DNA from: Holosporaceae bacterium
GTDB taxonomy: Bacteria; Pseudomonadota; Alphaproteobacteria; UBA3830
Direction: 5' to 3'
Length of the DNA stretch: 64,000 nt
NCBI GenBank assembly: GCA_031288795.1
Contig: JAITQS010000058.1
Span: forward strand, 23,831-87,830
Shown here: piece by piece, positions 1 to 64,000 of the stretch
Numbering within the stretch: position 1 is the first letter of the stretch
How the letters are laid out: every line of letters begins with the position of its first letter
Translations under genes and position numbers: made by a program
The notes under the pieces: model-generated
What the model was told of the DNA's origin: nothing
Database searches by the model: none
What the model saw: the letters and a program-made list of their open reading frames with translations, nothing else

Positions 1-397
1 CTTTCAGCAGTGACGTTATGTTAAATGATTCTGGATTTTTGACGTAGGGCAAAAAATCTCTCACCATGACTATGCCAACAACGTCGTCCAGCGTATTTCT
101 GTAGATGGGAATTTGAGAAAAGTGATTTTTGGAAAATATTTCTATAAATTCTTCCAGAGAAGTATCTATTTTGGCGGCAACGATGTCGGCTCTGGGAACC
201 ATTATGTCAGCGGCGGTGAGGTCCTTAAGTCCCAGAACGTTTGAGACCAGAGCCAGCTCGCTGTTATCGTCCGATTCCTGATCACTGGACAGAGACTGCT
301 CCGATTCAATCAGATCCTCTAGGCGATCTATCAGCGGCAATTCCTGCTCTTTTTTCTTTACAAGTTCCTTAAAATAGTTTTTTATTTTACAATACAT
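1..397 (-). CDS. CorC/YbeX-like CBS-domain protein, 3' part cut by window start
   Basis: Reverse strand from ATG at 397 reads MYCKIKNYFKELVKKKEQELPLIDRLEDLIESEQS...AADIMVPRADIVAAKIDTSLEEFIEIF...HFSQIPIYRNTLDDVVGIVMVRDFLP; CBS/CorC motifs, adjacent to ybeY. Confidence 0.8.
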   Translation of the reverse strand, partial: MYCKIKNYFKELVKKKEQELPLIDRLEDLIESEQSLSSDQESDDNSELALVSNVLGLKDLTAADIMVPRADIVAAKIDTSLEEFIEIFSKNHFSQIPIYRNTLDDVVGIVMVRDFLPYVKNPESFNITSLLK

Positions 398-414
398 ATG
401 AAAATACTAACAAA

Positions 415-954
415 TTAATAGGGATTTGCAATCTTCAAATGGGAAAGAATTCTTATTTCTAAGTCCTCCATTTGTTCTGCTCGCGAGCTATCTCCGTGGT
501 CGTAGCCCAGCAGATGCAGCACCGCATGAATCACCAAATGCCTTAGATGATCCTCAAACGTTTTCCTCTGCTCAATGGATTCGCGTTCGACCGTATCATA
601 GGCCAGCGCCACGCTTCCCAAAATACATATATTGCAGCAATAGATGTTTTCATTTTTTTCATCGGAGACATCGCCGTTGTCGCTATAATCATCTTCGTAA
701 TATTTCGGATGATCCCCCTTAATATTATCTATGGAGTCAGCCGGAAAAGCCAATACGTTGGTGGGTTTATCTATTCCCCTGTAGATTTTATTTAAAATTT
801 GCAATTCTTCGTCGTCCGTAAACAAAAAACATATTTCTACATTATAGTGATTTAATTTCAGTTCTCCAAATACTGCCAACACACATTCGTCAGTTATGGA
901 TTGAACATCACATCTGGACCAGGGGTCGTATTCCACAGAAATTTCTAAATTCAT
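415..954 (-). CDS. ybeY: Endoribonuclease YbeY (16S rRNA maturation)
   Basis: Zn motif HAVLHLLGYDHGD (HxxxHxxxxxH); NxLAFP motif. Confidence 0.93.
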   Translation of the reverse strand: MNLEISVEYDPWSRCDVQSITDECVLAVFGELKLNHYNVEICFLFTDDEELQILNKIYRGIDKPTNVLAFPADSIDNIKGDHPKYYEDDYSDNGDVSDEKNENIYCCNICILGSVALAYDTVERESIEQRKTFEDHLRHLVIHAVLHLLGYDHGDSSRAEQMEDLEIRILSHLKIANPY

Positions 955-2279
955 TACATTACCACGCCAACTAAACTATGAGACATCGCTGCCGTAATTT
1001 TTACCCGAGCAACATCTCCTATATTTAAATAACTATCACAAATGGCCACCGATTGGGAATACTCACTGCGACCCACAAGCTGATTTTTATGACGGCCGCA
1101 TTTGCTAATCAATACGTTTAGGTACTGCCCCACATAGCCATTATTGAAGCTAGATTGCTGATCGTTAAGTATTTTTTGGAGGATTTGCAATCTCTCGGAT
1201 TTTTTTTCTTCCGGCACTTGGTTTAGCATTTTTTCCGCCGCCGTACCGGGCCTTGGACTATATTTAAACGAGTAGGCCTGGGCGAATTTTATTTTTTCCA
1301 CCAGATCCAAAGTTTTTTGAAAATCCTCATCTGTTTCGCCGGGGAATCCAACGATAAAATCCGAAGAAAACGCGATATTGCTTTGGTGATCTCTCAGCAG
1401 ATCAACGCATTTTTTATATTGGTCGGCGGAATATTTCCGGTTCATGCGCTGCAGCACAGCGTCGGATCCTGATTGCACTGGCAAATGCACAAAGGGCATG
1501 AGGATATTGACTTCTCCGTGAGCTTTGGCAATATTTTCATTTACATCTTTGGGATTGGAAGTGGTGTATCTCAGACGTTTTAGTCCGTCCAGATCCGCCA
1601 AAGCAAAAATGAGTCGGGACAAATCCCAAGTTTTTCCGTTGGTGCCGGTTCCCCGGTAGGAATTCACATTTTGTCCCAGTAGGATTATTTCTTTAACGTT
1701 CAGGGAGAGTAATTTTTTTGCTTCGGCGATTATGTCTGCCGCGTCTCGGGAAAATTCCGGACCTCGGGTATAGGGAACCACGCAATAGGTGCAAAAATTA
1801 TTACATCCCTCCTGGATTGTGAGAAACTCCGACACTTCGCGATTAAAGAACTGATTTGTAAGGTGCCAAAATTTATTTTTGGCATCGGATTCGGTTCTTA
1901 TTATTCGATTATTTTTTTCGAAATTTTTTATATCTTCGGTAATTTTGTGTATTTCCTGTGGTCCGGCGATTACATCGACGTAGGGAGCTCGTTTGGCGAT
2001 GTCTTCGGACTTGGATTGGGCCACGCAGCCGGTTACCACTATGATGAAATCGTTTCCGGTGATTTGTGCCTCTAATTTTTGCAATCGGGCGCGTCCCAGA
2101 TCGGAGAATAATTTTTCGTCTGCCTTTTCCCGAATGCTGCAGGTGTTGAATATGACGACGTTCGCATCGGCCATGGAGGCTGTGGATTCATAGCCGGCTT
2201 CCAGGAGGGCATCGGCAATGCGCTGTGAATCGTAGGAGTTCATCTGGCAGCCGTAACTTTTTATAAAAAATTGTCTCAT
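954..2279 (-). CDS. miaB: tRNA-2-methylthio-N6-dimethylallyladenosine synthase MiaB
   Basis: FIKSYGCQMNSYDS, radical SAM CNNFCTYCVVPYTRG, C-terminal TRAM region. Confidence 0.96.
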   Translation of the reverse strand: MRQFFIKSYGCQMNSYDSQRIADALLEAGYESTASMADANVVIFNTCSIREKADEKLFSDLGRARLQKLEAQITGNDFIIVVTGCVAQSKSEDIAKRAPYVDVIAGPQEIHKITEDIKNFEKNNRIIRTESDAKNKFWHLTNQFFNREVSEFLTIQEGCNNFCTYCVVPYTRGPEFSRDAADIIAEAKKLLSLNVKEIILLGQNVNSYRGTGTNGKTWDLSRLIFALADLDGLKRLRYTTSNPKDVNENIAKAHGEVNILMPFVHLPVQSGSDAVLQRMNRKYSADQYKKCVDLLRDHQSNIAFSSDFIVGFPGETDEDFQKTLDLVEKIKFAQAYSFKYSPRPGTAAEKMLNQVPEEKKSERLQILQKILNDQQSSFNNGYVGQYLNVLISKCGRHKNQLVGRSEYSQSVAICDSYLNIGDVARVKITAAMSHSLVGVVM

Positions 2280-2297
2280 GGGTATTTTTCACTCCAG

Positions 2298-3575
2298 TTA
2301 TTCGCCGGCCAACGGAGCAATTGGAGTGATTTTCACCAATCCTATTTGATTTCTCTGTCTTCTCAAAATCTCGATTTTATAATTGGATAGCACGTAAATT
2401 TGTCCGACGTCCGGGATTTTTCTCAGTTCGTGCATGACGTATCCGGCGATGGTAGCTGCTTCCTCTTCTGGTATATTCCAGTCGCATTGTCTATTAAGGT
2501 CGCGGATGGGGGTTGTGCCATCGGCGATGACGCTCCCGTCCGACTGCGGACGTATGCCGGAGACGGTTGCGTCATCGTATTCATCGGTGATTTCTCCAAC
2601 GATCTCCTCAAGAATATCTTCCAGCGTAATGCAGCCCATGAGATCGCCGTATTCGTCCACCACCAGAGCGAAATGCTCTCTTTTTTTCCTAAAATTCTGC
2701 AGCTGATCCAGCAGATGCGTTGTTTCCGGAATAAACCACGGCGGAGAAATCAGGCTGTTTATTTTCATATTTGCCATGTCGCCGTTGCCCATCTGGACCG
2801 CCCGAAAAAATGTTTTTGTCTTCAGAATTCCAATGATATTCTCGGGATTATCTTTCCATATCGGTACACGGGAAAACGGACAACTCGTTAGTTCTGCGGC
2901 AATTTTTTCCAGCGGAAGCGATACATCTATGGTTTTTAAATTTTTCCGATGCACCATGATATGACTTACGATAATTTCTTCCAGATCCAATATGCTTTTG
3001 AGCATTATTTTCTTTTGGACTTCGTCCTCGTCTCCTCTGGACTCGTGCATTTCGATGGCGCCGCGCAATTCATCATCTGATTTATCCGGGGATTTGTCAT
3101 CCATATTTATGCGCAGCAGTTTCAGCGAAAGTCGCGCACATAATTCCAGCAGCGACACCAGCGGCTTCAGGAGCGTCACGATGCTTTTCACAAACGGTGC
3201 CACGAACAGCGCATACTTTGACGTAAATTGTATGGCCACCATCTTGGGAAATATTTCGGCATAGGTGATGGTGGCGGCTCCTATTATCGCCTGCACCACG
3301 GCGGTCTCGGTTGAAGACAGGTACTTCACGGAAAAAAATACGCTGATCATGGGAATAAAATATAAAAATATCTGATTAATAACCAGAATCGTACCAATGG
3401 ATGTGGTCATTTTCTCCCGCAAAGCTATGACTTTTTTGGCGCGGTCGTCTCCTTTTTTTGCCAAGTGATACAGATGCGCCTTGGACGCTCCGGTGATCGC
3501 CGTCTCTGCACCGGATATAAAACCTGATATGGCGATTAAAAACAAAATCACCAACGCAAAAATAATGTAAGTCAT
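2298..3575 (-). CDS. CNNM/DUF21 transmembrane + CBS + CorC_HlyC domain protein
   Basis: N-terminal TM ISGFISGAETAITGASKAHLYHLAKKGD, CBS repeats, FALVVDEYGDLMGCITLEDILEEIVGEI. Confidence 0.9.
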   Translation of the reverse strand: MTYIIFALVILFLIAISGFISGAETAITGASKAHLYHLAKKGDDRAKKVIALREKMTTSIGTILVINQIFLYFIPMISVFFSVKYLSSTETAVVQAIIGAATITYAEIFPKMVAIQFTSKYALFVAPFVKSIVTLLKPLVSLLELCARLSLKLLRINMDDKSPDKSDDELRGAIEMHESRGDEDEVQKKIMLKSILDLEEIIVSHIMVHRKNLKTIDVSLPLEKIAAELTSCPFSRVPIWKDNPENIIGILKTKTFFRAVQMGNGDMANMKINSLISPPWFIPETTHLLDQLQNFRKKREHFALVVDEYGDLMGCITLEDILEEIVGEITDEYDDATVSGIRPQSDGSVIADGTTPIRDLNRQCDWNIPEEEAATIAGYVMHELRKIPDVGQIYVLSNYKIEILRRQRNQIGLVKITPIAPLAGE

Positions 3576-3812
3576 GGAAATTTCCCTCCCCCCAAGTGCG
3601 AGAAGCGTGACAACAACAGAACCAAAAACAAACTCACTCCTAATAACCAGCTGGCCTGCAATAAATTACCAGATCTTAATGATTCCATCTTAAATATTTT
3701 TACCCAATATAACTGCATTCGGGAGTATTATAATTTCATAAGCAGCAATGGTAAAGATTGGGAATTAATAAAAGATGATTTAATCCCCAAGATAACATCC
3801 GGGAGATAACCC

Positions 3813-4724
3813 ATGATTGAACAGAATTTGGAACCTAATTTTAAAGAATTCTTTGTGGAATATCTGAAAAGTGAGAAAAACGCCTCTGCCAATACAGTGC
3901 AGTCCTATGTGCTGGATTTGGAGGAGTTTTACCGCTATCTCGCATCCCAAAACATCAGCATCGTCGCCCTGGAGCCACAAAACATCGTCGCCTATATGGC
4001 GAAATTGGACGAAAAAAATCTGAAAACGTCTTCTATTCGCAGAAAATTATCGTCGCTGCAGCAATTTTTCAAGTTTCTATGCCGAGAAGAACTGCGCCCC
4101 GATAATCCAATGAAATTTATAACGCAACCCAAATGCAAACGTCCCCTGCCGAAAATTGTGGACGAAGAAACCGTCCTGCGGCTAAAAAATTCCACAAATC
4201 AGCTGAAATATGAGGAAAAGTTACGGGCAGATCTGATACTATATCTCCTCTACGGCAGCGGATTACGCGTCAGTGAGCTCATTACCGTCAAAAAAAATTC
4301 CATTGTGGAATCAAAATTCCTGAGGGTTCTGGGAAAAGGAAATAAAGAACGCATTGTGCCCATTGCGTCGGCAATCGTGCCGCTGCTGGGAGAATGGACT
4401 GCCGTCTGTCCGGAGTCCGTCTGGATGTTCCCCTCACCTCCGGATCCCGCAAAGCACATCACACGCCAGAGAATATTTCAGATTCTCAAAGAAATCGCCG
4501 TTCTTTCAGGCATCGATACCAGAAAAATATCTCCCCACGTGCTGCGCCACGCCTTCGCAACGCATATTCTTGACAACGGCGCTGATTTACTCAGTCTAAA
4601 AAAAATGTTGGGACATAAGGATATCACCACAACGGAAATATATACCCATGTCAGTAGAAAAAAATTAAAGGAAATTATCGAAAAATTTCATCCAATTGCG
4701 AGGATAAAATCTGACCACGAATAA
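3813..4724 (+). CDS. xerD: Tyrosine recombinase XerD
   Basis: SGLRVSEL, SPHVLRHAFATHILDNGADLLSLKKMLGHKDITTTEIYTHV; catalytic R-H-R-Y present. Confidence 0.9.
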   Translation: MIEQNLEPNFKEFFVEYLKSEKNASANTVQSYVLDLEEFYRYLASQNISIVALEPQNIVAYMAKLDEKNLKTSSIRRKLSSLQQFFKFLCREELRPDNPMKFITQPKCKRPLPKIVDEETVLRLKNSTNQLKYEEKLRADLILYLLYGSGLRVSELITVKKNSIVESKFLRVLGKGNKERIVPIASAIVPLLGEWTAVCPESVWMFPSPPDPAKHITRQRIFQILKEIAVLSGIDTRKISPHVLRHAFATHILDNGADLLSLKKMLGHKDITTTEIYTHVSRKKLKEIIEKFHPIARIKSDHE

Positions 4725-4944
4725 TGACCATGATTGTATTGCGACTTCTGCCACTTGGTAATCATTTTTTGAGATTCTTGCTCCAGGAGACATTGGGCAA
4801 AACTCTATTGCTATATTATTCGCCACAACAATCTCATTAATTAATATTATTTTTTTTCTTCCCCTTGCGTGGGCGAAAAAAATGTATATCATATGGAGCG
4901 AAAGTAGGATATCGTTTTTTCGGTTTCTGCGATATTTTTTCAGA

Positions 4945-5019
4945 GCGGGTGTAGCTCAGTGGTAGAGTACAACCTTGCCAAGGTTGGTGTCGAGGGTTCG
5001 AATCCCTTCGCCCGCTCCA
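4945..5019 (+). tRNA. tRNA-Gly (GCC)
   Basis: Cloverleaf gcgggtg...agctcagtggtagagt...ttGCCaa...ggttcgaatccc...cgcccgc t CCA. Confidence 0.95.
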
Positions 5020-5100
5020 GAGGTTCAGAACCGTCAGAATCGTATGCCGCCAGCGGTGATCATTTTATTTCTGTCAGTATGATAATGCGTGGGAGGTAAG

Positions 5101-6744
5101 CTACCCCTGATACCGTAGTGCCGCTGCAATGAAGCCGGCAAACAGCGGATGCGGTGCAAACGGACGCGATCTAAATTCCGGATGCGCCTGTGTTGCAATA
5201 AAAAACGGATGATTTCGCAATTCCATAATCTCCGGCAGACTGCCGTCCTCGGACATTCCGGAAAACACGAGGGCTGCTTTTTCAAAAACCTCCGCATATT
5301 TTTTGATATTTACTTCAAAACGATGTCTATGGCGTTCGGTTACTTCCGCCGAGCCATATATGCTATGGGCCAGACTCCCGGGGGTAATTTTGCAGAGATA
5401 ATTCCCCAATCGCATGCTGCTTCCCTTATGGCCACATATGGTTCTGCTTTCCAGTACTCCGTTTGCGTACCAGCTATCCATGAAATCGATGACGTATTCT
5501 CCATCTGTAGAGAACTCCCGACTGGTGGCCGCGGTAATGCCGGCAACATTGCGGCAGGATTCAATAACGGCGAGTTGCATGCCAAGACAAATTCCCAAAA
5601 AGGGTATTTTATTTTCGCGAGCAAATTTTATGGCAGCGATTTTTACGTCGGTTCCGCCGGAATCAAATCCTCCGGGAACCAGGATGCCGGCTACATTTTT
5701 CAAGCGATCTTCGATTTCGGAAAAATTTTCTTTGGCGTCCACCCATTCTACTTCAACTTTGGCATCATTGGCGAATCCGCCGTGAACTATGGCCTGGGCC
5801 AGCGACATATAGGCGTCCTTCAGCTTAATATATTTTCCCACCACTGCAATTTTGGTAGACTTTGAAGGAGCACGTACAGCGTGTTCCAGAGATATCCATT
5901 TTTTATTTATTTCTTTTTCCGCCTGTTCTTCAGATTTTTCACTAAATATTCCGAAATGCCTGCAGATTTGTCTGTCCAGACCGGCCCTATGATACATATG
6001 CGGGATAAGATATATATTTTCGGCATCCAGTGCCGCAATAACATTTTCCAATTTCATGCTGCAGAGTCTAGAAATTTTTGTTTTGATATCGTCGGTGATG
6101 TTTTTTTCGCTTCGGCACAGAATTATATCCGGTTGAACTCCCATGCTTTGCAATTGTCTTACGGAGTGCTGCGTTGGTTTTGTTTTTAGTTCCTCTGCCG
6201 CTCTGATATAGGGCAGATACGTAAGATGGATACACATGCATTTGCTTTTGCCAAGATCGATGGTCAGCTGCCGAATAGCCTCCAGGTAGGGTAGTCCTTC
6301 GATGTCGCCGACTGTTCCTCCTATTTCGCATATCATAAAATCGACATTTTCATGACCATTCAGAATGAAATTTTTTATTTCGTCAGTTATGTGGGGGATT
6401 ACTTGAATATCAGAGCCGAGATAATCGCCGCATCTTTCTTTGGCGAGGACTTTTTCATAAATTTTCCCTGTTGTCAAAGAATCGCCGGCGGAGCATTTTA
6501 TGTCCGTAAATCTCTCGTAGTGGCCGAAGTCCAGATCTGCCTCACAGCCATCTCCCATCACGAATACTTCGCCGTGTTTATAGGGGCTCATGGTGCCGGG
6601 ATCGATGTTTATATAGGGATCAAGTTTTTTTATGCGGATGGAGTAATTGCGAGACTGTAGTAAAGCTCCCACCGTAGCGGCGGCGACACCTTTTCCTAGA
6701 GAAGACATCGTCCCACCGCTAATGAAAATAAATGACGCTAACAT
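5101..6744 (-). CDS. pyrG: CTP synthase
   Basis: FISGGTMSSLGKGVAAATVGALL, glutamine amidotransferase PFLGICLGMQLAVIE. Confidence 0.97.
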   Translation of the reverse strand: MLASFIFISGGTMSSLGKGVAAATVGALLQSRNYSIRIKKLDPYINIDPGTMSPYKHGEVFVMGDGCEADLDFGHYERFTDIKCSAGDSLTTGKIYEKVLAKERCGDYLGSDIQVIPHITDEIKNFILNGHENVDFMICEIGGTVGDIEGLPYLEAIRQLTIDLGKSKCMCIHLTYLPYIRAAEELKTKPTQHSVRQLQSMGVQPDIILCRSEKNITDDIKTKISRLCSMKLENVIAALDAENIYLIPHMYHRAGLDRQICRHFGIFSEKSEEQAEKEINKKWISLEHAVRAPSKSTKIAVVGKYIKLKDAYMSLAQAIVHGGFANDAKVEVEWVDAKENFSEIEDRLKNVAGILVPGGFDSGGTDVKIAAIKFARENKIPFLGICLGMQLAVIESCRNVAGITAATSREFSTDGEYVIDFMDSWYANGVLESRTICGHKGSSMRLGNYLCKITPGSLAHSIYGSAEVTERHRHRFEVNIKKYAEVFEKAALVFSGMSEDGSLPEIMELRNHPFFIATQAHPEFRSRPFAPHPLFAGFIAAALRYQG

Positions 6745-6902
6745 ATTTTAACCAGTAATAATAATGAAAAAGTATATTATACATTTTAGCTTTTAGTCAA
6801 GAGGCATTCGGAAAGAAAAGAGAGGATGCGCACAAAAGAGCAGTGCCATAACATCGGCGGAAAATTCAACTGATATAAGTCCGCCGGTTCGTCTGTGAAA
6901 TT

Positions 6903-7982
6903 TTATTCTTCGCTATAGTTGGAGATTTGATCTTCCTGATCCGCTTCCAGGAGGGCTCTGATTATTTCGTTCAGTCCTTCGCCTTCCATGATTTGGGACA
7001 ATTTATACAGCGTAAGACCGATGCGATGATCCGAGACGCGTCCCTGGGGATAATTGTAGGTGCGGATGCGCTCGGAGCGCTCTCCGGTGCCCACCTGTAG
7101 ACGTCGGTTTTCCGCTCTTTCCGAATGAAGCTTTTGGCGCTCCATTTCGTACAATCGAGCCCGAAGAATTTTCATGGCCTTCAAACGATTCATGTGCTGG
7201 GATCGTTCGTCCTGCTGTGTTACCACTATGCCGGAGGGAATATGCGTAATTCTGACGGCACTTTCGGTTTTGTTTACGTGCTGTCCGCCGGCGCCGGATG
7301 CCCTCATGACATCTATTTTCAGGTCAGTTTCGTCTATTTTTAGATCCACCTCTTCTGCTTCCGGGAGAACGGCCACAGTCGCCGTTGAGGTGTGAACTCG
7401 CCCACTGGATTCCGTCACCGGAACCCGTTGAACCCGATGCACTCCCGACTCGAATTTTAAATAGGAAAATACGCCCTTGCCGGAAATACTTGCCGACGCC
7501 TCCTTTAGACTGCCAATGCCAGACTCCTGGATATATAAAATTTCGAACCTCCAGCCGCGATAGTCGGAATACTTTTGATACATGCGAAAAAGATCCGCCG
7601 CAAATAAACCGGCTTCGTCGCCTCCGGTTCCGGCTCGTATCTCCAGAATGGCATTTTTTTCGTCCAGGGCGTCTTTGGGAATGAGCATGATTTTCATTTC
7701 TTTTTCGTAGGCCGGCATGAGTTCTTTCAAATGCTCAATTTCTGATTGGGCCAATTCCCGGAAATCTGCGTCTGCGACCGGATCTTCCAAAACGTTTGCC
7801 AGATCCGCGAGTTCCCTTTGGGCTTTCTTGTATTTCCAGATAACCTGAACAAAATCATCCAAATCAGAGAATTCCTTCGATAATTTTCCGAAATTATCCG
7901 AATCTCCAATATTGATAAGCATTTGTTCCTTAAGAAAATTATGGCGTTCCAAAATTTTGTTCAGTGTCGCATCCAAAGGCAC
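6903..7982 (-). CDS. prfA: Peptide chain release factor 1
   Basis: [18 protein letters not shown], codon-recognition [21 protein letters not shown]. Confidence 0.96.
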
Positions 7983-7999
7983 AATGACTCTCCATTTTT

Positions 8000-8704
8000 C
8001 TAGGTTTTGAGTTTTTCTATTTCCGTATGGAAAACTTCATTTAGTCTATTCATAAATTCTTCTTGGGACAAGCCCGGTGGAATGGGATCTAAAAATTTTA
8101 CCGTGACAATTCCGGATTTTTTTAAAAAACCTCCCCGCGGCCAAAATTTTCCGGCATCGTGGATCACCGGCACAACCGGACAATTGCTTTTTCTATAAAA
8201 AAACGCGATTCCCCGCTTGAGGGGAATATGTTCGCCGGTTCGGGCACGAGTTCCTTCCGGAAATATGATCACCGGATGCTTTTCGGCGATAGCTTTTTCC
8301 ACTTTTCTCGCGGCACTAATAAGTGCCCGAACTCCGTTTTTACGGTCTATGCCTATTGTACCAACTCTGCGAGACAGCTGAGCGAAAATCGGAATTTGCA
8401 ACAGCTCTTTCTTCAGCACAAAAGTTGGCCGTTGGAATTTATGGATTAGTACGAGAGTTTCCCAGGTGGATTCATGACGTACCGCATAGATTGCCGGCTG
8501 CTGCAGTAAATTATGTTCGTTCTCAATCTTATATCTAATGCCCAGTATGTTTTGGGTCAGAAAGTCTATGGTCTTCGAAAACAATCGCCAAAATTTGTAG
8601 ATCCATTCTTTGCGAAAAATTACCAGCGGAAACGCCGATACCAGCAAAAAAGTGGCCATCGTAAAAAATAAAATACTAAAAGTAATAGATCTAATAAGCA
8701 GCAT
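8000..8704 (-). CDS. plsC: 1-acyl-sn-glycerol-3-phosphate acyltransferase
   Basis: VRHESTWET (HX4 motif variant), [11 protein letters not shown]. Confidence 0.88.
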
Positions 8705-9278
8705 TTTCTAAATTCTCAAAAAAATGTCTAATATGTGCAAATATTATCTTATGAAATTCCTTAAGACAATAAAAAATAAATTTCAGATTTCGCTTAGATA
8801 TTACACAATACTTGTATACTTTTATATGCGGATCCAGATGCTTAAGTTCCAGCAAGCTCCGGGGCATATGGTAATCTGACGTTATTACGGTAACTTCCGT
8901 CATATTATTATTTCTCATCCATTCGATTATTTCTTTTGCATTTTCCCGAGTATTTTTGGCATGCTTTCCGAGGGTAAAATTCATATTTTCGTATATTTTA
9001 TTTCCCAGTACATCTTGGACCTCCACTAAACGACCAACTCCGGATATGAGCACATTTTTTTGCTTTTGTCCACAGTAGCTTGCCATAAAAAACATTGCAT
9101 CCGGTATTCTATTTTTTTCACCGGTTAATATCGCCATGTTATCGGAAAAATCCTGCTGATGACTGCGAGATCCTCGGTAAACTTGATGGAGGAAATAGGA
9201 AAATCCCAAGAACCACAGCGCTAATGCCGTGATGATTGCTCCTATGATGTATCTTTTTCTCATTAACCGATTCTCCAT
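8691..9278 (-). CDS. YdcF/SanA-like DUF218 protein
   Basis: TM N-terminus, ISGVGR, VITSDYHMPRSLLELKHL. Confidence 0.8.
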   Translation of the reverse strand: MENRLMRKRYIIGAIITALALWFLGFSYFLHQVYRGSRSHQQDFSDNMAILTGEKNRIPDAMFFMASYCGQKQKNVLISGVGRLVEVQDVLGNKIYENMNFTLGKHAKNTRENAKEIIEWMRNNNMTEVTVITSDYHMPRSLLELKHLDPHIKVYKYCVISKRNLKFIFYCLKEFHKIIFAHIRHFFENLENAAY

Positions 9279-10156
9279 TCGTCGTTATTGAGAAAAAATA
9301 CCACGGATTTCCGAGCAGTGATCATCACCAGCAGCGTAGTAAATACCGGTATGGTGATCGCTATTCCGACACAAACTAAAGTTGTGAAATCTAGTTTTCC
9401 GGAAAATATATAAACCATACCGAAAACCGTGGTAATTCCGAGAATAATTGACATCAGCGATGCCTTGCATCCAACGGAGAAATAATATTTGTTGAACTGA
9501 GCTGCGATGTACCTATCGTTGGCACCAACTAGCTGCAGAATTTTCACTATATTTTGATGTACGCTTAATGTTTTTTTGGTGATGAACACTACCGTCGTCA
9601 AGACTGTTATAAATATCAGTACCGATAGCAAAATTGCAAATGAAAACAATCCATTGCTTATTTTTAAAATAGGGGTATACCAATTGGAGTGGTCGTGTAT
9701 TTTTACACCGGGGGATATTTTGGCAAGTTTTTCTGTCAGCCGCAGGAGATCTAGCGGAATATTTTTGTCGGATTCCACATCAAAAATAGTTGGAAACGGA
9801 AAATCATCGGGAATGGATGTACCACTCAGCCAAGGCTCCAATATTTTTAAAATATCTGAGTCTTCCAGCTTTTTTATGGATTTTATGCCTTCTGTGGATT
9901 CCACCATTTGGATAATTTCCTGTATTTGTGTTGGCGTGAGACTTTCGTCCGGGCCATCGATGTTCGACTGAAATTCTATGGTGACGTGGCCATTGAGGGC
10001 ATTGCTCCATTCGGAGGTCAGATTGCAGGTAAAGAAGCAGCTCATGATGGCTATGGTAACCGAATACATGAGGAATCCAATAATAAATGGCACAAAGCGA
10101 TTAGTTTTATCGCTATAGAAATCAAAATCGAAATCACGGATTTGTGGCATCATCAT
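9263..10156 (-). CDS. ftsX: Cell division permease-like protein FtsX
   Basis: FtsX/MacB_PCD topology, downstream of ftsE; start placed at MMMPQIRDF because AGGAGG lies just upstream (the ORF track extends to 10198). Confidence 0.85.
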   Translation of the reverse strand: MMMPQIRDFDFDFYSDKTNRFVPFIIGFLMYSVTIAIMSCFFTCNLTSEWSNALNGHVTIEFQSNIDGPDESLTPTQIQEIIQMVESTEGIKSIKKLEDSDILKILEPWLSGTSIPDDFPFPTIFDVESDKNIPLDLLRLTEKLAKISPGVKIHDHSNWYTPILKISNGLFSFAILLSVLIFITVLTTVVFITKKTLSVHQNIVKILQLVGANDRYIAAQFNKYYFSVGCKASLMSIILGITTVFGMVYIFSGKLDFTTLVCVGIAITIPVFTTLLVMITARKSVVFFLNNDEWRIG

Positions 10157-10157
10157 A

Positions 10158-10886
10158 CTAGAATCCTCCTGTGGGACCAGAAATTGATCTATCGGCAATA
10201 ATTCTACAGTTTTCTATTTTTAGCTCATTGTAGTGGAAAGTATCGACGAATTGCCGATAATGGGTTGCAACTATTACGCAGGTTCCCATTTTGTGCATTC
10301 CATAGAACAGATTCATGAGCTTATTGGCAATTTGTTCATCGACATTGCCGGTGGGTTCATCTGCCAGGAGGATTTCTGGCCTGATGATGACGGCCCGAGC
10401 AATGGCAACCCGTTGTTTTTGTCCGCCGGATAGGACATAGGGATAAGCATTGAAGCATTCGCCCAATCCGACCCAATCGAGAATTTCTTTGGCCTGATTT
10501 TCTCTCTGTTTTTCAGATTCTCCCGTAACTTTTAGGGGCAATGCAACGTTTTCCAGGACCGTCAGATGGTTCAGGAGGTTGAAATCCTGAAAAACTACGC
10601 CTATTTTTTGTCTCATCTCGAATAATTCCTGACGAGATATCTCCGAAACATCTCTGTCGAATATTTTCAATTGTCCAGACGATGGTTTCATGCCCATGTA
10701 GAGGAGTCTCATGAGGGTTGTTTTTCCCGCTCCACTTGCTCCCGTAAGAAAATAAAATGACCTTTTATACAATGAAAGAGATACATTTTTCAAAACAGGA
10801 GCGCCCTCTCCATAATGTAACATGACTTTATCAAAGGATACGATCGCATCTTCTACGGCCATTAACTCTCCAAAATCAAAAACCAC
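10158..10886 (-). CDS. ftsE: Cell division ATP-binding protein FtsE
   Basis: TGASGAGKTTLMRLLY, LSGGQKQRVAIARA, LLADEPTGNVD; start may be the internal Met (MAVEDAIVSFDKV). Confidence 0.92.
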   Translation of the reverse strand: MVFDFGELMAVEDAIVSFDKVMLHYGEGAPVLKNVSLSLYKRSFYFLTGASGAGKTTLMRLLYMGMKPSSGQLKIFDRDVSEISRQELFEMRQKIGVVFQDFNLLNHLTVLENVALPLKVTGESEKQRENQAKEILDWVGLGECFNAYPYVLSGGQKQRVAIARAVIIRPEILLADEPTGNVDEQIANKLMNLFYGMHKMGTCVIVATHYRQFVDTFHYNELKIENCRIIADRSISGPTGGF

Positions 10887-10921
10887 GTTAACAATAACAA
10901 ACTTGTATTAGCGAGGAAAGT

Positions 10922-11929
10922 CTAAAAATCCCATCTTCTCTTAAAATTGTAAAACGTCTGGACATCATTAAAATCTACGTCGAGAGATTGTTCATTGGAT
11001 ATGGCAAAGTAATAGGTCTGATATCCATCCAGACGATGAGCTTCCCTCAGGTATTTCGACCATTGCAAGACCGGCGGTAGCAGTCCTGTTCTTTCGTGGG
11101 AAACCAATATGTACTTGCGAGACTGTAGTTTGTTCAAAACTTCCCCGGAGATTTCTTCGGACTCAATACCTATTTCTATTAGCCGACACAATTCATGCTC
11201 GGTAAGTATGCTCAACATGGACATTTTCCCGACTTCATTCATGATAAGATAACTGCCAAAGGTATCCAGCATATAATATTCAATCATATCGCCGCAGAAG
11301 CACTTGCTGAAGAAAAAATCAGCAAAAATCGGATCACTTAGGTGCCCCCGATCCAATACGGATAAATGCTTAGAAATATCTTCCGTGTGAATGCGAAAAT
11401 ATTGATTCACTGATTTGTAAATACTATCCGTAACTTCGTTTTCGAAACTGAAGGTGCCTTTTTTGACAAAACGATTAATTTTTCCTTCGTTAAACGCATC
11501 AATGGCTATTTTTTCATCGGCAACGCCGGTGAGCAAAATGCGCTGAATGCTTTTATCGTCAATTCTGGAACAGAGATCTATGCCATCCATGCCTGGCATT
11601 AGATAGTCGACGATGATTGTGGATATTCTCGAAAATCTATAGGGATTATATATTTCCCGGTGAAGATAATTTATGTTCAAGAGTATCGATTTCCAGTCGG
11701 ACAAGCTGTCTTCACCGTCGCGAACCAGATCGGTGTAGTCGAGTCTGTTGGTGGAAGTGACTTCGTTCACATAATCCACCGCTTCCACAGGATTAGAAAA
11801 ACTCTTAAATGTAACGTACTTTACGTCCAGACAATCCTTAAGACTCTCCAGAAACACAGAACTATCATCCACTAAAACTATAGTGGTGGGAAAAAAACAG
11901 CTAAAAACATTCATCATATTAAAACCCAT
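10922..11929 (-). CDS. Response-regulator receiver-domain protein with insertion and uncharacterised C-terminal domain
   Basis: VLVDDSS, IIVDYLMPGMDGIDLC, LLTGVADE, VKKG; about 180-aa C-terminal part not recognised. Confidence 0.7.
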   Translation of the reverse strand: MGFNMMNVFSCFFPTTIVLVDDSSVFLESLKDCLDVKYVTFKSFSNPVEAVDYVNEVTSTNRLDYTDLVRDGEDSLSDWKSILLNINYLHREIYNPYRFSRISTIIVDYLMPGMDGIDLCSRIDDKSIQRILLTGVADEKIAIDAFNEGKINRFVKKGTFSFENEVTDSIYKSVNQYFRIHTEDISKHLSVLDRGHLSDPIFADFFFSKCFCGDMIEYYMLDTFGSYLIMNEVGKMSMLSILTEHELCRLIEIGIESEEISGEVLNKLQSRKYILVSHERTGLLPPVLQWSKYLREAHRLDGYQTYYFAISNEQSLDVDFNDVQTFYNFKRRWDF

Positions 11930-12091
11930 ATCTTCCTAAAAATACGACAAAATTCTTTAGAAATCAAGCTTTAGGGATGTTTTGAAAAAAAAAAGAACTC
12001 CCCCCTACCCTTGCCAGAACCCCAGTGCACTAAACAAGAGACCCGAGCTACTTGATATCCCAAGATCGCAAAGACACAGATTATCCTAAAT

Positions 12092-12823
12092 TTATTTCGA
12101 GCATTTTTTAAACCCTGCTCTTACGACAAGTCTTAACTTTTTATTGAGGCTAGTTCTTTCCGTTGAATGCCAGCTTTCAATGTTTTCCGATTCGTTTTCT
12201 GCTCGAATGGTAATTTCCCCCTGTCTTAGATAAACCACATCACCAATCTTTTGGCCGTGTGGCTCCACAAAAGCTTCTGCATTTTTTTTGGAATTTTCGG
12301 AAGCTTCTTTCAGCATTTGTATTTTGATATCCAGGAAGCTTGTGAGGTCATAGGAATAGCTATAGCTAATAAAAATTCCTTCGGAAGAGAGTTTTATAAT
12401 TCCTTCTTTTATTTTTTCTATTTTTTCAAGATCTCTGGTATTAATGCTAAGCTTATCTTCGGATTTGTAATATTTTGTTTTTTTCACCGTAGTGGCTCCC
12501 GCGGACGAAACGGTTTCTTCCTCTTCGCGTTCGCTTGTATCCATGGAAGAATCTGTGATTTCTTCATCTATTATGCCGTAATTTTTTAAAAAGTCCGTAA
12601 GTTTTACCTTATCGGCGGCTCGTTTTATGTATAATTTTTCTAGATTTTCATCGCGATTTGATATTGCTATGCACATATTCCCGACATCTGCGCGAACAAC
12701 TTTTTCCGACAGTCCTTTTACTTCTATCGCATCCTGGGTGGAATGTATTTTTGAAAAGTATCCGAAACCGACCAAACCGCCTGCTATTATAAGCGCGGAT
12801 CCCAATAAACTAAGACTTCTCAT
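12092..12823 (-). CDS. SIMPL/DUF541-family periplasmic protein
   Basis: Signal/TM N-terminus, VKGLSEKVVRADVGNMCIAISNR, typical SIMPL layout. Confidence 0.75.
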   Translation of the reverse strand: MRSLSLLGSALIIAGGLVGFGYFSKIHSTQDAIEVKGLSEKVVRADVGNMCIAISNRDENLEKLYIKRAADKVKLTDFLKNYGIIDEEITDSSMDTSEREEEETVSSAGATTVKKTKYYKSEDKLSINTRDLEKIEKIKEGIIKLSSEGIFISYSYSYDLTSFLDIKIQMLKEASENSKKNAEAFVEPHGQKIGDVVYLRQGEITIRAENESENIESWHSTERTSLNKKLRLVVRAGFKKCSK

Positions 12824-12973
12824 GATAACCTAAACTCCTAATAATAATATACTTGGTAATTTAGAAAATTAGAGGATAAATATCAAGATAAGTAATGGTG
12901 TTTTACTGGCTTTTGAGTGTCAAAGCAAGATTTTAGAAGTGTCCTAAACTCTGGAGTGGTTGTTCAGGAGCGC

Positions 12974-14317
12974 TTAAAGTGTATTATATAGTTTTTCCAA
13001 AAAGTGTATGTCGAAGTCTGCATTGACAACGTTGATGTTATCTGCCAATTCGATGTGCAATGGCATCAATGTATCGACGCCGTCGATGACGTATTCTCGG
13101 AGGGCTCGGCGTAATCTTGCCAGACACTGCTGTCGATCATTGGCGTGCACAATGAGCTTGGCGATCAGGCTATCATAGTAGGGCGGAATTTTGCAGCCGT
13201 CGTAGAGGGCGCTGTCCACACGTATTCCAGGTCCTCCGGGGCAATGGTAGTTCGAAATAGTTCCGGCAGATGGGATGAATGTTTTGTAATTTTCGGCATT
13301 TATGCGGCATTCGATGGCATGCCCACGGAAACTGATGTCATCCTGCCTAATGGAGAGTTTTTGTCCGTCGGCCACCAGAATTTGTTCCCGGATTATGTCA
13401 ACACCGGTGATCATTTCTGTTATGGGATGTTCCACCTGTATGCGGGTATTCATTTCTATGAAAAACAGCTGGCCGTCTTCGTAGAGAAATTCCAGAGTTC
13501 CAACTCCCACGTAGCCCAATTGGGACATGGATTGGGCGATTTTTCGTCCAAATTCATCTCTGAACTCAGGATTTAACACGACACTTGGAGCCTCTTCCCA
13601 TATTTTCTGATTTCTTCTTTGCAGAGAGCAATCTCTTTCTCCCAGATGCACGGCATTTCCGTATTTATCGGCTATAATTTGAAATTCTATGTGCCTTGGT
13701 TTCTCCAAATATTTTTCCAGATAGACCCGATCGTTACCGAAAGCAATGGCAGCTTCTCTTTTAGCGGTTTCGTAGGCTTCAGCGAATTCTGTTTTGGATC
13801 TGGCGACTTTCATACCGCGTCCACCTCCGCCTCCGGCCGCTTTCACGAGCAGCGGATAGCCTATTTCGGCGGCAGCGCGTAGAGCCTTATCTGCACTCGT
13901 AACTGCGCCACCGGATCCGGGAACTGTGGGAAGTCCGAGTTTTGTAATGGTTTTTTTGGCCATGATTTTGTCTCCCATCATGGCGATATGATCGGCCTTA
14001 GGACCGACAAACATGAGGCCGTGCTCCTCCACCATGTGGGCGAAGGTCGCATTTTCGCTCAAAAATCCGAATCCCGGATGAATGGCATCGGCGCCGGTAA
14101 TGCAGGCGGCTGAAATAATTGCCGGAATATTGAGGTAGCTCTCCCGCGGCGCCGGAGGCCCGATGCAGACACTCTCGTCCGCGAGACGCACGCACATGGC
14201 TTCGGCGTCTGCCGTCGAATGCACCGCAACCGTTTGGATGCCAAGATCTTTGCAGGCTCTCAGAATACGAACGGCGATTTCACCTCTATTGGCAATTAAT
14301 ATTTTTTTTATCATCAA
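12974..14317 (-). CDS. accC: Acetyl-CoA carboxylase, biotin carboxylase subunit
   Basis: KKILIANRGEIAVRILRA, KAAGGGGGRGMKVA, EMNTRIQVEHPITEMITG. Confidence 0.97.
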   Translation of the reverse strand: MMIKKILIANRGEIAVRILRACKDLGIQTVAVHSTADAEAMCVRLADESVCIGPPAPRESYLNIPAIISAACITGADAIHPGFGFLSENATFAHMVEEHGLMFVGPKADHIAMMGDKIMAKKTITKLGLPTVPGSGGAVTSADKALRAAAEIGYPLLVKAAGGGGGRGMKVARSKTEFAEAYETAKREAAIAFGNDRVYLEKYLEKPRHIEFQIIADKYGNAVHLGERDCSLQRRNQKIWEEAPSVVLNPEFRDEFGRKIAQSMSQLGYVGVGTLEFLYEDGQLFFIEMNTRIQVEHPITEMITGVDIIREQILVADGQKLSIRQDDISFRGHAIECRINAENYKTFIPSAGTISNYHCPGGPGIRVDSALYDGCKIPPYYDSLIAKLIVHANDRQQCLARLRRALREYVIDGVDTLMPLHIELADNINVVNADFDIHFLEKLYNTL

Positions 14318-14331
14318 AAAACACTTTCGGA

Positions 14332-14814
14332 TCAGTCAATAATAACAATAGGGTCTCCGTATTCCACCGGCTGTGCGTCCCTCACAAAAATATGCTTAAT
14401 CTGTCCCGAGCGCGGCGCCTTCACCATATTCATGACCTTCATCGCCTCTATGATAAACAAAGTTTGTCCCTGGGATACAACATCTCCCACAGAAATAAAC
14501 GGTTTGGCGTCCGGCCCCGGCGACAGATATACCGTCCCAACCATCTGGGCCTCCAAAACACCCGGATGCTTCTCTAGAGACTTTTCTGGCGCCTGCGCCA
14601 TAACATTATTTTCACTTTTCGCTATATTTTTGTCGGACGAAACCACCACCTGATCCAGCGCAATTGGCACAACAGTCTGAGACACAGTGCGCAATACTTT
14701 TATCCTCAGGGAATCAATATGATATTCTATTTCTGTTAAATCGGTTTCTCTAAGAAGCTCGGCAAGAGCTCGGACTGCTTCGGTATCTATTTTTACTTGC
14801 TGAGACACGTTCAC
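14332..14814 (-). CDS. accB: Biotin carboxyl carrier protein of acetyl-CoA carboxylase
   Basis: biotinylation motif FIIEAMKVMN; upstream of accC. Confidence 0.95.
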   Translation of the reverse strand: MNVSQQVKIDTEAVRALAELLRETDLTEIEYHIDSLRIKVLRTVSQTVVPIALDQVVVSSDKNIAKSENNVMAQAPEKSLEKHPGVLEAQMVGTVYLSPGPDAKPFISVGDVVSQGQTLFIIEAMKVMNMVKAPRSGQIKHIFVRDAQPVEYGDPIVIID

Positions 14815-14841
14815 CTTTCCTCGAATTACACCGACGACTCA

Positions 14842-14916
14842 TGGTGGGCGCAGCAGGGATCGAACCTACGGCCACTACGATGTCAACGTAGTGCTCTACC
14901 GCTGAGCTATGCGCCC
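14842..14916 (-). tRNA. tRNA-Val (GAC)
   Basis: Reverse strand gggcgca tagctcagcggtagagca ctacgttGACatcgtag ... ggttcgatccc ... tgcgccc a CCA. Confidence 0.94.
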
Positions 14917-15029
14917 CCTAATAACCATCGTGCAATAACTATCACAAGTGTGATGTATAACCCTTTTTCTATACTTTTTCAAGACCGTCGCTGCAGAAAA
15001 TACCGCAACGACTTGGCAAAAAATAGTAT

Positions 15030-15440
15030 CTAGTCGATGGACTGCGTATCCGGCGCCGAAACGCTGGCGCTATTCTTTTTGGTATAGGTGCTTTTTTCCA
15101 CAATGCGAGAAGCTTTACCGACTCTGTCACGCAGATAATAAAGCTTGGAACGCCTCACGGCTCCACGACGAATGACTTCTATTTTTATATTGGGAGAATA
15201 AAGGGGAAAAATTCTCTCGACGCCTTCCCCAAAAGAAATTTTTCTGACAGTGAAAGAGGACCCAATACCCCTATTACGTCTAGCAATGCAGACGCCCTCA
15301 AAGGATTGCATGCGCTCCTTTTCTCCTTCGACAACTCTTACCAGCACCCGCACCGTGTCTCCGGCGGCAAAAAACGGAATCTCGCCATTGGCCTGCAGTC
15401 TTTCCTGCTCTTTCTTTTCAAAATTTTGCAAAATATTCAT
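15030..15440 (-). CDS. rplS: 50S ribosomal protein L19
   Basis: [50 protein letters not shown]; start taken at MNILQNFE. Confidence 0.96.
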
Positions 15441-15645
15441 AATCATATTCCTAGAACATATTGGCTATTAAATATCACAGATCCGTGAAAAACTCAAATG
15501 TTATAATCAATAAAAATATATTTTGTGGAGATTTGCAATATTTGCTGCAAAAATAGAACTCCTCCCCCACTAGGTGTTTGTGAAAATTTTGAAAAAATTC
15601 TATTTATAAAATAGTAACACAAATCAGCTACACTTAGCCTACGGC

Positions 15646-17871
15646 GTGTTTGGATGTGTAATGCTCAAAAAAATTTTTAACGTAGTAAAGGTTATGGTAA
15701 CGATGTGGGTCTGCATAGCGTTACCGCTATCCATTGGAGTGTATTTCATAAATGCATTTTCCTCCCAGGATGCCGCTGTCTGCGTGAATACTTTCTTGGA
15801 GAGTGAAGGAAGAGGACTCAACAGATACATCGGATTGCAATTCGAGCATGTCAAGTATTTTATTGAATTTGCCATGTCCCGGCTCAGCGATGCGGAGCTG
15901 GCCAACGCCGAATCCACCCAAAAAGCCCTCGCAGATATTCAAAAAGGCCATAGCGAGCTGGTCACAATCAATGTCTACGACGATACGGGAACATGCTTTG
16001 CCAGCTCCACCGGAATTATCCCTGAAAACCTAAACACAAGGGAAGAAAAAATAAGAGATATAGACGATAAATATCTGTACTTTATCACCCAGGACGAAGA
16101 AACGTCAGACATAGTGGTGAAATTTATAATGGTCAGAAAATTCGAAGCTCCGGAAAAAAAAAGCCTGTTTTTCGAATTTATCATAAAATGGAATCGCTTC
16201 GAAGAATATCTACAAAACATGTATACGGGAATATTTCCCCGGATGTTTTACATAATCTCGCCGGACTGCCGCCGCTATATTTCCCTGAATTCGCTACCGG
16301 CAGGCTTGAAATCCGCTAGAAATGTCGTTGCATTGGGATTGCACTTGGCCGCCAAAATAAAATCCCTAAAAGACGGCATTTCTACAGTGCAGATTGAAAA
16401 TTTTCTTTTCCGTACTTTCAAGGAAAGAATTATTATGCCTCCCCATATGGACGGCAACGAGCTGTTTGTTGTAATCGCTTCCGACTGCAATGCCTTCGAT
16501 GTCATTTCGGTAAATCTGAAGGAAGGCATACCGCTTATTCTAATGATACTCGTAATATCTTGGATGCTGATATGCGCTAGTTTGGCCAGATTCTACAGCA
16601 AAACAAGGGATCAACTGGAAATATCAACCACCATCGCAGATTCCACTCCGTTGGCCATCGTGATATTCCAGACGGATAATGGAAAAATTAAGCAAATCAA
16701 CATATCCGCCACGACCCTAATCCGCCTTGTCAAAGAAGAGATCGACACCGTCAATATGTGGGACATTTTCGTCTCGGAGGGAGATAAAAATTATGTGCTG
16801 AACGCAATTATTTCCAACATAAGCATATTTAATTATGAGGTTCTTATCCAAAGTTTTGGTGGAGCAAATTTTTGGACCATCTGCTCCGCTAGTCCCATAG
16901 AAATAGAGGAACAACAGCACATAGTCCTGGCTATATTGGACATCAATAGACGTAAAGAAATCGAAAAAAAATTGGCCAACAATGCTGAGTTTTTGGAAAA
17001 AGAAGTCCTGGCTCGCACCGCCGATTTAGAAATAAAAGCTAAAGAATTGGAGGAATCGAACGAAAATCTCAACCAGGCCCGAGCTGCCGCTGACAAAGCC
17101 AATACCGCCAAAAGTAAATTCATCACCAACATGAGCAATGAGCTAAAAACCCCCATTAATGCCATTATTGCCTACAGCGAAATTCTTCGGGAAGAGGCTA
17201 TTGATAGAAAAGATTCAGTATCCGCAGACGATCTCAGAAAAATCATTGGATCTGCCAAGCATCAGTTATCGCTCATAGACGAAATCCTGGATTTGTCCAA
17301 GATCGAAGAAGGCAAAACCCTGATGTATTTCGAAAACGTTGACATAGCAGACATGATAAAAGATGTGGAAGGCGTCACAATGCCGCTCATCGCCAATAAC
17401 GATAATTCATTCTTCCTGGAATATCCAAAAGACCTGGGTACTATGTACACGGACGCTACAAAATTACGCCAATGCCTGCTGAATCTAATAAGTAATGCGG
17501 CAAAATTTACCGAATTTGGTCGCATTACACTGCGGGTGGTTCCGGTTGTAAAAGATGAGGTGGATTTACTGGAATTTTCCGTAGCTGATACCGGCAGCGG
17601 CATGTCTCCTAAAAAAGTAGCTAACCTTTTCAAAGCAGTTCAAGAAGACGGTACACCGAACACAAGCCTAGGCCTAGGCTTAGCCCTAACCAAAAAATAT
17701 GCAGAATTTTTCGGAGGAACTATCCGTGTCGAAAGCACCGAAGGCTTTGGATCCAAATTTACCCTCTGCGTGCCAAGAATCACAACTGCTACTTCCAATG
17801 AATTTCTAGAGGTAAAAAACGACTATTTGCCAAAAGAACAAATCATCGAGGTTGTGGATGATTTATCGTAA
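15646..17871 (+). CDS. Membrane sensor histidine-kinase-like protein (PAS, HisKA-like, HATPase)
   Basis: N-box NLISNAAKF, G1 DTGSGMSP, G2 GLGLALTKKYAEFFGG; H-box reads NMSNELKTPINAI (Asn in place of His). Confidence 0.85.
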   Translation: MFGCVMLKKIFNVVKVMVTMWVCIALPLSIGVYFINAFSSQDAAVCVNTFLESEGRGLNRYIGLQFEHVKYFIEFAMSRLSDAELANAESTQKALADIQKGHSELVTINVYDDTGTCFASSTGIIPENLNTREEKIRDIDDKYLYFITQDEETSDIVVKFIMVRKFEAPEKKSLFFEFIIKWNRFEEYLQNMYTGIFPRMFYIISPDCRRYISLNSLPAGLKSARNVVALGLHLAAKIKSLKDGISTVQIENFLFRTFKERIIMPPHMDGNELFVVIASDCNAFDVISVNLKEGIPLILMILVISWMLICASLARFYSKTRDQLEISTTIADSTPLAIVIFQTDNGKIKQINISATTLIRLVKEEIDTVNMWDIFVSEGDKNYVLNAIISNISIFNYEVLIQSFGGANFWTICSASPIEIEEQQHIVLAILDINRRKEIEKKLANNAEFLEKEVLARTADLEIKAKELEESNENLNQARAAADKANTAKSKFITNMSNELKTPINAIIAYSEILREEAIDRKDSVSADDLRKIIGSAKHQLSLIDEILDLSKIEEGKTLMYFENVDIADMIKDVEGVTMPLIANNDNSFFLEYPKDLGTMYTDATKLRQCLLNLISNAAKFTEFGRITLRVVPVVKDEVDLLEFSVADTGSGMSPKKVANLFKAVQEDGTPNTSLGLGLALTKKYAEFFGGTIRVESTEGFGSKFTLCVPRITTATSNEFLEVKNDYLPKEQIIEVVDDLS

Positions 17872-17881
17872 ACTCAAATAA

Positions 17882-17898
17882 GAGACTGTTGCCTAATG
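17882..17898. repeat. Dispersed repeat copy GAGACTGTTGCCTAATG
   Basis: Between the histidine kinase stop and the miaA stop. Confidence 0.55.
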
Positions 17899-18849
17899 AA
17901 TTTTAGCACTAATTATTCGCATAATAGCGGTAATAGTTTCATGTTGATGCCCGAAATCGTCTAGAAAACAAGCGTTTTTCATTTGATTGCGAAACCATGT
18001 GGATTGGCGTTTGGCATATTGCCTCGTGCGCATCTGCATTCTTTCGACGCAGTTTTTTAGGAGAATTTCACCACCGAGAAACAAAGATATTTCCTCATAT
18101 CCAATGGCGTTTACCAATGGACCGGAATAATTTTCATATTTTTTCCGAAAGTCCCTAACCTCCTCCACCGCTCCCGCGTCAATCATGGCGCATATTCTGC
18201 TCTGGCATGCGTGGCTCAGCGCAACCCGAGGAGGATTCAGCACAAAAGACAAAATAAATAAATTTTGAAAATCACTTTGCTCATTTTTTTGATTCCACCA
18301 ATGGGATAGTGGTTTCCCGGTGAATAGCGCTATTTCATAGGCTCTTACTAGTCGCTGGGTATCTCCTTTGGCTACTCGAGATTCCGGATCAAGTTTTTTT
18401 AGCTCATTCCAGAACTCGTCGCGACCAATTTTCTCGAACCTGCACCGCACCTCCTGACGAATTTCCATCGGCACTTCCGGGATAGCGGATATGCCGTCGG
18501 TGATGGCTTTCATGTAGAGTCCGGTACCGCCGCATAGGATGGCCACGTTTTGCTCCGCCCGAATGCGTTTTATTTCCACCATTGCCATTTTTGTCCAGGA
18601 AGCAACATTGGCGGCGTCGTTGGGCGACAGCACACCAAATAGCCTATGCGGAACGTGCTTCAGCTGCTCAGCGGTAGGAAAAGCCGTGAGGATTTTCAAT
18701 TCATCATATAGCTGAGTGGCGTCGGCATTAATTATTTCCGAGCCTTGTCCGAATGTTTTTTTTAAAAAATCCGATATTTCGAGGGACAAAAAACTTTTTC
18801 CCGATGCCGTTGGTCCTGCCACAAAAATCATAGGAGGAAGCGCAGTCAA
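17893..18849 (-). CDS. miaA: tRNA dimethylallyltransferase
   Basis: FVAGPTASGKSFLS, INADATQLYDEL, GGTGLYMKAI. Confidence 0.95.
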   Translation of the reverse strand: MTALPPMIFVAGPTASGKSFLSLEISDFLKKTFGQGSEIINADATQLYDELKILTAFPTAEQLKHVPHRLFGVLSPNDAANVASWTKMAMVEIKRIRAEQNVAILCGGTGLYMKAITDGISAIPEVPMEIRQEVRCRFEKIGRDEFWNELKKLDPESRVAKGDTQRLVRAYEIALFTGKPLSHWWNQKNEQSDFQNLFILSFVLNPPRVALSHACQSRICAMIDAGAVEEVRDFRKKYENYSGPLVNAIGYEEISLFLGGEILLKNCVERMQMRTRQYAKRQSTWFRNQMKNACFLDDFGHQHETITAIMRIISAKIH

Positions 18850-18853
18850 TGCA

Positions 18854-20362
18854 TCACCGTGCCGCCGGTACTTTGGCTGGTACTTGGGATACGGTACTGT
18901 TATTTTTGGTGTTTGGGACGGAATATTTTAGCTTTACCGGAATGTAGAATTTTTTCCATTGGCCATCACATATATAAAATGCGACGATTTTGGCGCCGTT
19001 ATTCATTAGTTTTTGGAGTTCGGCTCTTAGTCCTTCAATATTTTGGACATTGGTGTGATTGACCTTAAGAATCACGCTACCGACCGAGATATCGTTGCGG
19101 AAGTCATCGGATCTAGCCACCAGAACACCGCTTACATCTGCGGGGATATTGAAATATTTTCTTAATTCTGTAGTTAAATTGGCGACTCCCAGCGTAATGC
19201 TATCGATTTCTTCGCAGGGAACGCTTTTTTTGGAGATGGCTCCATCATTAGCTTCGTCGATTTTATCTTCGTCACTGCGGGAGCTGACCTTAATGCTCAA
19301 TTTCATTTCCACACCGTCCCTCATGATTTGGATCGGCACGACTTTATCGATGGGGAGATTGGTCAGCATATATTCCATATTGGAATTTTCGGAGATGTTG
19401 GCATCATTTATGGACAGCAGGATATCACCGGACTTTATGCCGGCGGCTATGGCCGGAGATCCTTCTTCGACTCGCTGAATGACGCAACCGCAGCGATCGC
19501 CCATGCCGAGAGCATCCGAAACGCTCTTATTGAACGGTGTCACGCTAATTCCGAGCCAACTGCGCTTCATGCGGCCATTTTTGCGTAGCTGCTCTATGTC
19601 CTGCTGAATAATTTTCGCCGGAATTGCAAAACTAATACCGGTATTGCGAACTCCATCATAGAATATGATGGTTATCATTCCGACCACTTTCCCATCGCAG
19701 CTGCAGAGTGGACCACCGGAATTTCCTTGATTTATGACGGCGTCCGTCTGCATATATGGCACGAGATCTCCACCACTTCCCAGCTCCACGATTTGGCCGG
19801 ACAAATCGCGCTCTTTGTGAGATATGATGCCAAATGTAACAGTATTCTTATATATATACGGATTCCCAACGGCAAAAACGCCGTCTCCAACCTCGACGGC
19901 ATCGGAATCGGCAAATTTTACGCAGGAAAGCTTTGATTTGGGCTCGATTTTTAAAAGAACAATGTCCGTTCTGTAATCCACACCGACTATTTTTGCCTCA
20001 TACTCGTTACCATTATGAAGAATAACCTTTATTTTTTCGATGGAGTTGTCGTGAATTCTCTGGCGAGATCCTAAAACATGACAATTGGTTACCACATAGC
20101 CGGTTTCGTCAACGATGAAACCGGTGCCGTCCGGCTGCTGATCGTTTTTAAAATCGTCGCCGCTATAGGAGGGAAAAAATCGACTGGAATCCGACGAATA
20201 AAGTTCTTCTCGGCCATCGTTTTTGTATACCACAACTATTTCCACGACGGCATTTATTACTGCCTTGACACCACTTTTTATGGAAAAAATACCTCCACCA
20301 CTAGCGGCAATACAGCCTAAACCCGACTCCAGCAGCAAAAACAAGACAAATATGTAGCGCAT
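18854..20362 (-). CDS. degP: DegP/HtrA-type periplasmic serine protease with PDZ domains
   Basis: VVTNCHVL, YRTDIVLLKI, NQGNSGGPL, PDZ repeats; next to hflKC. Confidence 0.92.
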   Translation of the reverse strand: MRYIFVLFLLLESGLGCIAASGGGIFSIKSGVKAVINAVVEIVVVYKNDGREELYSSDSSRFFPSYSGDDFKNDQQPDGTGFIVDETGYVVTNCHVLGSRQRIHDNSIEKIKVILHNGNEYEAKIVGVDYRTDIVLLKIEPKSKLSCVKFADSDAVEVGDGVFAVGNPYIYKNTVTFGIISHKERDLSGQIVELGSGGDLVPYMQTDAVINQGNSGGPLCSCDGKVVGMITIIFYDGVRNTGISFAIPAKIIQQDIEQLRKNGRMKRSWLGISVTPFNKSVSDALGMGDRCGCVIQRVEEGSPAIAAGIKSGDILLSINDANISENSNMEYMLTNLPIDKVVPIQIMRDGVEMKLSIKVSSRSDEDKIDEANDGAISKKSVPCEEIDSITLGVANLTTELRKYFNIPADVSGVLVARSDDFRNDISVGSVILKVNHTNVQNIEGLRAELQKLMNNGAKIVAFYICDGQWKKFYIPVKLKYSVPNTKNNSTVSQVPAKVPAAR

Positions 20363-20367
20363 CGCAG

Positions 20368-21225
20368 TTATCTTCCATTCATTGCTTTAAAAAACTCACT
20401 TTGCCGAGATAAAACAAACGTCGTGTTATCTTCAGCAAAAGACGAACGATAGGCATCCAATGACTGGAAAAATGTAAAAAAATCCTTATCTTTTGAAAAA
20501 GCATCCACGTAGATTTTGTTGGCTTCCAGCTCACCTTCCGCTATCAGGATCTGTACTTTGGTTTTAGCCTCTGATATGGATATGGCATTTTCCTTATCGG
20601 CGGTTGATTTTATAATTTTCGACATCTCCACACCTTTTGCTCTTAGCTCTCGCGCTTCTCTTTCGCGTTCGCTAATCATTCTTTTGCAGATGGCTTCGCT
20701 ATTTTGCGGCGGGAGATCTGTTTTTTTGATGCGCACATCAACAACGTCAATGCCGAATCCTTGGGCAGCCTTATTTACTTCGTCTCTGATTTTATTCATG
20801 GCCGCGATGCGGGTGTCCGACAGCAGAGACGCCAAACTTACGCCTCCGAGAACACTGCTGAGGCTCCCCAATACAACGGGATTCAGTCGAACGATAACGC
20901 CTTTCTCATTGTAAACTGTCTGATAAAATTTCAGTGGATCCGTAATACGATATCTACCAAAAGCATCCACCATTATTCTTCTTTTATCACCAAGGGTCAC
21001 CTCGAGAGCCGACAGCTCTATGCTCATGAGACGATTATCAAAAAATATCGCCCTCTCCAGCATGGGAATCTTGAAATGCAGTCCCGGATCCTTTATGACC
21101 CGTATCGGCTCTCCCAACCGCGTAACGACCACATGTTCTATCTGGTTTACCGTGAATAAACCATCCAGAAAAACAAAAAACACTAATCCCAATAGGAAAA
21201 TAATCGATGAAATGTTTCTTTTCAT
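20368..21225 (-). CDS. hflC: HflC SPFH-domain protein
   Basis: VNQIEHVVVTRLGEPIRVIKDPGLHFKIP. Confidence 0.92.
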   Translation of the reverse strand: MKRNISSIIFLLGLVFFVFLDGLFTVNQIEHVVVTRLGEPIRVIKDPGLHFKIPMLERAIFFDNRLMSIELSALEVTLGDKRRIMVDAFGRYRITDPLKFYQTVYNEKGVIVRLNPVVLGSLSSVLGGVSLASLLSDTRIAAMNKIRDEVNKAAQGFGIDVVDVRIKKTDLPPQNSEAICKRMISEREREARELRAKGVEMSKIIKSTADKENAISISEAKTKVQILIAEGELEANKIYVDAFSKDKDFFTFFQSLDAYRSSFAEDNTTFVLSRQSEFFKAMNGR

Positions 21226-22292
21226 TGGGCCGTCTCCTTTTGGCTTGGTATTTTATTTTTTGCTATTTCCGTTAGGGGTAAATAGGAGACGGCATTGACT
21301 TTATCATCTATTATTATCTTGTTTACGGATTTGTAGATGTCGCGCATGGTGTCAATGTACAATCTCTTGGACACCACATCCGGAGCCAATTGATACTGGG
21401 AGTAGGCAGACAAGAATCTCGCAACTTCTCCGCGTGCTATTTCCACAATGGCTCTCTTTTGTGCCTCACCGCTATTTATGGTCTCTGCCACGATGCCTCG
21501 GGTGCGGGCTCGGGTATCGCGATCGTAGGCTTCGGCTTTGTTTTTCTCGCTTTGCTGTTCCGCCTGCGCTCTTTCCACATCCCGAAACGAGTCTATGACC
21601 GATGCCGGTGGCTCGACTCTCTGCAATTCAACCCGAAGAATCTCTATGCCCATTTTGTATTCGTTCATGAGCGCCTGAAGGTTTTCCAGCACCTTTTGCT
21701 GTATTTCCGCTCGTCCTTCGGTCTGCACGAAGGAAAATAACGCCTGTCCCACGATTTCGCGCATGACGCTTTCCGCTACGGCTCTGACCGTAACATCCGG
21801 AGATTTCGCATTAAACAGATAATCCTCTACGCCGTCCTCTTTTATTTTCCACAATACACTGAAACTAATGTTGGCCAAATTCGAATCTCCGGTCAACATT
21901 AAGCTCTCTTCCTGCTGAGAATTGAAAAAGGACCCGACGTCTATTTGATTCACGTTCGTAACCTGTTGAAGAATTACCGATTCCAGAGGAGACGGTAGAA
22001 TATACTGCAATCCAGGACCAACGGTCCGTACCCAACGGCCAAACCGAAGTACCACACCTCGCTCATTGTGCTGTACCTGATAAAAACCGGAGGCCAAATA
22101 TAAAATCGCCAATCCTCCCAGCACATAAATCAAAAAATTACGGGATGGAATCTTTTGGTTGCCTCCCCCTCCCATTTTATTCATGCGTTTTTTTAGATTA
22201 TCGATCACGTCAAACGGAAAAGTACCAGTGGAATTGCTTTTCTTCCACGGATCCTCATCATCCGACGTTTCCCAAGGATTTTTAGACGACAT
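21222..22292 (-). CDS. hflK: HflK SPFH-domain protein
   Basis: GFYQVQHNERGVVLRFGRWVRTVGPGLQYILPSP; ATGA overlap with hflC. Confidence 0.94.
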   Translation of the reverse strand: MSSKNPWETSDDEDPWKKSNSTGTFPFDVIDNLKKRMNKMGGGGNQKIPSRNFLIYVLGGLAILYLASGFYQVQHNERGVVLRFGRWVRTVGPGLQYILPSPLESVILQQVTNVNQIDVGSFFNSQQEESLMLTGDSNLANISFSVLWKIKEDGVEDYLFNAKSPDVTVRAVAESVMREIVGQALFSFVQTEGRAEIQQKVLENLQALMNEYKMGIEILRVELQRVEPPASVIDSFRDVERAQAEQQSEKNKAEAYDRDTRARTRGIVAETINSGEAQKRAIVEIARGEVARFLSAYSQYQLAPDVVSKRLYIDTMRDIYKSVNKIIIDDKVNAVSYLPLTEIAKNKIPSQKETAQ

Positions 22293-22504
22293 GCATACCT
22301 CTCCAACAAAACTTTTCTAGCAAACCATTCAGCTTCGTAGAATAGCACAAAAAAAGCAAGCAGGGCACCATTTATTCTCAAAAAAATAACAAATACCAAC
22401 GAGCTTGTCCATAAAAAAATCGCCGCATAATGAGATATTTTTTCGCGAGAACAAAGCGGAACACAGGTATCCACACGTTGCGCAGACCCATAGCGAAATT
22501 CTAG

Positions 22505-22523
22505 AAATCGTTGCCTAATGGCT
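22505..22523. repeat. Dispersed repeat partial copy (TTGCCTAATGGCTTCG)
   Basis: Shares TTGCCTAATGGC core. Confidence 0.45.
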
Positions 22524-22556
22524 TCGCCGTCGACTTCGTCAAGCCCCCAGTCTCTT

Positions 22557-23027
22557 CTAGGCTTCACCGGCGGATTCAATGAACAGCGCGTCGACGGACA
22601 CGTTGGTGGGCAGACTATTCTCTATCAATGCCAAAAAATAATGGAAAAAACGATCGCATTCGCCGGTAATAATGCGCATCGCCGATTCCACTATAACCTC
22701 ATCGGTCAAAAAAGAAGATATAAACGGAATCGATAAACTATAAAAAATGCTGTCGTATTCCTGAACAAAATCAAAATGCCCAATCCACATCTGCATATTC
22801 ACCTGTATAATCGCATTTATGACCGCACTACGCCGCTTTTTGGGAACCGTAAGATTCAAATTACAGGAAAAATATACAATATCACATTCACGTCCCAGCA
22901 TTACCGTCAGCTCATAGACCGATTTCTTGCCGTTCAGCGTTATGGTGATCTCATCTTCTTCAAGCCTATTATAACTGAGATCCATTTTGGTAGCTACCTT
23001 CTCAGTTACGTCTATTAAATCAAGCAT
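22557..23027 (-). CDS. YbjN-domain protein
   Basis: NLTVPKKRRSAVINAIIQVNMQMWIGHFDF, EYDSIFYSLSIPF. Confidence 0.8.
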   Translation of the reverse strand: MLDLIDVTEKVATKMDLSYNRLEEDEITITLNGKKSVYELTVMLGRECDIVYFSCNLNLTVPKKRRSAVINAIIQVNMQMWIGHFDFVQEYDSIFYSLSIPFISSFLTDEVIVESAMRIITGECDRFFHYFLALIENSLPTNVSVDALFIESAGEA

Positions 23028-23108
23028 TAGCCATTACCATCCAATATTACGGAGTATATTATCACAAAAAATCTCCTAACGGAATTAAAAACGACACAAT
23101 AAATATAA

Positions 23109-23570
23109 TTATCTGTTGTTTTTTAGCAGGCGTATTTTTTCGCGATTCCATTCGCGCTGCTTGATGGTCTCACGCTTGTCAATGTTTTTTTTGCCTTTCC
23201 CCAGTCCGATGGATACTTTTGCCAATCCTTTTTCGTTGAAGTATATATTTAAGGGAACCAATGAATAGGCGCCTCTTTTTAGCTGACCAATTAGCTTTAG
23301 CATTTGTTTTTTGTGCAACAAGAGCTTTCTTGCCCGAATCGGATTATGATTCATGCGATTGGCCAGTTTATACTCCGGAATATGCATTTGGTATAAAAAT
23401 ATTTCGCAATCTTTGGATAATCCCGCATAGGCTTCCGTGAGATTCACCCGATGATTCCGGAGCGCCTTCACTTCGCTTCCGCGCAGCACAATGCCCGCCT
23501 CTAGTTTTTCCAGTATCTCGTAGTCATAGTTGGCTCTTTTATTAAAGCCGATTTCTTTATATTCTGCCAT
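23109..23570 (-). CDS. smpB: SsrA-binding protein
   Basis: NKRANYDYEILEKLEAGIVLRGSEVKALR, RKLLLHKKQM, KGKKNIDKRETIKQREWNRE. Confidence 0.97.
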   Translation of the reverse strand: MAEYKEIGFNKRANYDYEILEKLEAGIVLRGSEVKALRNHRVNLTEAYAGLSKDCEIFLYQMHIPEYKLANRMNHNPIRARKLLLHKKQMLKLIGQLKRGAYSLVPLNIYFNEKGLAKVSIGLGKGKKNIDKRETIKQREWNREKIRLLKNNR

Positions 23571-24440
23571 TTAGGTTATATCCACTTTTTCCATAAATTC
23601 ATCAATTTTCGCTTGGGTTTTTGCGTCAATCGGAGACAGCGGAGACCGCAATTCGTTTTTTATGAGTCCCAGGCGACTGAGCGCGTACTTGGCCGGCGCC
23701 GGACTCGGATAATCAAACATAAGAAAATGTAGCGGAGCTAAAGTATCACGCAGGTACCTAAAATCTTCAACATTGCCTTGCTTAAAGGTACGGTAGGTCT
23801 GCGCACACATCTTCGGAGCGACGTTTGCCGTAACGGAAATTACCCCTCGAGCTCCTAGCGCAAGTGCTCCGTAGGCGGTGCTATCGTCTCCGGAGAAAAA
23901 TACGAAATCATCTTTCAATTGTATTCTCCAGCGACTAAATACTGATAAATCAGACCCACAATCCTTGAGACCGATAATATTTTTTCGTTCCGACAATATC
24001 TTTAGGGTGTCGAAAGAGATGCAAGAACCCGCCCGGGCAGGATTATTGTACAAAATCAGCTTCTGCCCCGTGGACTCGCTGAGAATCCTAAAATGCGAAT
24101 AAATCTGCTCCTGCGATGGCTTAATGTAAAACGGACATATGCATAAAAAACCATCTACGAGATCCTCGGTGCTCTTCATTAAAGCTTTGCAATTTTCCGT
24201 CATGGAGTCGATAATGCCTGCGATTATTTTTATTTTTCCGTTTACGACCCCGGCGGCGGTCGCTACGAGATCGATTCTTTCATTAGTTGACAGCGATAGC
24301 GCTTCTCCGGTGGACGCGCATACGACAATACCTGAAATTCCTGAATCCACCAAATAACCGAGGTGTTTTTCAAAAGAATTAAGATCTAATTTATCTTTAA
24401 AAAACGGTGTCACCATAGCCGCAAAATAACCGCTGAACAT
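23571..24440 (-). CDS. dapA: 4-hydroxy-tetrahydrodipicolinate synthase
   Basis: VVCASTGEALSLSTNER, LILYNNPARAG, IGLKDCGSDL. Confidence 0.94.
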   Translation of the reverse strand: MFSGYFAAMVTPFFKDKLDLNSFEKHLGYLVDSGISGIVVCASTGEALSLSTNERIDLVATAAGVVNGKIKIIAGIIDSMTENCKALMKSTEDLVDGFLCICPFYIKPSQEQIYSHFRILSESTGQKLILYNNPARAGSCISFDTLKILSERKNIIGLKDCGSDLSVFSRWRIQLKDDFVFFSGDDSTAYGALALGARGVISVTANVAPKMCAQTYRTFKQGNVEDFRYLRDTLAPLHFLMFDYPSPAPAKYALSRLGLIKNELRSPLSPIDAKTQAKIDEFMEKVDIT

Positions 24441-24738
24441 ATTTAACTCCTAGAAAACAATAATGTATTAAGATTATTGCATATGACTACTTTTCGCAAG
24501 CGATACCGCTGAAATTATGATATATTTTGCGATTTTTCTAGCATCTGCGAAAAATAGCTACCGACAATAGTTTATGAGATAAAGATTATCAGGTTAGAAG
24601 AAAAAAGTACATAGCTAAGCGTATTATTTCTTACCACTCGCTGTTTTCAAATTTTTTCATTCGCATGTTCGAAAAATGGAAAAATCGCATCGCTGGGAGT
24701 ATAATTTTGGAGTATAGTGAGAACTAGGGGAGAATTTG

Positions 24739-24770
24739 ACCTTCCTCCCAATGGAAGGTTGTTTGCTTTT
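24739..24770 (+). terminator. Terminator-like hairpin just upstream of ogt
   Basis: ACCTTCC-tcccaat-GGAAGGT perfect 7-bp stem followed by TGTTTGCTTTT. Confidence 0.4.
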
Positions 24771-24790
24771 ATAAAGTCCAGGAACCAATT

Positions 24791-25273
24791 ATGGATTATT
24801 TTTGCTGTCAAACAATTCTTGGAGCGATAACGATCTTAGCCGATAAAAATTCCGTGCTAAGATTAAGCTTTGGCAATCACTTCCTGACGAACGCTCAAAA
24901 TATCGAATCTCCTCTGATCAGAGGAGCGTTTATTCAGCTAATGGAATATCTGAACGGGGCAAGACAAATATTTGATCTGGATTTTGCCTTTGATGGGTCG
25001 CTTTTTCAAATATCGGTTTGGAACGAGCTAAAGAAAATTTCCTATGGAAAAACAAAGAGTTACCAAGAAATTTCCATTGTAATAAATAATCCCAAATCTT
25101 GCCGAGCTGTTGGGAAAGCCTGTGGCCAAAACCCGATTCCGATCTTTATTCCATGCCATCGGGTAATCGGATCCGATGGAAATTTGACAGGCTACGCCGG
25201 AGGTATAGATATAAAGAAGAAACTTCTGGAAATAGAAAGAAAAGTATTAAATGCAGCTAAATCATCCTTTTGA
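24791..25273 (+). CDS. ogt: Methylated-DNA-protein cysteine methyltransferase
   Basis: active-site IPCHRVIGSDGNLTGYAGGI, YGKTKSYQEIS. Confidence 0.93.
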   Translation: MDYFCCQTILGAITILADKNSVLRLSFGNHFLTNAQNIESPLIRGAFIQLMEYLNGARQIFDLDFAFDGSLFQISVWNELKKISYGKTKSYQEISIVINNPKSCRAVGKACGQNPIPIFIPCHRVIGSDGNLTGYAGGIDIKKKLLEIERKVLNAAKSSF

Positions 25274-25305
25274 TCCAGTTATAGTCTTGAAAAATTAATT
25301 TTAGA

Positions 25306-26160
25306 ATGGAAAAAAACCATTATATAAAAATTCGGCCTGCAGATTTTAATTTGCACCAAATAGAAAATTCGGGACAGTGTTTCCGAATATCTGAAATTTC
25401 AGCAAATGTATGGGAAGTGCATGCTTTTAATAAACGCTTGTTGATTCGTCAAGAAGGAGAAAGGCACGACTATGTTTTTGAATGTTCTTCCGAAGAATTC
25501 AGGAAAATATGGTTCGACTATTTCGATATGGGAAGAGATTATGGAAAAATAAAATCAAACCTAAGGGCAATCGGTGATCCGTATCTAACGGCGGCGGTCG
25601 ATTACGGTTACGGCATAAGAATACTGCGGCAGGACCTCTGGGAAACTATTGTGACATTCCTCATATCTCAGCAAAACAATATTTCCCGCATCAAAAATAC
25701 CATTGTGAAATTGTGCCGCCCCTACGACGATCGATTTCCGACTCCGGATCTTCTCTCTAAATACACAGAAAACGATTTTTTAGCTCTGGGACTGGGATAT
25801 CGAGCCAAATATTTACAAAATATTGTGAAAGCCGTTAGGGAAAATAACCTAAATCTCCGGGAACTAAAAACTATGAACTCTTTCGAAGCCATAAATTTTC
25901 TCAAAAGCTTTAGAGGCATAGGGGATAAGGTGGCCAACTGTATTGCACTTTTCGGATTGCACAAAGTGGATGCATTCCCCATCGACGTTTGGATTAAACG
26001 CATTATCGACGAACGGTACGGCGGTAATTTCGATAAAACCCGCTTTTCCGAATACGCTGGAATCGTGCAGCAATACATGTTTTTTTATCGGAGAAATTCG
26101 GGGAAAAATATTGATTTTTCAGGGCGTGAGCGCCATATCCCACCGGGCACGCTGACCTAG
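25306..26160 (+). CDS. 8-oxoguanine DNA glycosylase, OGG1-type (HhH-GPD)
   Basis: ENSGQCFRISE, FLISQQNNISRIKN, HhH-GPD RGIGDKVANCIALFGLHKVDAFPIDVW with catalytic Lys and Asp. Confidence 0.88.
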   Translation: MEKNHYIKIRPADFNLHQIENSGQCFRISEISANVWEVHAFNKRLLIRQEGERHDYVFECSSEEFRKIWFDYFDMGRDYGKIKSNLRAIGDPYLTAAVDYGYGIRILRQDLWETIVTFLISQQNNISRIKNTIVKLCRPYDDRFPTPDLLSKYTENDFLALGLGYRAKYLQNIVKAVRENNLNLRELKTMNSFEAINFLKSFRGIGDKVANCIALFGLHKVDAFPIDVWIKRIIDERYGGNFDKTRFSEYAGIVQQYMFFYRRNSGKNIDFSGRERHIPPGTLT

Positions 26161-26246
26161 ATCTTTTGCACGAAAATCTTCCGTCTGCCGGATGAGATAT
26201 ACCAAAACCACTGCCGCTATCTAGCAAAAATTGAAATTAAGAAAAT

Positions 26247-26293
26247 AAGACCGCTGCCTGCCTAATGGCTTTTTCTCGCAATGCAACGGTCTC
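26247..26293. repeat. Short imperfect inverted-repeat element (GACCGCTGC / GCAACGGTC arms) containing CCTAATGGC core
   Basis: Arms at 26249-26257 and 26283-26291; core shared with other dispersed copies. Confidence 0.55.
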
Positions 26294-26457
26294 TTTAGGA
26301 CTTTTTTGCAAAGATTCAGTCCTACGCCGATTCCATTGCTTTCATAGGCAGTGGAAGGAGCAAAAATGCAGGTTTCGAAAAAATTCCAATGCAAATCCTC
26401 CTTGGATAGTTGATATAAATAGTATAGAATCCTTCTTGCTAGTTAAATTTGAGGTAG

Positions 26458-27117
26458 GTGGCCGTGAGTGATGAAGTAACTACAATATTGCAGGAAATCA
26501 ATGAAGAATTGAAACATGATCGACAATTGGCGTTTTTTAAAAAGCATATGAATAAAATTCTTGGAGGAATTGGCCTCGTTGTCGCGTTCATACTGATATA
26601 TTCCTCCTGGTACATGCGTAAGCAAAAGCACATGGAAGAGATAACCAACGCTCTTATAAGCCTGAGCCACTCTCCTGCAGAGAAAAATTATCTGCTGCTG
26701 CAGGAACTATTAGAAGAAGCTCCCGCCGAGCTAAAGCCTATTCTATTGATTATAAAATCCGGAAAGCAAATGATGATGAGAGAATTTTCTGTGGAAAATC
26801 TTACACCACTACTGGAATTATCCCAAAAAAGTGGTGTTGACATCGTTTGGAGAGACCTGGCGCTCCTGATATATGCCTCCTATCCAGTTGACGACCACGA
26901 AAATCTTATAAAGTTGCTGGAGCCGCTAACGCAGGAAAATCGCCCATTTTCGTTTATGGCTCTGGAGTTAATTGGCATGATGAAAGAAAACAGCGGAAAA
27001 CGCGAAGAAGCATTGGAGATTTTTGATAAAATAATAAATCATAAAAATGCTCCCAAAACCTTGAAAAATAGAATATCAATTGTATCCAATTATATCCGAA
27101 ACAGTGGGGGAAAATAA
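26458..27117 (+). CDS. YfgM-like tetratricopeptide membrane protein (GTG start)
   Basis: cytoplasmic N-terminus + single TM ILGGIGLVVAFILIYSSWYM; upstream of bamB and der as is common. Confidence 0.72.
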   Translation: MAVSDEVTTILQEINEELKHDRQLAFFKKHMNKILGGIGLVVAFILIYSSWYMRKQKHMEEITNALISLSHSPAEKNYLLLQELLEEAPAELKPILLIIKSGKQMMMREFSVENLTPLLELSQKSGVDIVWRDLALLIYASYPVDDHENLIKLLEPLTQENRPFSFMALELIGMMKENSGKREEALEIFDKIINHKNAPKTLKNRISIVSNYIRNSGGK

Positions 27118-27119
27118 AA

Positions 27120-28439
27120 ATGGAAATGAGAAAATATATGAAAATCCTAAAATCACGTAACCTAATGCTGGCTATTGTTTCGTTGGGATTGCTATTACTA
27201 AGCAGCTGTTCCCGGAAGGAAACACTACAGGGCACTCGAGAGGATATAATTACATCAACCACCGCCAGCGTAGAGCATGATAAAACTCCGGTAACACTGG
27301 ATAAGGAGGAACTTCTAAACAAAGATATGCCCCAAGCATTTTTTAATGCCGCCCACTGTTATCCGGCTTTAAAATTTGCGGCTTCCGGCACCGACCTATG
27401 GTCATCGAGTTTAGATTTTGAAAACGGTAAAACGCTGAAAATGATTGCTTCTCCGGTCATAGCGGCCGGGAAAATTTTTTGCCTAGATGCGGCCGGCATA
27501 GTCTACGCCCTTGATCAAAAAAACGGCCAAAAAATCTGGAGAACCAGCATTTTAATTGGAGGAAAAGACGGTCAAATCGGCGGTGCTATTGCCTACGAAA
27601 ATGGCAGAGTGATCGTCACGTCCAGTTTTTGCGAATGCTTCTCACTGGATGCCCGGGATGGAAAGATTCTCTGGAGGATAAAGCTTCCGGCGCCCTGCAA
27701 AGGAGAAGGAATCACAGTCCATGGAGGAAAAGCGTTCCTCATGTGTGCCAACAGCAGTTTGCAGGTAATAAATATTGAGACCGGAAAAATTATATGGTCA
27801 CATTTCGGCACAATTGTGGATTCCCTGTATCTTGGTAGTGCCGGAGTTGCCATTGATGATGGTTTAGTGTTTTTGGCCTATCCGTCCGGAGAAATATTTG
27901 CTCTGCTGGAGGAAACCGGATCTGTCATTTGGGATTCAATGTTTTCGAAGTTTTCATTGACGAATTCTGCACATTCTTTTGTACATCCGCGGGCGTGTCC
28001 GGTGGTAAAGGATGAGGTGGTGTACTTTGTTGCCTCCAACGAGCAGAGCATCGCTTTCCATAAAAAAACCGGGAACCGCCTCTGGATTAGCAATTTCGGC
28101 GGAGTACAGACACCAACGGTGAACGGCAACAGCATATATATATTTAATTCTAAGTCTGAACTGGTGTGTCTCAATAAAGATAATGGTAAACTCCGATGGG
28201 TCAGTAAGCTTGAGCAGAATCTCGACGATGTCGCAGATTGGTACTCTCAAATCTTGACCAATAAGCATATTCTCATGATATCACCAACGGGAAACGTTTT
28301 TTTTGTGTCTCCCTATACCGGTAAGGTTGAAAAAAGCATGCTTCTTAGTCACGGGGGTAATATTTCCGTCAATCCCGTGATTGCAGACGGTGTAATGTAT
28401 GTGCTCATGAATAATGGCGAACTGGTGGCATACAAATAA
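27120..28439 (+). CDS. bamB: Outer-membrane assembly lipoprotein BamB (PQQ-like beta-propeller)
   Basis: lipobox LLSSCS, repeated GxxxWR/VYALDQKNGQKIWR blades; yfgM-bamB-der order. Confidence 0.88.
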   Translation: MEMRKYMKILKSRNLMLAIVSLGLLLLSSCSRKETLQGTREDIITSTTASVEHDKTPVTLDKEELLNKDMPQAFFNAAHCYPALKFAASGTDLWSSSLDFENGKTLKMIASPVIAAGKIFCLDAAGIVYALDQKNGQKIWRTSILIGGKDGQIGGAIAYENGRVIVTSSFCECFSLDARDGKILWRIKLPAPCKGEGITVHGGKAFLMCANSSLQVINIETGKIIWSHFGTIVDSLYLGSAGVAIDDGLVFLAYPSGEIFALLEETGSVIWDSMFSKFSLTNSAHSFVHPRACPVVKDEVVYFVASNEQSIAFHKKTGNRLWISNFGGVQTPTVNGNSIYIFNSKSELVCLNKDNGKLRWVSKLEQNLDDVADWYSQILTNKHILMISPTGNVFFVSPYTGKVEKSMLLSHGGNISVNPVIADGVMYVLMNNGELVAYK

Positions 28440-29777
28440 ATGAAAATAGCCATTATAGGAAGACCCAATGTGGGAAAGTCCACTCTGTTTAACAGGTTGG
28501 TAAAGGAAAAAAATGCCATCGTCGGCGACTTTCCGGGCATAACCCGCGATAGAAAAGTTCATGACGGAGAACTCTGGGGACTGAAATTTTTAATCACGGA
28601 TACTCCCGGAGTCGATCCTTTCTCCTCTGATTCTCTGGGAATTTCCATGAACAAGCAGTCTTTGGCGGCGATTAGGGAGTCTAATATTGTATTTTTCGTC
28701 ATCGACGCCAGGGAGGGAGTTACCAACTATGACCAGGAAATAGCCTCCTGGCTGCGATCGTCCTTCAAAACTCTTGGGAATCGCCCGGTTATTCTCATAG
28801 AAAACAAATCCGAAGGGAAAAAAAGCGCCGACGTAGTCGAAACTTTGGGATTTGGTGAAGGAGTTGCGTTGTCCGCTGAGCATAATTTGGGCATGGATGA
28901 GCTGTATCAGCGGCTGCAGTCGCTGGACATACCCGCTATTTCCCTACACCAGAAAGATCTCGATTCGGGAATAAAAATAGCCATAGTCGGCAGACCAAAC
29001 GTTGGAAAATCAACGCTCATCAATGCCATTATCGGGGACGATCGACTGCTAACCGGAGAGCAAGCAGGCATCACCCGAGATGCCATCCTACTGAAATATA
29101 AATTTAAAAACCGTCCCCTAACACTGATGGATACCGCCGGACAACGAAGAAAATCAAAGGTAACGGAAAAACTAGAAACAGTCTCCGTCCAGGACGCCTG
29201 GAGGTATATCCGCCAGGCAAACGTCGTGGTGGTGCTTATGGATCTGAAAAATCCGCTGGAAAATCAGGATATTAGCATCGCTAGTAAAGCTTTCGACGAG
29301 GGAAAAATCGTGATTTTCGCCTTTAATAAAAGCGATACCGTGGAAAATGCCCATGAAATTCTAAAAAACATTCAAAAACGAGTGGAAAAAGAATTTGCAC
29401 AACTTCCGGGAGTTGCCTGTCTGCTGGTGTCGGCGAAAGAAAAAAAAGGACTCGCAAGAATATTCAATGTTTCATTCCAATTATACGACGACTGGTGCAA
29501 ACGCATCTCCACCAGTTCTCTCAATAAATGGTTTCCAACAGCGATCGCAAAAAATCCTCCGCCCTTGGTAAATGGTATGCCCATAAAATTGAAATACATA
29601 TCTCAAACCAATACCAAACCGCCGACCTTCGTGATATTTGCCAATCGAGCGGAGCATTTGCCTGTCAGCTATGAACGCTATCTGCTGAACAATTTGCGCA
29701 GTTCTTTTAATTTGTACGGAATTCCACTGCGCCTTTTCGTGAGACAGCGGCAAAATCCCCACGATCCGAATGCCTAG
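28440..29777 (+). CDS. der: Ribosome biogenesis GTPase Der (EngA)
   Basis: two G domains: IIGRPNVGKSTLFNRL and IVGRPNVGKSTLINAI. Confidence 0.97.
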   Translation: MKIAIIGRPNVGKSTLFNRLVKEKNAIVGDFPGITRDRKVHDGELWGLKFLITDTPGVDPFSSDSLGISMNKQSLAAIRESNIVFFVIDAREGVTNYDQEIASWLRSSFKTLGNRPVILIENKSEGKKSADVVETLGFGEGVALSAEHNLGMDELYQRLQSLDIPAISLHQKDLDSGIKIAIVGRPNVGKSTLINAIIGDDRLLTGEQAGITRDAILLKYKFKNRPLTLMDTAGQRRKSKVTEKLETVSVQDAWRYIRQANVVVVLMDLKNPLENQDISIASKAFDEGKIVIFAFNKSDTVENAHEILKNIQKRVEKEFAQLPGVACLLVSAKEKKGLARIFNVSFQLYDDWCKRISTSSLNKWFPTAIAKNPPPLVNGMPIKLKYISQTNTKPPTFVIFANRAEHLPVSYERYLLNNLRSSFNLYGIPLRLFVRQRQNPHDPNA

Positions 29778-32700
29778 ACATTCGAAATAATTTTTTCCAC
29801 AGTAATGGTTTCGTCCGCCAGTATTTTTCGAAGCGCTGCCATATATTCGTCTCGAAAAATATTTATGGTTTTTTCTCGAAAAAGATCTCGACAATATTCA
29901 ATGGTCACATCCAAACGCCCATTATTTTCTAGGATGTTGACCTCCATATCAAAATTGCAAAATTCGTTGTGAAAGGGCAGAAAATCGATGGTAAATTCAT
30001 CATTTTTGCAACTGAACTTTGGCGTATTTTGCACCAAAAACGCCACCCGATAGGGCAGTACCTCGGGAAAATTTTGCAAATTTCTCGTGACTTCCTCCGG
30101 TGGAATATGCGAATGCCGCTGCGCTTCCAGCACTGTGTTTTTTATCCGCGTCAAAAACGTAGCGAATTTTTCATGGAGATCTATTTGCGAGCGTATTGCC
30201 AGCATATTGGAAAAATATCCCACAATGTTTTCTATTTTTCCGCTGGATCTATTGGCGATTGCGGAACCGACAACTATGTCTTTTTGGCCGGAATATTTGC
30301 TCATTAATAGCTTGAAAACACCCAAAAGCATCATGTATACGGTTATTCGCTGATGGTCTGAAAATTCTCTTATTTTTATGTAGGTGTCGGCGTCTATTGA
30401 AAAATAAATCATAGCGCCGTTGTGGGATTCCAGGTTGTCACGCTCGGAATCGTAGTTCAGTTCTAATAGCGGAATAGCGCGCAGTTGTTTTTCCCAATAA
30501 AGCTGCTGTTTTTTTCGACCATCCGTGGCGCTCCATTTTAATTCTGCCTCCACAAAATCAACATATTCGAAATCCAATGGCGGAGGGATGTAATCTTCAT
30601 TTTCTTCCAAAGCGCCATAGCAATCGAAGAGGCTTTTTAGGAAAACTCCCAGGGACCAATGGTCGAAAATTATGTGATGCATATTAAATAGGATCACGAA
30701 TTCCGTTGATGATTTCTTAAAAATGATTACCTGCAGTGCCGTAATTTGCAAATCAAAAAAACCGCTAATGACATTGCGTATTTCGTGATTGATTTTTGTC
30801 TGAGCGTCATCGACGGCGGAGAAATCCATTTCCCGGATTCGCTGATGATTATTTTTAAGATATTTCTGCCGATAATCACCATTTTTTTCATAAAATATCA
30901 TGCCCAGCTCTTTTTGCTGATCGATAATCAATTCCAGACTTTTTTTAAATAATTCGACCCTAAAGTTCCCCTCCAGCTGAAGACAAAAATATACATTTTC
31001 GCGGGGAGCTTTTTGAATATTTTGTGCTTCTTCCCCTAAGATTTCGTTTTGCAAATGGGACAACGGGAATTCATTTTCGTAATTGAATTTTGATTTAGTT
31101 TGTTTATCCAGAAAAGCGGCAAATGAATTTTTTTCATCATTCGGTTGGGGAGAATCGATTTTTTTTAGGATGTCATCGACGGTATCTGCGAATAAAACAT
31201 CAGCGATTGACAATTCTATTCCCAAGTATAATCGGAACTGGGAAATTATGCGGGTAGCCGAAAGGGAATCCAGACCGATGCTATTAATTTTTGTGTCTTT
31301 TGCCACGGGATCTGTGATTTTTCCAATGGAGGCTATAATTTTTATTATTTTTGTTAGGTGGTCATCGTCTGGAGATATGTGAATTTCGGTTTCTCTCTGG
31401 TCGAAATCATATTTATATAGAATTTTCAATTGTCCGGTAGCGTACAAGCGCTTGCACTCGTGACGCTGCAATTTTCCTACGCTGGTTTTGGGAATGGCGT
31501 TTGGTTCGAGCATGAGCACCGTATGGGGAGATATTCCGATGGCGGCTAATATTTTATTACGCATTGTCAGAGCCATCTGCTCTCCTTCTTTTGGAGTGAT
31601 GGACTGCGCAATTTCGATGGCCGCCACCAAGCGTTCTTCTCCACCGACAACCAGGGCAAAGCTCAGGTAGTTATCGGACAGTCGTGGATCCTCCTGGGGC
31701 AAGCATGCATCGACGTCGTTGAAGTGTATATTTTTTCCTCTTATGATCACGAAATCCTTTAGGCGACCGCAGACAAATAGGTTATTGTGGTCATCGAAAA
31801 ACCCCAAATCTCCACTGCAAAAATATTTTTTGGGATCTCCCTCGATTTTTCCATTAAATGCAGAATTGAGTTCTTCGTTTATGTATCCGCCGGTGATTCC
31901 CGGTGAGTCTATATAGATTTCGCCCACTTCGTAGGGGGCGCAGGGGATTGATCCACCGGACAACGATTCTACGATTTTTATTGTGCATCCGGGCAGAGGC
32001 ACACCGCAGCTGGCGACGGGACCGTCGAAAAAATTATGCGCACCTTTTTTGGGCTGCGTTGGAGGCGATAGCTCAGCACTAATACCTCCGGCCACGGCGG
32101 CTACGCACTCCGTCATGCCGTAGAAACTGCGAAAAGTACGGGCGGAAAAACCATATTTTTCAAACGTATTTATGAAATTTTTTAGGGTTGAATCTTTTAT
32201 AATCTGGGATGCATTGAAGGCCACTTTCCAGGAAGACAGATCCAAATTTTGTAGATCCTGGGGGTGAGCGAGTTCTACACATAAATCGTAGGCAAAATTC
32301 GGTGCTCCCGTGAGTGTTCCCCCATATTTATGCATTGTTTTTAGCCAACCAAGGGGATATTTCACAAACGATTCCGGCGGCATTAGCACTCCCATTGCTC
32401 CCACAAACAGGCTTTGCACCATCAAGACATTCAATCCGGCCGTATGATACAATGGCAACCAGCTTACAATCGTGGAATCTTCGCGGGCATCCATTGAGTC
32501 GCGAATTATTTGGGCATGATTATATAAGCTTTTATGCAATAATTTTATTCCCTTGGGCATGCCGGTCGATCCGGAAGTGTAGCTCAGGTAGGCGATGTCT
32601 TCTGGAGCTACTTCCGAGCAGCAATAGAAGTGGTCGCCGGGACAAAAATCGTCAAGACAAATAATCTTTGACGACATTTTTTTTGTTGGGAAGAAATCAT

Positions 32701-33070
32701 GTGCTAAGTCAACTATGTTTTTCGTTGTTATGATGGAAGATGTCGCCGAATCCGCCATAATTCCGGTCAAATTTTCCCAAAACCTACGATTATGCGGTTC
32801 TGGTTTCGAAAGAATTGGACAAACTCCACACAATAGGCAGCCGTAAAATGCCTTCAGCAGACTCAGGTCGGAATTTAATAGTAAAACTACATTTTCCCCT
32901 CGTTTAAAATTATTTTTATGCAAGAAATAGGAAAACGAAGAGGTCTCCCGAAATAAATTTTCATAGGATATGCGTTCTACTTCTTCGGCAGATTCGTTCA
33001 ATCCGATGTATGCGATTTTTTTTTCCAGGCTTCTGTTTTTTAATGTATCCAAAATAGTTTTGTTATTCAT
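29774..33070 (-). CDS. Fatty acyl-AMP ligase - acyl/peptidyl carrier protein - condensation domain enzyme
   Basis: YLSYTSGSTGMPKGIKL, FAAL-like GAPNFAYDLC and LDLSSWKVAFNAS; carrier GLDSLSATR; condensation MHHIIFDHWS (HHxxxD). Confidence 0.88.
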   Translation of the reverse strand: MNNKTILDTLKNRSLEKKIAYIGLNESAEEVERISYENLFRETSSFSYFLHKNNFKRGENVVLLLNSDLSLLKAFYGCLLCGVCPILSKPEPHNRRFWENLTGIMADSATSSIITTKNIVDLAHDFFPTKKMSSKIICLDDFCPGDHFYCCSEVAPEDIAYLSYTSGSTGMPKGIKLLHKSLYNHAQIIRDSMDAREDSTIVSWLPLYHTAGLNVLMVQSLFVGAMGVLMPPESFVKYPLGWLKTMHKYGGTLTGAPNFAYDLCVELAHPQDLQNLDLSSWKVAFNASQIIKDSTLKNFINTFEKYGFSARTFRSFYGMTECVAAVAGGISAELSPPTQPKKGAHNFFDGPVASCGVPLPGCTIKIVESLSGGSIPCAPYEVGEIYIDSPGITGGYINEELNSAFNGKIEGDPKKYFCSGDLGFFDDHNNLFVCGRLKDFVIIRGKNIHFNDVDACLPQEDPRLSDNYLSFALVVGGEERLVAAIEIAQSITPKEGEQMALTMRNKILAAIGISPHTVLMLEPNAIPKTSVGKLQRHECKRLYATGQLKILYKYDFDQRETEIHISPDDDHLTKIIKIIASIGKITDPVAKDTKINSIGLDSLSATRIISQFRLYLGIELSIADVLFADTVDDILKKIDSPQPNDEKNSFAAFLDKQTKSKFNYENEFPLSHLQNEILGEEAQNIQKAPRENVYFCLQLEGNFRVELFKKSLELIIDQQKELGMIFYEKNGDYRQKYLKNNHQRIREMDFSAVDDAQTKINHEIRNVISGFFDLQITALQVIIFKKSSTEFVILFNMHHIIFDHWSLGVFLKSLFDCYGALEENEDYIPPPLDFEYVDFVEAELKWSATDGRKKQQLYWEKQLRAIPLLELNYDSERDNLESHNGAMIYFSIDADTYIKIREFSDHQRITVYMMLLGVFKLLMSKYSGQKDIVVGSAIANRSSGKIENIVGYFSNMLAIRSQIDLHEKFATFLTRIKNTVLEAQRHSHIPPEEVTRNLQNFPEVLPYRVAFLVQNTPKFSCKNDEFTIDFLPFHNEFCNFDMEVNILENNGRLDVTIEYCRDLFREKTINIFRDEYMAALRKILADETITVEKIISNV

Positions 33071-33960
33071 TAATCACCTATATTTATTACACCAACAGAG
33101 GCGGTGCCCCATTTTTTTTTAAATGCGACTAGGCTATCATAATGCGATATACCCATGTCAAAAACATTTTTATGATCAGCGATGCTATTTTTTATGGCCT
33201 GCCACAGCACCATATAATTGGGGCAACAGCTTCTATAGTTTAAGTCGGTACCATTTAGATAATAGAATACTTCGTTTTCTCCTTGTATAAAAACAGAAAT
33301 ACAAACCAGCAAATTGTTCAGGTATCCGCCCCAAAAATGACATATATTTGAAGCATACATTCTTTGAAAAAATAAAAAATCTGTACAATAGGGGGACCCA
33401 ACTCTTTTTTGAGTGGAAGTCAGCAAGTAGTGAGCCCATGATAAATCCGTCTCCGCAATTAACTTCACGGTTACGTTATTTTTTTGTGCTTTTCTAATGC
33501 TATTTCTTGCATTTCCGCTAATTACATTTCGGAACATATGGTCGCTGTCCTGTGCCAGCCGTATGATATTAGTTTGCGAACTACGTCCCAACATTTTACC
33601 AGATTTATAGGCGAGAAGGTCGCTGGGATAGGCAACAATTCTGCGGCATTTTCTCTGGAGATCGTCGCTTATTAATTGCACCATATCATCGAGGTAATTC
33701 AAGGATTCCGGTGCGCCAAAAACAGGTAATGGTCCTCCGTATCCAATAAACCCCACCTGATAGAGGAAGTCGTCGTATATGTAGCAGGGAATCAAAAAGC
33801 TTCCTTCGGGTGTTTTTGCCAAATATCTCACGAACCTTAGGGAAAACGATTTTTCCACCATGCTAACCCATTTCTGCTGCAAAAAAACGGAGGAAACATT
33901 GGATGTTTTTCTAGCTTCTTCCCATTCGTCAATATTTATTTTTTTTATAGTAGTTTTCAT
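33070..33960 (-). CDS. FemAB/BioF2-like GNAT acyltransferase
   Basis: FLQQKWVSMVEKSF, NARNSIRKAQKNNVTVKLI, YYLNGTD, FDMGISHYDSLVAFKKKWG. Confidence 0.8.
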   Translation of the reverse strand: MKTTIKKINIDEWEEARKTSNVSSVFLQQKWVSMVEKSFSLRFVRYLAKTPEGSFLIPCYIYDDFLYQVGFIGYGGPLPVFGAPESLNYLDDMVQLISDDLQRKCRRIVAYPSDLLAYKSGKMLGRSSQTNIIRLAQDSDHMFRNVISGNARNSIRKAQKNNVTVKLIAETDLSWAHYLLTSTQKRVGSPYCTDFLFFQRMYASNICHFWGGYLNNLLVCISVFIQGENEVFYYLNGTDLNYRSCCPNYMVLWQAIKNSIADHKNVFDMGISHYDSLVAFKKKWGTASVGVINIGD

Positions 33961-35095
33961 ATTTTTTCAATGCCTCTATAAGTTGTTGGACATCCTGATG
34001 ATATCTACTAAACGGAAGAATCAATATATTTTTGCGGATGTTTTCGGCAATACTATTCGCAGGAGCATCAAAATTTTTTGGATAATACCAGGTAGTTTCT
34101 ATTCCTAATTCACTAAGTTTTTTTCCAACAGAATATCTTTTGCCTTCGAGATGTAGAGCAAAAATTGACGGAATTGCTTCCATTTCCACATATCTTAAAC
34201 TGGAATGTCCAAAGATATTTTTCAAACATTTTTCTAGACTATAATAATTTTTCTCCTGCTGTTTTTCGTCGATCATGCGGGACAAATTTTCATAAGCCTT
34301 TGCTGCATTTTTTTCAGAAATCATCTGATATTTTCTAGTAAATTTATTCAGCACAGATTGTTGAAATTCGTGATTTAAAAAGTCATAGCGATCCTGAAAA
34401 AATTTGCTTTCGCAGATGAAATCGCTGAAAAAATCGCCGGAGATTATATTCATTAAATTTTGGGTAAAGTTTTTTCCGAAGAAGATTAATGCACCGCCTC
34501 CGCTACTTTGGGATGGTTTAGAATGTCCAAATGAGAGCGCATAAGATACGTAATCGCATTTAATTATTTTATTTTTATCAAACATTGCGTCGTAGGTTTG
34601 GCAGACATCAATCAAACAATATTTTTTTTGGTTAGCAATTTTTTCCACGAAGCTATCAAAATTTTTATGGACAAACAAATGGGGAATAATAAAAAAATTG
34701 CATTCCTGTTCTAGACATTGCCTATGACTATTTTCATTGAAACATAATTTTTCGTCCAGGGAATAAAAACGATAGGTAATGTTGTTCATACGCAGTAGCA
34801 GCAGCACTCGATTACAGAAGAAATCTGGTACTGCGGCTACGATTTTTTCATTTTTCGCGGCGGCTTTTAGGGCGGCCACGATGGCTTCTGTTCCAGATTC
34901 GAAAAAGCATATATTTTTCTGGAGGACGTTCAATTTTTTTTTCAAAAAAAAACTCAAAAGTTTCCGGGGGTTATTGATATTTTCTTGGAGCAGGGTATCC
35001 GTAGGAGGATGCAACATTGGATACAAACAAACCTTATATTCGTTTGGTTTGGGTATAAAAAATGAATTACATTTGCTTTCGTTATCGGGATCCAT
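33929..35095 (-). CDS. DegT/DnrJ/EryC1/StrS-like PLP aminotransferase
   Basis: FESGTEAIVAALKAA, LIDVCQTYDAMF, SYALSFGHSKPSQSSGGGALIFF. Confidence 0.75.
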   Translation of the reverse strand: MDPDNESKCNSFFIPKPNEYKVCLYPMLHPPTDTLLQENINNPRKLLSFFLKKKLNVLQKNICFFESGTEAIVAALKAAAKNEKIVAAVPDFFCNRVLLLLRMNNITYRFYSLDEKLCFNENSHRQCLEQECNFFIIPHLFVHKNFDSFVEKIANQKKYCLIDVCQTYDAMFDKNKIIKCDYVSYALSFGHSKPSQSSGGGALIFFGKNFTQNLMNIISGDFFSDFICESKFFQDRYDFLNHEFQQSVLNKFTRKYQMISEKNAAKAYENLSRMIDEKQQEKNYYSLEKCLKNIFGHSSLRYVEMEAIPSIFALHLEGKRYSVGKKLSELGIETTWYYPKNFDAPANSIAENIRKNILILPFSRYHQDVQQLIEALKKYENYYKKNKY

Positions 35096-36153
35096 TATTT
35101 TGTTTTTGTTTTTTTAAATGTGGAAAGACTGGGGTCTTCGCTTATCATTTCTTCGGCAATTTGCACACTATTTAGGGCGGCTCCTTTTCTTATATTATCG
35201 GAGGCGATCCAGTATAGGAGTCCATTTTTTACCGTTGGATCTTTTCTAATTCTACTAACAAAGACGGCGTCTTCGTTTTGGATATCGATGGGGGTAGCGA
35301 AGGCTCCGGCTTCTTCTCTTCGATCTATGGTGAGAATTCCATCGAAATTTTCAAAGACGTCGTAGACATTTTCTTCCGTTATGGGCTTACTAAATTCGCA
35401 GGCAACGGACATGCAATGGCCAACGAAAACCGGAACTCTCACGCATGTGACCGCCACTCGTATATCCGACTTTAGAACTTTGCAGACCTCAAATGAGATT
35501 TTTTCTTCTTCTTCGCTGGTGCCGGAACTCGATATATTTCCTATTGCCGGAATGACATTATAGGCTATCTGCTTGGGGAAAACATGCACACTTGGCGAAG
35601 ATGCGGATATTATGCTGCGACTTTGGTCATATAATTCATCTATGGCTTTTTTGCCGGCTCCGGAGACCGACTGATATGTGGAAACAACTGCTCTTTTGAG
35701 AGGAGCTATTTCTCCCAGGGCTTTTAATGTCATGCTCAGGGGTACTGCCACGCAGTTGGGAGTGGAAACAATCCCCAGCGCTGCTCCTTTTCGCAGTACT
35801 TTGGCGTTGACTTCGGGAACTATCAGTGGAACCTTGGGATTCAACCTAAAATAGGATGACTTATCTATGATCACACAACCATTATCCGTTACGTCTTCGG
35901 CATATTTCCTCGAGACGGCACTTCCGGCGCAGAAAAAAACGAGTTGTATAGTGGAAAAATCTACGTCGGAAAAACGTTGGACATGTAGGCTTTTGCTTTT
36001 GTATGATACTTCTTTCCCCACTGATCTTTCCGATGCAATTGCCACAATGTTAGCTACGGGAAAATTTCTTTCGGCAAGAATTTGCAAAGTTTTCATTCCG
36101 GTATTCCCTGTGGCACCAACAACCGCTACGTTGTACTCTTTAGCGTATTTCAT
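35095..36153 (-). CDS. asd: Aspartate-semialdehyde dehydrogenase
   Basis: VAVVGATGNTGMKTLQILAER, STPNCVAVPLSMTLKAL, STYQSVSGAGKKAIDEL; start at MKYAKEYN. Confidence 0.92.
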   Translation of the reverse strand: MKYAKEYNVAVVGATGNTGMKTLQILAERNFPVANIVAIASERSVGKEVSYKSKSLHVQRFSDVDFSTIQLVFFCAGSAVSRKYAEDVTDNGCVIIDKSSYFRLNPKVPLIVPEVNAKVLRKGAALGIVSTPNCVAVPLSMTLKALGEIAPLKRAVVSTYQSVSGAGKKAIDELYDQSRSIISASSPSVHVFPKQIAYNVIPAIGNISSSGTSEEEEKISFEVCKVLKSDIRVAVTCVRVPVFVGHCMSVACEFSKPITEENVYDVFENFDGILTIDRREEAGAFATPIDIQNEDAVFVSRIRKDPTVKNGLLYWIASDNIRKGAALNSVQIAEEMISEDPSLSTFKKTKTK

Positions 36154-36277
36154 TACCATATCCTTACAATAAAATAATATCTGATTAGTTATTGTAGAAC
36201 CTAATCGTCATTAACTCAAAGAAAAAATGAAACCCAAAGGGATGAAAGTTTATAAATTGTAGATATCGAGTATTTTA

Positions 36278-36355
36278 GAGACTGTTGCATAATGGACCAG
36301 GATGGGGCTTTTGTGTAAAATAGCACCAATGTGACCGTTGCATATGCGAGAAAAG
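36278..36355. repeat. Dispersed repeat copy GAGACTGTTGCATAATGG plus GACCGTTGCATATGCGAGAAAAG
   Basis: Second half matches the reverse complement of 26273-26291 (GACCGTTGCATTGCGAGAAAA). Confidence 0.5.
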
Positions 36356-36382
36356 TCCTTCTCCATTGGCACAAACATTTCT

Positions 36383-37792
36383 CTAGGTCAAAATTTTGTC
36401 CTTCGAAAACTGATAACTGGAAAAAATTTTTTCAACTCCCCGGACAGCGGTTTTTTCCACCAGAAGCGTTATGATGTCTCCCGTAACCATGTGGGGATTT
36501 TTTTCCGCCAATATTAGGGAGCAATCGTTTTTTTTAACCCCGGGAAAATTATCCCTGGAGAGAAAAATCGGCAAGATCCTATTTTCCACAGCAATGGATA
36601 ACACTCCTTTTCCCAGGCATGCACATAATTCCGTCACCGGCGCCTCCACGATGACCCAGTTGGCGTTATTTTTCAAAGCAGTTACGGAGATAATATTTTC
36701 TTTCTTGATGCTACGCAGAATGGTTTCAATGCTGATGGCGCTGGAATTAATGACAAAACAGCCGGCACTTAGGGGCAACAGCAGATCGTATTTATAATTT
36801 TTGGCCAACGTTAGTACCCTCTTTACACCGATTTTTTTCAAAAAAAGTGAAGCTAAAACATTTGTTTTTTCCCTTGGGGTGGATACTATGGCCACATCTG
36901 TTTCGCAGCTAATTTCCCGGAGAAGCTCATAATTCAGATAACTTCCGCAGCTGGCGGTGACGGTGGGAAAATTTTGCGCGATTTTTTCGGCAGATTCCAT
37001 TGATTCTTCCAGCAGCCTTACGGCAATCTCTGATTTTTTTTCTTCCATTATTTTCAACAGCAACAGACCGATGGAATTGCCGCCGACTATCAGCATATTT
37101 CGAAGATTTGTTTGCTCATAACCAAATAATTTCAAGACTTCGTTTTTATGTTTTCGGGCGACGGCCAGATAGATTTCATCATTTTCCAGCAACATATCGT
37201 CCATTTGGGGAAAGAAAGTATTTCCGTTTCGGGTTATGGTAAGAACGGAGGCATCAAAATCGACTATGCCGCGGAAATGTCTGAAGGGAGTATTCAGAAC
37301 TTCTGCACCTGAAGGGCATTTTAGTCCGATTATCAGAGAATTTTTCAAATTTATCACGTCGAAGGCACCGTTTACCTCGGCTATATTGCAGACGGCATGG
37401 GCTATTTCCAACTCCGGCTGAATTATTACATCCAGGGAAAAATTTTCCCGGAGAAACTGCGGAGAAATATCATTTTGCAAAAAAGCTTGAGATCGTAGGC
37501 GCGCGATTTTGATTTGCGCATCAAGCAGAGATCCCATCAATTTACAAGCGATGACGTTTTGCTCATCGTTGGGCATTGTGGCGATCACGTAGTCGGCATT
37601 TTCGGCATTGGCCTTTTTCAGGATTTCCAAACTTATGGCGTCGCCGACGATTACATTGATGCCGGAAAATTCTTTTATTTGGGCGGCAACTTCCGGAGAT
37701 TTCTCTATTACTATTATTTCCTCTCCCTGATGGGATAGGTAGTTCGCAATACCTTGTCCGACTTCTCCTGCTCCTAGCACCAATATTTTCAT
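36383..37792 (-). CDS. trkA: Trk potassium uptake protein TrkA
   Basis: ILVLGAGEVGQGIANYLSHQGEEIIVIEKS, two RCK domains. Confidence 0.92.
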   Translation of the reverse strand: MKILVLGAGEVGQGIANYLSHQGEEIIVIEKSPEVAAQIKEFSGINVIVGDAISLEILKKANAENADYVIATMPNDEQNVIACKLMGSLLDAQIKIARLRSQAFLQNDISPQFLRENFSLDVIIQPELEIAHAVCNIAEVNGAFDVINLKNSLIIGLKCPSGAEVLNTPFRHFRGIVDFDASVLTITRNGNTFFPQMDDMLLENDEIYLAVARKHKNEVLKLFGYEQTNLRNMLIVGGNSIGLLLLKIMEEKKSEIAVRLLEESMESAEKIAQNFPTVTASCGSYLNYELLREISCETDVAIVSTPREKTNVLASLFLKKIGVKRVLTLAKNYKYDLLLPLSAGCFVINSSAISIETILRSIKKENIISVTALKNNANWVIVEAPVTELCACLGKGVLSIAVENRILPIFLSRDNFPGVKKNDCSLILAEKNPHMVTGDIITLLVEKTAVRGVEKIFSSYQFSKDKILT

Positions 37793-37799
37793 TTTATTT

Positions 37800-39185
37800 T
37801 CATTTTATTTTTTTTATTTTCGAACGATTTTCCAGGTGCAGTGCTTTCATTTTTCTATGGAGTGCTGAGCGTTCCATACCAATGAAATTCGCCGTTTGGG
37901 ATATATTTCCGGAAAATCGTTCCACCTGTGCCTGCAGATAATCGTATTCAAAATTTTCCTTCGCTTCCTTTAGGGGAAGTGTTATAAATTTTGCGATGTT
38001 CAGAGAATTGAATTTATCTTTGGTGCTATTGGTCAATTCCGGAGGCAAAACCCCTTCATCCATATAGATACCGTCGGAATCACGGGCATTTATGAGGCTG
38101 CTTTCCACCACATTTTTTATTTGATGTATATTGCCAGGCCAGCTATAGGATTGCAAAATGACCAGGGCATTTTCCGTAAATTTTTTGGATGGCAGTCCGA
38201 AAAAACGCTCGGATTTCGACAAATAGTAGTCGATGATGGGAATTATGTCTTCCTTTCGATTTTTTAGGGCTGGAATTATTATTTCGGAAATTTTCAAGCG
38301 GTAGAACAATTCCAGACTGAATAAATCATTTTCTATGGCCGCGCGCATATTTTCGCCGGTGGCGCTACAGATCACCCGGGTATCCGAATAGACGCTGCGA
38401 TTACCGCAAAAATATTTTTCTTCCAGCAGAAATGACAACAATCTTCGCTGTAATTCTTTTGGTAATTTATTAATTTCCTCCAGGAAGATGGTACCTCCGT
38501 TTGCTCTTTCCAATCGTCCGTAGGATTTTTCTGTTCCCAAAAGATCATTGGCGAAATTTTCTGGATTATCGGAATTGCAATTTACGTACACAAAATTATA
38601 TTCTTTTCTGGTGGATTTTTTATGAATATTGTAGGCCACGACGTCCGCTTCCATACCGGCGGGACTATCGATAAACACGCGGCTATTGGAGGCGGCAATT
38701 TTTTCTATGGTGGACCTAATGGAACAGGCAAACGGCGAGACGCCAACGGCAAATATTTCGGAATGCAGTCGGTTGTTTTTTAAATATAGATTTTCCCGTT
38801 TTAATTTATACATTTCGATGGCTCTTTGACAAGTTATCAATAATCTATCAATCACGAAGGGTTTTTCTATAAAATCAAACGCGCCATTTTGGATAACATG
38901 TACGGCGGCATCTATGGTTCCGTGTCCGGATATAATTATTACGGGAATTTCGTCGTTTATTTTTTTTATTTTTCCGAGGATTTTTATACCGGCGGATTCT
39001 TCTTCTCCTATCCACAAGTCGAGAAAGACCACATCGGGCACGTGTTTTTTCATTTGGGCAAACGCCTCCTGTTCGTTGGATGCGACCGATGTCATATATC
39101 CTTCATCGGCCAAGACGTCGGCCATTAATTTACGCACTTCCGGATCATCGTCCACAATTAACACGCTATGGTTTTCACTATTCAT
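37800..39185 (-). CDS. ntrX: NtrX-like response regulator with degenerate AAA+ domain
   Basis: receiver LIVDDDPEVRKLMADVLADEGY, DLWIGEEESAGIKIL; Fis-type HTH; follows ntrY. Confidence 0.88.
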   Translation of the reverse strand: MNSENHSVLIVDDDPEVRKLMADVLADEGYMTSVASNEQEAFAQMKKHVPDVVFLDLWIGEEESAGIKILGKIKKINDEIPVIIISGHGTIDAAVHVIQNGAFDFIEKPFVIDRLLITCQRAIEMYKLKRENLYLKNNRLHSEIFAVGVSPFACSIRSTIEKIAASNSRVFIDSPAGMEADVVAYNIHKKSTRKEYNFVYVNCNSDNPENFANDLLGTEKSYGRLERANGGTIFLEEINKLPKELQRRLLSFLLEEKYFCGNRSVYSDTRVICSATGENMRAAIENDLFSLELFYRLKISEIIIPALKNRKEDIIPIIDYYLSKSERFFGLPSKKFTENALVILQSYSWPGNIHQIKNVVESSLINARDSDGIYMDEGVLPPELTNSTKDKFNSLNIAKFITLPLKEAKENFEYDYLQAQVERFSGNISQTANFIGMERSALHRKMKALHLENRSKIKKIK

Positions 39186-39201
39186 GATACTTTTCCCATG
39201 A

Positions 39202-41337
39202 CTATCTCCGAGGAATTAATAGAGTAACTTTTGCTCCGCCCAGTTTACTATCTTCAAACAACAATTCTCCTCCATGATCTTGTACTATTTTCTTTACGAT
39301 CGTCAACCCCAGTCCTGTTCCTTTTGGCGTCAGGGTGAAGTAGGGCGTAGCGAGCGACTCTATTTTTTCCTTTGGCAGGCCGGGACCGTTATCTTCAACG
39401 GACACAACAATATGCTCATAGGTTTCCTCCAGAGTAACGCATATTTTTTTATCGGCTTTGGTTGTGGCATTCAGGGCATTTAGCGAATTTTGGATCAAAT
39501 TCACAATGGATTGATGCAAAAGTCTCTCATCTGCTCTGGTGGCGTAGGATTCCTTTGCATGGACGAAGATAATCTCGATGCCATTGGAGGTATTTTCCAT
39601 GAGAAAAATCGCCTGCTTGCAGATTTCGTATACATCACACAGTCGCAGCAGCGATTCCGGCAACCGTGCGAAAAAATTGAAATCGTCTATGAGTCTCTTG
39701 ATATCTCCCACCTGGCGAATTATGGTATTCACCAATTCAGAAAATATTTTGGGATCCGTCGATATTTGGGAAATATATTTTCTCTTCAGACGTTCTGCCG
39801 AAAGTTGAATCGGCGTCAGGGGATTTTTTATTTCATGAGCCACTCGACGCGCCACTTCTGCCCATGCGATTTTTCTCTGGGCCACGACAACATTTGTCAT
39901 ATCATCAAATGTTATCACGAATCTGCTGAGGTTGCCATCGGCGAAGTTTATGTTTTCCATTTTAACCGAGAGTAATAAATATTCTCCATCTTTTTTATAT
40001 TGCACTTCTCGTTCAATGAATTGCTTTTCATAGGCTTCCGTCATCATTTCTTGGATTTCTGGCATGAGGTTGCAGATGTGTTCTCCGAAAACAATTTCTT
40101 TTCCCAGTAATTTTTCAGCGGCGTTATTCCATATATAGATGGCGTTGTGGTCTATGCCTATCACTCCGGATGATACTCCCGCCAACACGCTGGTGGTAAA
40201 TTTCATTTTTTCATCTAATTCGGAATTAATATTGATCAGGTCTTCTTTTTGTTCCTGCACCTGCTGTACCATTTTATTGAAGGTTTTTATGAGCAGGGAC
40301 ATTTCCTCATCGGAGCTAACTTCTTTAGCTCGGGCGGTGTCATCTCCGTCGATGATGCTGGCGGAAACATCTATGAGGTTGCTTATGGGTTTCACAATTT
40401 TCCAGGAATATAAAATCGCAACCACTATGGAGGCCACCAGCAGCAGTATTCCCACCATCAAAAACATAAAAATGAAGGCAATTTCCAGAGAACCCCGCTT
40501 TTCCAGCAGATTATAATACTCGTTGTAGGCATTGCGGGCATTTTGGGCGTTCGATATGATCTGGGCATTGACATTTTTCTCTGTTATCAGGTACATACAT
40601 TCGTTGGAGCGGGTTCGAAAGCAGGCAATGGCCTTTATACTTTGGGTACCATTGTCCGGCAATTCTAGAATCATGGGATTTTTTTCATTTATCTGGTCGA
40701 CTATTTCGTTTTTATCTATATATATGAAGTGCAGAGCGGTACTGTATTTCGAATGGGCGATAATATTAAATGACGAGTCCAGCAGTATGGCGGAATTTAT
40801 TCCTTTCAGTACGCAGAGATCATCCAATTGGAATCCAATATTTTGGGAAAAATGTTCGTAGTCGATGTCTAGGATGTCCAGCATGGTTTCCACGTGGTAA
40901 TCCATAATTTTTGCGATTGTGAGGCAATCGTTCATGGCGTTTTTTTTGTGCTCGTCCAAATAGGACTCCGCCACTTTCATGGATTCCCGCAGCACAGTTC
41001 TGTTGCGTTCGTTGAACCAGGATTCTATGCCGCTGTGGAAGAAAAACGCTGAAAAAAGACTCATGCACACCGACGGAATCACCGACAATAGTGAAAAAAT
41101 AACCACAAATCTGAACGATAATCTGGATCCCTTGCTGTGTCGATTGGACCAGAGTTCGTATATTTTGTGGCTACTCAATAGCAAAAAAATCAGAATAAAA
41201 ACGATGTTGCCGTATAAAACCGCTATCACATTTTGCGAACCATTGCTGTAGGACTCGACGTTGGACAACAGCAGATAAGTAAAAATGCAAAAAAGCAGCG
41301 ATAGAGCGAAAAACAAACAGGTCAAAAAATTTCGCAC
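39202..41337 (-). CDS. ntrY: NtrY-like membrane sensor histidine kinase
   Basis: HAMP, PAS, RRVAHEIKNPLTPIQLSAERL, GTGLGLTIVKKIVQDHGG. Confidence 0.92.
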   Translation of the reverse strand: MRNFLTCLFFALSLLFCIFTYLLLSNVESYSNGSQNVIAVLYGNIVFILIFLLLSSHKIYELWSNRHSKGSRLSFRFVVIFSLLSVIPSVCMSLFSAFFFHSGIESWFNERNRTVLRESMKVAESYLDEHKKNAMNDCLTIAKIMDYHVETMLDILDIDYEHFSQNIGFQLDDLCVLKGINSAILLDSSFNIIAHSKYSTALHFIYIDKNEIVDQINEKNPMILELPDNGTQSIKAIACFRTRSNECMYLITEKNVNAQIISNAQNARNAYNEYYNLLEKRGSLEIAFIFMFLMVGILLLVASIVVAILYSWKIVKPISNLIDVSASIIDGDDTARAKEVSSDEEMSLLIKTFNKMVQQVQEQKEDLININSELDEKMKFTTSVLAGVSSGVIGIDHNAIYIWNNAAEKLLGKEIVFGEHICNLMPEIQEMMTEAYEKQFIEREVQYKKDGEYLLLSVKMENINFADGNLSRFVITFDDMTNVVVAQRKIAWAEVARRVAHEIKNPLTPIQLSAERLKRKYISQISTDPKIFSELVNTIIRQVGDIKRLIDDFNFFARLPESLLRLCDVYEICKQAIFLMENTSNGIEIIFVHAKESYATRADERLLHQSIVNLIQNSLNALNATTKADKKICVTLEETYEHIVVSVEDNGPGLPKEKIESLATPYFTLTPKGTGLGLTIVKKIVQDHGGELLFEDSKLGGAKVTLLIPRR

Positions 41338-41381
41338 TCTAGTTTTTTTTAAAAAAAGAATAATATTTTTTAAATAATCAA

Positions 41382-41651
41382 CTATTTATTATCTCCGGAA
41401 TTTTCTTTTGCCATTTTTTTGCGAAGCGTATTACGATTGATTCCGAGTATTTTTGCCGCCTGCAAACGATTGCCTCCAACATGTTTCAGTGTAACCTCAA
41501 ACATTATATGCTCCACTACACCAATGACGCGACCATAGAGTCCCGGCGGGATGACATTATCCTTATGGGAATCAAAATATTTTTCTAAATTTTGTTTCAG
41601 TACGTTTGATAATCCATTTTCCAGTAGTTCAGGATTTTTTTTATTCACCAT
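41382..41651 (-). CDS. Fis-like / NtrC C-terminal HTH small protein
   Basis: MFEVTLKHVGGNRLQAAKILGINRNTLRKKMAKE; 89 aa, located between dusB and ntrY. Confidence 0.88.
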   Translation of the reverse strand: MVNKKNPELLENGLSNVLKQNLEKYFDSHKDNVIPPGLYGRVIGVVEHIMFEVTLKHVGGNRLQAAKILGINRNTLRKKMAKENSGDNK

Positions 41652-41698
41652 ATATTACACTCCGATTATTTTTTTCCATACTTTTCAGAAAAAACTCA

Positions 41699-42670
41699 TT
41701 ACAATTTTTCTGCCAAGCTGTTTTCATATAGCTTCCGCACACGATCTTTTATAAATGAGATATCGTCGCTTCTATTTATTGTTTCTCTAAACCTAGATGC
41801 GCCACCTAGTCCATTACTATACCAGCAAAAGTGTTTTCTGAACACTCGTATTCCGTGAAGTTCGCCATAAAAATTTAGGGTATCATAAAAATGCTGCATT
41901 ACTATATTAAATTGCTCTTCCAATGATGGTGAAGGGGTTATTTTTTGGCCCTGGATAAAATCCATTATTTGACGAAGCAGCCATGGTTTTCCGAGGGTAG
42001 CTCTCCCGATCATTAGGCCAGCGGCGCCGGAGAGTTTCATAGATTTCACGGCATCCTGGGGAGTTTTTATGTCTCCATTGCAGAGGTAGGGAATTTTCAC
42101 GATATCTTGTAGTTCTGAAATTGCAGACCAATCTGCCTGACCGCTGTACATTTGATTTCTAGTTCGGCAGTGGATGGTGAGCATTTTAACTCCGATGTTT
42201 TCGAGTTTTTTGGCCAAACTGAAGCAGTTTATGTGTTCAGCATCCCATCCGAGTCTCATTTTGACGGTAACGGGGATTTTTACGGCGCCGACCACAGAGG
42301 CAGCGATTTCAACGGCCAGATCTTCGTTTTTCATGAGGGCCGCGCCGGACGCATTTGACACGATTTTTCGGGCAGGACATCCCATGTTGATATCCAGGAG
42401 ATCTGCTCCCATTGCTTCGTTTATCCGCGCCGATTCTGCCATATTCTGGGGACTGGCGCCGACAATCTGCACGATCTTTAGGGCATCAGCAGTTAGCAAT
42501 CTGCGCTGCGTTTTTTTACTATTGCGCACCAGGGCTTCGCTGGAGACCATTTCGGACACCACCGCCGAAGCCCCAAAAGAGCAAACCAAATGACGAAACG
42601 GTGCGTCGGTAATACCAGCCATGGGAGCAAGAAAAACCGGAGATTGATGAAAAAACTCTTGCAAATTCAT
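41699..42670 (-). CDS. dusB: tRNA-dihydrouridine synthase DusB (NifR3)
   Basis: FLAPMAGITDAPFRHLVCSFGA, DINMGCPARKI, LCNGDIKTPQDA, GLMIGRATLGKPWLLRQI. Confidence 0.94.
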   Translation of the reverse strand: MNLQEFFHQSPVFLAPMAGITDAPFRHLVCSFGASAVVSEMVSSEALVRNSKKTQRRLLTADALKIVQIVGASPQNMAESARINEAMGADLLDINMGCPARKIVSNASGAALMKNEDLAVEIAASVVGAVKIPVTVKMRLGWDAEHINCFSLAKKLENIGVKMLTIHCRTRNQMYSGQADWSAISELQDIVKIPYLCNGDIKTPQDAVKSMKLSGAAGLMIGRATLGKPWLLRQIMDFIQGQKITPSPSLEEQFNIVMQHFYDTLNFYGELHGIRVFRKHFCWYSNGLGGASRFRETINRSDDISFIKDRVRKLYENSLAEKL

Positions 42671-42675
42671 GGAGA

Positions 42676-43101
42676 TCAAAACTCTATTTTTATGTCGTAT
42701 ACCGGATGTTCCAGGAGATTAACCGACTGGTAAGACGCAAATTTCCAATTGGAAAAAATTTTTTTTCGATTTTCATAAACCTCGATGTAGGCATATATTT
42801 CTTTGGTATCCTCCGGACTATTTTTGAAACATCGCCTCAGTTTGAGAGATATATTTCCGAAACTGATGACTTCGTTCAATTTTACGTTGCGGCGAAAGAC
42901 TTTTCCACTGATTTTATCGAGGATTTGTATGTTGACGCCGTCTATTTCCACCGGATAGGAATCCCAAATGGACTCGATTTCGTCGTCGTCCGTCTCATTG
43001 GGGTTGATATCGTATATGTCAGAGGAGGCATCTTCCGGAAAAATGTTTTCCACCTCTCCTAAAATACAAATAATCGACAAAAAAACTCTGCAATTCAGCA
43101 T
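42676..43101 (-). CDS. DUF2155 family protein
   Basis: ILDKISGKVFRRNVKLNEVISFGNISLKLRRCFK, NLLEHPVYDIKI. Confidence 0.8.
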   Translation of the reverse strand: MLNCRVFLSIICILGEVENIFPEDASSDIYDINPNETDDDEIESIWDSYPVEIDGVNIQILDKISGKVFRRNVKLNEVISFGNISLKLRRCFKNSPEDTKEIYAYIEVYENRKKIFSNWKFASYQSVNLLEHPVYDIKIEF

Positions 43102-43116
43102 TGGCGACTGCTCTGA

Positions 43117-43401
43117 TTAACTATCTTTTGTTTCGCCATCGAGTGACATATCCTCTTCTTCGTCCAATTCATCGATTTCGTCGTCCGCTTCGTCCACCAG
43201 AACGTCGTCGGTTATGTCTACGGCGCTGCTTTCCACGTCCTCACTTTTTTCCTGAGAATTTTTTGTCTTTCTCTTATATAAATGCTCCGGATCAAAAAAT
43301 GCACCGCAGACGGGACAATTTATGGGAGATTTATCAAAATCATAAAAACGAACATTGCATGCCAGACATACTCTCTTGGTACCCCATTTTTCTTTTTCCA
43401 T
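43117..43401 (-). CDS. TIGR02300-type FYDLN zinc-ribbon protein
   Basis: WGTKRVCLACNVRFYDFDKSPINCPVCGAFFDP plus acidic C-terminus. Confidence 0.88.
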   Translation of the reverse strand: MEKEKWGTKRVCLACNVRFYDFDKSPINCPVCGAFFDPEHLYKRKTKNSQEKSEDVESSAVDITDDVLVDEADDEIDELDEEEDMSLDGETKDS

Positions 43402-43571
43402 TTACTATTTCCCCCGCTCCAAATTTAAAATTTGATTTTGGAGACAGCTCACAAACCAAGCTTTTCCGAGAATTTTTCAGAAGGAGCGCAGATACCCACG
43501 TCATTGCCAGCAGTGGATCCGGCACCTAAAACATCTAAAAACGGTTTGTGAAACAGTTTCCGGATGCTAGA

Positions 43572-44414
43572 CTACTCTAAAGTCAAATAAATAGCACTAT
43601 ATTTTTTGGGTTTTTGCTTCCATAAACTAACCACATATCCTCCCAATCCGGATCCTATGGGTTTTGCGGCTGCAGCTCCGCTGCACATCAAGCTATTTAT
43701 GTGCTGTAATAAATTTTCGCTACAGAGTCCCCAGCTGCGAAAAACGTCGTTTCCCAACCGAATGCCTTCCTTCAGCTTAGCAAAATCGGAATTTCTTACT
43801 CCCTGTTCGCAGAGATCTGCGGCCAAATTCATTTGTTCATCCAATTTCTTGGCCAGAGTTGCATTGTGGGCGAAAACGCTGTCAATGACGGCCGCACAGC
43901 GGGAGGTCGACGAGCTCTGGCCCGAATAGGTTAGCAACAAATGAGATAAATCAGGATTTTCTAGAATATCAATTACGCAATTGTGCTTAAATACCACCGG
44001 TTTATTGAGCATGGCGACTGCCACGTCCAGACCACTGCTTTTTCCGTGAAACGTGTCCTCAAGACGACAGGCCAGCGACGAAATATTTTGGCAAAATCCC
44101 AGATGTCCGAAGATAGCCGCAACATTTCGGCACAGCGCTGCGGAGCTCCCGAGACCAGATTTTTCCGGAATATTATTTTCCACGGTAAATTTTCCGCGAA
44201 TATCTTCAAAATCGACATTGGTCAGCGTCGCTGCTCGCTGCAGTAGCAAAACAAACGTGTCTTCATGCTTTTCGTCATTTACGCGTAGTTTATCGTCTTC
44301 TTCGTAGATTATCGAACTCCTGTAATGTGCTAGAGGGAAAGCAATTGCCTTTCCTCCCCTAACCACCGTATGTTCTCCGGCCAATATCCACTTGGCGTAA
44401 CTAACAAACTCCAT
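43572..44414 (-). CDS. GHMP kinase, mevalonate-kinase-like
   Basis: MEFVSYAKWILAGEHTVVRGGKAIAFPL, PEKSGLGSSAALC, FHGKSSGLDVAVA; start moved to 44414 because the longer ORF overlaps the next gene. Confidence 0.75.
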   Translation of the reverse strand: MEFVSYAKWILAGEHTVVRGGKAIAFPLAHYRSSIIYEEDDKLRVNDEKHEDTFVLLLQRAATLTNVDFEDIRGKFTVENNIPEKSGLGSSAALCRNVAAIFGHLGFCQNISSLACRLEDTFHGKSSGLDVAVAMLNKPVVFKHNCVIDILENPDLSHLLLTYSGQSSSTSRCAAVIDSVFAHNATLAKKLDEQMNLAADLCEQGVRNSDFAKLKEGIRLGNDVFRSWGLCSENLLQHINSLMCSGAAAAKPIGSGLGGYVVSLWKQKPKKYSAIYLTLE

Positions 44415-44539
44415 TTTATTCCCATGAATACGAAAACACCTGCCGTGTAAAAAATCCTCGGATCCCAACAGTCGCCCAGTGATATTTTCTGCGAGAACGA
44501 GATGCGGCGCCAATCCTAAACGACACACCGGAACAAACG

Positions 44540-45187
44540 CTATTCCAGAGCGGCCAAATCTTTTTTGGCCTGTGCCGCCAAGGTACCGGAAGCGAAGTCC
44601 CGAAGCATTTTTTCCAAAGTGGACTTCTGCTGCTGTTTTTTGTTCAATTTGCCAAAACATACGGACAAATTATAGAGCGCTTCGTTTGCTTTTCGTCCCT
44701 TGGGATTGGTTTTGTAACTTTCCATGTACTTCAGAGCAGCTTCTTGGAGGTTTCCATTATTCACGTAGCAATTTCCCAAATAGAATAGCATGATTCCCTT
44801 ATATATGCTCTGGGGATTTTTTTTCAGAAACACATTGAGCAGATTTTTGGCATCTTCCGATTTTTTATTTTCAATCATATTTTCTGCAATTTTTATAATT
44901 TCTTCCGGAGTTTTTTTATCCATAGTTTCCCATAAAATTTTTTCTTTTTCTTCCTTGAGTTTTTTGTCGACAAACTCTGCCAGGGTGGCATTTTGTTGAT
45001 TTAGAGTGGCGATTTTCGCTTCAATTTGGCAAATTTTTTGTTCTATTTCCTCAATTTTGCCATTTAGAAATCGTACGGTTTCTTCCAATTCGCTATTGTC
45101 GTAGATTCTCGGAGCGCTTTTTTGATTTCGACCGTCCACATTAAGCACAAATCCCAATATGATGAGGGCGTATATTTTTTTTCTCAT
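44540..45187 (-). CDS. CpoB/YbgF-like Tol-Pal-associated TPR protein
   Basis: signal-like N-terminus, coiled coil, TPRs (YKGIMLFYLGNCYVNNGNLQEAALKYMESYKTNPKG). Confidence 0.78.
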   Translation of the reverse strand: MRKKIYALIILGFVLNVDGRNQKSAPRIYDNSELEETVRFLNGKIEEIEQKICQIEAKIATLNQQNATLAEFVDKKLKEEKEKILWETMDKKTPEEIIKIAENMIENKKSEDAKNLLNVFLKKNPQSIYKGIMLFYLGNCYVNNGNLQEAALKYMESYKTNPKGRKANEALYNLSVCFGKLNKKQQQKSTLEKMLRDFASGTLAAQAKKDLAALE

Positions 45188-45299
45188 GATTTTTTCTCAT
45201 TTTACAAGAACAATGCGTAGAAATAATAGCAGAATTAGGAACTTAATAAAAGAGACCATTTCCCCATGAGATATTTTCCCAAGAGTCTCTAGAATATTT

Positions 45300-46442
45300 T
45301 TATATGGTGAGGATAATGCCATTTTCTGGTTTCCAATAGAGAAAGACTTCGTCTTCCCATTGTATGGGGCGTTCCGCCGCTCGGACCAAATTTACGACGG
45401 TGGCCAGCACTTTTATTCCCGACTGCAGCAGTACGTGGTATATAGAGACATCCCCCAGATATACTATGTCTTCCACGACTCCTTTGGTCCAGTTATATTC
45501 TCCTTTGGGGGTGATTGTCGTAAGCATGACTTTTTCCGGACGGATGGCCACGCTTATTTGTGCTCCCACCGGCACCGATGCCGAATGGGTTATGTAGAGA
45601 TTTCTTTCCATGGACTGGGATTTTACGATCACGTGATCCGATTGCTCTTCCATAATAATTCCATCGAACAGATTTACGGATCCTATGAAATTCGCCGCAT
45701 ATTTGGAATTGGGGTATTCGTATATTTCGGTGGGGCCACCGACCTGCAGAATTCTTCCTTCGTTCATTAATCCTATGCGGGTTGACATGGTCATGGCTTC
45801 TTCCTGATCGTGGGAGACCATCACGAAGGTTACGCCTACTTTCTCCTGAATATTAACCAATTCCAGCTGAGTTCTTTCGCGTAATTTTTTATCGAGTGCC
45901 GCCATGGGCTCGTCCAGGAGCACCAATTTCGGATGCTTTACGAGACTGCGGGCCAGCGCCACTCTCTGCATTTCTCCGCCGGATAATTGATCTGGAGTTC
46001 GTTTTTCGTAGCCGCTCATTTGAACGAGCTCCAGATATGCGGCTACGCGCTCGCGTATTTCTGCTTTGTTTTTTCCCTCCTGTATAAGGCCGAAGGCGAC
46101 ATTTTGTTCCACGGTCATGTGCGGAAACAGCGCGTAGGACTGAAATACCATACTAACAGGACGCTTGTAGGCCGGAGTATCAGTCATATCGACTCCGTCT
46201 ATGAAAATTTTGCCGGTGGTAGGAGGCTCAAAGCCCGCCAGCATTCTCAGCAGAGTGGATTTTCCGCAGCCGGACCGTCCCAGCAGCGAAAACAGTTCTC
46301 CCTTATATATGGATAGCGACACATCGTTAACCGCCACACAGCCATTGAAAGTTTTCGTGAGGTTTTTGATGGTTACATATGGCTTTGATTTTTGATCCTG
46401 CCAAGGTTCTAGTGCACTCAAATGCTTTGCCTGCGTCGCCAT
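45300..46442 (-). CDS. potA: Polyamine ABC transporter ATP-binding protein (PotA-like)
   Basis: LGRSGCGKSTLLRMLAGFEPPTTGKIFIDGVDMTD, LSGGEMQRVALARSL, TOBE-like C-terminus. Confidence 0.87.
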   Translation of the reverse strand: MATQAKHLSALEPWQDQKSKPYVTIKNLTKTFNGCVAVNDVSLSIYKGELFSLLGRSGCGKSTLLRMLAGFEPPTTGKIFIDGVDMTDTPAYKRPVSMVFQSYALFPHMTVEQNVAFGLIQEGKNKAEIRERVAAYLELVQMSGYEKRTPDQLSGGEMQRVALARSLVKHPKLVLLDEPMAALDKKLRERTQLELVNIQEKVGVTFVMVSHDQEEAMTMSTRIGLMNEGRILQVGGPTEIYEYPNSKYAANFIGSVNLFDGIIMEEQSDHVIVKSQSMERNLYITHSASVPVGAQISVAIRPEKVMLTTITPKGEYNWTKGVVEDIVYLGDVSIYHVLLQSGIKVLATVVNLVRAAERPIQWEDEVFLYWKPENGIILTI

Positions 46443-46700
46443 TGATGCTCCTTCTATTTTCCAACGGCTACAGAATACAAAAAGAGTGCAAATATTGCAA
46501 TAATTGACTGTTTTTTGATTCGGGCCTAAATTGCTTACATCCGAAAACTGCTAATGCCAGAAACTTTATTTTCCCAACTTAAAAAAGCTCTTACTACCCT
46601 ACGAATTAAACAACGAAAATTCAGAGATTTTATCCGGCAATTTCTATTTTTGCTGGGCAATCCCAAACTGGAGATTAATTGCCACTCCAATGAGACTTAC

Positions 46701-48635
46701 TTAATTATAATACTTCTCCGCCTTAGACTTCTGGTGAACAACGTGTTCAGGAGACAATTCGGATAAGAATCTCGAAGGTAGATTAGCCTGCCATTGATTG
46801 TATACTTTTCTATTCATGGCATAGGTGATGAAGGCATATTTTTTAGCGCGCGTTAGGCCGACATAGGCTAGACGTCGCTCTTCTTCGAGATTTCCCTCCT
46901 GCAGGCTCATGTTGTGGGGAAATACGCCCTCTTCCCATCCGGCCAGGAACACGGCGTCGAATTCCAAGCCTTTGGCGCTGTGCAATGTCATTAGGCTAAC
47001 GACGTCGTCTCCGCTGTTTTTTCGAGCATCGGTCACCAGACTGACGTGTTCTATGAATGTGGCAAGGTCTTCGAAATCCTCGAGTGCCCTCAGCAATTCT
47101 TTCAGATTTTCCTCCCGCGTTTGGGATTCGACAGTACGTTCATTGGTCAGAATACTGAGGTAACCGGTTTCGTCCAGTATGATTTTTGCCATTACGGCCG
47201 GCGAGAGATCGTTTCTTTTTCCCAGGGATTCGATAAATTTCACGAAGGTAGAAAGTGATTCCATCACTGTTGGACGAAATTCGTTATTTTCCAGCATTTC
47301 CTTCGCCGACTGAAACAGAGAAATATTGCGCTCAGCGGATCTGGCATGCAGTTTGGCCATGACGGCGGCTCCGATGCCTCTTTTGGGAACATTGACGACG
47401 CGTTCGAAGGCCAGACTGTCGTTGGGCTGATATATGAGTCTCATATAGGCGATCAGGTCCTTTATTTCCTGACGATCGTAGAACTTCAGATTTCCCACCA
47501 CTTTGTAGGGAATGCCGTAGGCGATCAGACGTTCTTCGAATTCTCGTGTTTGGAATCCGGCCCGCACCAAAATGGCCATTTCGCCAAATTTTACGGATTT
47601 AAGATGGAGTAATTCTATTTTTTCGGCGACAATTTTTGCTTCGTCGAATCCGTTATATGCTCTCTGGATCAGCAATTTTTCTCCATTATTGCCGTCGGTC
47701 CATATGGTTTTTCCCAGTCTATTTTCGTTATGGGCGATGAGGGAGGAAGCTGCTCCCAGAATATGTCCGCCGGACCGATAATTGCGCTCGAGTCTGACAA
47801 TTTTGGTGTTCAAAAAATCTTTCTCGAAGCGGAGAATGTTGCCCACTTCCGCTCCTCTCCAGCTATAGATGGCCTGGTCGTCGTCGCCGACGCAGCAGAG
47901 GCCCGAGCCGTTGGGCGAAAGCATTCTCAGCCACATGTATTGGGTCATGTTGGTGTCCTGGTACTCGTCCACCAATATATATTTGAACTTGTCCCGATAT
48001 TTCTGGAGAATGTGAGAATTTTCCTTGAAAATGCGAATTACGTACATCAGCAAGTCACCGAAATCTACGGAATCATAGCTAAAAATTCGCTCCTGATATA
48101 GGGCATAGACTCTGCCGTCTATGGATTTGGCGTCAATGCGAGGATCGTTGGGACACATGCATTTGTCCTTCCAGCGAGATATGGCGGTAACAACCGAATT
48201 GGCTATTTTTTTATCGATATTCAATTCCTTAAGTATCTGCCCAACGAGCTTTTGCTGATCACCGGTGTCAATTACGGTAAAACTATTGCTGAGACCTATG
48301 AGATCCGCATTACTTCTCAGTATTTTTGCACAAATCGAGTGAAAAGTGCCTAGCCAAACAGATTCGGTTCCGGTGACCATGGCCGAAAGACGCTCCTTCA
48401 TCTCCATAGCGGCTCTGTTACTAAAGGTCACCGCCAGAATCTGGGACGGAAAAGCATAGCCGTTTTCTATCATATAGGCGATTTTGGTGGTAAGAACCTT
48501 TGTCTTGCCGGTACCGGCTCCGGATAGCACCAGCAATGTTCTATCGAGAGTAACAACGGCCTCTCTTTGCTCCGGATTTAATCCATCCAACAAACAATTA
48601 TCCATGTCTAAATTCTTAGCTGTATTAACTTGCAC
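46701..48635 (-). CDS. uvrD: UvrD/PcrA-type superfamily 1 DNA helicase
   Basis: LSGAGTGKTKVLTTKIAYM, VDEYQDTN, GDDDQAIYSWRGA, LMTLHSAKGLEFDAVFLAGWEEGVFPH. Confidence 0.95.
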   Translation of the reverse strand: MQVNTAKNLDMDNCLLDGLNPEQREAVVTLDRTLLVLSGAGTGKTKVLTTKIAYMIENGYAFPSQILAVTFSNRAAMEMKERLSAMVTGTESVWLGTFHSICAKILRSNADLIGLSNSFTVIDTGDQQKLVGQILKELNIDKKIANSVVTAISRWKDKCMCPNDPRIDAKSIDGRVYALYQERIFSYDSVDFGDLLMYVIRIFKENSHILQKYRDKFKYILVDEYQDTNMTQYMWLRMLSPNGSGLCCVGDDDQAIYSWRGAEVGNILRFEKDFLNTKIVRLERNYRSGGHILGAASSLIAHNENRLGKTIWTDGNNGEKLLIQRAYNGFDEAKIVAEKIELLHLKSVKFGEMAILVRAGFQTREFEERLIAYGIPYKVVGNLKFYDRQEIKDLIAYMRLIYQPNDSLAFERVVNVPKRGIGAAVMAKLHARSAERNISLFQSAKEMLENNEFRPTVMESLSTFVKFIESLGKRNDLSPAVMAKIILDETGYLSILTNERTVESQTREENLKELLRALEDFEDLATFIEHVSLVTDARKNSGDDVVSLMTLHSAKGLEFDAVFLAGWEEGVFPHNMSLQEGNLEEERRLAYVGLTRAKKYAFITYAMNRKVYNQWQANLPSRFLSELSPEHVVHQKSKAEKYYN

Positions 48636-48713
48636 TTTAATATTCCAATCTAAAAAACTCGTTTTTTTATTATCTATAATTTGCTATTGTAAAGCAAAAT
48701 GGAGGCTTAGAAA

Positions 48714-49352
48714 ATGGAATTATTTTTAGATACAGCGAATTTGGAAGAAATATCGCTCTATGGCGCTTTTATCGATGGCATTACCACCAATCCAACGATA
48801 ATGTCCAGATACGCGCACAACGAACATTACTCGCTGGTGCGAAAAATATGCGGAATGGTCCGCGGTCCCGTGAGCGTGGAAGTTAACTCGGAAGACTTCG
48901 AAGGAATGGTACAAGAAGGACAAAAACTTGCCACCATCAGCAATAAAGTTTGCGTGAAATTACCTTGCACGTTTGATGGTTTCATGGCTTCCAAAAAATT
49001 GTCAGCGGGGGGAATTCCCACAAACCTGACTCTGTGTTTTTCGCCGACGCAGGCGCTGATCGCCGCCAAATGCGGAGCAACCTACGTATCTCCCTTTATT
49101 GGTCGACTGGAAGACTCCGGCCACGATGGCATCTTATTGCTAGAGGAAATAGCAGAAATATATCAGGCAAATGAATATGAAACAAAAATACTCGCGGCAT
49201 CGATTCGGAGCGTTAGTCATGTGGTTCAGGCCGCCAGAATTGGAGTGGGAGCAATAACTTTGCCTCCCCATGTAATGCAGCAGTGTCTGGAACATCCTCT
49301 GACGCACAAGGGGATGGAAATTTTTTCCCGCAACTGGGAAAACAAAAAATAA
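48714..49352 (+). CDS. Transaldolase-like protein (TalC/Fsa type)
   Basis: MELFLDTANLEEISLY, DGITTNPTIM, VSPFIGRLEDSGHDG. Confidence 0.9.
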   Translation: MELFLDTANLEEISLYGAFIDGITTNPTIMSRYAHNEHYSLVRKICGMVRGPVSVEVNSEDFEGMVQEGQKLATISNKVCVKLPCTFDGFMASKKLSAGGIPTNLTLCFSPTQALIAAKCGATYVSPFIGRLEDSGHDGILLLEEIAEIYQANEYETKILAASIRSVSHVVQAARIGVGAITLPPHVMQQCLEHPLTHKGMEIFSRNWENKK

Positions 49353-49386
49353 AAAATATTAAGAAGGGGCCTAGTAGAAAGAATAG

Positions 49387-50454
49387 TCACGACAAATCTG
49401 AGCCGGACCTCTCTCCGGTTCCCTTCAGTTGACCACAGGCGGCTGAGATATCATCTCCGCGGGATTTTCTTATGATGGTGCGGATCCCTTTGGCCAGTAG
49501 CAGAGATAGAAAAGCGTCAGCTCTTGTTCTGGAGCTCCCCCTAAAAGTGGATTCGTCCCAGCTGTTAAATGTTATCAGATTAACTTTGCAGCGTATGCCC
49601 GAAAGCAGCTTGGCCAGCTGACGAGCGTTGGCGTCGGAGTCATTTACTCCCGCCAGCAGCAAATATTCGAAAGTTACATGCTCAGAGTTGCTTCTTCTAA
49701 GATATTCCCGAGCGGCATTTAGCAGTGTGTCAATGTTATATTTCCTATTGACGGGCATGAGTTCGCTGCGCTTGATATCGGTGGTGGCGTGCAGCGATAT
49801 CGCCAATTTTATACCGAATTTTGCCATTCGCAGCAGGTCATGGGTCACGATGCCGGAGGTCGATACCGTAATTTTATTGCGAGAAAAATTGTGATTTTTC
49901 TGGTCCAACAGTAATTCCAAAGCCTGAAATAAATTTTCAGCGTTCAGCAGAGGTTCTCCCATGCCCATAAATACCAAGTTCGAAAGATGCGGATGCGCTA
50001 ATTCTTTTAGCGTCGGCAGCAGGTCTTTCCAGAAAAATACCTGGGACATAATTTCCGCACAGCTCAAATTTCTCTCGAAGGACCGCTGTCCGGTATTACA
50101 AAATTTACAGCCCATGGCGCAGCCCACCTGGATTGAAAGGCAGACGGTATTTCTCTTTTCGTCCGGAATAAAAACGGTTTCGATTTGATGGCCGTCGGGA
50201 AATTCTAGCAGAGCCTTTCGGGTGCCATCGCTGGATTTTTGTAGGTTGCGGCAGATGGGACGCTCCAGCGAAAAATATTCAGACAATAATGATCTAACTT
50301 TGTGCGGCACGTCCGTCATAGCGTCGAATGATGAGACGCATTTAATGTGGATCCAGGGAAGTACTCTTTTGGCGTCCAGCTTCGTAAGACCGATTCGCGC
50401 AAATTTTCGCTCCAGATCTGCCAAATTTGCTCCGAGAAGAGATTCTCTTTCCAT
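49387..50454 (-). CDS. rlmN: 23S rRNA/tRNA adenine-C2 methyltransferase RlmN
   Basis: QVGCAMGCKFCNTGQ, MGMGEPLLN, RKSRGDDISAACGQL. Confidence 0.95.
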   Translation of the reverse strand: MERESLLGANLADLERKFARIGLTKLDAKRVLPWIHIKCVSSFDAMTDVPHKVRSLLSEYFSLERPICRNLQKSSDGTRKALLEFPDGHQIETVFIPDEKRNTVCLSIQVGCAMGCKFCNTGQRSFERNLSCAEIMSQVFFWKDLLPTLKELAHPHLSNLVFMGMGEPLLNAENLFQALELLLDQKNHNFSRNKITVSTSGIVTHDLLRMAKFGIKLAISLHATTDIKRSELMPVNRKYNIDTLLNAAREYLRRSNSEHVTFEYLLLAGVNDSDANARQLAKLLSGIRCKVNLITFNSWDESTFRGSSRTRADAFLSLLLAKGIRTIIRKSRGDDISAACGQLKGTGERSGSDLS

Positions 50455-50457
50455 TTT

Positions 50458-51831
50458 CTATTGCTTTCTCGATTGATTTTTAGCGATTTTATCGACCCTC
50501 TCGTTGAACTTATTTCCCGAATGTCCCTCGACCCAATGCCAAAAAACTTCATGAAGTTCCGTCGCCTTCAGAAGACGCAGCCAAAGATCTTTGTTTTTTA
50601 CCGGCTTTTTATCTGAACTGATCCAGTTATTTTTCAGCCAGCCCTGGATCCATTTGGTGATGCCGTTTTTCACATAGGTGCTATCGGTGTACAGTTCTAT
50701 TGTGCAGGGAGTTGGGAAATACTCCAATGCGGCAATGGCGGCCATCATTTCCATGCGATTATTGGTGGTATTAGGCTCGGAGCCGCATAATTCCTGCTCT
50801 TTATCGGCGCAGATAAGGAGGGCAGCCCATCCGCCGGGGCCCGGATTCCCGCTGCAGGCGCCGTCGGTGTAGATGGTTACATTTTCGAGACTATTGCCTA
50901 ATGGCTTTTTTTCGCCATCGGCTTCAGCAAATTTAGACGAATTATTTTCTTTTGGTGGGGTTATTGTTTGGGAGGCAAATTTATATTGTCCGGAAAATAC
51001 ATGCGTTGCTGATCCCGTTTGAGTGCAGTTGCCGTCGGAATCGATGTGCATCAGCAGTGATCCGCCCCGTTGAATTACGGAAATCTCGTCTGATTCCAGA
51101 AGATTATTTTTTTTGGCAACGATGGCCGTAGCCATTGCACCGCTTCCGCAGGCGGATGTCAAACCATCGGCACGTTCGAACACCAGCAGATCAATGCTGT
51201 GGGAAGAAATAATCTTTCCAAACGAAACGTTTATCCTGGCCGGAAACAATGAATTGTTTTCCAGAATGGACCCCAGATGCTGCGCCTGTTCAAGAGAAGG
51301 CATGCGCTCCACCAGCAGCACCAAATGCGGATTCCCAACGGATAGACAGGACGCCTGCCGAAGTCCCAATTGCGCTAATTTATTTTGCACATCGTTGTCC
51401 AGATGCAAATCATCGCTCAAACGGAGACTCAATGGATTCGGAACTTCTTCGGACAGTGCTAATGGCATTGGTTTTCCGAAATTTATCGAAATATTAGCAT
51501 CATCCTGCCTATGCAAAACATAAGTTCTGCTTTGGGTTTTTAGAAGAAAAGATTTTTGGTCCGGCTGCCGCATTTGCGCCAGAAGGCCGAGGCAACGGCC
51601 CGCATTTCCGCAGATTTCCGCCTCACTGCCGTCAGCGTTGAAAAAAGACGCGCTGATTGCGGCAACATCGAAGCTATAAAACGTCACCAAATCGCAGCCG
51701 ATTCCCCGAGTGCGATGGCTTACTTTTCGACAAAATTCAGCGAGATCTCCCCAATCGGCCATTTGCGTTCTGTCAATCATTACGAAATCGTTTCCCAACG
51801 CCTGCATTTTGTCAAAAACGATCCTGTTCAA
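50458..51831 (-). CDS. Fused diaminopimelate epimerase (DapF) - ribonuclease HI (RnhA)
   Basis: Dap[31 protein letters not shown]; RNase [64 protein letters not shown]; one continuous ORF. Confidence 0.93.
50887..50905. repeat. Dispersed repeat copy GAGACTATTGCCTAATGGC inside the dapF-rnhA linker
   Basis: Shares GAGACTRTTGCCTAATGG core with 17882, 36278, and partly 22511 and 26256. Confidence 0.6.
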
Positions 51832-52985
51832 ATGGCCTCCAATAATTCTTTAGTAATAATTTTGCTACGCTCCACCGCCGGCTGATCAAATGCATTTATG
51901 TCCATGAGATGGCAAACGGCAATGACTTCTCCGATGAAATGAGCAAAAAGAGCGCCCAAAATTTCCGGAGTAATCTCTGAAAATTCGATTTTTCTCACGG
52001 GCAGATCGTTTTCCACCAAAGATTTCAAGGTGGCATTGTGCTGGGCCTCGAAAATATCAGCGAAATTTTTATTTTTTACATATGAAAATGCCTCTGGCAC
52101 AAAAATTTCCGAAGATATTAGAAGATCGGTTTTTTGTCTTTCCAGAAAAAATGTGAAGCATTTATCCCGGGGACCGTCCAGGTACAGCTGCAGCTGACTA
52201 TGTTGATCAAAGGATCCAATGGCTGTCAGCGGCGTGACGCCAACTCCGGATTTTCCCGTACTTTCGGCGTAGAGCTGCGCCACCCACGCCCCCAAAAGCG
52301 ACAATCTATCGGAATAAATAAACGAAGCATGCTGAGGATAATTGGCAACAAAGCGGGCTCCCTCCAGAGCCAAATGCGACGATGTCTCCCAATATTGTCG
52401 CGCGCCATTGCGAATGCGCTGGGGATCAATGCCACAAATAAACGCCGGCAACATGCCAACGGCGGAAAATACCGAGAATCTCCCCCCAATGTCCTGCGGA
52501 TGATCAATGCAAAAAAAATCGCATTGGGTCGCGATTTTTCTCAGGGATGAAGGTTTATCTTCTGTTACCACAACGACTCGATCGGCAATGGCACTGTGTC
52601 CCAGATGTTCCATGATCAGCAGCAATTGAGAAATGGTTTCCAGAGTCTCTCCGGATTTGGAAATGCACAAAAAACCAGTCCGGGGAGATAGCGCTTCCAG
52701 CATATTTTTCAGCGTACGGGGATCCAAATTGTAGGAAAACATGACCCGGTCTTTTGTGTTTTGGGAAGCAGAAATGGCGCGTATGCATTGTCCTCCCAGA
52801 GTTGCTCCTCCGGTGCCAAGAATTATAAATTTTTCCAACGATAACCATTTTTTTAGACGAGGATGCTCTAAAAATTTGAGATCATTGCCGCCCCTGATGA
52901 TATTGTCCACCTGCGACAAACCATCAACGCTAGAGATTTTGGCCGTTTTCAAAAGAGATCCATTTACAACGTCATATTGAATCAT
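51828..52985 (-). CDS. pgi: Glucose-6-phosphate isomerase (short form)
   Basis: [44 protein letters not shown]. Confidence 0.85.
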
Positions 52986-52998
52986 TTGGGAACTCCGG

Positions 52999-54306
52999 CT
53001 ATTGGGACTGCGGTTTTATTATGCAGATTACACAGGGATCTTTGGCAAAAATTTCCTTCGCCTGTCCATTTACCTCCTCAAGAGAGTATTTATTGATATT
53101 GAGGGCGAATTTTTTTACGAACTCGAAATCGTTGCCGGCGCTGACTTTTTTGGAAAAGCAATCCAGAGCTTCCAGCAGATCCTTTCCATACATTTTGCTC
53201 ACCCCAAAGAGCTTTTTGGCTGCCGCATCAGCCTGATTTTTGGTCAACTCCGTAGAAGCAATGTATTTAATTTCCGACAGCACAGATGTTATTATTTCAT
53301 CGACATCGTCGGAATTTTTGGTCGTTATGGTCATGCAGAAATCGCCGTAGTCGTAATTCCAGAAGGAATAGCTGAAGGCAATGGAAGATAGATTTTTCTG
53401 CTCATCAATTAGGCTTTTCTGCAGCATATCACTGAGGTGTTTGATGTAAATCTCCGTTGCCAGAGCTTTTTCTCGATGATTCCTATAATTGGGCACTTTC
53501 CAATACATTTCTATTAGCGGAACACTCACCTGATCGCTGTACCTGGTGATTTTTGTGACGGACCCATGATGCTGTGGCTCCTCTAATCGTTCCGGGAGAG
53601 ATGATGTTTTTGCTATTCCACCGAAATATTTCTGTACCGTCCCCAGCGCTTTGTTTTTTAAAATATTGCCTGCTATGATAATTGTAATTCTATCCGTTGT
53701 GTAGTGCTTTTTTTTAAATAGAGCAATATCATTTTCATTTATGAGCTTTAGCCCCTCTTTGGTGCCGTAGATGCTGGATCCATATTTGGAATGCCAATAC
53801 ATAGATTTTCTTGCTTCTTTTTTGATCAGCATCCGATCCATTTGCTCGTCGTTGCTAATGGCCTGCTCCACCAGATTCCTCGAAGCGGCAACTTCTGCCG
53901 CATCAAACGACGATTCCAAAAATAATTCACTAAGATTTTTTAGAAAAACATCAAGATCTTCCAATCTTCCCTGAAGATAATATACGCTCTGGTCATAGCC
54001 GGTATAAAAATTGCTCTCAAATGCGGGTTGATCCGCTTTTTTTTGGCTATTATTTATGTGTTTTTGCACGAGAATATGGGAAAGAAGATTAGCAATGCCT
54101 TCTTTCTCAATTTCGTCTGTACTGCCGGCGGAAACGCAGAGTGCTACCATAAGTAAATCGCTTTTTGATGTATCCATAAAAATAACGGACATGCCGTTTT
54201 CCAACTTGCATTCGGAGCTATCTTTATACTCATACGCAGCATCGACGACGTCTACCGTATGAAAGGAAAACAACAAAAATAAAGAAAAAAAGAAGCTTTT
54301 AAACAT
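52999..54306 (-). CDS. M16-family peptidase-like protein, secreted
   Basis: signal peptide MFKSFFFSLFLLFSF; M16 fold motifs (LENGMSVIFMDTSKSDLLMVALCVSAGSTDE); HxxEH not intact (LSHILVQKH). Confidence 0.78.
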   Translation of the reverse strand: MFKSFFFSLFLLFSFHTVDVVDAAYEYKDSSECKLENGMSVIFMDTSKSDLLMVALCVSAGSTDEIEKEGIANLLSHILVQKHINNSQKKADQPAFESNFYTGYDQSVYYLQGRLEDLDVFLKNLSELFLESSFDAAEVAASRNLVEQAISNDEQMDRMLIKKEARKSMYWHSKYGSSIYGTKEGLKLINENDIALFKKKHYTTDRITIIIAGNILKNKALGTVQKYFGGIAKTSSLPERLEEPQHHGSVTKITRYSDQVSVPLIEMYWKVPNYRNHREKALATEIYIKHLSDMLQKSLIDEQKNLSSIAFSYSFWNYDYGDFCMTITTKNSDDVDEIITSVLSEIKYIASTELTKNQADAAAKKLFGVSKMYGKDLLEALDCFSKKVSAGNDFEFVKKFALNINKYSLEEVNGQAKEIFAKDPCVICIIKPQSQ

Positions 54307-54332
54307 AATACTCTCCATTCCCGGCCGATGTG

Positions 54333-54557
54333 TCAACTTTTTTTGTCTTCCGCTAGGCCTGTCTTGGACTCGGCCTGCCGATCAGATTTTTGCTTCACAT
54401 TGTGTCCTTTTTCCACCGGCGCCGATGATTTGCTAAGTATCGGTGGAATCAGTAATTTATTTGTTTCTTTTAGGGTTTCCGTATCTATTTTTTCGTTTTC
54501 GGGAGTATTGCAACCGCTCAAAAATAACAGCAGAAATAACGCAGATATATATTTCAT
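54333..54557 (-). CDS. Small lipoprotein
   Basis: MKYISALFLLLFLSGCNTPENEK: signal peptide and lipobox LSGC. Confidence 0.65.
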   Translation of the reverse strand: MKYISALFLLLFLSGCNTPENEKIDTETLKETNKLLIPPILSKSSAPVEKGHNVKQKSDRQAESKTGLAEDKKS

Positions 54558-54593
54558 ATTCACCTCAATCACCAATTTACAAAAAACACCTTG

Positions 54594-55073
54594 TTAGGTA
54601 GCCGCCTCATTATCACATTTATAGGATACAAAAAACAATAGCACCGCTCCGATCACAATAGAAGTGTCCGCAACGTTAAATGCTGGCCAATGATATCCAC
54701 AGACATGAAAATCCAAAAAATCCACAACGAACCCCCGAAAAATTCTGTCCCAAACATTACCGATTGCCCCTCCCATCACCAGCGCCATCGGCAATCGATA
54801 TAAAGCGTTACGGCGAGACCAGAGCGCTAAATATATTAGCACTCCCAGCGATGCCAATGTTAAAAAAATCGGCGACATATTCCGGAGTATCCCGAAGGAA
54901 ATGCCGGTGTTTCTCACGAGTACCAAATTAAAATATGGAAATATCTCCACTGAATCTTGACAGTTCAAGTAAATTTCCACCAATTGTTTGGAAACCTGAT
55001 CCAGCAGCGGCACTATCACCAGCCCAACAAGGGCCAGCTTTACTGAGCCAAAACTTTTTGGCACCTCGGGCAT
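54594..55073 (-). CDS. lspA: Lipoprotein signal peptidase
   Basis: LVRNTGISFGIL, MGGAIGNVWDRIFRGFVVDFLDFH, WPAFNVADTSI. Confidence 0.95.
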   Translation of the reverse strand: MPEVPKSFGSVKLALVGLVIVPLLDQVSKQLVEIYLNCQDSVEIFPYFNLVLVRNTGISFGILRNMSPIFLTLASLGVLIYLALWSRRNALYRLPMALVMGGAIGNVWDRIFRGFVVDFLDFHVCGYHWPAFNVADTSIVIGAVLLFFVSYKCDNEAAT

Positions 55074-57835
55074 ATTTTATCTCCATTGAGGGCGGTGGAA
55101 AATTTCCAGCAGCGTTCGCATTTTGCTCCCGGAGCCAACGACACCACAACGCCTATGTTTTTGAGGTCATCGGCGACGAATGCGTTCGCGGGAATCGATG
55201 TCTTGTGCAATTTCACGGCGGATGTGATGCTTACTTCCGCCCAAAAATCTTCGCAATTGATGGGAATGACATCGTCGGGATCAAAAATTTCTACGAGAGC
55301 CTGTAGACTGGATCCCAGAAATTTTTCTTTGCGGGCGATTTCCAGTGCCGTCGTAACGCTTTTTCTGATTTCCTTGACCTTATTTATTTTCGCTCCCAGC
55401 GTTGGATTGAACCAATTATTGTCGGGGGCTAAAAATTTTTCCAGGTGCACGGAAGCGACTTTTTCGCCGGAGGCTTCTTGTTTCGGCAGTAATTCTTGGA
55501 AACTCAGCCACGCTTCCTCCGCCGTGTACACAATTATTGGAGCCAGACGTCTCACCAGATGCTGGAACAGTATGTGCAACACATGGCGATAGGCTTGGCG
55601 TTTTTTATTAGTCAGCTGATCACAGTAGAGGCAATCTTTTCTGATATCAAAAAAGAAAGACGACAGATCGCCGGAGCAGAATGTATGTATAAGTGTGAAA
55701 TATTTATTGATGTCATAGGAATTTATGCATTGATCTAGTTCGTTTTCCACTTCCTGCAATCGATGCAGCACCCATTTTTCAAGATCCGGCAATGCGGAAT
55801 ATTCAACGTTTTCGTATTTGGCGTCGTAGCCCGAGAGTGCTCCCAGCAGATAGCGCAAAGTATTTCTTAATTTTCTATATACGTCTTCCAGCTGTTTAAG
55901 AATATTTATGCCTAGCTTAAGATCCTGGGTATAATCGCTGCCGGCCACCCACATTCTGAAGATGTCGGCTCCCCAATTTTGTACGACTTCGTCCAACGTT
56001 ATGGTGTTACCGAGGGATTTTGACATTTTTCTGCCTTTTTCATCCACGATGAAACCGTGGGTGAGCACGGCTTTGAAGGGGGAATTTCCATAGATGCCGC
56101 AGGAATTCAGCAGCGAATGCTGGAACCAACCCCGGTGCTGATCTGATCCCTCCAGATACAAATCCGCCTTGATTTCGGGATTTTCATGGTCTCTGATGAC
56201 GTAGGAATGGGTCGATGCACTTTCGAACCAGACGTCCATGATGTCATTTATTTTTTCGTAGTCGTCGGCGTTATATTTATCACCCAGGAAATATTGGGCA
56301 TCATGAGAGAACCAGGCGTTGGAGCCTTCTTGGGCAAAAACATCGGCGATATGTTCGAAGATTTCGGCATCATTTAGAAGCTTTCCGGTTTTTTTATGCA
56401 GGAACAGCGGAAGAGGTACTCCCCAAACTCTCTGGCGGGACAAGCACCAATCGCCTCTATTTTCAATAAATGATTTAATGCGATTGTAGCCTTGTTTTGG
56501 TATCCAGTTGATTTTTTCTATTTCATCCAGGGCTTTTTTTCTCAGTCCGGTGTTGTCCATGCTGATGAACCACTGGGGTGTCGCCCGAAATATCAGCGGG
56601 GCCTTGGACCTCCAGGAATGCGGGTAGCTGTGCGTTATGACCGACTTGAACAGCAGTGCTTCGACATCGCTCAACGCCTGCAGCAGAGCCGGTTCCACCT
56701 TAAACACATGCTTTCCGGCAAATAGCGGTACATGATTGTAGTAGAGACCATCGCCGTCGACGGTTTGGGGCACCTTGATATTGTATTTTTTGCAGATGTA
56801 GAAATCGTCGACGCCGTGTTCTGGAGCCGTATGAACCAGACCGGTGCCTGCATTTGTCTCCACGTGGTCTCCGTCCAGCAGTGGCACCTCGAAGTCGTAG
56901 CCGAAGTCCACCAGCGGGTGACTGCACACCACTTCTTTCAGGACAGCTCCGGAAAACTCCTGCAAAATTTCGCCCCTGAAACCGGTGGTGCTCAAAAAAT
57001 TTTCCACCAAGTCTTGGGCAACGACGTATTTTTTATCGGCGATTTTTAAAAGACTATAATTTATTTTTTGGGAATAGGAAATCGCTCTGTTGCCGGGAAT
57101 TGACCAGGGAGTCGTGGTCCATATGACGCAGAAAGCATCCTGTAAATAAGCGCAATTCGGCGACTTCTTTATTTTAAACGCCACGTAGATGCTGGTAGAT
57201 TTTTTATCCATATATTCTATTTCTGCGTCCGCCAGCGCCGTTTTCTCCACCACCGACCAAAAAACCGGACGCTCCCCCCTATAAATGGCTCCATCCCGTA
57301 TGAATTTCCCGATTAGTTTTATGATGGTAGATTCGGCTTTGTAGCTTATGGTCAAATAGGGATTTTCCCAGTCTCCGTTTATGCCCAATCGCTTGAATCC
57401 TTCCCGCTGAACGTTTATCCAATACTCGGCAAATTCTCGGCACATGTTACGAAAGTCAGCCACCGAGATATCGTCTCTATTGATTCCTTCTTCTTTTAGT
57501 TTTTCCTCAATTTTCCATTCGATGGGGAGGCCATGGCAGTCCCATCCCGGCACGAACGGCGCGTCGAATCCTTGCATTTGTTTTAGGCGCACGACAATGT
57601 CTTTCAAAACCTTGTTCATGGCGGTGCCGGCATGGGGCGTACCGTTGGAGAACGGAGGACCGTCGTGTAAAATGAACCTAGGACATCCTTGGGAACTAGA
57701 TCTGCACCGATCATATATATTTAGATTTTCCCAATAATTTAAAATTTCCGGCTCTTTTTGACCTAAATTTCCGCGCATTTGGAAATCTGTTTCTGGTAAA
57801 AAAATCGTATCCTTAAAATTCATTACATTCACCAT
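55040..57835 (-). CDS. ileS: Isoleucyl-tRNA synthetase
   Basis: DGPPFSNGTPHAGTAMNK, KMSKSLGNTI, C-terminal CERCWKF...CPRCQ zinc site. Confidence 0.97.
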   Translation of the reverse strand: MVNVMNFKDTIFLPETDFQMRGNLGQKEPEILNYWENLNIYDRCRSSSQGCPRFILHDGPPFSNGTPHAGTAMNKVLKDIVVRLKQMQGFDAPFVPGWDCHGLPIEWKIEEKLKEEGINRDDISVADFRNMCREFAEYWINVQREGFKRLGINGDWENPYLTISYKAESTIIKLIGKFIRDGAIYRGERPVFWSVVEKTALADAEIEYMDKKSTSIYVAFKIKKSPNCAYLQDAFCVIWTTTPWSIPGNRAISYSQKINYSLLKIADKKYVVAQDLVENFLSTTGFRGEILQEFSGAVLKEVVCSHPLVDFGYDFEVPLLDGDHVETNAGTGLVHTAPEHGVDDFYICKKYNIKVPQTVDGDGLYYNHVPLFAGKHVFKVEPALLQALSDVEALLFKSVITHSYPHSWRSKAPLIFRATPQWFISMDNTGLRKKALDEIEKINWIPKQGYNRIKSFIENRGDWCLSRQRVWGVPLPLFLHKKTGKLLNDAEIFEHIADVFAQEGSNAWFSHDAQYFLGDKYNADDYEKINDIMDVWFESASTHSYVIRDHENPEIKADLYLEGSDQHRGWFQHSLLNSCGIYGNSPFKAVLTHGFIVDEKGRKMSKSLGNTITLDEVVQNWGADIFRMWVAGSDYTQDLKLGINILKQLEDVYRKLRNTLRYLLGALSGYDAKYENVEYSALPDLEKWVLHRLQEVENELDQCINSYDINKYFTLIHTFCSGDLSSFFFDIRKDCLYCDQLTNKKRQAYRHVLHILFQHLVRRLAPIIVYTAEEAWLSFQELLPKQEASGEKVASVHLEKFLAPDNNWFNPTLGAKINKVKEIRKSVTTALEIARKEKFLGSSLQALVEIFDPDDVIPINCEDFWAEVSITSAVKLHKTSIPANAFVADDLKNIGVVVSLAPGAKCERCWKFSTALNGDKICPRCQKVLAQ

Positions 57836-58048
57836 TGCTTAGACATACCGAAAGTTAAACAAAAACCTCCCCAAAGTCAATTATAAGTATTTTGTTGATT
57901 TAGTTCTCGTCGTTTTCAAATTTTCTCATTCTATTCCCAGCCGGAATGTGCTGAAAATATACACAACCTGCTTTAAAAATTTGTTTTCAGTCAGGGCATT
58001 TTGTTTGATATTTGAGTAAAAATATTGCATTTGGGACGCGCTTTAAAA

Positions 58049-58213
58049 ATGATACCAAATCCAGAAATTGAGTGATCAGCACCAGATGGTAACGCGCTCT
58101 TATTCAGCACTTCTAAAGAACTGGCAGATCAATTTATTCTTGAATTTTTGCCTCTTCTTAAAAACTATCCGTTCATTATATCACTTCTTACGCAAGAATT
58201 AAAGACCCCCTGA
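58049..58213 (+). pseudogene. Short degraded reading frame with in-frame TGA
   Basis: MIPNPEIE*SAPDGNALLFSTSKELADQFILEFLPLLKNYPFIISLLTQELKTP*; in-frame TGA at 58073. Confidence 0.4.
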
Positions 58214-58330
58214 TGGCCCCAAAAATTTGATTAAATTTTTAGAGATTTTAATTGACTTTAACAATGATATTCGTATAGTTTCAGTGAATAGGCTTTTTTT
58301 ATTTTCGATTGCGTTCTTCAAAAAATAAAA

Positions 58331-59302
58331 ATGCGAGGTGGATCTTTGGTGCAGGAGACATTACCAAGTGGCGTTAGGTTAGATTTTTGTACTTTTTGTC
58401 AGCTTTCTTGCCCCGAATGCTCCGTTGGAAAAGGTGACTACGGCGATTTCGGAAAAGGCTACCTTAAATTCGATGATTTTGTAAAATTCGTTGAAATGAA
58501 CCCGTTTGTGCAAAGAATTGAAATCGCAAATCGCGGAGAAATTTTTCTCAACCCTGATCTGTCGAAAATCATGGAATTTGCTCATGCCAAAAATATTCTG
58601 CTTACGGCAATGAACAGCGTTAATTTCAATACCGTGTCGGACGACGTCATTGAATCCATGGTGGTTAACCAATTTCTCGCGTTATCCATAAATGTGGACG
58701 CCGTCAATCAAAAAGCCTACGAACAATATAGATACGGCGGAAACTTCTCCACAGTGATTAATAATATAAAAAAACTTTGGATATGCAAAAAAACATATTC
58801 CAGTGATCTTCCCATTGTAAATTTGCTATACCTGGTATTTAAACATAATTCTTCCCGAGAAGAACTTCGCGCCGCCAAAAAAATGGCCCAAGAACTAGAT
58901 GCAACCCTGCACTTTTGCAAGGACCGCATTTTCTACTACATCCCCGAAGATACTGACATGATCTACGAGGAAACAGGACTCACATATCCCAAAACGACAT
59001 TCGAATACGAAGATAACTTTACGAGAGCTGCCAATCCTCCGTGCCTGGATCTCTGGAAATTCCCCTCCCTAAATTACGACGGTAAGTTTCTAGGTTGCCA
59101 TTACAATGGCACTGGCATTTCCGATCTCAACGTTTTCGAACAGGGATTAAAAAAATGTTTAGAATCCGAAGCAGTGCAGAAAACGAAAAAAATGCTCCTG
59201 GGAGGGGAAATATGTGAAGAATCCCCCTGCTGTCTCTGTTGGCATTACAGACAATTCGTTTGGCACGACGCTTTCATAACCATAGACGAGATTGGAGCAT
59301 AA
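58331..59302 (+). CDS. Radical SAM protein with SPASM-like C-terminal cysteines
   Basis: CX3CX2C in CQLSCPEC; C-terminal PCLDLWKFP...GCHYNG...ESPCCLCWHYR. Confidence 0.85.
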   Translation: MRGGSLVQETLPSGVRLDFCTFCQLSCPECSVGKGDYGDFGKGYLKFDDFVKFVEMNPFVQRIEIANRGEIFLNPDLSKIMEFAHAKNILLTAMNSVNFNTVSDDVIESMVVNQFLALSINVDAVNQKAYEQYRYGGNFSTVINNIKKLWICKKTYSSDLPIVNLLYLVFKHNSSREELRAAKKMAQELDATLHFCKDRIFYYIPEDTDMIYEETGLTYPKTTFEYEDNFTRAANPPCLDLWKFPSLNYDGKFLGCHYNGTGISDLNVFEQGLKKCLESEAVQKTKKMLLGGEICEESPCCLCWHYRQFVWHDAFITIDEIGA

Positions 59303-59306
59303 AAAA

Positions 59307-61571
59307 ATGACACCATATGTAGATTTTTTTAAAGAACAATTGGAATTTAGAAAACAAGATATAGATCTACTGCAACTTATGGTCGCTGACGATATAAAAA
59401 CAGAAGATATAATAGAATTGGTACCTAAATACAAAATACACGATGAACATTTGAGTATAAATTTCATGTTATCGTCTCTTGTGTGCAGATGCTCTGATAT
59501 AAATCATCCTCTTTTGCCGAAATTTAAGGGAGTTGTGAAGTATTTTCAATATGGCAACGTGCTACTATTGGAGGGATTTCACAAAATTGGAAAAGAGCTT
59601 AATCGGCGAGATATTCCCATTCTAATGATAAAAGGACTCGCTATGCGCTATTTATATCAAAAATATCCGAGACACATGTACGATATCGATTTTGCCGTGC
59701 CCAAAAATCGTTTCGACGAAGCCGTAAAAGCCGCTGAAAATCTCGGAGCTTCCACTACATTCAAGGGACTGCACTCCATAGATATGTGCTTCGGCAATAA
59801 CATGAAAATAGATATACATTCCATAGTAGTAAAAGAAAATAGCTCCTTCGACAGCAAAATGTGGCAACAGGCCAAGAAGGTTCGAGCGTTCGGCGTGGAC
59901 GCGTTCATTCCGATTCCGGAGGATTTGATATTTCTGATTCTTATAAATTTCTATGGCAGCATGATATATGATGGTTTTTTCTGGGATACGAGTAAGTATC
60001 CGGTGTCGGCCATGAGTATTTCCTGGATGTACGACGTCGCCAACCTCGTAAAAAGTAATAACATCAACTGGAATATCGTGTTAGACAACGCAGCCCAAAC
60101 ACATACGCTCCATATGACCAAAATTCTGCTGAAAATATTTGACGAATCGCTTCCCGGTATACTTCCGCAGAACCTCCTGACACAAATGCATATGCTCGAA
60201 GATCCGGATACCAACATCAAAATAAAAAGAGATATGAAAATCATAAAACTCTTCCGAACACAAAATCAATTGCGCCAAAAAGCCAAATCCCCGGCCAATG
60301 ATAAAACCGAAAAATTATATGTATTTCAAGACCCCATATCAAATTCAAAGGAAAACGATAATGTTATGAATGAAAAACTTAAAAAATGTTTTCCAGAGCA
60401 GACTTTATCCGCAGAAAAAATGAATCACCATTGGAACAGATTGGACAGCGCCAGCTGCGAAAAAGAAAAATTTGTACGCCATCTGCATCTTGGTCCCAAA
60501 ATAGTTAAGTTGGAATGTTATCTGCCGCATATCCATGAACTCCTGGATAAGCAATTCGCCTATATCGCAAACGAAGCTAAAGGCCATTATGACATAGCCG
60601 TTCGTTTTTGGGAAGAAGATGTTGCCTCTCTCATCAAACAACTCGCCATCGATAACTGCTATTCTATGACGTATCGATCAGAAAATGACGCTGCGTCCAA
60701 AATAGAATTTTACAAACGACTAAATGTACTTAATGCCTATAATGCCCAGACGCGTACCCATTACTTTGCTTCCGGCGATATGTCGAAAAACAAAATTGTG
60801 GATTTATGGGGAGAGCATTTATTCGTGTGTTTTCTGAATAACATCATAAGCGACGCTGCCAATGCTGTATTTCACGCTGCGGCAGTGGGGATCAACGGAA
60901 ATGGCGTACTTATCTGCGGTAGAGGTGGCGCCGGTAAATCGACGCTGGCGGTGTCAGCGCTATTGGATGGATTTGAGTTTGTGTCCGAAGATTATCTTGT
61001 GCTAACCAAAGAAAATGGACTTCATGCCTATCCAATGTACTCCACATCTTCTTTGGCGCCAGGCGTGATCTCAAAAATGAACGGACTTGCATACGAATTT
61101 CTCAACGATAATTGGAACAATACAAAGCATGTAATCGATTTATCTGCCCACCATGCTGGATTTGTGGAAAAACTGCCGATAAAAGTAATAATCTTCCCCT
61201 CCATAGCCGCCGCCGAAAAACCAAGTATAGAAAAAATCAATAGAAGCAAAGCCGTAGTACAGATGGCACATTCCACCGTCTCTCAGATGTGTAGTAAAAT
61301 CCACCCTAGACACTTGAAATACGTTATACATTTCAAGGATGATCTGGAGCGTATACGCCAATTTACCTGCAGCAGCAATACAGCAGAACACATGAAGCAT
61401 ATTTTGTCGTTTATGGAAGGTTTGGATGTTTATCAAATCAATTTGTCTACAGATTTTAAAGCAAATGTAGACGTTCTACGCAAGTTTATAAATGAACTTG
61501 AGGAATCTAATTGGAACAATGAGGAGAAGATATGTATAAACTTAATGAAGAAAAAGTATTTTGCAACATAA
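59307..61571 (+). CDS. Nucleotidyltransferase (NTP_transf_5-like) fused to HPr-kinase-like P-loop domain
   Basis: N-terminus DIPILMIKGLAMRYLYQKYPRHMYDIDFAV; C-terminus GVLICGRGGAGKSTLAVSALLDGFEFVSEDYLVL; ATG at 59307 preferred over TTG at 59292. Confidence 0.78.
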   Translation: MTPYVDFFKEQLEFRKQDIDLLQLMVADDIKTEDIIELVPKYKIHDEHLSINFMLSSLVCRCSDINHPLLPKFKGVVKYFQYGNVLLLEGFHKIGKELNRRDIPILMIKGLAMRYLYQKYPRHMYDIDFAVPKNRFDEAVKAAENLGASTTFKGLHSIDMCFGNNMKIDIHSIVVKENSSFDSKMWQQAKKVRAFGVDAFIPIPEDLIFLILINFYGSMIYDGFFWDTSKYPVSAMSISWMYDVANLVKSNNINWNIVLDNAAQTHTLHMTKILLKIFDESLPGILPQNLLTQMHMLEDPDTNIKIKRDMKIIKLFRTQNQLRQKAKSPANDKTEKLYVFQDPISNSKENDNVMNEKLKKCFPEQTLSAEKMNHHWNRLDSASCEKEKFVRHLHLGPKIVKLECYLPHIHELLDKQFAYIANEAKGHYDIAVRFWEEDVASLIKQLAIDNCYSMTYRSENDAASKIEFYKRLNVLNAYNAQTRTHYFASGDMSKNKIVDLWGEHLFVCFLNNIISDAANAVFHAAAVGINGNGVLICGRGGAGKSTLAVSALLDGFEFVSEDYLVLTKENGLHAYPMYSTSSLAPGVISKMNGLAYEFLNDNWNNTKHVIDLSAHHAGFVEKLPIKVIIFPSIAAAEKPSIEKINRSKAVVQMAHSTVSQMCSKIHPRHLKYVIHFKDDLERIRQFTCSSNTAEHMKHILSFMEGLDVYQINLSTDFKANVDVLRKFINELEESNWNNEEKICINLMKKKYFAT

Positions 61572-61837
61572 CCGATGGCATAGCCATAATAATCAATTAT
61601 TTTACTGGCGTTTCCTATTCAATGAATACATTTGGTAGCATGGTGCTCGAAAAAATAATTGGTGGATATTCCCGAGACGACATTCTCGCTTTACTTAGAA
61701 ATATTACCGACATTCCATTGGACATAGATGAGAAACTCGATCATTTCATAAACGAACTCCTGCGGGCAGGTGTAATAATCATAAGTAATGAAAAAAACGA
61801 AGATGTTCCAATGTCCGGCATAAGCATAGACACCGCT
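61532..61837 (+). repeat. Direct repeat copy 1 encoding PqqD-like domain
   Basis: Aligns in frame and without indels to 62750-63055 (for example atgtataaacttaatgaagaaaaagtattttgc in both). Confidence 0.85.
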
Positions 61838-63187
61838 ATCGATTTACCCCCTATTGTCAAAAAACAGCGAAACATGAGTACAGGGAATAATGCAATTACT
61901 TCGAGTAATACTGTTATAAATATTGCTTTTTGTTTCGACGAAAATTTTTATCTGCAAGCGAAGGATTCCATAAATTCACTTCTATGCAACTCCGTTTCCA
62001 AATGCCACTACAATATGTATTGCATTGTCGATAAGAAAACCAGAGCATTACATGCTAAAGAATTGGAGAATGCGGTACGTCAGCAAGACGCAGCATCGTC
62101 GATAATTTTTTTAGAACCCAATAGTGATTTTGACCAGTCTTTTTTATGGAAAACCGTAGCCATTTATTATCGTTTTATGCTACCGATACTATTGCCATAT
62201 CTTGATAAAATCATATACGCAGATGTCGACACCATTTTCAACGCAGATCTGCTAGAAGCCAACCAAATAAATATAGGAGCCAACCTCATAGCCGGCGTTA
62301 AGGATATTGTTAATACAAGCTCGATGTGGAAATCCTTTCTGGGAAGAAATGTTTTTAAATATCTAGCTTGTGGCACCTATATAAATTCGGGTTTTTTGAT
62401 TATGAATCTAAAAGAAATACGTAACCAAAATTTATATGCCCAATGGGTGGATCTTTCGAAACGCACAGGCTATGCTTGTCCAGATCAGGACATATTAAAC
62501 TATACCTGCCACGGGAAAAAACTCTTTCTACCTTTGAAGTATAATTTTGTTCCCCAAATATACAATGACGCTCTGCAGGAAAACATATATTCTCAGGAGG
62601 AATTTACGGAAGCCACGCTACATCCGGTCATGATTCATTATGCTGGAAATGCAAAATTTCTATTAAATGGGAAGGCGTTCTTAGAATACGTAGAAAAAGC
62701 GAAAAAAAAAATTGTCAACCTAATTTGTCAGAGTTTTGAGAAAAATTATATGTATAAACTTAATGAAGAAAAAGTATTTTGCGACATAACCGATGGCGTA
62801 GCCATAATAATTAATTTTATCACCGGCGTTTATTATTCAATAAATGTATTTGGTAGCATGGTGTTCGAAAGAATAATTGGTGGATATTCTAGAGATGAAA
62901 TCCTCACTCTACTGAAAAATATTCCAAATATTCCAACAAACATAGATGAGAAACTCGATCATTTCATAAACGAACTCCTGCTAATAGGTATAATAATCGC
63001 AAATAGTGAAGAGAGCACAGACATCTCAAAGTCCGGCATAAGCATAGACGCTGCCATAGCAGCCGAAGACGATTTTGAAATGACAATTACGGAATATTCG
63101 GACATACAGGCAATGCTTATCGCCGACCCAATCCACGATGTGGAAGATTGGGAAGGATGGTCGCCTGCTTTGTCGCAGGGATACTAG
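61532..63187 (+). CDS. PqqD-like - GT8-family glycosyltransferase - PqqD-like protein
   Basis: PqqD-like MYKLNEEKVFCNITDGIAIIINYFTG...GGYSRDDILALL; GT8 DxD in IIYADVDTIFNADL; second MYKLNEEKVFCDITDGVAIIINFITG from 62750. Confidence 0.8.
   Translation: MYKLNEEKVFCNITDGIAIIINYFTGVSYSMNTFGSMVLEKIIGGYSRDDILALLRNITDIPLDIDEKLDHFINELLRAGVIIISNEKNEDVPMSGISIDTAIDLPPIVKKQRNMSTGNNAITSSNTVINIAFCFDENFYLQAKDSINSLLCNSVSKCHYNMYCIVDKKTRALHAKELENAVRQQDAASSIIFLEPNSDFDQSFLWKTVAIYYRFMLPILLPYLDKIIYADVDTIFNADLLEANQINIGANLIAGVKDIVNTSSMWKSFLGRNVFKYLACGTYINSGFLIMNLKEIRNQNLYAQWVDLSKRTGYACPDQDILNYTCHGKKLFLPLKYNFVPQIYNDALQENIYSQEEFTEATLHPVMIHYAGNAKFLLNGKAFLEYVEKAKKKIVNLICQSFEKNYMYKLNEEKVFCDITDGVAIIINFITGVYYSINVFGSMVFERIIGGYSRDEILTLLKNIPNIPTNIDEKLDHFINELLLIGIIIANSEESTDISKSGISIDAAIAAEDDFEMTITEYSDIQAMLIADPIHDVEDWEGWSPALSQGY
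62750..63055 (+). repeat. Direct repeat copy 2 encoding PqqD-like domain
   Basis: See copy 1; offset 1218 nt, a multiple of 3. Confidence 0.85.
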
Positions 63188-63189
63188 TC

Positions 63190-64000
63190 ATGATGAACGA
63201 TTTTCCACTCATCTCAGTTTTGATTCCCACTTATAATCGAGTAAAATTTCTTCCGAGTGCTCTAGACAGCGCTTTGAAACAGGACTATCCCAACATTGAA
63301 ATAATTATTGTGGACAATGGCTCCATCGATGGCACACGTGAATTAATTGCCAACGGAAATTACGGTGCGCAGGTAAAATATTTTCAGCAGGAAAATCGTG
63401 GCATAGCAGCAAGTAGAAATTCGTGCGTTGAGAAAGCATCCGGAGAATGGATCGCGTTTTTAGATTCCGACGACACCTATGCTCCTGGAAAGCTAAGAGC
63501 CCAGGCAGAATATTTTCAGAAGCATCCGGAATGTGAGATCGTGTTTACTCGCTATAAAAATTTTCTAACGGATGAAAAGTTAAAAGACATAGAACTAATC
63601 CAAGAACAGATCCAAAATGAATTGGTAATTGAACTTTGGAGCAAACATTATTTGGCATCTGCACTCCTAAAGCGTGGAATTTTTGAAAAATGCGGCAGTT
63701 TTATGAATGAGCTGAAAATTGGCGAGGATACGGAATTGCTTTTTAGAATGCAAACGATGGGAATAAATCTCAAGCATTGTCTTGAAAATCAATACTACAA
63801 TCGCTGTATTCATGGTGATAATATTACGCTAAGATATAATACAAAAAGCGTTCTAGTGTTATACAAAGAAAATGATATTCCCTACGATTTTGTTACAGAA
63901 AATCTCAAGAAAATTGTTGGAGAGAGGTACACAGCGAGCCAGTCACTAATTTCAGTAATCATTCCGGCTCGAAACGCTTCTAAATATATTCGAGACGCAA
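63190..64000 (+). CDS. Family 2 glycosyltransferase, cut by window end (second GT2 domain appears to begin)
   Basis: MMNDFPLISVLIPTYNRVKFLPSALDSALKQDYPNIEIIIVDNGS...FLDSDDTYAPGKL; near the end SQSLISVIIPARNASKYIRDA starts a second GT2 domain. Confidence 0.85.
   Translation, partial: MMNDFPLISVLIPTYNRVKFLPSALDSALKQDYPNIEIIIVDNGSIDGTRELIANGNYGAQVKYFQQENRGIAASRNSCVEKASGEWIAFLDSDDTYAPGKLRAQAEYFQKHPECEIVFTRYKNFLTDEKLKDIELIQEQIQNELVIELWSKHYLASALLKRGIFEKCGSFMNELKIGEDTELLFRMQTMGINLKHCLENQYYNRCIHGDNITLRYNTKSVLVLYKENDIPYDFVTENLKKIVGERYTASQSLISVIIPARNASKYIRDA

Follow-up and report, generated by a model that had tools for sequence, protein, structure and literature searches.

Four genes at the right edge of the window (the whole stretch of 64,000 nucleotides analysed here, from a Holosporaceae bacterium) combine a set of possible peptide-modifying enzymes with PqqD-like domains. 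The question is whether these genes act on a peptide and, if so, where that peptide is encoded. The original prediction offered two readings: a peptide bound by the PqqD domains and then glycosylated and/or phosphorylated, or a surface-glycan locus.

Gene content of the locus

Four open reading frames were confirmed at 58331–64000, all on the + strand. They encode a radical SAM protein (rSAM), an NTP_transf_5–HprK fusion, a PqqD–GT8–PqqD protein and a GT2 glycosyltransferase. The four co-directional genes originally predicted at the window edge were thus present where expected, and family scans matched the domains proposed for them.

The rSAM gene (58331..59302) comes first. Its product carries a CxxxCxxC motif (within CQLSCPEC) and SPASM/twitch-like C-terminal cysteines, and its match to PF04055 (E=5e-4) was under the Pfam cut-off. 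The second gene (59307..61571) fuses an NTP_transf_5 domain (residues ~73–283; PF14907, E=1.7e-20) to an HPr-kinase-like P-loop domain (~500–660; HPr-kinase C domain, E=3e-6). The listed reading frame opens at TTG 59292; judging from the orthologues in the same-genus genome G010, the true start is probably the ATG at 59307, 4 bp past the rSAM stop.

The third gene overlaps the second by 40 bp. It encodes PqqD1 (61532..61849), a recognition-element (RRE) domain without the conserved tail and a duplicate of PqqD2; a GT8 glycosyltransferase domain (61880..62700; PF01501, E=8e-32) between the two PqqD copies; and PqqD2 (62750..63013), the RRE domain of the conserved PqqD+tail unit. The PqqD match (PF05402, E=2.6e-9) fell in two stretches. 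The C-terminal tail, FEMTITEYSDIQAMLIADPIHDVEDWEGWSP, occupies 63074..63166 and consists of a degenerate [FY]xxPxL followed by a near-invariant motif of the DMQDLLLLDPIHEVxxxGWP type. The GT2 gene (63193..64000; PF00535, E=3e-36) is cut by the contig end, as contig C33 (87,830 bp, in a genome of 1.18 Mb) stops at the right edge of the window. Its intact orthologue in G010 is a tandem GT2-GT2 protein, and comparison with G010 places the true start probably at ATG 63193 rather than TTG 63148.

The window NTP_transf_5 domain keeps the active-site residues conserved across the cassette (G115, R127, D131, D133, H176 and D248), and the HprK domain keeps the equally conserved H528, Walker-A GRGGAGKS (543–550) and D567. 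Between the window genome and G010, dN/dS was 0.055 for rSAM, 0.13 for NTP5-HprK, 0.19 for PqqD+tail and 0.11 for GT2. Because purifying selection is this strong, the four genes look like working genes. The gap upstream of rSAM (57836–58330) held only unremarkable small reading frames and no separate precursor, and PADLOC gave no match to a defence system.

A conserved tail on the PqqD protein

Aligning the end of PqqD2 with its relatives exposed a conserved C-terminus. PqqD2 ends in the tail EYSDIQAMLIADPIHDVEDWEGWSP, ~30 residues that are almost unchanging across relatives, with the consensus [FY]xxPxL-x-[KR][YF][ST]DMQ[DE]LLLLDP[IV]H[DE]VxxxGWP. Several other alphaproteobacterial families have the tail too, according to a profile search of the class. 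A pattern scan in which each GTDB species was represented by one genome then gave 421 matches, 197 of them encoding a relative of the PqqD protein, and 80 were kept. By record title, these 80 loci come from Chloroflexota, Acidobacteriota, Nitrospirota, Bacteroidota, Cyanobacteria, Verrucomicrobia and others.

Over the 80 distinct sequences, IHEVxxxGWP was the most conserved part (3.47 bits per column), followed by the recognition segment (2.50), the RRE domain (2.08), the residues after GWP (1.17) and the linker (0.77). The H and G were invariant (100%), and W (99%) and P (98%) nearly so. The scan demanded [DE][MIV][QA][EAD][LM]L[LIA][LA]DP, so the conservation seen at these ten positions is in part an effect of ascertainment, which does not apply to the rest of the tail.

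At the sequence level, the [FY]xxPxL of the tail is the lasso-leader motif YxxPxL, which is read by recognition elements (PMC10368454, PMC6784204). Its proline was present in all 79 sequences with a residue in that column. The window genus has F-E-M-T-I with the proline lost, so the recognition segment is degenerate there. The commonest Ser/Thr site of the tail was S or T in 66 of the 80 sequences, and two had no Ser or Thr in the stretch examined. There is thus no invariant Ser/Thr, and the target of a Ser kinase is not fixed. A clade of three genomes (G215, G311 and G387) keeps the cassette genes with a tail that ends in ...LALDPPLP and lacks IHDVxxxGWP.

Pfam and NCBIfam searches of the 80 members found no model of the tail. 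PF05402 was the only Pfam family of note, and the tail is covered by none of the NCBIfam models matched, which are PqqD-type and ~80–90 positions long. In 399 Pseudomonadota genomes, a pattern that misses the divergent tail of the window matched once, inside a PqqD+tail gene, and so revealed no tail peptide standing alone. Four loci with a tail-less PqqD (L078, L079, L080 and L081) carried no weight in this comparison, as they did not show this cassette and had no separate tail-like peptide.

Structure models

In AlphaFold2 models, the window PqqD2 with its tail and a second family member (L082) folded confidently as an RRE (mean pLDDT about 85). In both, the [FY]xxPxL...KY segment formed a strand (block pLDDT 92–94) after a weaker linker. 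A short helix followed, and the near-invariant DPIHEVxxxGWP was modelled at a pLDDT of about 50–70. As strand assignment by DSSP depends on hydrogen bonds, the [FY]xxPxL strand must pair with another strand. In the models, this segment packs with confidence against the PqqD fold of the same protein, and the near-invariant remainder is not packed there. With most of the invariant part at such low pLDDT, its role is unseen in the models.

The best PDB matches of the model were the lasso B1 proteins TbiB1 and TfuB1 (TM 0.83–0.85 by target). Both structures were deposited together with their leader peptides. Together with the match to PF05402, this fold agreement supports the earlier assignment of the PqqD domains as RREs, for which an HMM match was sought and found.

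Distribution of the cassette

Across 92 neighbourhoods, an HprK-like protein was found in 75, NTP_transf_5 in 68, an ABC half-transporter in 44 and GT4 in 25; these counts are approximate, as reading frames were clustered without a gene finder and many contigs end near the match, and 80 of the 92 loci were chosen by the same tail scan. Most neighbourhoods hold one to six small GT2s, and the genes are usually abutting and co-directional. The ABC protein is closest to MsbA. HprK-GT2 fusions occurred in L083 and L099, complementing the NTP5-HprK fusion of the window, and a related rSAM was also present in the cassette locus L144. Some loci adjoin sulfotransferase-like, epimerase-like or NRPS-like genes.

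A cassette defined by a PqqD with a C-terminal DP[IV]H[DE]VxxxGW tail and linked HprK, NTP5 and GT2 was found in the window, in G010 and in the comparison of the 92 loci. By sequence comparison, the four window genes are a compact version of a gene set without a name that is spread over many bacterial phyla. A conserved neighbourhood in relatives, proposed as a check in the original prediction, does exist and is far wider than was guessed.

When small reading frames were clustered over the 92 loci, no further one proved to be conserved; the only recurring ones came from three Chloroploca genomes that are close relatives. Hence, the earlier statement that there is no separate precursor stood in so far as no separate conserved small ORF was found, and has to be amended in that the C-terminus of the PqqD protein is itself a candidate precursor or acceptor. 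The candidate leader and core would both be located there. We saw neither a protease nor a peptidase domain among the cassette proteins, which leaves the release of a core unexplained.

Local history of the window locus

The rSAM orthologue in G010 (L040) is 90% identical and occupies the same cassette position. The G010 locus is split over two contigs that share an identical end of ~120 bp within the PqqD gene, so its order is most simply rSAM, NTP5-HprK, a single PqqD+tail and GT2-GT2. Housekeeping-type genes flank it on either side. In G011, another member of the family, the order is HprK, GT2, PqqD+tail, GT2-GT2. PqqD+tail was found only in the window genome, G010 and G011 within the family-level sample, meaning that its distribution is patchy.

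PqqD1 and PqqD2 share 70% protein identity with a dS of 0.41, while the dS between PqqD2 and its G010 orthologue was 0.64. Only PqqD2 keeps the tail; PqqD1 lacks it. GT8 is missing from the orthologous PqqD gene of G010 and G011, while G031 and G011, both of the same family, have stand-alone GT8 homologues (51–55% identity) at other sites. Given that the PqqD copies have diverged less from one another than PqqD2 has from its G010 orthologue, that G010 and G011 have a single PqqD and that GT8 relatives lie elsewhere, the sequences indicate that PqqD–GT8–PqqD is a recent, lineage-specific insertion of GT8 between duplicated PqqD copies. The arrangement was therefore rejected as a conserved architecture or core, since the PqqD+tail unit is single and free of GT8 in both relatives. 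The tail of PqqD2, its absence from PqqD1 and the recent duplication and insertion had gone unnoticed in the original prediction. The cassette of the window lineage is compacted: NTP5 and HprK are fused, the GT2s are fused, a GT8 has been captured, an rSAM has been added and the ABC gene is absent from the cassette.

Comparison with known systems

The link first drawn between HprK, NTP_transf_5 and RRE proteins and lasso clusters held up, as these genes resemble lasso tailoring genes, in which a kinase phosphorylates and an NTP_transf homologue adds hexoses (PMC9266682). In pseudomycoidin, an HprK-type kinase phosphorylates a peptide Ser and PsmN, the NTP_transf homologue, adds one or two hexoses to the phosphorylated Ser, although PsmN might also carry out true nucleotidyl transfer (PMC9266682). 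The cassette shares with the paeninodin and pseudomycoidin clusters a PqqD-type discrete RRE, an HprK-like kinase, an NTP_transf-type protein, an ABC exporter and YxxPxL. Unlike these clusters, it has multiple GT2s and a recognition motif fused to the RRE, and lacks the B2 protease, the lasso cyclase and a separate precursor. The window protein falls among RiPP RREs in general and, by PF05402 and the TbiB1/TfuB1 fold, among those of the lasso B1 type, at scores under the NCBIfam lasso_PqqD cut-offs.

The SynChlorMet cassette (HprK-like ScmC, PqqD-like ScmD, rSAM ScmE/F) has HprK-like, PqqD-like and rSAM proteins in common with the window, but the window scored 22.5 bits for ScmC (cut-off 125) and 25.5 for ScmD (cut-off 100), and the signature here is GT2, NTP5 and a conserved tail. 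The HPr-rel-A system (TIGR04352 kinase, TIGR04353 PqqD) likewise places an HprK-related kinase next to a PqqD family chaperone; its kinase model, with a cut-off of 200, gave 36.5 bits for the window and 26.4 for L091, and TIGR04353 was matched by 10 of the 80 PqqD members, weakly. Mycofactocin (MftB RRE, MftC rSAM, MftF GT2) shares the logic of RRE, rSAM and GT2 and a glycosylated peptide-derived product, but the window showed no scores at the level of MftC or MftF, and the mycofactocin precursor MftA is separate. In borosins, the precursor is covalently joined to a methyltransferase that belongs to the machinery modifying it; here the fusion partner would be the recognition domain.

Possible function of the tail

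A near-constant tail next to kinase-like and sugar-transfer enzymes may be their substrate peptide. The architecture, the conservation, the neighbourhood, the lack of another conserved small ORF and the intramolecular docking in the AlphaFold2 models are results of the analysis; the tail as substrate, each chemical step and the fate of the product are inferred. The locus would be a RiPP-like cassette in which one protein unites the recognition element with the precursor, or permanent acceptor, that it recognises. Its PqqD domain would grip the [FY]xxPxL of its own tail and expose DMQDLLLLDPIHEVxxxGWP to the cassette enzymes. On the model of PsmK/PsmN in pseudomycoidin, the peptide would be phosphorylated by the HprK-like domain and would receive a sugar or nucleotide from the NTP_transf_5 domain. 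Further sugars would be added by the GT2 domains, plus GT8 in the window, and export of the product would fall to an MsbA-like ABC transporter in many other phyla. The reading we favour, although at a little less than an even chance, takes PqqD+tail as a precursor or acceptor that recognises itself and carries phosphate and sugar on its tail. It draws on the spread of the tail and its neighbouring enzymes over many phyla, the conservation of the tail above that of the RRE domain, the lasso-leader motif, the modelled strand, the lasso B1 fold matches, the lack of another conserved small ORF, the lasso kinase and PsmN precedent and the intact catalytic residues. Points against it include the clade whose tail lacks IHDVxxxGWP, the proline lost in the window genus and the low pLDDT of most of the invariant part. 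Slightly more tentatively, PqqD, a flexible linker, an [FY]xxPxL leader and a near-invariant peptide, phosphorylated and glycosylated by HprK, NTP_transf_5 and GT2 enzymes, could define a pan-bacterial RiPP-like class without a name.

RiPP cores are usually more variable than leaders. The putative core here is, on the contrary, the most constant part of PqqD+tail, which speaks for the tail as a docking arm. The protein would then be a discrete RRE or chaperone whose invariant C-terminus recruits HprK, NTP5 or GT2, the substrate would be a peptide or another molecule encoded elsewhere, and the [FY]xxPxL strand would be an autoinhibitory placeholder. The exposed, unpacked tail in the AlphaFold2 models and its lack of a fixed Ser/Thr are consistent with such an arm, and the lasso B1 protein and kinase may likewise work via protein-protein contact (PMC10368454). 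On the other hand, no other conserved small ORF lies close to the cassettes, and a substrate-leader recognition motif is already covalently part of the tail. We regard the docking arm as plausible, at about one third of the total probability; with no invariant Ser/Thr, no protease and extreme constancy of the tail, it stays close to the self-recognising precursor.

It is unlikely that the GT2s, the MsbA-like ABC protein, NTP5 and HprK build and flip a surface glycan or glycolipid, with PqqD+tail as an accessory or protein primer. The multiple GT2/GT4 genes, the affinity to MsbA and the sulfotransferase-like, epimerase-like or NRPS-like neighbours of some loci would fit, but no capsule or LPS model reached its cut-off among the proteins scanned, and the neighbourhood matched none of the known LPS/capsule clusters. 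The best GT2 scores were far under named-pathway cut-offs (100 bits against 400 for TuaG), with the GT2 cut by the contig end. Moreover, the most constant component is an RRE with a peptide-recognition motif, and the genes flanking the G010 cassette are of the housekeeping type. A degenerate lasso-peptide cluster or its remnant is highly improbable, even though PqqD is nearest to lasso PqqD models and HprK and NTP5 types are found in lasso clusters (PMC9266682). No B2-type transglutaminase (PF13471, Transglut_core3) was matched in the 92% complete genome, Asn_synthase (PF00733) gave two weak matches (21–23 bits), both on other contigs, and no lasso-cyclase-like member occurred among the large conserved neighbour clusters. 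A lasso cluster was therefore rejected, and the strong purifying selection argues against a remnant.

Significance of the finding

The few open-access papers found on PqqD with HPr kinase dealt with lasso peptides, and none describes this cassette. Nor did we find a library family or open-access paper on an RRE protein that carries its own recognition motif and an invariant tail within a cassette of HprK, NTP5, GT2 and ABC genes. The components are known in kind; their arrangement is a variant that these sources do not describe.

If the tail is the substrate, this is a RiPP-type system that would escape precursor-hunting pipelines, because they seek a small separate ORF and class the PqqD protein as a chaperone. 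In a 2025 survey of RREs, 21% of PF05402 proteins were above the discrete-RRE size cut-off without another Pfam annotation (PMC12710340). The PqqD+tail proteins (about 135–165 aa, with PqqD as the sole match) fit that group, which gives part of it a testable role. The linked NTP_transf_5 (PF14907, 'uncharacterised nucleotidyltransferase') and HprK-like proteins gain a concrete candidate substrate. That the tail hardly varies between phyla suggests a generally important product or partner. If the tail is indeed the modified peptide, such constancy would fit a conserved product, cofactor-like or signalling, better than a diversifying antibiotic.

Variation among the cassettes

The PqqD tail differed in an alphaproteobacterial clade of three cassette loci (L070, L075 and L076; genomes G311, G215 and G387), where it ended in ...DMADLLALDPPLP or similar and the motif IHDVxxxGWP was missing. 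NTP5 and GT2 were kept in these cassettes, and HprK was found in two of the three.

In the same-genus relative G010, two contigs overlapped within the PqqD gene: the right end of L034 and the left end of L040 matched exactly over about 120 bases. The overlap marks an assembly break, which might stem from differences between strains, for example in whether they carry the GT8 insertion. GT8 genes were multiplied in several family members and were frequently side by side (G025, G030 and G036; loci L015, L028, L011, L024 and L031).

NRPS/AMP-ligase-like genes adjoined some cassettes (L087, L121, L125, L137, L150 and L157), and sulfotransferase-like genes were present in several further loci. In the window itself, a single ORF of 457 aa (50458-51831, minus strand) reads, by inspection of its sequence, as a putative diaminopimelate epimerase (DapF) joined in frame to a putative RNase HI domain.

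HprK-like and GT2 domains were combined in one protein at two loci (L083, 6042-7868; L099, 1881-3677), a second type of fusion joining cassette enzymes.
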